Both the position numbers and the translations under genes were made by a program. Positions 1 to 48,990 of a DNA stretch of 48,990 bases are shown piece by piece. Source of the stretch: Planctomycetaceae bacterium (lineage in GTDB: Bacteria; Planctomycetota; Planctomycetia; Planctomycetales; Planctomycetaceae); assembly GCA_947476295.1 (NCBI GenBank), contig CANJQC010000029.1, positions 1-48,990 of the forward strand. The letters run 5' to 3'. Numbering within the stretch: the first letter of the stretch is position 1; every line of letters starts with the position of its first letter. Under the pieces are notes generated by a model that saw nothing but the letters and a program-made list of their open reading frames with translations, was not told where the DNA came from and did not search any database.

Positions 1-1028
1 CGAATGCCTGTGGAGAAACTCGCGCGAACACCGTCGGCGAGCATCGTGCCTACGGGAGCTTTCGCAAATCGCTCTGCAACCGCAGTGACGAACGCAGTGC
101 CAGGTTCACCGGCAGGAACGACCACCAGTCCTGGATTTGTGCAGAATTGCCCAGTTCCCATCAAACAACTTCCAGTAAACTCATCCGCCAGCGCGGCAGC
201 GCGTTCCCTGAGCGCACCGCTCATGATGAACACCGGGTTGATACTCGACAATTCTAAATACATCGGTTTGCCTGCAGCGTCGGCAGCGGCTTTGAGCTTC
301 AACCCCGTATGTCGGGCTCCCGTGTAACCGGAAGCACCGATGCGATGATCGGATACCAGTTTCGCTCCGTCTTCGTGGCTTGTGCGGTAGATCAACTGCA
401 CAAGTGCTTCGGGCATACCGGTTTCGCGAATCGCGGTCAGAGCAGCATCGCCAAAGATGCGAGTTGTTTCGGGATGACACGGATGACCTTTTGCGATCAC
501 CGGATTACCAGCTGCAATGGCTGCCGCGAAATCTCCGCCAGAGATGCCGTTGAAGGCAAATGGAAAATTGTTGGGACCAAACACAACTACCGGCCCAATT
601 GGGCCTAACATGGCACGGATTCCCGCTGCAGAATCAATCACCGGCGTTCGCCACGAATCCGTGCGAGCCGCCTTCGCCGCCTGCCGGAGTTGATTCGTCG
701 TGCGAGGCAGTTCACCGTCTTTCAGCCGCGGGGACTTCGGCAGTCCGGTCTCTGAATGAGCCGCATCAACCAGCAACTCAGCGCGGGCTTCGATCTCCTT
801 TGCGTAACATTCAAGGAAATCTGCGAATCGACTCCCCGGCCAGCCTCGCATCTGCCGTGAAACCTTTTCTGCGGCTTTGATTGCCGCTTCAATTTCTTCC
901 CACGGACTCACGGGAAATATTCCAGGAAGCCGTTCTTCCGTCATCGGGTTCACGGCTTGGAAGACCGAAGTCCCCTTGCTGGACGTCCAATGACCGTTCA
1001 GAAGAATAGGCTGAATCGAATTCGCCAC
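1..1028 (-). CDS. Aldehyde dehydrogenase, alpha-ketoglutaric semialdehyde dehydrogenase type (partial)
   Basis: NAD(P)-dependent oxidation of an aldehyde to an acid. The closest subfamily by motif is 2,5-dioxovalerate (alpha-ketoglutaric semialdehyde) dehydrogenase, which works in pentose and sugar-acid catabolism. The reading frame enters from the left edge, so the last third or so is missing; about 342 residues are visible. Seen: the cofactor-site stretch GPVVVFGPNNFPFAF, the segment with the catalytic glutamate (MYLELSSINPVF), and the nucleophile Cys296 in MGTGQFCTNPG. The SSINPVF form is characteristic of the KGSADH group. The start is taken as GTG at 1028, with AAAGG about 8 nt upstream and a normal ALDH N-terminus (LLNGHW). 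Substrate specificity is inferred. Confidence 0.85.
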   Translation of the reverse strand, partial: MANSIQPILLNGHWTSSKGTSVFQAVNPMTEERLPGIFPVSPWEEIEAAIKAAEKVSRQMRGWPGSRFADFLECYAKEIEARAELLVDAAHSETGLPKSPRLKDGELPRTTNQLRQAAKAARTDSWRTPVIDSAAGIRAMLGPIGPVVVFGPNNFPFAFNGISGGDFAAAIAAGNPVIAKGHPCHPETTRIFGDAALTAIRETGMPEALVQLIYRTSHEDGAKLVSDHRIGASGYTGARHTGLKLKAAADAAGKPMYLELSSINPVFIMSGALRERAAALADEFTGSCLMGTGQFCTNPGLVVVPAGEPGTAFVTAVAERFAKAPVGTMLADGVRASFSTGI

Positions 1029-1084
1029 AGAGTGTACCTTTCAGTTAACGACAGACTGCCGTCGGAGGATCTGTTCAGCAAGTT

Positions 1085-1112
1085 CCTTCTCCCCCGAGTT
1101 CGGGGGAGAAGG
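1085..1112. repeat. Perfect 13-bp hairpin between two minus-strand genes
   Basis: CCTTCTCCCCCGA is followed after 2 nt by its exact reverse complement. The element sits between the start of the aldehyde dehydrogenase gene and the stop of the DUF1080/ThuA gene and continues into GTGGCCGACAGGCC. There is no T-run on either side, so it is more likely a dispersed palindromic repeat than an intrinsic terminator, although it could block transcription or protect an mRNA end. Confidence 0.6.
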
Positions 1113-1182
1113 TGGCCGACAGGCCGGATGAGGGGGCTTTCAAGGATGGCAGCGTTTGAGAAAAGCGTCTGCATCTGGTTCA

Positions 1183-2784
1183 TTACTTCCGAGCCGTTGC
1201 CCATTCGTCGAGCATGGCCTGAATGCGAGCGGGATTGAAATCGCCAGGGACATCGTAATCCTGATTGGCCTGAAGATCAGCGACAGACAGGTCTCGTGAA
1301 GGAATTCCATCCGCTGGCACGTTGGCATGAGCCGTCCACGCAATGGCGTTCAGTACCAGAGTTCTGAAATCACGATTGCCCCAGTTCCAGTGATCGTGAC
1401 CACCCGTGAAGCCAAAGCCGCGACCTGCATCCTTACGCGAACGCGCCCAGGCCATCGTCTGAGATTCTTTGCGTTCCAGGACGGCGGCACGCACTGTCGG
1501 ATTGTTGCTGTGAGGCCCATCAGCCCGCGCAAGGCTGCCATCTTCTTTGACCAGTGTTGAACGCGGTGGCAGGTCTGTGAGGACGGGAATAATGTCCGCG
1601 TCTTCTCCGGCAAACCGCATGTGATAGTACCATTCGTCGTTGATCCGAAATGGTTTCACACCATTTGCAATCGGATGATCCGGAAACTTCGCGAAGTTGC
1701 CGGTCCAGTGAGGATTCACGGACCAGTCGGCTTCAAAGTAACCTCCGGTCCAGTCCAGAAATGCGTCTCCCGATGCGCCTTTGGGAACTTCGACACCATA
1801 GTGTATACACACCATCCCAATGCCACGCTTTTCGAGTGCTTTCAGGCGATCCAGTTTACTATTGAACGGATGCCCGCTGCCGCCGTCGGCATAAATCACA
1901 ATTGTGTCAGCGCTGTCGAGGACTGAATCGTCTTCCGGCCAGCCTTTGGTATAAACACTCGCTTCAATCCCAAGGTTCGAAGAGTTCAGCGCCTCGGCCA
2001 ACAGCATACAGCCCGCGCGATGTTCGTGAGCCCCGTAGCCATGGCTGGGATTACCGGCAATCAATGCGATTTTTTTTGGAGCAGGCAGACGCTTCAGTCG
2101 AATATTGCGGAACTGCACGGTCATGGCTGGGCCGACATGAGCCTGCAACGCCAGCAGGCCTGCTGCTCGACGTTCCTGCACATCGTTGTCAGTAACATCG
2201 ATTGTCTGGACGTCGTTGATGAAGTGCTGGAAGTGGTGTCCGTCGGCAACGATGCGGTACTTGTTCCAGTCTTCCTTCTTAATCATCTTTTGAATCTCTT
2301 TGGTGTCACCGATTTTTGCAGTTTCTTTGACTTCAAACTTGCCATCGTTACGCACAAGCTCCGTCGCCTGCCCACGCTGAGCCAGGATGCCGCGATACTG
2401 TTCGCCGTAAAGAATCCCAGAGTAAGTGTCTCCGGCTTCGAAGTCGGCCTGATATCCACCGATACCCCATTTGAGCTCCGGCAGTTCGAAGCTGCGATAC
2501 TGAATTCCTGAATTGCCGTTGACAATCCTGTACTCCAGCTCCAGCTCAAAATTATCCACCTCACCACCACGCCAGATGATGAACGTGTTTTTTTTGAGCT
2601 TCTTTGCTTCGTCGTTCGAGGTCGCTCCAGTGATCGTTCCGTCCTGAACGCTCCATACCTCCGGATTCCCGTCCCAGTTTTCCAGCGTCTTGCCGTCGAA
2701 GATTGATTCCCAATCGTCCGCATTCACAGACACTGTCGCCACACACAGTGCAGCCAGAAACAAGCACAGTCGCTGAAATCTCAT
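1183..2784 (-). CDS. Secreted DUF1080 (3-keto-disaccharide hydrolase) + ThuA-like two-domain protein
   Basis: 533 residues. Residues 1-22 form a Sec signal peptide (MRFQRLCLFLAALCVATVSV, then NA). Residues 24 to about 230 are a DUF1080 / 3-keto-disaccharide hydrolase concanavalin-like domain, opening with WESIFDGKTLENW. It carries the family's WSVQDGTITG and GNSGIQYRS blocks. Residues about 238-490 are a ThuA-like, glutamine-amidotransferase-fold domain beginning KIALIAGNPSHGYGAHEH, with NPHWTGNF and GFTGGHDHWNWG further on. Both families are expanded in Planctomycetota and linked to breakdown of oxidised sugars outside the cytoplasm. The combination suggests a periplasmic glycan or 3-keto-sugar enzyme; the exact substrate is unknown. 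Confidence 0.9.
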   Translation of the reverse strand: MRFQRLCLFLAALCVATVSVNADDWESIFDGKTLENWDGNPEVWSVQDGTITGATSNDEAKKLKKNTFIIWRGGEVDNFELELEYRIVNGNSGIQYRSFELPELKWGIGGYQADFEAGDTYSGILYGEQYRGILAQRGQATELVRNDGKFEVKETAKIGDTKEIQKMIKKEDWNKYRIVADGHHFQHFINDVQTIDVTDNDVQERRAAGLLALQAHVGPAMTVQFRNIRLKRLPAPKKIALIAGNPSHGYGAHEHRAGCMLLAEALNSSNLGIEASVYTKGWPEDDSVLDSADTIVIYADGGSGHPFNSKLDRLKALEKRGIGMVCIHYGVEVPKGASGDAFLDWTGGYFEADWSVNPHWTGNFAKFPDHPIANGVKPFRINDEWYYHMRFAGEDADIIPVLTDLPPRSTLVKEDGSLARADGPHSNNPTVRAAVLERKESQTMAWARSRKDAGRGFGFTGGHDHWNWGNRDFRTLVLNAIAWTAHANVPADGIPSRDLSVADLQANQDYDVPGDFNPARIQAMLDEWATARK

Positions 2785-2924
2785 GGTTACCCCCCCGGAA
2801 GGTCAGAATTCGCATCAGGTCGCCGTCAGGCACTGCCAATGATAGCAGCAATTTTCTGATCGCAACACTGAGCGGACGGGGCGGACTGCCCGTGATGCAC
2901 ACGGGGCGGCGCTGAGTCATGGAC

Positions 2925-2990
2925 GGCGAGCGGTGTGGAGTCAGCCCACTGGGACAATGCGATTCCACAGGACTGACATTCTTGTCCGTC
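2925..2990. repeat. Dispersed repeats: GGCGAGCGGT family followed by GACATTCTTGTCC family
   Basis: 2925-2947 begins GGCGAGCGGTG and ends GTCAGCCC. The same block plus downstream bases (CAGCCCA, then ACAATGCG) recurs at 19849-19884. 2975-2990 is GACATTCTTGTCCGTC; its inverse recurs at 26584-26597, and close relatives lie at 41425 and 41523. These are non-coding palindromic repeat units. Their mobilising enzyme is unknown. Confidence 0.6.
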
Positions 2991-3139
2991 TTATATTGGC
3001 GAACGCCGAGAAATCACGACGTACCGGCAAGCTGACGCATGCCGCCCGCCAGTCGTGGTTTAGCCTAGGCAAATCCGGGAATACTCCGGGAATACACGGA
3101 CGAGTCGGCATCACAACATCGAAAAATGGAAAACACCGA

Positions 3140-3193
3140 GAGGGCTGACGCCCTGCCGCTCGCCTGACACGCCCCGTCGCCGAGGGCGACGGG
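3140..3193. repeat. Repeat GAGGGCTGACGCCCTGCC plus 9-bp hairpin
   Basis: 3140-3164 is a 25-bp unit that recurs exactly at 34221-34245; an inverted relative is at 2925-2947. It is followed by a perfect hairpin, CCCGTCGCC-GAG-GGCGACGGG (3173-3193), 16 bp beyond the ppiC stop. There is no T-tract, so any terminator role for ppiC would not be of the classic intrinsic type. Confidence 0.6.
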
Positions 3194-3208
3194 AGCAATC
3201 GACATCCG

Positions 3209-4273
3209 TTATTTCGTCACAGTCGATTCAAGCGACGCTTCACGAACGGCGCTGGCTTTTTCAACGGAACCGCGTGATTCGCCGGTGAGGAAGTTGTCCA
3301 CACGCGCGGATTTCTGCAGAGATTCAAACGTTTCACCAACCATCTTCTGAACTTCACGTTCAGTCAGGTCCGCATGTAACTGAGCCTGTACATCTTTGAG
3401 ATCGTGGTCAATCGGTTCCGTCAAGCCTTCAAACTTCAGGATGGCAAACTGGTTGGGTCCGACCTGCAGAATCCCGGAGATTTCCCCCGGCTCCTTCATC
3501 TCGAACGCGGCTCTTCGCAGGTTTTCATGAGCACCAGTATTTTTGCGGATCGGCGGAATCACACCACCCAAAGCGCGGCTGTTGGTTTCGACACTGAAGT
3601 CGCGAGCCAGGGCATCAAAGTCGTCGGGATTAGCCTTGGCTTTGTCCCAGACTTCCTGTGCGCGACGCTGCTTGTCACACACTATCATGCGTGCCTTCAC
3701 GCGCGGTCCGTAGTTGTCTTCGTAAGCATGCTGCAACATCTCGCGAGTGATCGTCACTTCTTTGCCTGCCAGCTTTCGCAGTGCCAGCATAGGCCAGATA
3801 ATGTCGCGATGATATTGCACGGGAGAGAGTGCGCGTTCGGCTTCCAGCAGTTTGTAATACTGATCAACGGCCAGACCGAATTTCTTGGAGATTTCGATCA
3901 CCTGCTGAGTCACTTCAGCTTCCGAAACCACGATGCCACGCTCGGCACAGGCCTGCTGAATGATCGTGCGGCTGATCATGTTCTCCAGAACTTCCTTGCC
4001 GTGGCGTTCGACGCATTCCTTTGCTAGGGCTTCGTAGGAAATCGGTTCAGCGTTGACTCGGGCGAACGCAGTGTTCTGGGCGTCCGTGCCGGCGGAATCG
4101 GCAGCGCCGTCTGCTTTCTGTTCGGCGGCCTGAGTGGCCTGGGCCCGCCAGACCTGCATCGAAATGCCACTAGCGACCAACACGACAAGCGTACCGCCGA
4201 TCAGGATGCCACTTCGCTTTGAACGGGATTCGGCGACAGTTTTCGACGTGGACGGTGTTGTGAGTTGCGGCAT
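3209..4273 (-). CDS. Membrane-anchored PpiC/parvulin-type peptidyl-prolyl isomerase
   Basis: 354 residues from the chosen ATG at 4273, which has AGGAGA 9 nt upstream; a longer frame reaching 4405 has no comparable site. A single N-terminal hydrophobic segment (about 24-43, GILIGGTLVVLVASGISM) anchors the protein facing outward. Residues about 75-180 resemble the SurA/PrsA N-terminal chaperone region. The parvulin rotamase domain (about 190-300) is seen in KARMIVCDKQRRAQEVWDKA, FSVETNSRALGGVIPP and the closing GPNQFAILKFEGL. The role is folding of exported proteins. It is divergent from gyrA and probably has its own promoter in the shared 367-bp gap. Confidence 0.88.
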   Translation of the reverse strand: MPQLTTPSTSKTVAESRSKRSGILIGGTLVVLVASGISMQVWRAQATQAAEQKADGAADSAGTDAQNTAFARVNAEPISYEALAKECVERHGKEVLENMISRTIIQQACAERGIVVSEAEVTQQVIEISKKFGLAVDQYYKLLEAERALSPVQYHRDIIWPMLALRKLAGKEVTITREMLQHAYEDNYGPRVKARMIVCDKQRRAQEVWDKAKANPDDFDALARDFSVETNSRALGGVIPPIRKNTGAHENLRRAAFEMKEPGEISGILQVGPNQFAILKFEGLTEPIDHDLKDVQAQLHADLTEREVQKMVGETFESLQKSARVDNFLTGESRGSVEKASAVREASLESTVTK

Positions 4274-4640
4274 GATCGGGGTCTCCTGAATCGAGGATTC
4301 TCGGCGCGAAACGAAGGGAGTGAGAAGTACAGAGGGGATTTGAGGCGGTAAGTACCGTGAATCAATTGGTTCACGCTTTCCCGTCTTCGGTTGAACTAAG
4401 TCCAAAGACGCAGAATTCGCCGTTTTGGAAACGCTGATTCACAGGCTTTGTGTCGCGTTATACGCCCTTTTGCAAAATGGGGTCAAGTTCGGTTTTTTCG
4501 CACGCTGACGAGGCTCGTGACAATTGAGAAACCGGCAGAATCTGCTACAATCCGGCCACTGCGGTTCGGCGTCGTAAATGACTGTCAGAAAAGCACTTGC
4601 AGCATGCAAGATCACATAGTGCTTCAAAAAGGATTTTCGT
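4274..4640. other. Divergent ppiC / gyrA intergenic region
   Basis: 367 bp separating the two divergent start codons. It contains the candidate gyrA promoter listed next. No protein-like frame is evident apart from the upstream extension of the ppiC frame. No repeat copy was recognised. Confidence 0.5.
4524..4551 (+). promoter_or_regulatory. Candidate sigma-70-type promoter for gyrA
   Basis: TTGAGA at 4524-4529, a 16-bp spacer, and TACAAT at 4546-4551 match the -35/-10 consensus at 4 of 6 and 5 of 6. Transcription would start near 4558 and give a leader of about 80 nt before the TTG start. In other bacteria gyrase promoters are induced by loss of supercoiling; whether this one is cannot be read from the sequence. 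Confidence 0.5.
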
Positions 4641-7451
4641 TTGTCTACTGACGATCCCAAAGGCGACGGCCTTGTCCCTGCAGATCCCCGCGTGTCCCGA
4701 ACTGATATTCAGGATGAGATGCGGACAAGCTATCTCACATACGCGATGAGCGTAATCATCAGTCGCGCTTTGCCGGACGTTCGCGACGGGCTGAAACCTT
4801 CCCAGCGCCGAATTCTGGTCGCAATGAACGACCTTAGCCTTGGGCCAAATTCTGGCCGAAAAAAATGCGCGAAGATCGCTGGCGACACCAGCGGCAACTA
4901 TCACCCGCACGGTGAAGGAGCGATTTATCCAACGCTCGTCCGCATGGCTCAGGATTGGGTCATGCGCGAAGTGTTGATCGACAAGCAGGGCAACTTCGGA
5001 TCGCTCGCCGGCCTGCCGCCAGCCGCCATGCGATACACCGAAGCGCGCCTGTCCGGGGCCGCTGCCGAAATGATGCGCGACATCGATCGTGAAACCGTCG
5101 ATTTCGCACCGACGTATGACAACGATCGACTCGAACCTGTCGTGCTGCCCGCACGATTTCCGAATCTGCTTGTCAATGGATCCAGTGGAATCGCGGTCGG
5201 GATGGCGACCAGCATGCCTCCGCATAATATGTCGGAAGTCTGCGAATCGGTGATTCGCGTGATTGACGATCCTGATCTGTCCCTCGACGAATTGCTCGAC
5301 GTCATCCCTGGCCCGGACTTTCCGACCGGCGGCATTATCTGCGGCAGTATGGGAATTCGTCAGGCCTACATGACTGGCCGCTCTACGCTGACTCTGCGAT
5401 CTCGCACGCATTTCGAAACCGAAAAGAATTCGGACGTTATCGTCGTAACGGAAATCCCATATCAGGACACACGTGACCGCATCCGTGAAAAGCTTGAGAT
5501 CTTGGTCCGCGACGAACGCATCAAAGGCATCTCACGTATTGTTGACCTGACAGACCGCACGATTCCATCATGGCAGGTGCGGCTACATATTGTACTCAAA
5601 CGTGATGCCGACAAAGAAGTCGTACTGAATCAGCTGTTTCAGTATTCACCGCTGCAAACGACCGTCAGCGTGATCATGCTGGCTCTCGAAGGCAATCGTC
5701 CCCAGTTGATGACCGTACGGATGTTGCTAGATTCGTTTATTCGACATCGAGTGGACGTTATTCGCCGCCGCACCGAGTTTATGCTGCGAGAAGCTCGCAA
5801 GCGAAAACACACGGTGGAAGGCTTGTTGCTGGCTCAGACCGACATCGATCGTATCATCAAGACGATTCGCGATTCCGCCAGCCGCGCTGCCGCAAAAGAT
5901 GCGTTGCAGAAAGTTCCAGTCCCGTCGCCGCTGGTATCACGGGCTCTTGGAGAAGACGGCTTCAAGGCGTTTGTGCTGGAGAACGGTGAAGCAGATAATT
6001 ATTTCCTGTCGGCCAATCAGTCCGAAGCGATTGTGTCGATGCAGCTTGGTTCACTGGCCAATCTGGAACGCGAAAAACTCGTCGCCGAACATCAGCACCT
6101 GCTCGACAACATCGGCGAATTCCTGCGGCTGCTGTCCGACGAAGCGAATCTGCGAGCCGTCGTCCGAACCGACATGGAAGAACTCAAAGCCCGCTTCCCG
6201 GACAAGCGCCGTACGACGATTTCAGACGAAGAGTTGGGTGACTACGACAAGGAAGCACTCATCGCCGAACAGCCGATGGTCGTTACCATGTCGCAGCGCG
6301 GCTACATCAAGCGAACTCCGCTGGATGTTTATGAAGCTCAGAATCGCGGCGGCAAGGGTATCAAGGGTGCTACCTCGGACGACGAAGATCCGATTGCCCA
6401 TCTGTTTGTGACAAGCACGCATGATTTCCTGCTGTTTTTCACGGACAAAGGCAAAGTCCACTGGATCAAGGTTTACGATCTTCCGCTGCAGGCCCGCACC
6501 GGCAAGGGACGAGCCCTTGCAAACATTTTGACTCTGGAAGAAGGTGAAGGGATTGCCAGTTGCTTCAATGTCCGTTACTTCCCTGACGACCAGTATCTGG
6601 TCATCGCAACTCGCCAGGGCATCATTAAGAAGACGGCTCTGTCCGCCTACGGTCGCCCGATGAAAGGTGGCATTATCGCGATCCGTCTGGACGACGGCGA
6701 CGCACTGATTGATGTACGCATTGTGCAGGGTGATGAGGACCTGATTCTGTCAACCTCCGGCGGCATGGCTATTCGCTTCAATCACGAAGACGCCCGCCCG
6801 ATGGGGCGAGCCACTCGCGGAGTGAAGGGCATCAAGCTGTCGAAAGAGGAAATCGTCGTAGGCATGGTCGTGGCGGATCCGGAGCGGACATTGCTGAGCA
6901 TCTGCGAATTCGGCTATGGCAAACGCACACCGTTTGGACCTGGCGAACTGGATTCCAGCGAAGCTGCGGCCGAGGATGTCCCGGCAGACGACAGCATTGT
7001 CGATGATAACGATTCAACAACTGACCTCGCGGACGACGCAGTGGAAGCCGTGGAAGAAGAAAGCGAAGCATCACCCGGCAGCAGCGCCCAATACCGCCGC
7101 CAGCGTCGCGGCGGAAAGGGTCTGCGAGACATCAAGACCACCGCCCGCAACGGCAAAGTGGTCGATGTCCTCTCTGTCATCGACTCCGACGAAGTCCTCA
7201 TGGTCACTTCCCGCGGCAAGATCCAGCGCATCCGCGCGAGTGACATCAACACCATCGGCCGCAACACCCAAGGCGTCCGCATCATCCGCCTCGACGATGG
7301 CGACACGCTGGTGTCCTGTGCCGTGATTCCAGGCGATGTGATTGATGAGGAAGCTGCCAAGGCGGCAGCGGCAGTGGCAGCAAACGCAGCGGAGAAGCCG
7401 GTGGTGCCAGAGATTGTGGTTGAGGAGAATCCAAACGACGAAGAAGAGTAA
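4641..7451 (+). CDS. gyrA: DNA gyrase subunit A
   Basis: Breakage-reunion subunit of gyrase. 936 residues from a TTG start preceded by AAGGA at about 8 nt. Residues 20 to about 520 are the topoisomerase IIA core, with the catalytic tyrosine Tyr132 in [11 protein letters not shown]. The tail is a six-bladed beta-pinwheel. The canonical GyrA-box position reads QNRGGKG (about 571-577). A second, perfect QRRGGKG lies near 820-826, just after an Asp/Glu-rich insertion (about 770-815) in a late blade. The quinolone pocket reads [10 protein letters not shown]: Gly93 and Pro97 stand where E. coli has Ser83 and Asp87. The box motifs and the gyrB nearby favour gyrase over topoisomerase IV. Confidence 0.96.
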
Positions 7452-7598
7452 CTTCATCTCGTGACGAGGTCAAAGTAGATCCACTTCCTTCCGAGTGTTG
7501 GCCACCACTTTGTTCGAATTGCTCGTACACGTGTTCATGGTAGTACGCAGCGATAGAAAGATGCCACTCACGCGAGCCAAATGCGGCAGCAGAAGAAA

Positions 7599-7761
7599 GT
7601 AGCCGTCTCGCTCCGCCGAGACGAGCCTCGAAGGGGGCCACTTGAATGACTACCCCGCGACGATTGTTCTTCAACCCTTTGCGACGCGTTTGATTGTGGA
7701 GCCTTGTTTCGGTTGACGAATGTCGTTTGACAAATGCTCATCACGGCGGAGCGTGATGGCT
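7599..7761. repeat. Left BIME-like repeat flanking the RAYT gene
   Basis: A block of about 163 bp matching 8435-8594 in the same orientation. It opens with a 43-bp stretch identical at 40 positions, shares CCCGCGACGATTGTTCT in the middle, and closes with a 42-bp stretch identical at 40. It contains two hairpins pointing in opposite directions: GTCTCG-CTCCGC-CGAGAC (7605-7622) on the plus strand and ATCACG-CTCCGC-CGTGAT (7740-7757) read on the minus strand. Both are preceded by GTAGCC and followed by GAGC. The block overlaps the last 2 bases of the RAYT gene. Confidence 0.85.
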
Positions 7762-8413
7762 ACTTTAGCTTCGAATAATGCAGAGACTCTGTCGGCGACA
7801 ATGCAGCTTTGATACCGTTCCTGGCGATGTATCTGCGAAAATACAGAAACTGTTCTTCTGATCGCACGAGGTGATCAAATCCGTCCTGTTGCCAGAATCG
7901 GCCGCGCTGATCGAGCTTGCGGTTGATTTCATGAGCAGTGAAGTGCTTCCATGATTTGCACTGCTCCAGCATAGCCGACTCAACAGGAAATGCGGCCAGC
8001 AAGTGAACGTGGTTCGGCATGACAATAAAATCGGTGAGTTCGTATCGATCCTGGTCGAAATGCAGGAGACTCTTGCTGACAATTTCAGCGATCAGCCGTT
8101 GTCGCAGCACACAGGCTCCATGACCTTCATCGAGTTCGTCGTGCCAGCGTTGGGAGAAGTGCTGATAGAATTCTGTCTGAGCTTCAATATCGAGTAACTG
8201 AAGTTGCTGACGCCAGTTTTGGGAGATGGGATTGATCGCGTGCAAACGAAGCCATTGGCGACGCTCCTGCCTCCATTTCTCCAGCACCAACGCCGGGATC
8301 GAATCGTCTGTCCGCCATGTCACGAAACAAACCACACCGGCCTGGACCCAATGCGGCAGTCGTCTCTCGATGACGGTGTATTCAGTATTTCGATCAAAGA
8401 AATGCAGATCCAT
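7760..8413 (-). CDS. REP-associated tyrosine transposase (RAYT, Y1_Tnp / IS200-like fold)
   Basis: 217 residues. The start at 8413 is chosen for its strong GGAGGTGG 6 nt upstream. HUH-type single-strand endonuclease: the metal-binding pair is in MPNHVHLL (132-139, His135 and His137), preceded by LTDFI as usual. The C-terminal helix has RFWQQDGFDHLVRSEEQ and then YFRRYIARNGIKA, where Tyr191 or Tyr195 would be the nucleophile. RAYTs act on palindromic REP elements with a GTAG foot. Here the gene is framed exactly by two copies of such an element, both starting GTAGCC. It appears intact and lies between gyrA and gyrB. It carries no accessory orfB or IS ends, so it is a domesticated-type RAYT rather than a full IS200. 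Confidence 0.9.
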   Translation of the reverse strand: MDLHFFDRNTEYTVIERRLPHWVQAGVVCFVTWRTDDSIPALVLEKWRQERRQWLRLHAINPISQNWRQQLQLLDIEAQTEFYQHFSQRWHDELDEGHGACVLRQRLIAEIVSKSLLHFDQDRYELTDFIVMPNHVHLLAAFPVESAMLEQCKSWKHFTAHEINRKLDQRGRFWQQDGFDHLVRSEEQFLYFRRYIARNGIKAALSPTESLHYSKLK

Positions 8414-8434
8414 CAGCCACCTCCGCTGCAAAAT

Positions 8435-8594
8435 GTAGCCGTCTCGCTCCGCCGAGACGAGCCTTCAAGGAGGCCACGTGGCTGAAAGATCCCGCGACGA
8501 TTGTTCTGCTGCTAATAGTTAAGGAACGTGGCGAGTGGTTTTGATGAATGGCATGTCGTTTGATAAATGCTCATCACGACGGAGCGTGATGGCT
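8435..8594. repeat. Right BIME-like repeat flanking the RAYT gene
   Basis: Second copy of the RAYT-flanking block. Hairpin A, GTCTCG-CTCCGC-CGAGAC, is at 8441-8458 with GTAGCC before it. Hairpin B at 8572-8591 reads on the minus strand CATCACG-CTCCGT-CGTGATG with GCAGCC before it. The block begins 21 bp upstream of the RAYT start codon, so it may also carry that gene's promoter. The remaining bases to the gyrB stop (8595-8720) show no gene. Confidence 0.85.
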
Positions 8595-8720
8595 GCATTT
8601 GCGCATCCGAATCACGGTCTGCTGACACCCGCTTCCAGGAATCGTCCAGCATGAACGGCATCGCATGTGTGCCCGCAGTCCACCCTTGTTCTCGGTTGCG
8701 TCGCCGGCCTCAACCGCAGC

Positions 8721-11300
<2,580 letters not shown>

Positions 11301-11347
11301 TCATCAGGGTTTGAGATCTCTGATTTCAATTTACGGATCCGTTTCGC

Positions 11348-11659
11348 TCACCGCGCCCGCACATAACGGATCGATCGGATGTTGGATTCGGGCAGGCTGG
11401 TTTGCATTTGCTGGAGCACAGTTTCGTGCAGGTACCCGCGAAGCTCTTCCATCGCCGCACTGTTGGTAACGACAACTTCCACGACGCCGTCGCGAATTCG
11501 CCGCGCCCTGCTGCGTCGTCCGATTTCTGGGCCGACGATACGGTTCCATTCCGCGTTCAGAGCTTCCGCCGCTGAACGATTTGCCAGTCCTTTACGGCGA
11601 ATCAGCCGCGTCAATGCGTTCTTGAGCGACGATGGTGATGAAAGTGCTTCGTCAGACAC
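11348..11659 (-). CDS. dciA: DciA-like protein (DUF721), predicted replicative-helicase loader/regulator
   Basis: 103 residues from GTG at 11659, which has GAAAGGGA 8 nt upstream. The frame is open to 11749, but those 30 codons lie over a palindromic repeat (11691-11755) and look non-biological (SRRRKRIFQWLLRLRLAVK). The DUF721 core is visible as AAEALNAEWNRIVGPEIGRRSRARRIRDGVVEVVVTNSAAMEELRG. DciA proteins recruit DnaB in bacteria that lack DnaC or DnaI. The gene sits 128 bp after dnaN and 83 bp before the gyrB start, matching the frequent DUF721-gyrB neighbourhood. No recF is present between dnaN and gyrB. Confidence 0.8.
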   Translation of the reverse strand: MSDEALSSPSSLKNALTRLIRRKGLANRSAAEALNAEWNRIVGPEIGRRSRARRIRDGVVEVVVTNSAAMEELRGYLHETVLQQMQTSLPESNIRSIRYVRAR

Positions 11660-11690
11660 AGCTGAAATCCCTTTCTTTGCTTTATTGTGC

Positions 11691-11755
11691 TTAACGGCCA
11701 GCCGCAGGCGCAACAGCCATTGAAAAATTCGCTTACGCCTGCGGCTCACCGTTAA
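11691..11755. repeat. Imperfect inverted repeat between dnaN and dciA (GTTTAACGG..AGCCGCAGGCG family)
   Basis: Arms 11691-11710 and 11736-11755 are inverted copies matching at 18 of 20 positions (TTAACGG, two variable bases, AGCCGCAGGCG), with a 25-bp centre. A single copy recurs at 23010-23031 between hisI and hisG. The element lies within the presumed dnaN-dciA-gyrB transcript and would fold into a long hairpin in the mRNA, separating dnaN from dciA-gyrB. Confidence 0.75.
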
Positions 11756-11787
11756 ACGATTTCATGACGCAAGCAGAACCTATCGAC

Positions 11788-12900
11788 TTACCGATCCTGA
11801 GCTAGCGGCATGATGACATACGTGTACGAATCCTCGACGCGAAATACGGCGGCCGTGTCGGAATCGGTTAGTTGCAGATCTACCAGAGTCTCCGGACCAA
11901 GCACCTTCAGGAAATCGGCGACGTACTTTGGATCGAACGTGATTTTGACTTCATCGTGATCGTATTCGATCGGCAATTCAATTTTGGATTCACCGATTGC
12001 GCTGGCTTGGCTGCTGAGTGTCAACATGGATCCACCAAACTGAAAATCGACCCCGCGGCTTTCTTCATCGGTGATAATCTGCGACTGGCGCACGGCAGCG
12101 AAGAACGGTCCGACGGGCAACGGCACGTTGACATTGCCACTGCGAGGAATCACATCGCGATAGCGCGGGAAGCGACCTTCCACCAGGCGGCTGTAAACGA
12201 CACACGATCCGGAACGCATCATCACGTCGTTTTCATGAACTGCGATGTCTACGAATTCGGCCTGAGGATCAATCGATCGCTCCAGCAACGACATCGCCTT
12301 CGTCGGCACGACCGTTGCCTTGGATGGCGATTCCGGCGTGCCATGTTTTTCGCAAGCGGCAGTTGCCACAGCCAAGCGTCGGCTGTCGGTCGCCGCCAGT
12401 GTCACGATGCCTTCGTTGAATTCCAGCAGCAGACCGCCGAGAGCGTAACGAGTGCTTTCGGTATCGGTGGCAAATGTTGTGCGGCGAATCATCTGTCGAA
12501 ACACGGGAGCCGGAATGCGAAAATAGTTCTCATCGCTGAATTGAGGAACCGGCGGATACTCACGAGGATCTTCGGACGTGAGTCGAAACTTGGCCGACGC
12601 CGCTTTCAAAGTAATGTTCTGCTCGTCGATCGTGAGTTCCAGTTGCTCGTCCTGCAGCTCACGCAGAATGGATGACATTCGCTGAGTCGGCAGCAAAGCA
12701 TCGCCGGTCGAACTTGTGGTGATGCCACTGACGGCGTAACGAATTGCCATCTCCTGATCGGTACCAACAAGCTCTACACCTGCACTGGTGACCGACATAA
12801 AGACATTTCGCAGAATGTCTTTGGGCGTTCGCGACGGAACGGCGGAAGCGGCTATGGAAAATGCGGAAGAAAACATCGCTCGATTGCATGACAACTGCAT
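11788..12900 (-). CDS. dnaN: DNA polymerase III beta subunit (sliding clamp)
   Basis: 370 residues from ATG at 12900, with AGGG about 7 nt upstream; a TTG at 12930 is in frame but would add ten residues not expected before MQLSCNRAMFSSAFSIAASAVPSRTP. Three beta-clamp domains are recognisable, including LRNVFMSVTSAGVELVGTD, FRQMIRRTTFATDTESTRYALGG and, at the end, YTYVIMPLAQDR, the classical C-terminal clamp motif. It tethers the polymerase to DNA. It is first in the dnaN-dciA-gyrB cluster. No dnaA or recF is adjacent, so the ancestral dnaA-dnaN-recF-gyrB order is broken. Confidence 0.95.
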   Translation of the reverse strand: MQLSCNRAMFSSAFSIAASAVPSRTPKDILRNVFMSVTSAGVELVGTDQEMAIRYAVSGITTSSTGDALLPTQRMSSILRELQDEQLELTIDEQNITLKAASAKFRLTSEDPREYPPVPQFSDENYFRIPAPVFRQMIRRTTFATDTESTRYALGGLLLEFNEGIVTLAATDSRRLAVATAACEKHGTPESPSKATVVPTKAMSLLERSIDPQAEFVDIAVHENDVMMRSGSCVVYSRLVEGRFPRYRDVIPRSGNVNVPLPVGPFFAAVRQSQIITDEESRGVDFQFGGSMLTLSSQASAIGESKIELPIEYDHDEVKITFDPKYVADFLKVLGPETLVDLQLTDSDTAAVFRVEDSYTYVIMPLAQDR

Positions 12901-13287
12901 GTGTGACCCTGTTCCGAAAATCAAATTCAATCGCGCCCGAAACTCGATGAAGCTCTGCTGCGACCCGACAAACCGAACTCACACGGGTGCGGCGAAACGT
13001 TGCCTAGCAGGTCTTATTTTGCGGACAGCGGATGCTAACAGATTTCGCTCAGTAGCGGTATGGTTCAGGGAAACAGTTTGTTACCTTCGGCAAAGGTCCA
13101 CGACGAACGACAATCCCTCAAAAAACCTGGAAAACGCCTGGGTTCTGAAGCACCGATTTCCTGACAGCGGGTCTATCCTGGACGCGGATTTGTGAGGAAC
13201 GCCGCGAGGCCCTAGAATTCGGCCTGCTTTGCCGTGAAACTCTGAATTGTGTATCCATTTCCAACCGTAACGAAAGCTGACGCCGGG
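12901..13287. other. Divergent dnaN / serC intergenic region
   Basis: 387 bp between divergent starts. No protein-like frame. I looked for DnaA boxes (TTATCCACA-like) as a possible origin and saw none. A weak promoter-like pair for serC, TTGCCG (13229-13234) and TATCCA (13252-13257) with a 17-bp spacer, is the only regulatory candidate I can offer. Confidence 0.4.
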
Positions 13288-14370
13288 ATGACTCGTCGCA
13301 TTTGGAATTTTTCTGCCGGTCCTGCCGTCCTTCCTGAAACGGTGCTCGAAGAGGCCCGTGAAAACCTGTTGTCGCTCGGGAACACGGGTATCGGCATCTG
13401 TGAGCACTCGCATCGCGGTAAGCCGTTCATGGCAGTCGCTGCCGAAGCTGAAGCACTTTGCCGCGAACTGGCAGGCATCCCGGACGACTACGCTGTGCTG
13501 TTCCTGCAGGGCGGAGCGTCGCTGCAGTTTTCGATGGTGCCGATGAATTTTCTTTCTGCTGATCGCACGGCCGACTATCTCATCACCGGCGCGTGGGCGG
13601 AGAAAGCTCTGAAGGAAGCGAAGTCCTGCGGCAAGACGCACGTCGCCTGCACCAGCAAGGACGCCAACTTCAACTATATCCCGGACGCCTGCACGTACAG
13701 CGACAATCCAGCCTACGTTCACTTCACGTCGAACAACACGATCTTTGGCACGCAGTTCACGAAAAAACCAGCCGGATTCCCGGACTCCGCGTTTCTCGTC
13801 TGCGACGCCAGCAGCGATATCTTCAGTCGTCCGATTGACGTGGCAAAGTACGGCCTGATCTACGCGGGTGCTCAGAAGAATCTTGGCCCCAGTGGAGTCA
13901 CCCTAGTCATCGTCCGCAAGGATCTGGTCGAAGCGGGCAACAAGAATCTGGCGACAATGCTGCAGTACAGGACTCATGCCGAAAATGAATCCATGTACAA
14001 TACTCCGCCGACATTTGGCATCTACCTGATGATGCTGGTCTTCCGCTGGATCAAGTCCAACGGAGGCCTTACCGCGATGGACGCACACAACAAAGCCAAG
14101 GCTGCGAAGCTGTACAATTATCTAAAACAGAGTTCGCTGTTTAAATCAACGGCACGAGCTGGCAGCGGCTCGATGATGAACGTCACTTTCGTCACCGGCA
14201 ACGAAGACAAAGACAATGCGTTCGTAAAAGCCGCAGAAACGCAGGGCTTCAGCGGACTCAAAGGCCATCGCAGCGTCGGCGGAATGCGAGCCAGCATTTA
14301 CAACGCGTTCCCACCGGAAGGCGTGGATGCGCTCGTGCGGTTTATGAAGGACTTTGAGGCATCAGCGTGA
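13288..14370 (+). CDS. serC: Phosphoserine aminotransferase
   Basis: PLP enzyme converting 3-phosphohydroxypyruvate and glutamate to phosphoserine in serine biosynthesis; it may also serve pyridoxine synthesis. 360 residues from ATG at 13288, close to the E. coli length. The start gives [20 protein letters not shown], the standard N-terminus; the frame extends to a GTG at 13249, which is less likely. The PLP lysine is in [12 protein letters not shown], and [11 protein letters not shown] and [10 protein letters not shown] are family blocks. Its TGA overlaps the GTG start of the next gene (GTGA), so the two are probably co-translated. Confidence 0.95.
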
Positions 14371-15176
14371 GCAATTCCGGCAGAGACGCAAAACAGAAAC
14401 CGGCGACGGAAGAAGCAGCTTCAGACCGCTCTTCCGCCGACATCGGGATCGTGTGTACTCACAAAGGCGAAGTGAAGCCGCTTCTGAAACGACTCGATCG
14501 CCTGCGGAGTTATTCGGAAAAGAAGATGACCGTGCGCGGTGGCTTTCTGGGCGAATCCACGCGCATCGCGCTCGTTGAGGCCGATGAAGGATTCGCGTCG
14601 CATCGAGCTGCGACCGAGCTGCTGATTGCCGAGCACCGTCCATCGTGGATTCTGTCGGTCGGATTCAGCTCGTCGCTGTCGGAAGACGTACGGCCTGGAG
14701 ACATCGTGATCGCCAACGAGATCAGCGACACGCATGTCAATAGTCTGCCGGTGAAGTGCAGCATCCCGGCCCGAAAACGCATCCATGTCGGCAAGCTGAT
14801 TGTGGCGGATAACCATCCGGTCACGCCAGCCGAAAAACAGGCATTGCGTGAACGCTTTCCGGGGCTCGCCGCCGACACCGGCAGCCTTGCAGTCGCTCAG
14901 GTCTGTCAGGAACGCACGCTCCGCTTCATGGCGATTCGAGTGGCCGTGGATTCGATCGACGAAGAAATCCCCGAACAAGCTGCGTCGATGATCTTCCACC
15001 CCACCAGCCGCGCTCTCGGTTCCGCGCTCGGAACTTTGTTCAAGGGCCTGCGAAAAATCGCCGTCATGAACCAATGGCGCGAACGCACCAACAACGCCGC
15101 AAGTAACCTAGATCGCTTCGTAACCGGCATCGTAGAACAGCTCGCTGAATCGATTGACCGCCAGCGATTGAGATAG
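14367..15176 (+). CDS. Nucleoside-phosphorylase-superfamily protein, function uncertain
   Basis: 269 residues, starting at a GTG that overlaps the serC stop by 4 bp. The purine-nucleoside-phosphorylase/MTA-SAH-nucleosidase fold is suggested by [18 protein letters not shown] (about 26-43), [28 protein letters not shown] and ending [12 protein letters not shown]. It is atypical: the usual MEG-type substrate motif is replaced by [14 protein letters not shown]. The first 24 residues are Lys/Glu/Ser-rich and probably disordered. Candidates are a nucleosidase for S-adenosyl-derived products or an adenosylhopane-type nucleosidase; neither is proven. Coupling to serC suggests co-expression, not necessarily shared pathway. 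Confidence 0.65.
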
Positions 15177-15272
15177 GATTTGAGTGTTGCACCACCAAAA
15201 AAGCACTCGACAGCAGGCGGCAAGGATGTGAGAATGATTATGGGAAACAGCAGATTGCCATAAATAAAGGGA

Positions 15273-15539
15273 ATGATGATGATTTCAAGAGAAGATGTTC
15301 TGGCACAAGCGTTGTCGTTGCCCGCTGCTGATCAGGAGTACGTGGCAGACATGCTGGAACGGCGAATAGCCACAAGTTACTTTTCTTTCCCAGAGATTGG
15401 CGAGCTTTGGGCACATGAGATCGATCGACGGATCGCTTCGTATGATGGCGGCGACACGACAGCAGTGGAGTTTGAAAGGTCTCTGGAAAATATGCAGCAG
15501 GCTCTGGCAGAACATCGCCGCCGCAAGGTGTCGCAGTGA
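15273..15539 (+). CDS. Addiction-module antitoxin, TIGR02574-like
   Basis: 88 residues. Short helical protein with the family pattern: an N-terminal LPAADQEYVADML segment and then LWAHEIDRRIASYDGGD. It is followed, with a 4-bp GTGA overlap, by a ParE-type toxin, the usual antitoxin-first order. Three ATGs in a row (15273, 15276, 15279) could all serve as start; AAAGGG just upstream fits the third best. The antitoxin would bind the toxin and autorepress the operon. Confidence 0.8.
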   Translation: MMMISREDVLAQALSLPAADQEYVADMLERRIATSYFSFPEIGELWAHEIDRRIASYDGGDTTAVEFERSLENMQQALAEHRRRKVSQ

Positions 15540-15844
15540 ATTTCATTGTCCTGCCCGAAGCGGAGGGCGACGCCATCGTTGCTGCGGTCTGGTATGACGA
15601 CCAGAAGCCGGGGCTGGCCGACGAGTTTCTTGCTCAATTGCGTGCAACATTTCAAATTATTCGGCAGAACCCATTTGGTGCGCCTCTGCTTGAATACTAT
15701 TCCGGCCACCATGAAATTCGGCGGCAATTGCTGCATCGCTTCCCATACGCGGTTGTTTATTTTTGCCGTGCTGAAGACATCGTCGTCGTCGCGATCACCC
15801 ATGCTCGCCGCCGACCGCTGCACTGGCTTGCTCGACTTGCATGA
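15536..15844 (+). CDS. ParE/RelE-superfamily toxin
   Basis: 102 residues from a GTG overlapping the antitoxin stop. It has the ParE/RelE fold pattern: FIVLPEAEGDAIVAAVWYDD, KPGLADEFLAQL, IIRQNPFGAPLL, then IRRQLLHRFPYAVVYF and VAITHARRRPLHW at the C-terminus. The sequence is closer to the ParE-like group (gyrase-targeting in known members) than to mRNA-cutting RelE, but the target cannot be told from sequence. The gene appears intact and together with the preceding gene forms a complete type II module. Confidence 0.85.
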   Translation: MNFIVLPEAEGDAIVAAVWYDDQKPGLADEFLAQLRATFQIIRQNPFGAPLLEYYSGHHEIRRQLLHRFPYAVVYFCRAEDIVVVAITHARRRPLHWLARLA

Positions 15845-16421
15845 CGGACTCCGAGTTCTGGCCGGGACGAGTCGCTTTGGTACAGGCACCAATATCCTAT
15901 GCACTTCTGGGCAAGAGCTTCTGGCACAGCAGATGGCTGCCATTGGGCAGGCAAAGGCCATTCGCTGTGGGAGCGATGCGCCAACGTAAACTTTGCCACG
16001 TCCGCTTTCGAAGTCGTATCGAAAGTCGCGTCTGAGCTATTCCGCGCATCCGGAATCGATGAAGAACAATTCTCCTTGTCTGAGTTGTTCGTCAGCTTGG
16101 AGCCGCGAATCTCGGGAAAGAGGCAAACCGTTCAAGGAAAATAGTCAGCATCGTGAGCGAATACAATTTTTCCAATTTGGACTCTACCGCGAAACAAATG
16201 AAGATAGCAACTCTGGTACGAAAAAACCAGCAGCAGCTTCGACGTATAAATGGGGGGGGGGCGGGGAGGGAAGCTGGGAAAGAACAGACTCGCCCGCGAC
16301 AGAACTCAGTTGGGACCGATCTCCTTCAGTTCGTTCTGGTGACGGTAAGACGTTTCTCATGTTTGTTGGTAGGATTCCGCCGTGCGGACGCGGATATTGA
16401 ACAGCAGTTGGAGATTTCGAA
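15845..16421. other. Gap with no confident gene; contains a G10 tract and gene-like scraps
   Basis: 577 bp between the toxin gene and the PfkB kinase. A frame ending at 16144 has protein-like composition (FEVVSKVASELFRASGIDEEQ) but no credible start. A frame 16153-16425 begins MSEYNFSNLDSTAKQMKIA and overlaps the kinase start by ATGA, but crosses ten consecutive G (16252-16261) and becomes arginine-rich after it. I read this as decayed coding sequence, or a small gene with a slippage-prone tract, and do not call a gene. Confidence 0.4.
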
Positions 16422-17324
16422 ATGACAGTACCCAAAACGATTGTGGGCCTTGGCGAAGTTCTGTGGGACGTGTTTCCTGATGGCGCTCGCTTCGGAGGTG
16501 CGCCAGCGAACTTTGCGTGCAGTGTGGCAGGTGTGGGCGGTGATGCGGTTCATGTCTGCATGGTGAGTGCCATTGGCAACGATGAACTTGGGCAGCGCGC
16601 ATTGCTGGAATTGAAACAGCGACATGTGGATGTGTCGTTTGTATCGCAACAGGATCGCCCCACGGGGCAGGTTTTGGTGCGGCTGAATGCAGAGCGTCAG
16701 GCAAGCTACGAATTCGCAGCTGACACCGCATGGGACAATGTCGCATGGTCCGACGGCTTACAAAGTCTGGCAGCATCCGTGGACGCGGTTTGCTTCGGAT
16801 CTCTCGGTCAGCGAAGTGATGTGTCCCGGAAAACAATTCGACGCTTTGTCGCTGCGACGCCGGAATCGTGCCTGCGAATTCTCGACATCAATCTGCGACC
16901 ACCATTCTGGAATGATAAAACCATTCTGGAGTCGTTGCCGCTCGCAAATGTTCTGAAGCTGAACAGCGATGAATTGCCCGTGGTGGCGTCATTGCTGAAT
17001 TTGCACGGAAATGAGCAGGAACTGCTGCGTCAGTTGCAGCAGAAGTTTTCGCTGCGGCTGGTCGCGCTGACTCGCGGCGCAGATGGTTCGCTGTTACTGG
17101 ATCAATCAGGCGAATTCAGCAACCTGCCCGGCCAGCTCACACAGGTCGTTGATACCGTCGGAGCCGGTGATGCCTTCACGGCAGGAATGGCAGTTGGTCT
17201 CCTAAAAAAACTGACGCTGCCGGATGTCCACCTGTTGGCCGCCCGCGTTGCCGCGTATGTCTGTACTCAGCCTGGAGCAACACCGGTAATCCCGGTTCAG
17301 TTCTCGGCGTCGCTCGTGAAATAG
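16422..17324 (+). CDS. PfkB-family carbohydrate kinase (fructokinase-like)
   Basis: 300 residues; ATG at 16422 with GGAG 9 nt upstream. Ribokinase-fold sugar kinase. The N-terminal GLGEVLWDVFPDGARFGGAP contains the sugar-binding GGAP region, and the C-terminal signature DTVGAGDAFTAGMAVG holds the anion hole and catalytic Asp. The GEVLWD form is common in fructokinases, hence the tentative substrate. It stands alone, convergent with the EutBC gene, so the context does not reveal the sugar. Confidence 0.9.
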   Translation: MTVPKTIVGLGEVLWDVFPDGARFGGAPANFACSVAGVGGDAVHVCMVSAIGNDELGQRALLELKQRHVDVSFVSQQDRPTGQVLVRLNAERQASYEFAADTAWDNVAWSDGLQSLAASVDAVCFGSLGQRSDVSRKTIRRFVAATPESCLRILDINLRPPFWNDKTILESLPLANVLKLNSDELPVVASLLNLHGNEQELLRQLQQKFSLRLVALTRGADGSLLLDQSGEFSNLPGQLTQVVDTVGAGDAFTAGMAVGLLKKLTLPDVHLLAARVAAYVCTQPGATPVIPVQFSASLVK

Positions 17325-17366
17325 CCGACCGCTTGGATACTTCTATGGTGCTGATGTACATTGGCC

Positions 17367-17386
17367 CATCACGGCGGAGTGTAATG
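17367..17386. repeat. Solitary RAYT-type REP copy
   Basis: Read on the minus strand: CATTACA, loop CTCCGC, CGTGATG. Same loop and same right arm as hairpin B at the RAYT locus, with one mismatch and one wobble in the stem and GTCGCC instead of GTAGCC at the foot. Similarity to 8568-8630 continues past the hairpin (GCATC, one base, GAATCACGGTC). It lies between the convergent kinase and EutBC genes. It looks like a dispersed and decaying copy. Confidence 0.7.
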
Positions 17387-17409
17387 GCGACACTGCGACC
17401 GCATCAGAA

Positions 17410-19707
17410 TCACGGTCCGCTGGGGTCCGTTTGTCTCAGGATTCTGACCGCCTCAATAGCCCCGAGGTCTGGTTTCAGAGTGGTGTTGGCGATGCCAGAG
17501 ACAACTTTCGTGATGTTGTGATCGACTTTGTCAGCGATGTCCCAGGTTTGTCCATCCGCACGAGTCATGTAGACGGAAAGTGTATGATGACCGCTGCCCG
17601 GCCGTTCTCCAATAATGTGAAGAATTGTGAACGTACCATTGCGGCCACCGAAGAGTTGCTCTCCGATCCGATACCCAGCACGAACCCGCCCGGAATTGAC
17701 CACCAAATTTTCCGGGGACAGGGTGAACTCTGTTCCGGCCAGCTCAGCTCGCACCCGACGAATCAGGCTGAGTAACTGGTCGCTGTCCATCACCGCCAGC
17801 GCATTCAGGCCGTCGGAGATGACAATCTGCGTATTGAACTGTTCGCTTCGGTCCCGCCGTAACCTGGCGATCACAGTCGCAGATTCGTCGGACAGGTGCT
17901 CACCCGATACAGGATGAAGGATGTAATCATTTCGGTCCGCAGATCGAGTTCGCAATTTTGTAACATCAGGGACGGTCGCGATAAAGGCATCGTCAAGCTG
18001 CATCCAGATTGAAATTTTCGCGTCGTCGTAGATGTGCTGAATGTGTTTCGCCAGCGATGGCTGAAGGGTCGCAAGAGTTGCGCCGAACCCTTCGGCAATG
18101 AAGACGCCGCGTGAACGTACGTCCGCGATCTGAGTGGCCGCTTCCGATCGGATTTCCGTGTCTGGCCGAGCATCGTTTTTCCGCCGAAGGTATTGCTGAT
18201 ATACCCACGACGGATCGCCGAAGTGCTCCGTGGGCTGTCCTTGTGCATCGATCACGCCGAGCTGCTGGAAAAACTGCCACATGCGATCGTTGACTTTGAA
18301 ACCAAATTTTTCACGGATGTGAACGTGATCCTGAAAGCCAGTTGTCAGATATCCAAGCATCGGATCGATGCGAGTCGGCAGAGCCATCAGGTAGCCGGGG
18401 TTGGCCGGCATGATTTGATCGATGCACCATCCAAGATCATCGAGACTAACGTCCATGTGCAGCGTGGAGCAGACGTCCAGACCAATCATCAGTCCGTGCA
18501 GCTTGCCCATCACGATGTCTTCCAGACAGCATCGCACCAGTTGATCGCGGGAGCGAAAGACTTCCGGGCCGATGAAGCCGGCAACGTCGTTGAGAATGAC
18601 CCACGGATTCTCATTTTTCCCACGACGCGCGAGAGTTGCCGCGACTGTCTGAGTGAGCGCTCTGGCAAAGCCGTACTTGCGCGATTCGTGAACGACCATA
18701 TCGACGCCATGACCGTGGCCATTGGTAAAGTCAGCTCCCTGACCTGTTTCAAAGTACAGGCTGAATCGCCCGTGTCGTGCGGCTGCTGCATGCTGCACCA
18801 TCTTATCGACTGAAATATCAAACGTGGTATTTGCGGCATCATTTCCTGCGATGCTTTGAAACCAAAGTTCCGTGAGGCCGGGGTGCGCATTTTCCACTTC
18901 GGCCTGAACATCAATATGCGCGAGCACACAGTGAGGCAGGACGTTCTCGATCCCGAATGTGACCAGCACGTCCTGCAGGGCTGCTTCCACTGCTGCCACG
19001 GATTCCGGAGTGCTCGATACCGGATTGGTCCCAAGCAGCACGTCGCCGACAGCGTACGCAAAAGCATCGAAGACCTGCCAACGGATATCATCGACATTGT
19101 CGGTTGGTGAGTTAGGCTGAACCCGGGCTCCCATATAGCCGCGAGCGCCAATGTTAGATTCCGGCAGCGGGTTGAAAACCTTTGCGCCAACCTGAATGAG
19201 TTCAGCGTTGCTCATGAGTCGGACGACACACGCAATGACGTCGCTGGAAAGTCCGTCTCGGATGGCATGAATCTCGGACTCGCTCCGTTCCAGCAGAAAC
19301 GTTTTCAGCGACCCAAGCGTCAGGTCGCCCATCTGCTGCTGAATTTCGTGGTTAAGGGACGATGTGATCAGTTGGAACAGTTCGTCACGAAAAGGCGGAT
19401 GCAGATCGATTTCGCTCACCCGCGTGGAAGCGAGTAAACCGCGAGCCTGCCGACGAGCATCGTCATCGACGGCCGCCACGCCGATGATTGCATCGCCCTC
19501 CTTGAATTCATTCGCGGCCCCTAACAGCTGTTTGTACAGCGCAGCATCCCACTTGCCATGCACGCGCTGGATGTAATCAAACACACCTTCGCCCGGCACA
19601 GCAACTGCCACTGGCATCGCCGCACCGACTGCTGTTGACGACATCGTAAACTTCCCCAGCGTCCCGCCAGCGAGCCCCAATGCAAGAAATCGTCTGCGAT
19701 GCAGCAT
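17410..19707 (-). CDS. Fused EutB-EutC ethanolamine ammonia-lyase with Tat-type leader
   Basis: Adenosylcobalamin-dependent deamination of ethanolamine to acetaldehyde and ammonia. 765 residues; ATG at 19707 with GGGAGA 8 nt upstream. Residues 1-30 are a twin-arginine-like leader (HRRRFLALGLAGGTLG, then AVGAA). Residues about 45-500 are the EutB barrel: Arg195 and Gln197 in GARVQPN, Asn228 in GTNPV, Glu320 in LYFETGQGA, and MIGLDVCSTLH near 407. These match E. coli Arg160, Gln162, Asn193 and Glu287. Residues about 505-765 are EutC, with TRSADRNDYILHP, IVISDGLNA and the B12-site block IIGERPGSGHHTLS. Normal EutB and EutC are separate, cytoplasmic chains. No other eut or microcompartment gene is near. 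Confidence 0.88.
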   Translation of the reverse strand: MLHRRRFLALGLAGGTLGKFTMSSTAVGAAMPVAVAVPGEGVFDYIQRVHGKWDAALYKQLLGAANEFKEGDAIIGVAAVDDDARRQARGLLASTRVSEIDLHPPFRDELFQLITSSLNHEIQQQMGDLTLGSLKTFLLERSESEIHAIRDGLSSDVIACVVRLMSNAELIQVGAKVFNPLPESNIGARGYMGARVQPNSPTDNVDDIRWQVFDAFAYAVGDVLLGTNPVSSTPESVAAVEAALQDVLVTFGIENVLPHCVLAHIDVQAEVENAHPGLTELWFQSIAGNDAANTTFDISVDKMVQHAAAARHGRFSLYFETGQGADFTNGHGHGVDMVVHESRKYGFARALTQTVAATLARRGKNENPWVILNDVAGFIGPEVFRSRDQLVRCCLEDIVMGKLHGLMIGLDVCSTLHMDVSLDDLGWCIDQIMPANPGYLMALPTRIDPMLGYLTTGFQDHVHIREKFGFKVNDRMWQFFQQLGVIDAQGQPTEHFGDPSWVYQQYLRRKNDARPDTEIRSEAATQIADVRSRGVFIAEGFGATLATLQPSLAKHIQHIYDDAKISIWMQLDDAFIATVPDVTKLRTRSADRNDYILHPVSGEHLSDESATVIARLRRDRSEQFNTQIVISDGLNALAVMDSDQLLSLIRRVRAELAGTEFTLSPENLVVNSGRVRAGYRIGEQLFGGRNGTFTILHIIGERPGSGHHTLSVYMTRADGQTWDIADKVDHNITKVVSGIANTTLKPDLGAIEAVRILRQTDPSGP

Positions 19708-19848
19708 GGATGAAATCTCCCAGTGTCAGCTGTCTCTGTCGATGAACCGCTGCTTTATTATGACAGTGAAAAACGGATTTATCCACCTACAAGCAATCAT
19801 AAATCGACAGAGAGTTCCTCCCCATCCTGCTCGCCGTAGGTACTGCAC

Positions 19849-19884
19849 GGCGAGCGGTGGGTGTCAGCCCATCGGTACAATGCG
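19849..19884. repeat. GGCGAGCGGT..GTCAGCCC family repeat
   Basis: A second copy of the 2925 repeat, sharing GGCGAGCGGTG, TGTCAGCCCA and the downstream ACAATGCG. It marks the exact point where the neighbouring VCBS-type gene fragment stops resembling protein, so it may sit at a deletion or rearrangement junction. Confidence 0.6.
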
Positions 19885-20260
19885 TTTCATTATCTCCATC
19901 GTTATCGACATCCTGCACCAGAATGGGAATCGATGCGTCCTGCCACAGGTCAAATTCGGAATGAAACTCCCAGCGATCGTTGCGACGATCTTGGGGTGCT
20001 TCGGCCCAGCCGTGAGGTCCCACGACGTCGCCGCGACCATCACCGTTGATATCGCCAAAGCCTGCGCCGTGGCTCGCAAGTTGTTCTGGCAATTCGTGGC
20101 GAATCCACTTCGGTGCTTCGCCCGGTTCAATGTCCCACCACGCAGCGAACTTCGTTCCGTTGGGAAGCAAATCTATTGGTCCGTCGCCGTCGATATCAAA
20201 CAAGCGTCCAGTTTCCATTGTCCCTAGAGTTGCCGCAACATGATAGACGTCTCCAGCACT
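19885..20260 (-). pseudogene. VCBS/FG-GAP-type protein fragment
   Basis: Internal fragment of a larger extracellular repeat protein. The calcium-loop repeats are clear: FDIDGDGPIDLL, FGDINGDGRGDVVG and VQDVDNDGDNE, with GWAEAP and W-rich linkers typical of planctomycete FG-GAP proteins. The coding similarity starts immediately after the stop codon of the upstream gene (20261-20263) with SAGDVYHVAATLGT, in the same frame. It ends at a dispersed repeat at 19884. There is no signal peptide, start region or natural C-terminus, so this is a truncated relic and not a gene. An ATG within it would give 143 residues, the last 30 of them repeat-derived. Confidence 0.75.
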
Positions 20261-22144
20261 CTACCGGCATTCGGCCAGTGCGGTTCGAGCAGATTGAATT
20301 CTATCGGCGGGAATTTCAACATAGTCAGGCAGATATCTGGCTTGCTCGTAGATTTCGGCGAGCGTCTGGACTGCGTTTTCCTGTTGCGGAGAAGCCGCCG
20401 CCAGTTTCCGTGCAGCGGCTCGGTGAGTCCACCAGGATTCGACCAGCTGTTTCGGATTCAATGCGAGTTCGTGAAACGCCACAATGACGTCTTCACGCGT
20501 GCGAATTTCACTAGGCTTGAGAGCATAACGAGGACCGGCGATTCCGGACGCATCGGACACCAGTTTCAATAGCGGTCGCCGCATGAGGACAGCAATGACT
20601 GCCACCAGTCCGAGAAGTCCCAGACTGACCAAAAAAAATGATCCAATCGCCAAAGGAGCGTCCGTAGGAATGGAACTTCCGTCGCCAGTCGGCGATCGCG
20701 GTGAAGTCGGGGCCTGTGGCGCCGTGCTTAGATCTGCCAGAAAATCGGATGCTGCGTCATTCCACTTGTTCAGGTGGGAATCTGAATCAGTTGAGGACTG
20801 CTGCCGTGCAGAATCACGAGATCGCCGCAAGTCTGCAGATCGATCCTTAAACTTCGCATCTTTGACGATGTTCTGCAGGTTATCGTCTAGGCCGCCCAAC
20901 AGATCGATGAGTGATTTCTGCAGACCTGCATCACCTGGCGTCTTGGGCTGAGTATTCTGACTGCCTGTATTCTGACTGCCTGCATTCTGACTGCCTGTAT
21001 TTTCCGGCAAGCGAACATCTTTTCCGAGCTGGCCTGCAACAGCATCCTGCTGCGTTTTCTGCTGGGCTTTAGATTCTTCTTCCGCCTTTTCAATGAGCTT
21101 TTCGAGCGTGCCACGGATACCGCGTTTTTCGAGCTCGTTACGAATGTCGACGCCCGATTGTTCGGTTCCCGTCCCCTCATTCGGCGTACTTGATGGTGGC
21201 GATTTACTCTGGTTGGGATTTCCGTGCCTAGAGGCATCACGACTTCCATTCGCGGCGGGTGACTTTGGACTTTGCATGGATGCGTCAGCGCCAGGAGCCA
21301 ATACTCCTTTCCGCAGTTGCTCTTTCAGGAACTCAGAGACCGAAGGCAGAAGATTATGGGACAGCCTTTCATCAGGAGGAAAAACTTCGCCCTGTGCTGA
21401 CGTCTCTGGACCAGCTTTGATTGGCGGTTCAACATCCGTCGAACGATCCGGACGTCGAATCACTCGTTTCGAAGAATCCGGTGCGGCCGCACTTTCGTCA
21501 TTCCCCGTGCGAGGCGAACTCATACCGGGACGAACTTCCGGCAGTCGTGTATCGTCTGGCTCGGGAGCGTTCGTTGCATCGTTGGGTGGCTGATTCCGCT
21601 GAGAGTTCTTATACCGTTCCAGCAAGTCCTGGAACGCCTGCAACGAAGGTTGTCCGGGTCGCCGAGGGATCGGAGGAAACTGTGAATTGCCAGTACCATT
21701 GTCGTTCTTGGGCAGCAGGCCATCTTTCGAAAACTGCTCGAGCATCTTCTTCAATTGCTGCTGCACCGCAGGATTCGAGATCGCTTCATCCAGTTGCTCC
21801 TTTGGGATCGATTCAAGATCAGGAGGCTTGATGCCCGGTGGCAGTTGTTCCTGCAGTTTTTTCAACGCCTGTTGCAATTGCTCCAATTGTGTATCATCGA
21901 TCGTTGAAGCATCGTCAGGCGATGGCTTTTCTGGTTTTTGTGAATCCTCAGTAGCAGCGACCAACGACCGCAGTCTCTGCAGCAACTGCAACTGAGTCTG
22001 AAAATCTGCCAGCTTGTTTTCGGGTAACGGAAGAATCCTCTGTGAGGCAGTATTTTCCGGCACCGGCTGCGCTTTCGCCGCACCGCTGACGCACAACAGC
22101 GTTAGCAGACCGCAGAAAACCAACGCACCACAAGGAGTTCGCAT
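20261..22144 (-). CDS. Low-complexity single-span membrane protein with DUF4129-like C-terminus
   Basis: 627 residues from ATG at 22144; an in-frame TTG at 22180 lies inside a palindromic repeat and is rejected. Signal peptide MRTPCGALVFCGLLTLLCVS...AKAQ. Then about 480 residues rich in Gln, Pro, Ser, Asn and Asp with coiled-coil-prone pieces (LEQLQQALKKLQEQL; LEKLIEKAEEESKAQQ), and a GSQN tandem repeat near 395-410. One transmembrane span lies at about 516-540 (LAIGSFFLVSLGLLGLVAVI). The cytoplasmic end (SEIRTREDVIVAFHELAL...AVQTLAEIYEQARY) resembles DUF4129, a domain often linked to MoxR/DUF58/transglutaminase clusters, none of which is seen here. Function unknown. Confidence 0.75.
   Translation of the reverse strand: MRTPCGALVFCGLLTLLCVSGAAKAQPVPENTASQRILPLPENKLADFQTQLQLLQRLRSLVAATEDSQKPEKPSPDDASTIDDTQLEQLQQALKKLQEQLPPGIKPPDLESIPKEQLDEAISNPAVQQQLKKMLEQFSKDGLLPKNDNGTGNSQFPPIPRRPGQPSLQAFQDLLERYKNSQRNQPPNDATNAPEPDDTRLPEVRPGMSSPRTGNDESAAAPDSSKRVIRRPDRSTDVEPPIKAGPETSAQGEVFPPDERLSHNLLPSVSEFLKEQLRKGVLAPGADASMQSPKSPAANGSRDASRHGNPNQSKSPPSSTPNEGTGTEQSGVDIRNELEKRGIRGTLEKLIEKAEEESKAQQKTQQDAVAGQLGKDVRLPENTGSQNAGSQNTGSQNTQPKTPGDAGLQKSLIDLLGGLDDNLQNIVKDAKFKDRSADLRRSRDSARQQSSTDSDSHLNKWNDAASDFLADLSTAPQAPTSPRSPTGDGSSIPTDAPLAIGSFFLVSLGLLGLVAVIAVLMRRPLLKLVSDASGIAGPRYALKPSEIRTREDVIVAFHELALNPKQLVESWWTHRAAARKLAAASPQQENAVQTLAEIYEQARYLPDYVEIPADRIQSARTALAECR
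20954..20998. repeat. Three 15-bp tandem repeats inside the membrane protein gene
   Basis: ATTCTGACTGCCTGT is repeated three times with one base change, encoding QNTGS/QNAGS units on the minus strand. As the unit is a multiple of three, slippage would change the protein's length without shifting frame. Confidence 0.9.
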
Positions 22145-22612
22145 AGCAAAGATTTTCGCGCTAAGAGTCGTGAGCGGCAAGGCGCTAGCCGCCGGTGTAC
22201 ATTGCAGAAATACCTGAAAAAACGGCGGCTAGCGCCTTGCCGCTCACATGAACTGCGCTATTCAGAATTCAGACAGACCCTTGGTTCAGCATACCAACTC
22301 AAACATCCCCGACCAACGAGTATCCAGCAGAGCCTGCCGGAACGCAAGGGCGGTACAGTTTCCGAACGACTTTCTGCGCATGATTCCGGTGGATTTAGGC
22401 GTCAACATTATCCTGCTCTCGGTGATTCTGAGCGTCACAATCGTGAAAATCTCGGGAAAATGTGGCATCCTGAGCGGCGAAATCGTGTCGCAGGTGGTGA
22501 TCGTCCGCAGCGAACGATACGGTATGCCAAATACTGATGCTGCCAGAGTTAAGCCTCAATGTTCAGGCGGTGTTTATCCTTGTTCACAAAACTGGAATCT
22601 GGTTCTTGCCCC
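22145..22612. other. Divergent intergenic region with a large hairpin repeat
   Basis: 468 bp between divergent genes. It contains the perfect 25-bp inverted repeat listed next. The remainder (22248-22612) has overlapping open frames on both strands but none with recognisable features, and I see no promoter worth naming. Confidence 0.5.
22170..22247. repeat. Perfect inverted repeat with 25-bp arms
   Basis: Arms 22170-22194 and 22223-22247 are exact reverse complements (GTGAGCGGCAAGGCGCTAGC, then CGCCG) around a 28-nt centre. This resembles an inverted pair of one dispersed repeat, the same arrangement as the BIME at the RAYT locus, and lies just upstream of the membrane protein start codon. 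Confidence 0.85.
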
Positions 22613-23002
22613 ATGGCCAAAGTGACTGGTCCCGATTTTTCAAAATCTGAATTGCTCCCTGTGATCGCTCAGGATTCCGCGACCGGCGAAGTCCTGATGA
22701 TGGCATGGATGAACCGGGAAGCGTATGAAGAAACGCTCCGCACCGGGCGCGTCTGCTACTTCAGCCGCAGCCGCCAGAAACTATGGCGAAAAGGGGAAGA
22801 AAGCGGCAACGTTCAGGAACTGCACGCCATCTTTTTTGACTGCGACGGTGATACACTGCTGGTCAAGGTGAAGCAAGTCGGCGGCGCAGCCTGCCATGAA
22901 GGATACAGCAGTTGCTTCTTCCGTCGAATTGATCCGACGACTCAGAACTTCACCGTCGAAGGCGAACGAGTGTTTGATCCAAAGACGGTTTACGGTAAAT
23001 AG
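22613..23002 (+). CDS. hisI: Phosphoribosyl-AMP cyclohydrolase
   Basis: Third step of histidine biosynthesis, opening the purine ring of PR-AMP. 129 residues from ATG at 22613; the frame is open back to 22559. Single-domain HisI without a fused HisE. Metal-site residues are visible: the Mg-binding [12 protein letters not shown] aspartates and the zinc cysteines in [31 protein letters not shown] is the family signature. It is followed 56 bp later by hisG, with a dispersed repeat in between. Confidence 0.95.
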
Positions 23003-23009
23003 TACATTC

Positions 23010-23031
23010 GTTTAACGGCAAGCCGCAGGCG
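23010..23031. repeat. GTTTAACGGC..AGCCGCAGGCG family repeat (single copy)
   Basis: GTTTAACGGCAAGCCGCAGG then CG matches the arms of the dnaN-dciA inverted repeat. It lies in the 56-bp hisI-hisG gap, so it would be transcribed if the two genes form an operon. Confidence 0.7.
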
Positions 23032-23058
23032 ACGGCGTTTAAGTCGGGGTAAGTTTTC

Positions 23059-23937
23059 ATGTCAGGTCGAGTTCTAAAGCTGGGCATTCCTGCTGGAAGT
23101 CTTCAGGAATCCACTGCCGCACTGTTCAGCCGCGCGGGCTACAACATCAAGTTTGCATCGCGCTCGTATTTTCCAACTGTCGATGACCCTGAAATCGAAT
23201 GTATGTTGATTCGCGCTCAGGAGATGGCTCGATACGTCGAGAACGGAATTCTTGACGCAGGCATCACAGGCTACGACTGGATTCTGGAAACCAATGCCGA
23301 TGTGCATGAGGTCTGTGAGCTGGTATTTTCCAAGGTCAGCCGCCGCCCCGTGCGCTGGGTGCTGTGCGTCCCGGAAGATTCACCAATCAAATCGGTGAAA
23401 GATCTGGAAGGCAAACGCATCGCCACGGAAGCCGTCGGCCTGACGACTCGTTTTCTGGAGAAACATGGCGTCAAAGCGCAGGTAGAGTTTTCCTGGGGCG
23501 CTACCGAAGTCAAACCGCCAAAGCTGGCTGATGCGATCGTGGAAGTCACGGAAACCGGCAGTTCACTCCGAGCCAATAATCTGCGAATCATGGACGAAGT
23601 CCTGCAAAGCACTACGCGATTCATCGCCAATCGCACTGCGTATACCGATGACTGGATCAAATCCAAAATCGAAAACATCGCACTGATGCTACAGTCCTGT
23701 CTGGCAGCCGAAGGCAAAGTCGGCCTGATGATGAACGTGCATCAACGCGATCTGGACGCAGTTCTAAAAATCCTTCCCGCACTGCAGACGCCGACCGTGT
23801 CACATCTGTCGGATTCAGACTGGGTCGCGCTGAATACGATCGTGGATGAAAGCATCGTTCGTACAACAATCCCGCAACTGAAGCAAGCTGGCGCGCGAGG
23901 AATTGTGGAGTACCCGATCAGCAAGATTATTGATTGA
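23059..23937 (+). CDS. hisG: ATP phosphoribosyltransferase, long form
   Basis: First, feedback-regulated step of histidine biosynthesis, joining ATP and PRPP. 292 residues, i.e. the long HisG_L type with a C-terminal ACT-like regulatory domain (about 215-292), so no HisZ partner is needed. The N-terminal [23 protein letters not shown] and the PRPP loop region [20 protein letters not shown] are recognisable. Histidine inhibition is expected from the long form. It lies downstream of hisI; other his genes are not in the window. Confidence 0.95.
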
Positions 23938-23991
23938 TGTTCCAAAACTTCCAGAGACCGCTTCCTGCCAGGAAGCCAGGAGTCGAAGATC

Positions 23992-25479
23992 ATGCTGCGC
24001 TTGCTGGGCAATTCGAAGAGACTGTGTAACGGCACGACGCGCCGCGACCTGTTGCAGATCGGTGGACTTGGGACGTTTGGCCTCGCGTTACACAACATCC
24101 CCGGTGCCTCGAAGGCCCATGCAGGGACCGCCGATCTCGGACCAAAGTTTGGACAGGCGAAGTCCTGCATCCTGATTTACAAATACGGCTCGCCCCCGCA
24201 ACACGAAACTTTCGATCCGAAGCCCCAGGCACCAGTCGAGATACAGGGCGAGATGAAAGCAATTCCCACAAACGTGTCGGGAATTCACATCGGCGATCAT
24301 CTGCCAAAGATCGCTCAGATCATGGATCGTCTGACGGTGGTCCGTTCGCTGACGCATCCTTATCCACTACACGGGACCGTCTATGCAACAACCGGAATTC
24401 CTGACGTCGATACCAAGATTGAGTCTCAGCCGCGAAACAGGCGGCAGTGGCCTTTCATTGGTTCACTGGTAGACTACTTCGAGGAAAAGCGAACGGGAGT
24501 GACGATTCCCGAAATGCCGCGAAACGTCGCGGTGCCGTTCGAAATGGGATCGAAGAACGAGATTCCTCCGCTGGCCGGACTGTACGGCGCAATGCTCGGA
24601 ATGCGCTATGATCCAATTTACACCGACTTCTTCGCCGAAGGAACGGCGATGGCTCCGGAGATCCGACCGGGCAGAGCTTTCAAAGATCCGCTGTTTGGCA
24701 TCAGGACCACCGATCAGCTCGCCCTGTTCGGTGCCGGTGCGCCGAGCGTAGCATTGTCGCAGCTTGAACTCCGCCGTTCGTTGTTGCAGCAGTTCGATCG
24801 GGCACGCCGTGATCTGGATGCCGTTGAACGGATTCAAACATTCAGCCAGCAACAGCAAACAGCGTTTTCGATGCTGACGTCAGGCAGGATGGCTGAAGCA
24901 CTGGATTTTGGCCGCGAGCCTCTGACCGTGCGCGAAGCCTATGGGATGACTCTGTTCGGTCAATCATGTCTGGCTGCGCGGCGACTGATCGAGGCGGGTT
25001 CGAAATTTGTGACAGTGATCTGGGATGCCTTTGGCTTGAATGCCGGTTCCTGGGATACGCATCATAACCATTATGGGCGACTTAAAGAGTTCCTGCTGCC
25101 GGTCTTCGACCACACATTCAGCGCGCTAATACTGGATCTGGAAGAACGAGGAATGCTGGACGAGACCCTGGTCCTTGTGCTCAGCGAACACGGTCGCACT
25201 CCTCAAATTGATTCGAAGCCATTCGGTGCTGGCCGGGATCACTGGTCGCGAGCGTACTCGCAGGTCTACGCCGGCGGCGGCATGGGACGCGGCCAGGTCG
25301 TGGGACGGACCGACAAACACGCAGGCGATGTGGAAGAGAATCCCGTGTCACCCAAAGACGTACTCGCGACCGCGTTCTATCTGCTGGGCATCGACCCCGA
25401 AAGCACGTTCCCCGATCCCGAAGGCCGCCCACTTCCAATCACCGGCACAGGCCGACTTCGTCCGGAACTTCTTGGTTAA
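23992..25479 (+). CDS. DUF1501 family protein with Tat leader
   Basis: 495 residues; ATG at 23992 with AGGAG about 10 nt upstream. The leader carries TTRRDLLQIGGLGTFGLAL, a Tat-type motif. The mature domain belongs to the sulfatase/alkaline-phosphatase-like DUF1501 family: KSCILIYKYGSPPQHETFDPKP, GDHLPKIAQIMDRLTVVRSL, WDTHHNHYGRL and LSEHGRTPQ with GRDHW. DUF1501 genes in this phylum usually sit beside DUF1549/DUF1553 cytochrome-type genes; none is here. Likely an exported hydrolase; substrate unknown. Confidence 0.9.
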   Translation: MLRLLGNSKRLCNGTTRRDLLQIGGLGTFGLALHNIPGASKAHAGTADLGPKFGQAKSCILIYKYGSPPQHETFDPKPQAPVEIQGEMKAIPTNVSGIHIGDHLPKIAQIMDRLTVVRSLTHPYPLHGTVYATTGIPDVDTKIESQPRNRRQWPFIGSLVDYFEEKRTGVTIPEMPRNVAVPFEMGSKNEIPPLAGLYGAMLGMRYDPIYTDFFAEGTAMAPEIRPGRAFKDPLFGIRTTDQLALFGAGAPSVALSQLELRRSLLQQFDRARRDLDAVERIQTFSQQQQTAFSMLTSGRMAEALDFGREPLTVREAYGMTLFGQSCLAARRLIEAGSKFVTVIWDAFGLNAGSWDTHHNHYGRLKEFLLPVFDHTFSALILDLEERGMLDETLVLVLSEHGRTPQIDSKPFGAGRDHWSRAYSQVYAGGGMGRGQVVGRTDKHAGDVEENPVSPKDVLATAFYLLGIDPESTFPDPEGRPLPITGTGRLRPELLG

Positions 25480-25896
25480 GGCAGGACTTTCTCAAAAGAA
25501 GGGGAACAGCTTTTGGATTTCATCCTCGGTCGCGTGGTAGCCGAACGCGCAGATTTCAAACACTTCGGCGTACTTGATCTGTTTGCCGAGTTCATCACCA
25601 TACCACTTCAAAAAGCAATAAACGAATAAGGCGGCGGGCGGCGGTCATCGCAACGTCCTTTTCTTGAACGGAAGGTTGAGGTCGCAGGGAATCGGCAAGC
25701 GGAAGTCGGCAGATCTGCCAGCCAGTTGATTGAATCGCGAGGCCATGCACTGGTGAAAACCAGATTGAGTTCGGCTGGCGGTGGCAGACGATTCTGTTTG
25801 ACGGTATTCTGGCACTTCTTGAACGGCTGGTTCAGCACCGGCCAGGAAATACATGTCCGCGGTGTGGCTGAATATAAAACCATTTCGTGAACGAAC
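25480..25896. other. Intergenic region with a minus-strand gene relic
   Basis: 417 bp. On the minus strand a frame ending at a stop about 25494 reads LKWYGDELGKQIKYAEVFEI, then CAFGYHATEDEIQKLFPFF. It looks like a genuine protein C-terminus but lacks a start and is closed by a stop about 45 codons upstream, so I treat it as a relic. The open minus frame 25608-26102 across the rest mostly overlaps the next gene and looks like a shadow. Confidence 0.4.
25494..25617 (-). pseudogene. C-terminal remnant of an unidentified protein
   Basis: About 40 codons of protein-like sequence (WYGDELGKQIKYAEVFEICA and onward) end in TGA near 25494. Upstream the same frame is stopped, and no ribosome-binding site precedes the only TTG candidate. 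I do not recognise the parent family. Confidence 0.35.
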
Positions 25897-26541
25897 ATGT
25901 TTCTGAAAACACCGGTGGTCGTGAAACTTGGCGGCAGTTTGCTGGTACTGCCGGATCTTGCCGAACGCCTGCACGCGGTCGTAAAATTACTGCATCTGCC
26001 TAAGGTCCTGATCATCGTTGGTGGCGGTACGGCGGCGGATGAGATTCGACGACTGGATGAACGCTGCGGTCTTACGGCAACGCAGGCCCACTGGGACGCC
26101 ATCGCTGCGATGACATTTAATGCGAAAATTGTTTCTCGCGTTTGCGGATGTCTGCCGGTTGTGTCAAACCGATTCGACGCAGAAACCGCATGGCAGCATC
26201 ACGAGGCCGTTCTACTGGACGCAAGTGCGTTTCTTTACGCAGAGCAGGCACAGCATTCTCGGTCACTGCCGGAATCATGGAGCGTGACGAGTGATTCCAT
26301 CGCTGCGTTTGTGGCGATGCACTGGCCATCGCAACAGGTCGTGTTCTGCAAATCATGCGATCTGATTTCTCCGGACATCGATCAGATTTGTCAGGACGGT
26401 TTGCTCGATGCGTGGTTTCCAAATTTGCTCACGTCATTGCGACAGTCCGATGTGCAATTGCGGTGGCTGAACCTGCGGGCTGCGATTCCACAGATGCTGC
26501 CAATTGGCCATGCAACGCCATCGAAGCGAAAGTTATTGTGA
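25897..26541 (+). CDS. Amino-acid-kinase-superfamily protein, MfnE-like
   Basis: 214 residues. Amino-acid kinase fold: VVVKLGGSLL at the N-terminus, IIVGGGTAADEIR for the phosphate loop, and SWSVTSDSIAAFVA later. The short length and the W-x-VTSDSIA block fit the group containing MfnE, the aminomethylfuran phosphate kinase of methanofuran synthesis. Many Planctomycetota carry tetrahydromethanopterin/methanofuran C1-transfer genes, so this role is plausible. No other gene of that pathway lies in the window, so the role is inference only. Confidence 0.65.
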   Translation: MFLKTPVVVKLGGSLLVLPDLAERLHAVVKLLHLPKVLIIVGGGTAADEIRRLDERCGLTATQAHWDAIAAMTFNAKIVSRVCGCLPVVSNRFDAETAWQHHEAVLLDASAFLYAEQAQHSRSLPESWSVTSDSIAAFVAMHWPSQQVVFCKSCDLISPDIDQICQDGLLDAWFPNLLTSLRQSDVQLRWLNLRAAIPQMLPIGHATPSKRKLL

Positions 26542-26583
26542 CTCGAGGGGCGTTCGGTAACGGGGCATTTTGTGGCGAGGACG

Positions 26584-26597
26584 CGGACAAGAATGTC
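26584..26597. repeat. Inverted copy of the GACATTCTTGTCC repeat
   Basis: CGGACAAGAATGTC is the reverse complement of part of 2975-2990. It lies in the short convergent gap between the MfnE-like gene and the GHKL ATPase gene. Confidence 0.55.
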
Positions 26598-26629
26598 TAG
26601 GCGACAGGAATCGCAATGATGGCACATTT

Positions 26630-28624
26630 CTACGCCGGCGCAACTTGCAGTTGTGGCTTAGCTGTGGGCTTTATGGCATTGTTTGTTTCCTGACTGTTGC
26701 GAGCCTGCAGGAAAAGATCACGATTGACGTCAAAGCCGGTAACAACGACGCTGAATTCGTCACTCACCGGATAGACCATCAGTTGATTGGGATCCCGGAT
26801 TTCAATGAGCGCATTTTTGGCTTCAATTCGAATAGGATCTTTATCAAGTTGAAAATCCGTCATCGAATACTTGCGCAGCGGATTTCCGCCGCGACGATCG
26901 TACGCCACCAGCACTTCAATTGGCTGACTTGGATCAACCGCATCGGATCGACTGCCTAAACGAAAACCTCCCTGACGACTCGACAAGCGAAACGTCTTCG
27001 GCTTGCGTGGCTTCGCATTCAGGATTTTCATCCATTCCTTCGTTGAACTGCTGCTCTTGCTGGTCATCGATGAGAACTCAACCTGCCTGCCGGTCTGATC
27101 GTGGCCGGTACCGACGGAAAAAACGTCCAGCAGCAGATCGGGATCATCGTCATCGGCAGCTTCTGCCAGCATCTGACAGAGATCAGACACCGCGTTGCGG
27201 ATAAAACGCAGCGTCGCCGCGCCATTGACGTACTTACCTTTGAAGTGTGACGTCTCCTCACTCCATTCCGTATGTGCAGGATTTTCGGCGTCGCCCAAAA
27301 AACTGGTGAGCGGCGCGTCATCAATCGCGACGATCGCGTAAACGTCCCGCATCAGCCGGGTCGGCACATCGGAGATCACGATGCCGTCGCGAATAAACAT
27401 CGGCCGCTTCTGCGGTGACGCTTCGGCACGCTCGATGAAGGCGTCGAAGTGCGTGCGTTTGCTGAGTCCATCTTTGTACTGCACCAATGTCGGAATCCGA
27501 ACGGCAATGCGGCCTTTATTCTGCAGTGTTGTGCGCATGTCTTCGAACAGTGTGTCATCGATAGCCTTGCGATTCCACCTGGTCGCCTTGCCCGCAAAAC
27601 TGCTGAGTACGATCAGCGAATTCCTAGCGTGCGTTGGATTGATCCTAGGGTTGACGCCTCCCGGCTCGTTGTTTTGCTGTAACGCCCACTGCGTCAGATT
27701 CAGCATGGGCTGAATCATTTCACGAATCGAATCGCAGCACTGGCCGACGACAGATACCAGAGTGTGAGCGTTGAGTACCGATTGTGTGTCTGCATCTTCA
27801 ACGGTCACAACAAGATCCTCTTTCAGGATCGGATAGAAATAATCCTGCACGACGGCGTCCACAACAGCGGCAGGCGTCCAGCGTTCATCACAGAAGGGGA
27901 CGACAATAGAAAGACCGGGATCGTTTCTGCGTTCTAGGCAGAAGTCTTCTGCAAACTTCTCGATAAACTCCTGATCGTCCACCGGCGCGGCGGCTTCGTC
28001 TTTGACGGGTTTTTCGCCAAACCAACCGTCCGGCGTAAAGCTCTTGTCATCAATGTTGTGCGAACGCAGAATCGACTGCCCTACCAGCAACCGTTGACGG
28101 TCATCGTATCGCACCGTCACACCAAAAAAACTGCGAATACGGCTGCACCGAGGAAAGACGAATTTGCCAAGTCCCCAACGGCCGCGTCCCGACTCCGTCT
28201 TGTTCGACTGCCCTTCGGCTCGGAAGAAATAGTAGAAAGGATTCCTCACGTCAGCCACTTCATGATACTGATTCACATCTCCGGTCAGCCCCGTGGTGCC
28301 ACTGTCCTCGTAGGTAATAAAATGACAGTTATCGGCACGGACAGGAGCGTCACGCAGACCGCTGCCTTCCGCATGAAAATGGTCCCAGCCACCTTTGAAG
28401 TAGCGTTTCGAAGCATCAATGGACAGTGCCGATTTACTTCCGGAGACAAAAATTCGCACGGAGACCGGACCGGCGTATCCCGGTCGTCGAGCGTCCAGAG
28501 AATTTTGAACGGCTTCCCGGACGAATGCGCGCAGCTCGGTGTCGTTCGCGAAAAACTCTCCTTGAGTCGCTTCGCGGTTCTTGAACCGGGGGTTCACTTT
28601 GCTGAAATGCCATGCGAGTTTCAT
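26630..28624 (-). CDS. Orphan GHKL-type ATPase, unknown function
   Basis: 664 residues from ATG at 28624 (MKLAWHFSKVNPRF); a GTG at 28690 would add 22 residues. The Bergerat ATP fold is clear: N-box FVREAVQNSLDA (Glu37, Asn41, Asp44), G1 box YEDSGTTGLTGD (Asp107) and the glycine-rich lid GRGRWGLGKFVFP (147-159). No kinase, MutL, gyrase or HSP90 companion domain is seen. The rest holds acidic stretches (EAADDDDPDLLLDVF) and a beta-rich C-terminus (QPIEVLVAYDRRGGNP). Proteins of this type (QGEFF before the N-box, stand-alone, about 650-700 residues) occur in variable genomic regions. A defence role is possible but no partner nuclease or methylase is adjacent. Confidence 0.8.
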   Translation of the reverse strand: MKLAWHFSKVNPRFKNREATQGEFFANDTELRAFVREAVQNSLDARRPGYAGPVSVRIFVSGSKSALSIDASKRYFKGGWDHFHAEGSGLRDAPVRADNCHFITYEDSGTTGLTGDVNQYHEVADVRNPFYYFFRAEGQSNKTESGRGRWGLGKFVFPRCSRIRSFFGVTVRYDDRQRLLVGQSILRSHNIDDKSFTPDGWFGEKPVKDEAAAPVDDQEFIEKFAEDFCLERRNDPGLSIVVPFCDERWTPAAVVDAVVQDYFYPILKEDLVVTVEDADTQSVLNAHTLVSVVGQCCDSIREMIQPMLNLTQWALQQNNEPGGVNPRINPTHARNSLIVLSSFAGKATRWNRKAIDDTLFEDMRTTLQNKGRIAVRIPTLVQYKDGLSKRTHFDAFIERAEASPQKRPMFIRDGIVISDVPTRLMRDVYAIVAIDDAPLTSFLGDAENPAHTEWSEETSHFKGKYVNGAATLRFIRNAVSDLCQMLAEAADDDDPDLLLDVFSVGTGHDQTGRQVEFSSMTSKSSSSTKEWMKILNAKPRKPKTFRLSSRQGGFRLGSRSDAVDPSQPIEVLVAYDRRGGNPLRKYSMTDFQLDKDPIRIEAKNALIEIRDPNQLMVYPVSDEFSVVVTGFDVNRDLFLQARNSQETNNAIKPTAKPQLQVAPA

Positions 28625-28938
28625 ATTTGTTCTGCAACTGATGGACGGCGATGAATCGTGCCACCCACTACGGTACCGCAGATTGCCCACTCTTCAAGTC
28701 AGATTTTCGAATCTCCGCTCATGCCGAATCCGTCGAATTGGTTCTAGAATATCGCGAAAAATACGCAATATGCGAAACCTGCGGCTTGTGCGTTAGTTGA
28801 TTTCCCATGAACTGGCAAGAATTGCCGGTAAAGTCGGTTCGGTTCCATTTTCAAGGGTGAATCGTTAGTTTTGGGCGGGTTTTAACCGGCCCGCCCCGAC
28901 TTCCCCAATTTCAGAACAAAGCTCTACCGAGGTTCGGA
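28625..28938. other. Divergent intergenic region
   Basis: 314 bp between the GHKL ATPase start and the sugar isomerase start. No protein-like frame, no repeat copy recognised. It presumably holds both promoters, but I see no convincing -35/-10 pair. Confidence 0.4.
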
Positions 28939-29916
28939 ATGTCCATTGATCGTCGCCGTTTTGTGACTTCTGCCATGGCGTCAGGTGTAGGGCTGACATT
29001 CTCGGGGCCGAGCGCAGTTGCTGTAACAACCGGGTTGGCTGCTCCTGTCTTTCGAAGAGCGGCGAACAATTATCGCTTCTGCTTAAATACCAGTACGATC
29101 CGCGAACCCAAGCTGGGGATCGAAAGGGAGGTCGATATCGCAGCTGCAGCCGGCTACGATGGCATTGAACCGTGGATTCCAACGCTTCGGGAATTCGTCA
29201 GTGGCGGCGGAAAACTGGCTGATCTTGGCAAACGGATCTCCGACGCCGGCCTCACCGTCGAAAGCGCCATCGGATTTGCTCAATGGATCGTTGACGACGA
29301 AACACGCCGCGAAGAGGCTCTGGAAGAAGCCAAACGCGACATGGACATGCTTCGAGAAATCGGCGGCTTTCGGATCGCGGCACCTCCCGTCGGCGCACAT
29401 CAGGGTGACAGTCCGAAAATTGACTTGCGAGTTGTCGCCGAACGTTTTCGAGCTCTCCTAGAAGTGGGCGATCAGGCGGGGGTTGTGCCTCAACTGGAGA
29501 TTTGGGGCTTTTCGAAGAACCTGTCACGACTTGGCGAAGTGATGTACGTCGTCGGTGAGACCGGACATCCAAAAGCCTGTTTGCTGCTGGACATCTATCA
29601 TATCTTTAAAGGCGGCTCAGATTTTACAGGGCTGGGCCTTTTGAGCGACAATGCTCTTCAGGTTTTTCACGTCAATGATTACCCAGCGTCGCCGTCTCGT
29701 GAAGAGATGAATGATTCGTATCGCATCTATCCGGGCGATGGAATCGCGCCGATGTCACAGATTCTGAACGCGATCGGAGGTCAGGGCCGCAGTGTCGTGC
29801 TGTCGCTTGAACTGTTCAACCGCGACTACTGGAAACAGGATCCGCTGGAAGTCGCAAAGACTGGCTTGGCAAAGATGAAATCGGCTGTCGAAAAAGCTGG
29901 AACTGATCAGGGTTAG
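28939..29916 (+). CDS. Exported sugar phosphate isomerase/epimerase-like TIM-barrel protein
   Basis: 325 residues; ATG at 28939 with GAGG about 8 nt upstream. Tat leader DRRRFVTSAMASGVGLTF. The AP-endonuclease-2/xylose-isomerase-like barrel follows, with putative metal ligands in VPQLEIWGF (Glu), CLLLDIYHIFKGGSD (Asp, His), LQVFHVND and LSLELFN. Such secreted isomerases are common in Planctomycetota beside sugar-processing enzymes. The substrate is unknown. It converges on the following DUF1501 gene with only 7 bp between the stops. Confidence 0.88.
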   Translation: MSIDRRRFVTSAMASGVGLTFSGPSAVAVTTGLAAPVFRRAANNYRFCLNTSTIREPKLGIEREVDIAAAAGYDGIEPWIPTLREFVSGGGKLADLGKRISDAGLTVESAIGFAQWIVDDETRREEALEEAKRDMDMLREIGGFRIAAPPVGAHQGDSPKIDLRVVAERFRALLEVGDQAGVVPQLEIWGFSKNLSRLGEVMYVVGETGHPKACLLLDIYHIFKGGSDFTGLGLLSDNALQVFHVNDYPASPSREEMNDSYRIYPGDGIAPMSQILNAIGGQGRSVVLSLELFNRDYWKQDPLEVAKTGLAKMKSAVEKAGTDQG

Positions 29917-29923
29917 GAACTTA

Positions 29924-31315
29924 CTATGCCAGAATCGAGTCGACGATTCGGCCATGAATATCCGTCAGCCGGAAGTCGCGACCCTGATAGCGGTACGTCA
30001 GCCGTTCGTGGTCGAAACCCATGCAGTGCAGAATCGTCGCATTGAGATCGTGAATATGGACAGGATCCTGCACAATGTTGTAACCGTAGTCATCCGTTTG
30101 ACCGAACGTCATGCCCGGCTTGATCCCGCCACCAGCCAGCCACATTGAAAAACAGCGACCGTGGTGGTCGCGTCCGTAGTCGTCCTTCAAGCCTCCCTGT
30201 CCGTAAACCGTGCGGCCAAATTCTCCGCCCCAAATGATGAGCGTATCTTCGAGCATTCCGCGTTGCTTCAGATCCGTGATCAGAGCCGCCTGAGCCTGAT
30301 CGATGTCCATGCATTGTTTCGGTATGTTTGTCGGCAGGCCACCATGATTGTCCCAGCCGCGATGATACAACTGCACAAAGCGCACACCTTTTTCGAACAG
30401 GCGACGGGTGAGCAGACAGTTGGCGGCAAAAGTGCCTGGCTTGCGGGCATCGTCGCCGTACATGCGGAATGTTGCGTCGGTCTCATGAGTCAGATCGGTG
30501 AGTTCCGGGACCGAAGACTGCATTCGAAACGCCATTTCATATTGAGCGATGCGAGTGGAGATTTCGGGATCGCCGGACTTCGCAAGTTGCTCATTGTTGA
30601 GCTTCGCGATGCTGTCCAGCATCTGCCGTCGCAGTCCACGATCGATGCCTTTGGGATCGGAAAGATACAGCACAGGATCGCCCTCACTGCGGAGCTTCAC
30701 GCCTTGATGGCTGGACGGCAAAAACCCACTTCCCCACAGGCGTTCCAAAAGCCCTTGATTCGAATCTTTGCCGCTTCCGTGTGAAATTAGAACTAGAAAT
30801 GCCGGCAAGTCTTCTGCTTCACTGCCCAATCCGTAACTGGCCCACGCACCAAGCGATGGGCGGCCTGGCTGCTGCGATCCAGTCTGAATAAACGTAATCG
30901 CGGGGTCGTGATTGATGGCTTCTGTGAACATCGACTTCACGATGCAGATGTCGTCCACGACGGAACCTGTATGCGGCAGCAGACTACTGATTCGAGTTCC
31001 CGACTGGCCGCATGAGTGAAATCGAAACTTTGGGGCGATCACCGGGAAACTCGACTGACCCGACGTCATCCCGGTGAGTCGCTGCCCCTGCCGAATGGAC
31101 TCCGGTAGTTCGCTCCCATGCAGTCGTCGCAGTTCGGGTTTTTCGTCGAGCAATTCCAGATGCGACGGCCCGCCCGACTGAAACAGGTACACGACCCGCT
31201 TCGCCTTCGGCGTGGAATGAGTCGTTCCGATGGAAGCAATTCCATCTCGCTGCAGCAAGGATGCAAACGCACCTGTGCCAAGAGCAGATTTCAAAACAGT
31301 GCGGCGCGTCGTCAT
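29924..31315 (-). CDS. DUF1501 family protein
   Basis: 463 residues from ATG at 31315 ([20 protein letters not shown], a Tat-like leader); the open frame extends to 31372. The DUF1501 signature set is complete: [68 protein letters not shown] and [19 protein letters not shown]. It is a different subfamily from the copy at 23992 (closer to the form usually paired with DUF1549/1553). No such partner is adjacent. Exported hydrolase-like protein, substrate unknown. Confidence 0.9.
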
Positions 31316-31660
31316 CGTAATTAACCCGTCCGAAAACACGGGAAGCTCAGAATATCGAAGCCAGATTATCACAGTTTAAGGGCAAGTCGTCCAACGCTAC
31401 GATTCTTGGTGCTTGTACAAGACCATGCACCATGATAAGAATGGAGGTTAGGCAGGACAAATCCGCTCATAAGAGTTTTGTCCCCCGTCTGTTTGCCGGA
31501 TCAATAATCGAGTTAAGCTTTTGCTAGCGCGTCATGATTTTCGGACACCCATCAGACTTCGCGATTGAAGTGGATCACGAGCCGTCCGGTGCTCAGTGGG
31601 GCGGCTTCGGTCGCATGGCAATTCATCGCCTTTGCAGGACTGCTGCTTCCAACAGGCGTC
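31316..31660. other. Intergenic region with a truncated ORF start
   Basis: 345 bp. Apart from the Imm42-like start listed next I see no gene. The convergent end of the hemolysin-III gene begins at 31661. Confidence 0.45.
31534..31640 (+). pseudogene. Truncated Imm42-like N-terminus
   Basis: MIFGHPSDFAIEVDHEPSGA followed by QWGGFGRMAIH resembles the start of Imm42-type immunity proteins (M-I-x-G, then FAIE and a Trp/Gly-rich stretch). The similarity fades after about 33 codons, where the frame turns into antisense of the hemolysin-III gene. So the 3' part has been lost. The recognition is by eye and tentative. Confidence 0.35.
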
Positions 31661-32362
31661 TCACGATGCAGCTAGGAATGGTTCAGGCCCGGACGCAAAC
31701 TGAAACACGAATCGCCAATGCATGGCAAGGCCACTCAGAACGGCGAAGTGCCATAATTCGTGTGGCCCCATGATTCCGCTCACAATGGTCGGAGCGTGGA
31801 ACAGTAACACGATTGCTCCAAAAGTGTAGGACGCACCGGCAAGGACCGCAGGCTTGATGAACGCCCAGCCGAAGCGCCGCCACAGCACAATCGCCGTCGC
31901 CAGACTTCCCCAGCCGCACATCAGAAAGATGGAGACACCGACAGCGTCCGTCACCGAGTCGTGGTAGAGCATTCGCAGAAAAATCCCTGCAAAAGCCATG
32001 GTCCAGATCAGGACCAGCACCAACCACCGTGAGCGACCGCTGAAGAGAATTGCATGGACCGGCGTCATACTGCCAGCGATCAACAGAAAGACACCCGCCA
32101 CGTCGGCACGCAGCAGAATTTCGCGCGCGGGGCCTGGCCAGGACAAGTGATATGCGCTGCTCAGGATGAGCAGCAACACCGACGAGACGGCCATCACCAC
32201 CAGGCTCGACGTTCGTACCCAGTCCCCGCGTCCACGACGAATCAGCAAGATCGCCATCGCGGCAAACACAAACGCCCCAAGCATGTGACTGAGGGAACTC
32301 AACGGTTCACGGCATCCCGGCAGCGGAAAGACGGCAATTTCATCCAGAAGGGTCTGGTCCAT
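31661..32362 (-). CDS. Hemolysin III / PAQR-type seven-span membrane protein
   Basis: 233 residues; ATG at 32362 with GGAAAG about 10 nt upstream. Hly-III family markers: PLSSLSHMLGAFVFAAMAIL, ILSSAYHL, DVAGVFLLIAGSMTPVHA and the C-terminal MGPHELWHFAVLSGLAMHW, whose histidines and Asp form the predicted zinc site of the PAQR/CREST superfamily. About seven hydrophobic spans are visible. Despite the name, family members are not proven toxins; a membrane-lipid or hydrolase role is considered likely. Confidence 0.9.
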   Translation of the reverse strand: MDQTLLDEIAVFPLPGCREPLSSLSHMLGAFVFAAMAILLIRRGRGDWVRTSSLVVMAVSSVLLLILSSAYHLSWPGPAREILLRADVAGVFLLIAGSMTPVHAILFSGRSRWLVLVLIWTMAFAGIFLRMLYHDSVTDAVGVSIFLMCGWGSLATAIVLWRRFGWAFIKPAVLAGASYTFGAIVLLFHAPTIVSGIMGPHELWHFAVLSGLAMHWRFVFQFASGPEPFLAAS

Positions 32363-32420
32363 TCAGTGTCATCTTTCCGACGATTCAATTCTTCTGATCG
32401 ATCTGCTTGGCAGCGGCGAG

Positions 32421-32441
32421 CCGGGATGCGTCAGCACCCGG
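32421..32441. repeat. Palindromic repeat CCGGGATGCGTCAGCACCCG(G)
   Basis: CCGGG-A-TGC, loop GTCA, GCACCCGG forms an 8-bp stem with one bulged A. It lies in the divergent gap between the hemolysin-III and glyQS genes. No second copy was seen in the window; it resembles the other dispersed hairpins in size and placement. The gap otherwise (32363-32631) shows no gene. Confidence 0.5.
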
Positions 32442-32631
32442 ACACAAGAAGTCGTCATTTGGACTTCAACAGTCTAACTCGAACCGCGTGTGGTATAACG
32501 AAATACGGCTACTTTACCAACACTGTTTCCTGGTTGTCCTTTGCGCCGTCGAATCGGGCTTCTACAATCCGGCACCCGGTGGATGATGCCGGGAACGCGA
32601 ATATTTGGCTTTCAGGAAAGAAACCTGCCTC

Positions 32632-34095
32632 ATGACCCGTTCGATGGACAAGATTGTTGCGCTGTGCAAACGCCGTGGATTCATTTTTCAGAATTCAGAA
32701 ATCTACGGCGGGCAGAACGGATTCTGGGACTACGGTCCGCTGGGCACAGAACTCAAACGCAACGTCCGCGACGTGTGGTATCACGATATGGTGTCGGCCC
32801 ACAACGAACTGGTTCAGCCAGCCGGTGCCCCCGCGACGTTTCAAATGGTCGGCCTGGAATCAGCACTGATCATGCATCCACAGGTCTGGAAGTGTTCCGG
32901 ACACTACGATCTGTTCCACGATATGATGGTGGATTGCCATACCTGCAAAGGGCGATTTCGCCAGGATCATATTCCCAACACGCCGTGCCCGCAGAAGCCC
33001 AGTAAAATGGTCGGTGACCACACCGGCTGCAAACTGACGGAACCCCGCGAATTCAACCTGATGATGAAGACGATCCTCGGCGCCATGGGTACCGAAGAAG
33101 ACGCCGCGTTCCTGCGCCCGGAGACCGCTCAGGGGATTTTCGTCAACTTCAAGAACGTCTGCGACAGCAGCCGAGTCAAACTGCCGTTCGGAATCTGCCA
33201 GGTCGGCAAGAGTTTTCGCAACGAAATCACGCCACGTAACTTTACATTTCGTTCGCGTGAATTCGAACAGATGGAGATCGAGTTCTTCTGCCATCCTTCA
33301 CAGTCACGAGAATGGTACACCTACTGGCGCGATCGTCGGTACAACTGGTATCTGAATCTTGGGATCGCCAAAGATCGAATCATTCTGCGGGATCATCATC
33401 AGGATGAGTTGGCTCATTATTCGGTCGGCACAGCCGACATCGAATACGCATTTCCGTTCCTCGGCGAAGGTGAATTCGGCGAATTGGAGGGCGTCGCGCA
33501 TCGCGGTGACTTCGACCTGCGTTCGCATATGGAAGGCAAGCTCAGGAAAAACGCCGATGGCGAACTGGAAGTTGAAAAGAACGCCGATGGTACTCCGAAA
33601 CATCGCGGCAGCGGCAAGGATCTGACGTACTTTGACGATCAGACCCGTGAACGATTCCTGCCGCACGTGATTGAACCGTCAGCCGGTGCCGATCGCGGCA
33701 CGTTAGCGTTTATCTGCGAAGCGTATCACGAAGACCAGCAGCCGGATGAAAAGGGCGAGATGCAGGAACGAGTCCTGATGAAATTCCATCCACGTCTGGC
33801 ACCAGTGAAAGCCGCCGTGTTCCCGCTGATCAAGAAAGAAGGCATGCCGGAGAAAGCCGCAGAAATCTTCGGTGAACTCAAGGCCGCTGGCCTGAATTGC
33901 CAATACGATCAGCAGGGAGCGATCGGACGTCGATACCGTCGTCAGGACGAAATCGGGACGCCATTCTGCATCACGGTCGATGGCGATACTGCCAAGGACC
34001 ACTGCGTGACGGTTCGTGACCGCGACAGCCTGCAGCAGGACCGCGTTCCCGTAAGTCGCATCGTCGATGAAATCGTGTCACGTCTCAAAGCGTGA
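32632..34095 (+). CDS. glyQS: Glycyl-tRNA synthetase, single-chain (alpha2) type
   Basis: Charges tRNA-Gly. 487 residues from ATG at 32632, with AGGAAAG upstream. Class II aaRS: the family N-terminus MDKIVALCKRRGFIFQNSEI and GFWDYGPLGTELK, motif 2 in FRNEITPRNFTFRSREFEQM, and zinc-type cysteines DCHTCKGRF. The ending GRRYRRQDEIGTPFCITVD and RDRDSLQQDRVPVS is the anticodon-binding domain, whose closing part is HGTP_anticodon. A Lys/Asp/Gly-rich segment (RKNADGELEVEKNADGTPK) is an insertion in the catalytic domain. It is the eukaryote/archaeal-like alpha2 form, not GlyQ+GlyS. Confidence 0.95.
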   Translation: MTRSMDKIVALCKRRGFIFQNSEIYGGQNGFWDYGPLGTELKRNVRDVWYHDMVSAHNELVQPAGAPATFQMVGLESALIMHPQVWKCSGHYDLFHDMMVDCHTCKGRFRQDHIPNTPCPQKPSKMVGDHTGCKLTEPREFNLMMKTILGAMGTEEDAAFLRPETAQGIFVNFKNVCDSSRVKLPFGICQVGKSFRNEITPRNFTFRSREFEQMEIEFFCHPSQSREWYTYWRDRRYNWYLNLGIAKDRIILRDHHQDELAHYSVGTADIEYAFPFLGEGEFGELEGVAHRGDFDLRSHMEGKLRKNADGELEVEKNADGTPKHRGSGKDLTYFDDQTRERFLPHVIEPSAGADRGTLAFICEAYHEDQQPDEKGEMQERVLMKFHPRLAPVKAAVFPLIKKEGMPEKAAEIFGELKAAGLNCQYDQQGAIGRRYRRQDEIGTPFCITVDGDTAKDHCVTVRDRDSLQQDRVPVSRIVDEIVSRLKA

Positions 34096-34110
34096 GTAAA
34101 AAAACGGCAT

Positions 34111-34245
34111 AGGGCGTCAGCCCTCCGAGTACCGCACAACTCAACACCGAGAGCAAATCATGCAATTGAAGAAGCAATGATATGATCAAAAAACTGCGAA
34201 AACACGGGGAATCCCACTCGGAGGGCTGACGCCCTGCCGCTCGCC
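34111..34245. repeat. Perfect 20-bp inverted repeat of the GAGGGCTGACGCCCT family
   Basis: 34111-34130 (AGGGCGTCAGCCCTCCGAGT) and 34216-34235 are exact reverse complements, 85 bp apart. The right copy continues as GCCGCTCGCC, making 34221-34245 identical to 3140-3164. The pair lies between the convergent glyQS and exbB-like genes, 15 bp past the glyQS stop, and could serve both as a transcription boundary. The arrangement is again an inverted pair of one repeat. Confidence 0.85.
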
Positions 34246-34292
34246 GGTATGTCGGCCACCGCGAGAGATCAATCCCAGTTTGGTCCCTCGCT

Positions 34293-35078
34293 TCAATCGG
34301 CTTCGGGGCGAGTTTTCTTCCGCATCTGAGTTGCACGGCGGAAGTCAGCGAACACATGCGAGGCCATCAGCGCAGATTCCATCGAAAGTTCTTCAACTCG
34401 GCTGCGGAAAAAAGCCAAGGCGCCGGTGGCTGGAATCGCAACGGCCAGACCCTGCAAAGTTGTGACGAGCGCCTTGTAAACACCCGGTGCCAATTCGGAA
34501 ATCTGCGGATTGGCTTTCATTTCAAATTCCATGAACGCCTGAATCATGCCCCAAACGGTTCCCATCAGCCCCAGCATCGGAGCGAGCGTACTGATCACCG
34601 CAAGGTGTTCGATGCGACGATAGTTGCGCGCAGAGAGTTCGGCTGCAGTGTCTTCCATGGCTTTCTCGATGGCCGTGTAACCCAATTGACTTTCCTGCAG
34701 GCCCGCGAAGAGTACTCGCCCCATGAATCCAGACTGTTTTTCACACAACTGTGTTGCTTCCGGCAATTTGCGGTCGGCTAACAGCTGATGGACTTCTTCG
34801 GCCAAACCGGGCGTGATAAACGTTTTGCGGCGGATAGTGAGAAGATAATCGACGATGAGAGCAACCATCAGAAAGCTCAGGAACATGATGACGTAGCCGA
34901 TCATCCCGCCCGCCGCCAGCATTGCTCGGGGACTCAGAAATGCCTCCGCCGTCTTTGCGGTTGCTTCGTCGGCATAGACGAAGGTCGGCATGCCGACACT
35001 CAGGCAGATTGTCAGGCAGCCCAGCCCGATTTTTGCCAGTTTGCCGCGGCGAGATTGTTTATTCCGTGGTAGTTGCAT
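34293..35078 (-). CDS. MotA/TolQ/ExbB proton-channel family protein
   Basis: 261 residues. It has a predicted signal peptide or extra N-terminal span (IGLGCLTICLSVGMPTFVYA), then GGMIGYVIMFLSFLMVALIV. The MotA_ExbB domain covers about 120-240, with LAVISTLAPMLGLMGTVWGMIQAF and LVTTLQGLAVAIPATGALAFF, the paired helices lining the proton path. The family couples proton motive force to outer-membrane transport together with ExbD/TolR. No ExbD or TonB gene is adjacent, so the partner must be elsewhere. Confidence 0.9.
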   Translation of the reverse strand: MQLPRNKQSRRGKLAKIGLGCLTICLSVGMPTFVYADEATAKTAEAFLSPRAMLAAGGMIGYVIMFLSFLMVALIVDYLLTIRRKTFITPGLAEEVHQLLADRKLPEATQLCEKQSGFMGRVLFAGLQESQLGYTAIEKAMEDTAAELSARNYRRIEHLAVISTLAPMLGLMGTVWGMIQAFMEFEMKANPQISELAPGVYKALVTTLQGLAVAIPATGALAFFRSRVEELSMESALMASHVFADFRRATQMRKKTRPEAD

Positions 35079-35335
35079 CAGGACAATCCATTGCCGCAGG
35101 AATTCATGAACCCATTACTTCCGAGCCTTGCCGAGCGGAGATTGTAGTGGGAACACGTTCATCTGCCCAGATTTCCGGACCGAACATTTATGAGTGAGCC
35201 ATGAATCCTCTAGGAAACCGAAAGAAGATGAATTTCCGAATAGAAACTGATTTCTGAAGTGCCGATGATGCCTTGGGAGTCGCTTTCCGATTGGCGAGTC
35301 AGGATAAACCTTCACATTCAGGCCGTTGAATTTTC

Positions 35336-35740
35336 ATGACCAGCAAACAAGTGTTCGAATTCGAACTCGCCGCCGACGTTGTCATTGTTACTCCGCACGG
35401 CCCTTTTATGGAGTTCCGGGACAACGACATCCGCAATGCCTACAACGAAGCGTACAGACTGTTGAGTGAACCCGGAATGCGCCATCTGCTGATGGATTTC
35501 TCTCAGCTTGACTATTTTGGTTCGACCTTTATCGGCATTTTATTTCGACTTGCCAGGAAAGCCCGCAACAACAGCGGCGACTCCGCATTGTGTCACTTGT
35601 CCAGCAACATGCGCGACATGATGAAGACACTGATGCTACTGGAAAACCCAAAGATCGATTTCGCATTCAAGTCCTATCCAACCCGCGAAGCCGCGCTTCA
35701 GCAACTGGCGGAAGTCAGCAGGCTGTTGACAGAAACATAG
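35336..35740 (+). CDS. STAS-domain protein (anti-sigma-antagonist-like)
   Basis: 134 residues; ATG at 35336. STAS fold: an N-terminal beta strand pair (VFEFELAADVVIVTPHGPF), HLLMDFSQLDYFGSTFIGIL with a serine at the position phosphorylated in SpoIIAA-type proteins, and the C-terminal helix REAALQQLAEVSRLL. STAS proteins relay phosphorylation-dependent partner switching with an anti-sigma kinase. No kinase or sigma factor is adjacent. It may be co-transcribed with the next gene (98-bp gap), which does not clarify its role. Confidence 0.8.
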   Translation: MTSKQVFEFELAADVVIVTPHGPFMEFRDNDIRNAYNEAYRLLSEPGMRHLLMDFSQLDYFGSTFIGILFRLARKARNNSGDSALCHLSSNMRDMMKTLMLLENPKIDFAFKSYPTREAALQQLAEVSRLLTET

Positions 35741-35838
35741 ACACGTCATCGTCGATCAGGACCATTCAACGACACTCAACTGCAACGTTAAAAGTCATTG
35801 CCAAAATATAGACATACTGATCTCGATGGAATACTAAC

Positions 35839-37056
35839 ATGAAATCCGGCCTGAAAACAGGAGACGTCGGTCAGCTCACATGGGTGGTTGATGCCTCGAT
35901 GATCATCACTCTGGGAGGTGATTCGCGAGCGACAGTGTTCTCCACTCCAAACATGATTCTGCTGATGGAACGCGCCGCTCGTGAAACGCTGCGGCCGTTC
36001 CTGGAACCAGGCGAAGAATCGGTGGGGATCGACGTCAGCATGCAGCATCTCGGCGGCGCAGGTCTGGGGACCACGGTCGTCGGAGTTGCCAAAGTAACAA
36101 TAATCGATGGCCGTCGGGTGAGTTTTGACGTGGAGGCTTATGCCGGAGATCGGTTGATTGGTAAGGGCACACATTCCCGCGCAATCATTTCTGTGACCCG
36201 TCTCATTGAAAACCTCGCCAGACTTTCGCATGAAGAAGGGCGAGCGATGAATCTCACGGCAACTCCCGGCGCGTTACCGACCTTTGAGACTCTGCTGGCA
36301 GATGTCTCCAACCGCATCGCCACGGTCACGCTCAATCGCCCGAAGTCGTTGAATGCCGTCAACGTACAGATGACCAGCGATATCGAGCAGCTTGTGGCAT
36401 GGCTCGCTGGCCATCCGCAGGATGTTCGTGTCGTACTGCTGACCGGTGCTGGCGATGCGTTCTGTGCGGGCGACGATGTGAAGGAACTGAGATCGCTTCC
36501 GCTGGCCACGGCTCGCACGCTCAGTCATCGTCAGGCGGAAATGTACCTTGCCTTCGAACGCCTGCCTCAGCCTGTCATCGCACTTGTGAACGGTGACGCC
36601 TTCGGAGCAGGCTGCGTGGCGGCCTATTCTGCCGACCTGAGAATCGCCACTCATGCCGCGCGCTTTGCCATGCCCGAAATCCGACTCGGCTGGCCACCCG
36701 GTTACGGGATCGCCCAACTGACCGCACTCGTTGGAAAATCACGAGCCCTAGAAATGTGTCTGATGGGGGAACCCATCACAGCCTCAAGAGCTCTTGAATG
36801 GGGACTTGTCAGCGAAGTCGTCCCTGGCAGTGCCTTGCTGAAACGCGGTCGTCAGCTTGCGGAGAAGATGTTGCAAATGCCCGCCGTCGCATTGCGAGAA
36901 ACAAAACGTCTGGTGCATCTCGATGAAGGTTCCCAGCCCAAAGTCGCTCACCGAGCCGACACAGAAGCCTACCTGCGATGCCTTGAATTACCGGACGCAC
37001 AGGAAGGCCTGAATGCTTTCTCTGAAAAACGCCCCGCAAGGTTTACAGACCTTTAG
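35839..37056 (+). CDS. Fusion: FlK-like acyl-CoA thioesterase + enoyl-CoA hydratase/isomerase
   Basis: 405 residues. Residues 1 to about 130 are a hotdog-fold domain of the fluoroacetyl-CoA thioesterase (FlK) type. Thr36 (FSTPNM), Glu44 (LLMERAA) and His70 (VSMQHLGG) match the FlK triad Thr42/Glu50/His76 with a constant offset of 6. Residues about 150-405 are a crotonase domain: IATVTLNRPKSLNAVN, DAFCAGDDVKEL and NGDAFGAGCVAAYSADLRIA for the oxyanion loop, and FAMPEIRLGWPPG. The two domains together suggest a bifunctional CoA enzyme that hydrates or isomerises and then releases an acyl-CoA. The C-terminus (FSEKRPARF) is natural even though an IS relic abuts it. Confidence 0.85.
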   Translation: MKSGLKTGDVGQLTWVVDASMIITLGGDSRATVFSTPNMILLMERAARETLRPFLEPGEESVGIDVSMQHLGGAGLGTTVVGVAKVTIIDGRRVSFDVEAYAGDRLIGKGTHSRAIISVTRLIENLARLSHEEGRAMNLTATPGALPTFETLLADVSNRIATVTLNRPKSLNAVNVQMTSDIEQLVAWLAGHPQDVRVVLLTGAGDAFCAGDDVKELRSLPLATARTLSHRQAEMYLAFERLPQPVIALVNGDAFGAGCVAAYSADLRIATHAARFAMPEIRLGWPPGYGIAQLTALVGKSRALEMCLMGEPITASRALEWGLVSEVVPGSALLKRGRQLAEKMLQMPAVALRETKRLVHLDEGSQPKVAHRADTEAYLRCLELPDAQEGLNAFSEKRPARFTDL

Positions 37057-37855
37057 CACCGCTCGAGAAATAACTGTCTCTTTTATACCCCTCACTCAGA
37101 CCTCGCAGAAGGAAGCGACGCATGTCGAAGCAAGCCTTCATCACCGCAAACGGCATCTCGCCGAAGTACTGGCGCTGTTTGTAGCGATCGGCTGATTCTG
37201 GTCTGTACATGCGTTCGCGGGGGCGTTCGCGAGCTGCTTGGTGTTCTTCGCGAGTCAGCTTCCGACCCTTTTCCCCGTTCGGATTTTTGCGACACTGCGA
37301 TGCCTGTTCGCACCCCTCGCATTCGTCGCCGAAGTAGACAACATGCTGCACCGGGCCAGCCGCTGTTTGACGGGTTTCCTGACCTCCGCGAGACAGCGTT
37401 TTGCCTGCCGGACAGTGAAACACATCCGCCTCGGCATCGTACACAAACGCCGACCGGGCGAACATTTTGGACTGCGGATTGATGGGCAATCGTTTAACAT
37501 CATCAGCCGCCACCGGCACTGTCGGATCATCGCGCAGAGCCGGATTTTTTTCACACTTGACCTCGGAAGGCGGCGACAGAAATTCGATGCCATGCTCTTC
37601 CAGCCCGGAAATGTTTGGTCCCGGTCGCGAACGCGGAATCCGCCATCAGTGTGTTCACGTCAAAAGCGTATGTTTCGCGGATGGTATCGACGGTGGTGAT
37701 CACGTTCAGATGCTCAACGTTGCCAACTGACTTTCCCATGCGGTCCAGTCGAGCCCGTCGAGAATCTCATCGAGCAGCCGGACGGGATGATCGTCCGGAA
37801 TCCTCTCTTCGAGGCTGATTGGTATCGTTAGACGTAAGACAAGTGTCGATTTAAA
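37043..37855 (-). pseudogene. Degenerate IS1182-type transposase
   Basis: Three pieces of one transposase remain in order on the minus strand. The N-terminus (PISLEERIPDDHPVRLLDEI) is near 37830-37745. After a large internal deletion a core piece reads EHLNVITTVDTIRETYAFD (about 37715-37660) and then DSAFATG. Then, after one frameshift near 37620, the C-terminal part reads NISGLEEHGIEF and FHCPAGKTL, with the cysteine cluster CEGCEQASQC and the ending AVMKACFDMRRFLLRGL. The catalytic DDE set cannot be complete. No terminal inverted repeats were identified. It abuts the end of the FlK-ECH gene, overlapping it by 14 bp on the opposite strand. Confidence 0.85.
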
Positions 37856-38109
37856 CGACAGCCTGCAAGGGGGAGAAGGAACTTCGATAAAGCCTCAGAA
37901 AACACCACGATAAAATGCTTATCGGCGTTGCCCTCTAGGCCTGAATCGTAATCAGTTTCTTCGCATCAATTCACGCATCAAATGATCATGTCCTGACATT
38001 TCCGCCGCTCCTGAATTTGCCACAAATCTTCTCGAAAATACAACACGCTCAACGTTTGCTGAGCAGACCGACGTGAGCTGCGCAGGGCAACTCGGCTCAG
38101 AGAATCAAG

Positions 38110-40569
38110 CTACGGATGCGTGGATTCGTTGTAAGCGGGGATCAGGCCGCGGCGTTTGAGATCCTGTTCTTTCGTGATGACTTTGATCATGTGAATGATC
38201 AGCAGTATGCCGACGGTGCCGCACAGGATCAGCAGCGGGGCTTCGTAGCCGAGCTGACCATCCGCATGACGGGAAAAGAACACGCCGTCGGTTTTGAATT
38301 GACTGGCTTCAGTGGAATAAAACGTCGCGAGGGCATTGTTGCAGAAATGGAAGGCCATTGCGGGGAATAGACTGCGGCTGTAAATCGCCAGCAGTCCAAG
38401 GACCAGCCCCAACAACGCCGCATTGAATGCCTGCTGCGGAATCATGTGAATAATCCCGAACATCACACTCGAAATCCCGACGGCGATGGCCAGTCGACCT
38501 CCACGCGCAAGGCCGCTGAGGATGAATCCGCGAAACGCAAGCTCTTCGCAGATCGCTGGTGTCACAGCAAACACAAGCAGCAGCAACCATGTCGGACGAT
38601 CGCCGGTTTTCATCAAATCCATGACCTGACGAGCGGATTCGGGCAGTTCCGGAAATACCTGGTACTCGACAAGGAATCGGCTCAGTTCCATGCTCAACGG
38701 GTGAGCAACCACCGCAAGGCCAACACCGATGGCCATCGCGGTCAGCGACGGCATCCGCAGGCGAAACGTGGCTCGCAGGCTGGTGGTGAGCAATAGGCCC
38801 ATAAAGACGGCGGGACAGGCGATCATGGCCAGTTGTTGCACGACGATCAGTCGCATCATGCCACTGCCGGGATCGGGCGCGTTCAGGTCGGTGGTCAAAT
38901 ACTTCATCGCGACGAACTGCAGCATCAGGATCAGAATAAAGCAAAAGACGGCTTCCGGAAATGCCGGGACGGCGTCTTTCGTTCGCAACATCTGACGGAA
39001 CCAAAGTCGCAGATCGAATTTTTCGGCTTCGCGGAACAGAACATCTTCGCTGTTGTAAAGCTCGATCGCCCACCAGAGTGACAACATGCTGTAACCAATG
39101 CTCGAAATCAGCACGGGCACGGCATACACGACAAGATTGGCGGAACCCGGCGCGTTGAGCAGCAGACCCTTCAGCAGCAATGTCACATTCACCACCGGAA
39201 TGACGCTGTACAGCGGTGTCATTTCGACGGCGGGTGACAGGCAGAACATGGTTAGTCCCATGACGACCATCAACAGTGGCGTCAGATAGTATTGACCTTC
39301 CTTTGTCGAGCGCGCAAACGTGGCCAGCGCCAGACACAGCGAACTGAACAGTGCGGACAGCGGAAGCAGCAGAATAACCATCCACATGAGCGGCTCGAAT
39401 CCGGGGAATTCAAGACTGACGGAATCCGCAACGCCTCGACCAATCCCTGATGCCATCTGTTGGCCGGTCAGCCCCATGCTCATAAGATTCAGCACCGCTG
39501 TCGCCACGCTGAACAACATAATGGTCAGGAACTTGCCCAGCACCAGTTCGACTCGACGCGCCGGACTGATGAGCAGCGTTTCCATCGTGCCGCGTTCTTT
39601 TTCACCGGCACCAAGGTCGATGGCCGGGTAAAAAGCTCCCGTGAGCGCCATAATCACCAGCAATGCAGGAAACATTTTGCTCCACACGCTGGCCGCAACC
39701 TGCTCTTCACGGGCGACTTCGACGTAGGTCAACTGAGCCGGGTGTTCCAGTTCAATTGGCAGCGAAGCATTTTCAAAGCTGTATCGGCGAACGGCGTCTT
39801 CCCAGTTTGAGAATGCCTTCTGAATTCGGATAAACGCCACGTTGGACTTATCATCAGCGCTGTTTCGCACGATTACAATCGGCGGAACGCTGACGATCTG
39901 CATGTGGCCGGTCTCTGTACCTTCCGAACGTGCTTTGATCTGATCCTGCACGGATTTCATGGCTTCGCGGTAGCCTTTAGGTATGACTACCAGAACCTGA
40001 AATCCGCTTTCACCGAATCGTTCGGTAATCAGATCCTCAAGTTCGGTCTCAGTCTGATCAACCGCGGCCTGGCTGGTTGCGATGTCAGAGGAACCCACCA
40101 CGGGATCTTTGGCAGCCGGACGAGATTTGATCTGGTCGGCAAGATGGTGGGCGGCAATGAGCAGTTCGGCGTCAGTCTTTCCGCCGCGACGATGCTGGCG
40201 ATACTCGGGTGAATTGGATTCGATGCTAGGTGCCTGCGTCAGCAAGTCTCCATCGTCAGCGGGAACCCGCCCGCCTGCCCGTTCGGCAAGGATTCGAAGT
40301 CGGGACGTGTCTCTCTTACCGTTGTCGTACCAGTCCGGGTGAATGCCGTTTTTATCCAGCAGCGCGGGAGATTCCGGCAGGTCATCTGCATTGAGAATCA
40401 CAACGATTCGTTGCTGTTCGCTGAACGTGAGCATCATCTGGACGACGCCAAGGCCCAGCATTGGATACAGCAACAAAGGCAGAATTGTAATCATGAACAG
40501 CGTGCGTCGGTCGCGAAGCTGGTCACGCACCTCACGCATGAAGACCAGTTTGATGTTCTTCCAGCTCAC
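38110..40569 (-). CDS. ABC-2 type permease (NatB-like) fused to a CPBP intramembrane protease
   Basis: 819 residues. Residues 1 to about 560 are an ABC-2 exporter permease: [20 protein letters not shown] at the start, a large extracytoplasmic loop (about 45-310), and the core [20 protein letters not shown] with five or so spans. Residues about 565-815 are a CPBP (Abi) glutamic-type protease domain: [12 protein letters not shown] with Glu675-Glu676, GIIHMIPQQ and FHFCNNALA. Start GTG/ATG region overlaps the end of the ATPase gene by 4 bp, so the two form one exporter operon. NatAB-type exporters move Na+ or other small substrates; the protease may process an exported peptide or a membrane partner. 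Confidence 0.9.
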
Positions 40570-41351
40570 GGCAGCACCTCAGCGCCCGAGTTCTTCTGTT
40601 CTTCCGCGACTTCGTCGTCGCGGCGCTGCACAAGATCGAAGAACAGTTCTTCCACATCTGGCTGCTGATAACGATCGGCGAGTTCGGGCAGCGTGCCTTC
40701 CGCCAGAATTTTGCCTCGATGAATCACGGCAATCCGATCGCACAGCTTTTCGACTTCGCGCATAATATGGGTAGAAAAAATAATGCACTTGCCCTGATCC
40801 CGCAGCGCAGCGACGGCTTTCAGGACAGCGCGGGCAACGAGAACATCAAGGCCGGAGGTCGGCTCGTCAAAGATGATGACGGGCGGATCGTGGACGATCG
40901 TGCGGGCGATGGAGACCTTCTGTTTCATGCCGGTGGACATTTTTCCGCCCAGACGATCACCGATTTCGTGCATCTGCAGGATATCAAAAATCTCGTCGAT
41001 CCGCCGTTGCAGCTTATCTTCCGGAATTCCGTACAGCCGACCGTAGTATTCGACCATTTCCCGCGCCGTCATGCGGTCGTAAATCCCCGTGTTGCACGAC
41101 ATAAATCCGATGCGTCCTCGCACGCCTTCCGGATCCTGTACCACGTTGATCCCATCGACTTCCGCGACGCCTCGTGTGGGCCGCAGGACCGTGCTCAGGA
41201 TTCTCAGGCAGGTGGTCTTTCCAGCACCGTTCGGGCCCAGCAGTCCATAAATCTCGCCGGGTTTTACTTCAAACGACACGTTGTCGAGCGCGCGAAAGAT
41301 GCCGGCTCGCGGGTCGGCGAATTCTTTGTAGAGTCCCTGAACTCGGATCAT
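40566..41351 (-). CDS. ABC transporter ATP-binding protein, NatA-like
   Basis: 261 residues from ATG at 41351 ([19 protein letters not shown]); the longer open frame to 41462 is not protein-like. Walker [15 protein letters not shown], signature [18 protein letters not shown], Walker [13 protein letters not shown] and the H-loop [14 protein letters not shown] are all intact. It partners the permease-protease fusion that starts 4 bp before its stop. Substrate unknown; the NatA label is by resemblance to the Na+-exporter subgroup ([18 protein letters not shown]). Confidence 0.9.
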
Positions 41352-41424
41352 GAATTCGGCCGCAGGCTGTAAGAAAGAGGATTGGGAGCGCGACGGCAGT
41401 GTTTCGATGCGATTCGTGTAGCTT

Positions 41425-41536
41425 GGACATTCATGTCCGAGTCTTCGCCAGAGAGTGTTCAAATTCGCAAAGCTCTACAACTACGGTAGCCTTCTTCCTG
41501 ACAGCAGACTCAATCAGCCGACGGACATGAATGTCC
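41425..41536. repeat. Inverted pair of GGACATTCATGTCC hairpins
   Basis: GGACATTCATGTCC (41425-41438) and its reverse complement GGACATGAATGTCC (41523-41536) flank an 84-bp AT-poor spacer upstream of the ABC operon. Each is itself a near-palindrome. Relatives with CTTG in the centre lie at 2975 and 26584. The opposed pairing repeats the layout seen at the RAYT locus. Confidence 0.7.
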
Positions 41537-41629
41537 ATCGTACGGTAAAATCGTTTGTCAGCACCGCACTCCATCAGCCTACCACATTTGGCGGGCCGTG
41601 ACGGACGCCGTCCGCGACGTCACGAATGT

Positions 41630-42766
41630 TTACGGCTGCAGAATCGGAAGAACCGGCACGAGCTGCTCTGGACGGTATTCAGCGGCCTGATCGATGTAAT
41701 TGTAAAACACGTTGCGCTGGCGAGGAATGTAACCGACGTTCTCAATACAACGGCGAATCCCTTCGACCGTCAAGTGATGCACCGTGCCGGCCTGTGACAC
41801 GACGTTCTCTTCAATCATCAGACTTCCCATGTCGTTGGCACCGAAGAGTAGCGCCATCTGGCCGACTTTCTCACCCTGAGTTACCCAGGACGACTGGATG
41901 TTCGGCACATTGTTCAGATACAGTCGGCTGACGGCCTGAGTCTTTAGATATTCGAACGCTCCGGCAGGCGGGATGTGGGCCATGTCGGTGTGGTCCGGCT
42001 GAAACGTCCAGCAGATGAACGCGGTAAAGCCGCCGGTTTCGTCCTGCAACTGGCGAACTCGTTCAAGATGCTCGATGCGTTCGGCAAGTGTTTCAACATG
42101 ACCAAACATCATTGTTGCCGTTGATCGTCCGCCCAGTTCATGCCAGACTCGCATCACGTTCAGCCAATCATCGGTCAGCACTTTGCCTCGGGTGATTTCC
42201 TTGCGGACGCGATCGACAAGAATCTCACCGCCACCACCTGGCAAACTTCCCAGACCAGCGTCCTTCAGTCGTTCCAGCACCGTCTTGAGCGGCAACTTGC
42301 TGATCTTTGTGAAGTGATGAATTTCTGGAGGACTGAATCCATGAATGTTGATCTGCGGGAAATGTTTTCGCAGTGTTCGCAATGTGTCTTCGTACCATTC
42401 AAGCGGCAGTTTTGGATGAAGTCCGCCTTGCAGAAGGATTTGGTCGCCGCCGAGCTCAACCGTTTCTTCGATCTTCTTCAGCAGCGTCTCGATCGGCAGC
42501 ACGTACACTTCCGGATGATCGGGCGGACGATAGAAAGCGCAAAAGTCGCAGACCGCCGTGCAGGCGTTGGTGTAGTTGATGTTGCGATCAATGTTGTAGG
42601 TGCGGAACGGTTCCGGATGTAGTCGCATCGTGACCGCATTCGCGGCAGCACCGATGGCTGCGAGATCGTGCGACTGCAGAAGTGCAAGACCTTCTTCGGG
42701 AGTCAGTCTGTCACCAGCCACGGCTTTATCAAGCAGTGACGAAATCTCGGAAGACAATATCGACAT
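41630..42766 (-). CDS. mqnC: Cyclic dehypoxanthinyl futalosine synthase (radical SAM)
   Basis: Futalosine pathway of menaquinone synthesis: cyclises dehypoxanthinyl futalosine. 378 residues. Radical SAM cluster motif NACTAVCDFCAFYR (CxxxCxxC), followed by GGDQILLQGGLHP and GLGSLPGGGGEILVDRVRKEI, both typical of MqnC. It is closer to MqnC than to CofH or MqnE given LPLEWYEDTLRTL and the absence of F420 genes. It overlaps the end of mqnA by 38 bp, so the pair is one operon, upstream gene mqnA. Confidence 0.93.
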   Translation of the reverse strand: MSILSSEISSLLDKAVAGDRLTPEEGLALLQSHDLAAIGAAANAVTMRLHPEPFRTYNIDRNINYTNACTAVCDFCAFYRPPDHPEVYVLPIETLLKKIEETVELGGDQILLQGGLHPKLPLEWYEDTLRTLRKHFPQINIHGFSPPEIHHFTKISKLPLKTVLERLKDAGLGSLPGGGGEILVDRVRKEITRGKVLTDDWLNVMRVWHELGGRSTATMMFGHVETLAERIEHLERVRQLQDETGGFTAFICWTFQPDHTDMAHIPPAGAFEYLKTQAVSRLYLNNVPNIQSSWVTQGEKVGQMALLFGANDMGSLMIEENVVSQAGTVHHLTVEGIRRCIENVGYIPRQRNVFYNYIDQAAEYRPEQLVPVLPILQP

Positions 42767-43559
42767 CAGGTTTCACCAGGTTGTGCTGAGCGGCCAGTTC
42801 GCAGAACAATTTCAATCCACTGCGTTCGGCCGAAGTCAGATGATAGTGCAGATTGTTTGTGAGATAGTTGAGTGCGACAGACTGCGAAAGTCCCAGTCGC
42901 GGAGCTTCTTCGGCAGCAATCTCTGCGACTCGCGAAAGGCCCAGATCGCGGGAGCGAGAAAGGATCTCGTCGATTCCATCCGTGTTCGATTCCTGTCGAG
43001 CAACCCACATGGCAAATACGAACGGCAGACCGGTCCAGTCATACCAGACCTGTCCAAGATCCATGACCTCCACAAACGATTCTTCCGGATCGTGCATTGC
43101 GCGGTCACCGATCAACAGTACGGCATCCGCAGTGCTGTCGCGAGTCGTCGATTCCATCTTCAGAGGCTCGGTCTGCGGAATTACGCCGTAACGATCAGCT
43201 AGGATAACTTTCGTCAATGCTGCACTCGTACGAGAACCTTCGTCGAGAGCCAGACGCCGGATGTTGCCGGGATGCACACGACAGTAAAGTTTGACGCTGA
43301 GTACCTCACCGCGGGCCGCAACGCAGGCATCCGAAACGACTTCATAGCCAGGCCGACGAAAATACTCCACCGATGGAATCAGGGCAACGTCCAGCGCGCC
43401 ATCGGAAAGCGAATCGGCCAAGCGGCTAGGATAGTCCAACACTAGGTTCGCGGATGGCAGCAAATCCTCAAGGCCCTCTATGAGTGGACGCGAGTTCAGG
43501 TAGCTGACGGCACCGATTTGGAGTTGTTGTGGCAAAGAATTGTATTGAAGTGTTGTCAT
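42729..43559 (-). CDS. mqnA: Chorismate dehydratase
   Basis: First step of the futalosine route, removing water from chorismate. 276 residues from ATG at 43559 (MTTLQYNSLPQQLQIGAVSY); the frame is open to 43601. Periplasmic-binding-protein-like fold with family blocks GAVSYLNSRPLIEGL, DVALIPSVEYFR and LPFVFAMWVARQ. It and mqnC show that this organism makes menaquinone from chorismate via futalosine; mqnB and mqnD are not in the window. The 43560-43766 gap upstream is shared with the divergent homoserine dehydrogenase gene. Confidence 0.93.
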   Translation of the reverse strand: MTTLQYNSLPQQLQIGAVSYLNSRPLIEGLEDLLPSANLVLDYPSRLADSLSDGALDVALIPSVEYFRRPGYEVVSDACVAARGEVLSVKLYCRVHPGNIRRLALDEGSRTSAALTKVILADRYGVIPQTEPLKMESTTRDSTADAVLLIGDRAMHDPEESFVEVMDLGQVWYDWTGLPFVFAMWVARQESNTDGIDEILSRSRDLGLSRVAEIAAEEAPRLGLSQSVALNYLTNNLHYHLTSAERSGLKLFCELAAQHNLVKPDVDIVFRDFVTA

Positions 43560-43766
43560 AGTTCGAAACACTGGAAAAAACGGGCGATTTGTTCCAAACA
43601 TTTACCCGATGAGTCACAGTATAAGAGCGTCGCGAGTCTGCTCAACTGTTGGATTGAAAAACGTTTCGAACAGTCCCAATGTTTGCTTCATATTTTCTTC
43701 AATTTGGAACCGTATTCAACTGCAACTGTTAACGGCGGAATTGTTTTCACCCCTTGAGGATTGACC

Positions 43767-45077
43767 ATGACCCAAACCCCGGATTTGAACATCGCCCTTG
43801 TTGGTTGCGGCACGGTAGGCACGGGAGTTGTGAAAATCCTTCAGGCGTCGATGGAATCGCTGCGGAATCGTACGGGTCGTTCGATTCAACTGCGTCGCGT
43901 CGTGGTGCAGAACGTGGCGAAGCAGCGCGAGGTCGATTTGGGCGTTATTCCAGTGTCAAACGACATTGGTACGGTGATTGATGATCCGGAGATTGACGCT
44001 GTCGTTCACGTTGTTGGAGGCATCAGTCCAGCGCGCGAGGACGTAACGCGGCTGCTGCAATCCGGGAAGGATGTGATTACGGCGAATAAGGCGTTGCTGT
44101 ACGCGCACGGCGCGGAGTTGTTTGCGCTCGCCGGAAAACAGAAACGCACGATTTGCTTTGAAGCGGCGGTTGCGGGGGGGATACCGATCATCTCTGCCGT
44201 GACTACCGCGCTGACGGCCAATCGAATTCTTTCGATTGAAGCGATCCTCAACGGCACCAGCAACTTTATTCTGACGCGAATGCTCGATCGTCGAGAGACT
44301 TACGATGCCGTGCTGGCGGAAGCTCAGGCTCGAGGTTACGCTGAAGAAGATCCGGCGATGGACGTGGACGGCACTGATGCGGCTCAGAAGTTATCGATCC
44401 TGACTCACCTAGCCTACGGCACACGGGTGCCCCTAGAAGACATTGTGCGCCAGGGCATCCAGCAGATTGAACTGCTGGATCTGCTCGTTGCGGAGGAACT
44501 GGGTTACCGCGTCAAATTGCTGGCAACATCACGGCTGGCGAAAGAGCGACTGGAAGTTTCCGTGCAGCCGACTCTCGTCCGTGCGGACCGCGCGATCGGG
44601 ATGACCAGCGGCGCCGACAACATCGTGTCGATTGAAGGTGATGCTGTGGGAGTGCTTCGATTTTCCGGCGCTGGTGCCGGTCAGATGCCGACCGCGTCCG
44701 CCGTGATGGCGGACGTGATCGATTATGCCACCGGCCGTGCGGCAATCACGTTTCAATCTCTTCTGCGATTGCAGGCTCAGAAGCCGATTCCATTGCAGCC
44801 GCAGGAAGAACTCAGCCGCCGCTACTATCTGCGTTTTACGGTCGCCGACCGACCGCATGTGCTGGCCGACATCGCCGACATTCTGGGCCGCAATGAAATC
44901 AGCATCAGCAGTGTACGTCAGGATGAAACAGACGACATCGACGATGAATCCGGCGTCGCGCGACTTGTGATCATGACGCATCGCACCACCGAAGGCCGCC
45001 TGCGAAGTGCCGACAGCGAAATCGCCGCTTTGTCGTCAATCAGAGGTGATCGTATCCGCATGCCGATTGCGGATTGA
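43767..45077 (+). CDS. hom: Homoserine dehydrogenase with ACT domain
   Basis: Reduces aspartate semialdehyde to homoserine for threonine and methionine. 436 residues from ATG at 43767 with GAGGA 7 nt upstream; an in-frame TTG at 43761 is less likely. The Rossmann loop is NIALVGCGTVGTGVVKIL, the substrate region VITANKALLYAHG, GGIPIISAV and the signature ILNGTSNFILTRM. The C-terminal ACT domain (about 355-436, YYLRFTVADRPHVLADIADI) implies feedback control, commonly by threonine. The next gene starts directly at its stop. Confidence 0.96.
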   Translation: MTQTPDLNIALVGCGTVGTGVVKILQASMESLRNRTGRSIQLRRVVVQNVAKQREVDLGVIPVSNDIGTVIDDPEIDAVVHVVGGISPAREDVTRLLQSGKDVITANKALLYAHGAELFALAGKQKRTICFEAAVAGGIPIISAVTTALTANRILSIEAILNGTSNFILTRMLDRRETYDAVLAEAQARGYAEEDPAMDVDGTDAAQKLSILTHLAYGTRVPLEDIVRQGIQQIELLDLLVAEELGYRVKLLATSRLAKERLEVSVQPTLVRADRAIGMTSGADNIVSIEGDAVGVLRFSGAGAGQMPTASAVMADVIDYATGRAAITFQSLLRLQAQKPIPLQPQEELSRRYYLRFTVADRPHVLADIADILGRNEISISSVRQDETDDIDDESGVARLVIMTHRTTEGRLRSADSEIAALSSIRGDRIRMPIAD

Positions 45078-45704
45078 ATGCACATGACCGGCAGACGAGG
45101 AGTAAACGTCATTTCCAACGACTCCAAAGAACTCAGTCATTCGCAGTTCCTGATCACCGTCGCGCTTTTTGAAGGCGGGCTGCTGGTGGCTGCTATCGTC
45201 GGCGGATGGCTGCTGGACTGTCCTCCCACGGCGACGCTTTCCTGGTCGTTCGAAGATTTTGGGCTGGGACTGCTGGCGACGGTTCCGATGCTGGTTGTGC
45301 TAGCGATCTGTGCGCTTTCGAATTCCAAAGCGATGAAGAAGATCCGGGCCTTTCAACGGGACACGGTCGGACATTTGCTCGACCAATGCCGGTGGTACGA
45401 TATCGTGCTGCTCGCTCTGCTGGCTGGCGTCTGCGAGGAAGTGCTGTTTCGCGGATTTCTGTTTCTGTGGCTGGTACGATTCAATTCTGTGATCGCCGTG
45501 CTGATTTCAAATCTGGCGTTCGGAGCGGCCCATGCTGCCACCCCGCTGTACGCAATTCTGGCGACATTCCTGGGACTGTATCTGACAGCTCTGATCGCCG
45601 CAGACCCCACCCCGAACCTGCTGATCCCTATCATCGCGCACACGGTCTACGACGTCGCAGCGTTTGCACTGGTGCTCCACGATTATCGACGGCAGGGGCA
45701 TTAG
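45078..45704 (+). CDS. CPBP-family intramembrane glutamic protease
   Basis: 208 residues; the ATG at 45078 abuts the hom stop, so it is co-transcribed. Multi-span membrane protein with the CPBP catalytic pattern: VCEEVLFRGFLFLW (EE-x-x-x-R), NLAFGAAHAAT for the first histidine and IIAHTVYDVAAF for the second. Known relatives are type II CAAX prenyl endopeptidases and bacteriocin-immunity proteins. Its link to homoserine metabolism is unclear and may just be positional. A second CPBP domain in the window is the one fused to the ABC permease. Confidence 0.88.
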   Translation: MHMTGRRGVNVISNDSKELSHSQFLITVALFEGGLLVAAIVGGWLLDCPPTATLSWSFEDFGLGLLATVPMLVVLAICALSNSKAMKKIRAFQRDTVGHLLDQCRWYDIVLLALLAGVCEEVLFRGFLFLWLVRFNSVIAVLISNLAFGAAHAATPLYAILATFLGLYLTALIAADPTPNLLIPIIAHTVYDVAAFALVLHDYRRQGH

Positions 45705-45727
45705 GGCAATGGCACTCGCGAAGTCGA

Positions 45728-45763
45728 ATAAAAAAGCCGTCCGGGGCAAGCCCCCGAACGGCT
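45728..45763 (-). terminator. Rho-independent terminator of rpsA
   Basis: Read on the minus strand: AGCCGTTCGGGGG, loop CTT, GCCCCGGACGGCT (one mismatch or bulge), then TTTTTT. This is a strong GC stem with a U-tract, 57 bp past the rpsA stop. It also lies 24 bp after the stop of the convergent CPBP gene and may act in both directions. Confidence 0.85.
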
Positions 45764-45780
45764 GAGATATGGCCCGCAGG

Positions 45781-45806
45781 CGGATCAGTCCGATCAGACT
45801 GATCCG
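45781..45806. repeat. Second hairpin downstream of rpsA
   Basis: CGGATCAGT and ACTGATCCG are exact inverse arms of 9 bp around an 8-nt loop, 14 bp past the rpsA stop and before the terminator. It may stabilise the 3' end of the abundant rpsA mRNA. Confidence 0.6.
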
Positions 45807-45819
45807 TCGCACTGCTCGA

Positions 45820-47613
<1,794 letters not shown>

Positions 47614-47848
47614 AATGAGTACTTCCATCCACCACGGGACGTCCGTCAGGTAAACCCGACAGACAATTCCGACTTAGAGACACGCGAGAAACCGTTGCGA
47701 CACGTGTGCAACACCTGAGGCCTTCTCGACGGGAACAGGGCACCGTACTCGATCCTGCCTCAGAAGTCCAGTCGAGCCAAAGGCAATGGCCAGAGCCTAG
47801 AATTGCTGTAACATGCACCAGGCAAGCACTTTAGAGTCTCAGATGGTC

Positions 47849-48814
47849 TCACACCAATCCGGTTCGAGCATCCTCGCAAGTTCCGGTGCCGGAGCTATCC
47901 AAATGATGACCATTGTCAGATGAGTCTTTTTGCTCACGCAGCCAGTCCAGATAACGGCTCGAGCATGTGTCGAGATTGCCCTGATTTCCACCGCCACGTA
48001 TGGGCGAGCAGATCTCGTAAATCGCCAGACCATTAAAGCCGCCGTCGCGCAGACCCTGAAAGAAGGCCGGATAATCGATGAACCCTTGCCCGAACGGGAC
48101 AGCACGGACCCAGTCCGGAGAAACAGGTTCGTAGTTGACAAGTTCTGGTCGGTAACGGTGACGCGGCACGCGAATGTAGTCTGCATTCGTGGTGATTACA
48201 GTATGCGGAGCCGCTTTCTTAGCGACATCATACAGGGACTCACCGCGTAAGGCCGGCGACCAGGCATCGAATCCCAATTTGCAGTTGGGTCGATCGATAT
48301 CGGTCAGAAGTTCCAGTAAAGCATCGGTATGCAACGCGATGTCGTGATGATTTTGAATCGCGATTGTGACGCCATGTGATGCGGCTCGATCGCACATTTC
48401 CCGAATTGCCGCGCAACAGCGATCCCACTGAACCTGCAAGCTTTGGCCGTCTGCTTCGTACGCCGTAAAGATCCGCACAATCGACGCACCGATCTGCGCC
48501 GCACAGCGGGCCAGCGATTCGACATAGGCGATCTGAAATTCCACCAGCGGGACCTCACTGCCAATCGAAGATGGCTGCATAAGGTTCGTATAAGCGGCCA
48601 AAACATCGCATCGGACATTGGCGTCGGTGAGCGTCTGGCGCAATGCGGCCATGGACTCCGGTGTCATGTCCAGCGGCGAAAGATGAGGTCGTTTGCCGGC
48701 AATCATCACTGACGGAAAGCCCAGCACTCCCGCATGCCTGATGAAGTCGTGCAGACTCAGCAACGCCTGTCCCCAGAATCCGGCATAGCTGACTGAAAAT
48801 AAACATGGTGTCAT
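47849..48814 (-). CDS. Sugar phosphate isomerase/epimerase-like TIM-barrel protein
   Basis: 321 residues from ATG at 48814 with GGAG 11 nt upstream; the frame stays open to 48856, into the intron tail. AP-endonuclease-2/xylose-isomerase-like barrel: FSVSYAGFWGQALLSLHDFI at the start, VRIFTAYEADGQ, TIAIQNHHDIAL, KLGFDAWSPALRG and FNGLAIYEICSP hold the expected metal-ligand positions. No signal peptide, unlike the copy at 28939, so it works in the cytoplasm, probably on a sugar, cyclitol or keto-glycoside. The 235-bp gap to rpsA (47614-47848) shows no gene. Confidence 0.85.
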   Translation of the reverse strand: MTPCLFSVSYAGFWGQALLSLHDFIRHAGVLGFPSVMIAGKRPHLSPLDMTPESMAALRQTLTDANVRCDVLAAYTNLMQPSSIGSEVPLVEFQIAYVESLARCAAQIGASIVRIFTAYEADGQSLQVQWDRCCAAIREMCDRAASHGVTIAIQNHHDIALHTDALLELLTDIDRPNCKLGFDAWSPALRGESLYDVAKKAAPHTVITTNADYIRVPRHRYRPELVNYEPVSPDWVRAVPFGQGFIDYPAFFQGLRDGGFNGLAIYEICSPIRGGGNQGNLDTCSSRYLDWLREQKDSSDNGHHLDSSGTGTCEDARTGLV

Positions 48815-48857
48815 AGGAATTGTACTCCACGCGGTCATGATTGAGAGAATTGGCATA

Positions 48858-48990
48858 GGGGTAGGGAAGACCGTTTAATCCGGTCTCCCCTCCCTCCAAA
48901 CCGTACGGGCGGTTTTCCCGCATACGGCTTTCCAGTCAGTAGTTGCCTGCGACGGATTGATCGAAACGAAAGTGGGCTTCGCGCAGACTA
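48858..48990 (-). mobile_element. 3' end of a group II intron (domains V and VI), continuing past the right edge
   Basis: Read on the minus strand, 48932-48899 is a domain V: AAGCCGTA (triad AGC), TGCGG, loop GAAAA, CCGC, then CCG and TACGGTTT pairing back with the usual G-U at the triad. It is followed by a domain VI-like stem (GGGGAGACCG, GATTAAA with a candidate branch A, CGGTCTTCCC) ending CTACCCCTAT near 48855-48862. The exact 3' splice site cannot be set. The intron-encoded protein, if any, lies beyond 48990. The intron end is about 40 bp from the start codon of the downstream sugar isomerase gene. Confidence 0.8.

Follow-up and report, generated by a model that had tools for sequence, protein, structure and literature searches.

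A single-chain EutB-EutC ethanolamine ammonia-lyase lineage with a conserved twin-arginine leader in Planctomycetota and on Sinorhizobium symbiotic plasmids

A 48,990-nt contig of a Planctomycetaceae bacterium (GenBank CANJQC010000029.1, hereafter the window) encodes an ethanolamine ammonia-lyase (EAL) in which EutB and EutC are fused in one chain behind a twin-arginine (Tat) leader. This protein belongs to a real, widespread EAL lineage in which the leader is conserved. Judging from sequence, we consider it probable that the fused enzyme is loaded with B12 inside the cell, exported by Tat, and acts outside on ethanolamine or a small amino alcohol; the initial annotation had proposed this for ethanolamine, which it supposed might come from phospholipids. 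The fused chain would fold and take up adenosylcobalamin in the cytoplasm, and the folded enzyme would then cross the cytoplasmic membrane via the Tat pathway, the fusion letting both halves ride on a single leader. On the outer side, the substrate would be converted to acetaldehyde and ammonia, with ammonia as the benefit of the exported enzyme. That the enzyme is exported, that it receives its cofactor first, that it is active outside and that ammonia is the gain are all things that we infer, and they are not equally firm: export alone appears very likely, while ethanolamine activity outside the cytoplasm, taken overall, is likely. Conservation of the leader, retention of the substrate residues and the presence of TatC speak for this reading; the window's own leader is a weak one.

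The gene occupies a single open frame of 765 codons on the minus strand, from an ATG at 19707 to a stop codon ending at 17410 (Table 1). An in-frame stop lies six codons 5' of the ATG, giving a stop-to-stop span of 771 aa. Alternative starts at Met22 or Met31 would remove the leader, the arginines of which are retained in relatives. Both domains, described as complete in the initial annotation, were recovered in this one frame by Pfam, with 453.5 bits for EutB and 97.1 bits (cut-off 25.8) for EutC; the EutC match begins at profile position 32 of 235, leaving positions 1–31 unmatched. Among the NCBIfam models, the EutB subfamily scored 592 bits, above its cut-off of 554, and the EutC equivalog 71.7 bits, far under its cut-off of 230. 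An AlphaFold model of the chain (pLDDT 81.6, pTM 0.83; residues 1–29 under 50) has as its nearest solved structures the large and small subunits of EAL, with TM scores on the target of 0.84–0.86 for EutB and 0.66–0.72 for EutC. No second EutB match was found in the window's genome (G000; 5.99 Mb, 98.97% complete).

Table 1. Positions of the gene and its features in the window
Feature	Coordinates	Strand	Basis
Single-chain EutB-EutC ethanolamine ammonia-lyase with twin-arginine leader, 765 aa	17410..19707	-	frame, Pfam, NCBIfam, model
Leader, residues 1-30: R4-R5-x-F-L, hydrophobic stretch about 7-20, AVGAA at 26-30	19618..19707	-	sequence
EutB domain, residues 58-494, with R195, Q197, N228, E320, D411	18226..19536	-	Pfam
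Stretch with clade-private C393, C394, C428	18424..18531	-	alignment of 37 rows versus other EutBs
EutC domain, residues 556-759, with GERPGSG at 700-706	17431..18042	-	Pfam
GGGAGA, Shine-Dalgarno-like, 8 bases before leader ATG	19716..19721	-	read from sequence

The leader of the window protein reads M1-L-H-R4-R5-R-F-L and continues into a hydrophobic stretch that holds one lysine (K19), so that the RRRF motif, hydrophobic stretch and AVGAA noted initially are indeed present in the frame. By Tat profile models this leader is weak: PF10518 matches it at E 0.31, under the cut-off, and no NCBIfam model, TIGR01409 included, gives a match. Its hydrophobicity (1.17) shares ranks 14–16 from the bottom of 89.

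Whether homologs keep the leader was the main check proposed for the initial reading. From the contig scan and the phylum and class samples described below, we gathered 113 frames with more than 45% identity. Nineteen of these duplicated another frame exactly across 300 residues and were dropped; of the 94 that remained, two (L014 and L109) are cut by a contig end. A twin-arginine leader is present in 90 of the 92 relatives with an intact 5' region, a set that spans Planctomycetota and records titled as gamma-, delta- and alphaproteobacteria. A script requiring RR or KR, any residue and a hydrophobic residue, with a start codon near, found 89 of these; the scoring overlooked the leader of L103 (MLTRRTFLQTATV), which became evident on inspection. 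One of the 90 (L013) carries KR instead of RR. Conversely, none of 14 other EutB frames (12 stand-alone EutB and two of a second fusion type) has a leader. When the 90 N-termini are aligned, columns average 25% identity, and near-invariance is confined to R4, R5 and E40; because rows entered this alignment by bearing the motif, the meaningful count is 90/92. Arginines that are held while the rest of the N-terminus drifts are, at the level of sequence, the pattern of a signal peptide.

The same region bears on the possibility that the enzyme is cytoplasmic and its N-terminus merely resembles a Tat leader. Independent Tat models match about a third of the 90 N-termini (TIGR01409, 33, best E 4.3e-5; PF10518, 32, best E 1.9e-5; E up to 10 in both cases), and some of the N-termini also match other Tat leader models. 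These models thus miss nearly two thirds of the leader-bearing N-termini. TIGR01409, the one model run on the controls, matches none of the 14 control frames. A fixed rule, motif plus hydrophobic stretch within the first 60 residues, is passed by 85 of the 90 leader N-termini and by no control. Among 391 other frames in the gathered loci, 35 pass as well (65 of 430 when EutB-like frames are counted in), which lends the cytoplasmic alternative something; some of those other frames are probably real exported proteins. Two relatives that lack a leader also favor a cytoplasmic enzyme, yet a single change on the tree accounts for both, and the two arginines persist in a region that otherwise drifts. 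On balance, we regard a cytoplasmic location as very improbable.

Those two relatives, L048 and L052, have no leader in any of the three frames upstream. Leaderless homologs had been named at the outset as evidence that would count against export; they do exist, but as one pair on the tree against the 90 of 92 that carry the leader. We built a tree from 94 full-length rows, 90 drawn from the gathered frames and four of rhizobial origin. In it, the pair has an SH-aLRT support of 99 and, on midpoint rooting, falls among leader-bearing alpha- and deltaproteobacterial rows, so that the leader needs one change. Loss in this pair is the simpler reading; it rests on midpoint rooting, and the root is insecure. 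Both rows were flagged for odd letter make-up in this tree, and in a tree of 51 EutB domains the pair sits at an open fork near the base. The 51-domain tree places the 37 leader-type rows in one group (support 100), with a branch 5.0 long between this clade and other EutBs.

Relatives are spread widely. A contig scan yielded 24 loci under Planctomycetota and proteobacterial titles, the latter comprising gammaproteobacteria (L012, L013, L025), deltaproteobacteria (L015, L017) and Rhizobiales (L023). Most loci come from metagenome-assembled genomes, and hence record titles can be wrong. For two loci titled Candidatus Kuenenia (L002, L004), the title is probably wrong: across 300 residues they do not differ from loci of G719 and G595, genomes that a genome search placed in the window's own genus. 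EutB was found in 30 of 392 genomes of a phylum sample; split by identity and frame, these comprise 16 of leader type (the window's own included), 12 with stand-alone EutB and two of the second fusion type. In a class sample searched with a profile from our alignment A1, 199 of 397 genomes gave a match, with 80 rows above 800 bits. Of these, 78 entered the gathered set; the other two, G663 and G684, were left out, their matches beginning as late as model positions 122 and 270. Two further rows (326 and 294 bits) look like short fragments of the leader type. EutB-like matches also occur in six phage-labelled records, including OR850921, OR846652, MT836776, CAKLQH020000029 and CAKLQF020000030, and are probably host DNA.

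Alignment to EutB as printed for the E. coli structure 3abo equates window residues Arg195, Gln197, Asn228 and Glu320 with E. coli Arg160, Gln162, Asn193 and Glu287, and Asp411 with Asp362. We take these five E. coli residues to be the ones that bind ethanolamine. The first four and GERPGSG had been singled out in the initial annotation; across the 37 rows of the leader-type clade, none of the five substrate residues is replaced. This invariance matters for a different account of the protein, namely a Tat-exported cobamide protein that uses another amino alcohol, or simply binds cobamides, in organisms that salvage B12. A mere binder would not need the five residues, and the second fusion type offers a contrast, with alanine in place of Asp362 in both of its members. 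A conserved leader also fits this other job, as does the lack of any eut partner seen nearby. So does the cofactor repertoire of the window's genome, in which neither CobS nor CobA/CobO gave a match over the cut-off but an adenosyltransferase is present, so that cobamides probably come from outside. Weighing these points, we think such a job quite unlikely and retain EAL activity as the preferred reading.

The wider survey of cofactor and transport genes covered 19 genomes (11 of leader type and 8 with stand-alone EutB). All 19 contain TatC, found in the window's genome at E 1.7e-61, and a PduO-type adenosyltransferase (PF01923). CobS and CobA/CobO were each detected in one of the 19, in both cases the leader-type genome G257. 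Given an adenosyltransferase together with the absence of CobS and CobA/CobO, the window's organism probably salvages cobamides and adenosylates them inside.

The initial annotation's statement that no eut partner lies nearby holds for 17 other frames of the window scanned with Pfam, none of which is a eut gene (81 frames of at least 130 aa are listed, many of them spurious). EutA gave no match over its cut-off in the window's genome; of a microcompartment-type eut system, neither EutA in this genome nor eut partners among the 17 scanned frames were seen. Across the 30 EutB genomes, EutA scored above the cut-off in two, both of the second fusion type, with a weak sub-cut-off match in G105. We considered absence of EutA as a marker of export and rejected it: EutA stays under the cut-off in all 12 stand-alone EutB genomes as well, which makes its absence uninformative on location.

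Leader ends bear on whether the protein is released. Some leaders end in an AxA-like manner by eye (ARA, AWA, SHA, AVGAA; uncounted), as expected least if the leader stayed uncleaved and the Tat-dependent enzyme were anchored on the outer face of the cytoplasmic membrane. In others, such as the NRRDFVQAMLGAPFALTVSLSQARR group, inspection shows no clear end of this kind, which would suit such anchoring. We judge this variant of the export reading unlikely, if less so than the alternatives above.

The leader-type clade also has private cysteines. Cysteine occupies positions 394 and 428 in 37 of 37 leader-type rows and position 393 in 36 of 37, and is found at these positions in none of the 12 stand-alone EutBs and neither member of the second fusion type. 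Stand-alone EutBs instead have cysteines aligned with residues 400, 410 and 437 (8, 11 and 11 of 12, respectively), where all 37 leader-type rows have Met, Leu and Pro. In the model, C393/C394 and C428 lie midway in helices 387–403 and 422–435, which flank strand 408–412; these helices, being on either side of one strand, are probably neighbors in the barrel. A disulfide between C393/C394 and C428 is possible on this model and, if true, would fit a location outside the cytoplasm.

Close relatives sit on symbiotic plasmids of Sinorhizobium meliloti. In tblastn, 149 plasmid records showed some match, Sinorhizobium plasmids doing so at 53–55% identity. Strain ml56 of S. meliloti carries the gene on pSymA as U8C44_07295 (782 aa), annotated as 'ethanolamine ammonia-lyase subunit EutB', with a leader region reading ...DGLTRRDLLLMAGATATLASYSHAAKSA. 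All six rhizobial plasmid loci examined (L147–L152) have a twin-arginine stretch; the frame of one, from Ensifer canadensis (L149), ends early, at 7851, and this copy may be broken. A DNA search returned 25 plasmid records, 16 of them at 99% or more, including Rm41, SM11, GR4 and BL225C; Rm1021 is not named among the 25. Because the gene is carried on plasmids of S. meliloti Rm41, GR4 and SM11, it is open to ordinary genetics. Genes for GH94 and glycoamylase proteins directly precede it in S. meliloti (L148, 477–5713; L147) and in L023 (692–5880); glycoamylase remnants do so in L149, and L150–L152 gave no match. These genes resemble what we take to be parts of cyclic beta-glucan synthase. An S. 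meliloti metH nrdJ strain has been described as having no cobamide-dependent enzymes except methylmalonyl-CoA mutase (PMC6759758), so the gene was either overlooked or is missing in that strain.

Several known systems are close to this one. EutB and EutC of E. coli (3abo) and Listeria (2qez) are alike in both domains, the substrate residues and the fold. The window protein differs in being one chain with a Tat leader, an unmatched EutC start and private cysteines; its EutB part is 30–34% identical to theirs, and, unlike those systems, it has no EutA over the cut-off and no eut gene seen nearby. The second fusion type (L043, G061:C58; L047, G081:C18) likewise has EutB and EutC in one chain, at 28–30% identity, but it lacks the leader, has alanine in place of Asp362, and has EutA in the genome, directly beside the gene in G061. 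From this substitution, it perhaps uses another substrate. Fusion of the large and small subunits has also been published for eutBC1 and eutBC2 of Pelobacter carbinolicus, whose genome lacks eutA; there, fused eutBC lies in a 43-gene cluster with cobalamin genes, and the portion of the account that we consulted mentions no leader, the likeness to the window protein being one of description (PMC3543383). In the literature searched, the initial suggestion that the arrangement is undescribed appears to hold for the exported form and not for fusion alone. No paper joining EAL with twin-arginine was found in the open-licence PMC literature, where absence is weak evidence, nor did the parts consulted of that literature on EAL with periplasm or signal peptide, or on adenosylcobalamin with twin-arginine, yield an exported form. 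As a precedent by analogy for Tat transport of a corrinoid enzyme, there are the respiratory reductive dehalogenases, which Tat delivers to the membrane's outer face; they form a separate enzyme class that has iron-sulphur clusters and relies on Co(I) instead of adenosyl radical chemistry (PMC10624902).

That many planctomycetes and some rhizobia have EAL in one piece behind a conserved export tag suggests that the enzyme is exported folded. To our knowledge, adenosylcobalamin radical enzymes have all been assigned to the cytoplasm, which allows their cofactor to be regenerated. With an EAL outside, one would have to ask how a labile cofactor gets into the enzyme, stays there and is renewed across the membrane; such an enzyme would also point to nitrogen gained from ethanolamine without importing it. 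The chances seem about even for the boldest form of the proposal: that this is the first known adenosylcobalamin radical enzyme lineage outside the cytoplasm, fused, exported folded by Tat, held by a C393/C394–C428 disulfide and working on a single charge of cofactor without reactivation, across Planctomycetota and Sinorhizobium symbiotic plasmids.

For synteny, frames of 43 loci and the window were clustered, and 30 frames were scanned with Pfam. The longest-frame caller missed the EutB frame in five of the 44 loci (L021, L023, L061, L062, L067), and neighbors there are less sure. Two neighbor clusters recur in 11 loci each, with DUF1501 and PSCyt/PSD proteins as their representatives; in L057 and L060, such genes immediately precede the EAL gene in the same orientation. 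Both families are very common in planctomycetes. For this reason, and because no partner is general, we rejected them as functional partners; in the gathered loci, no gene that might handle acetaldehyde, supply the substrate or reactivate the enzyme was seen to recur generally. In the window, no cobalamin riboswitch reached the Rfam gathering score, and promoter and terminator scans were near chance (3 found versus a shuffle mean of 1.5, and 2 versus 2.7). Upstream of the gene, a 143-aa frame with an FG-GAP repeat (19787–20218, minus strand) is perhaps a remnant. At the far end of the window, Rfam matches a group II intron at 48855–48932 on the minus strand (55.8 bits; gathering score 40), just before a xylose isomerase-like TIM-barrel frame (47849–48856).
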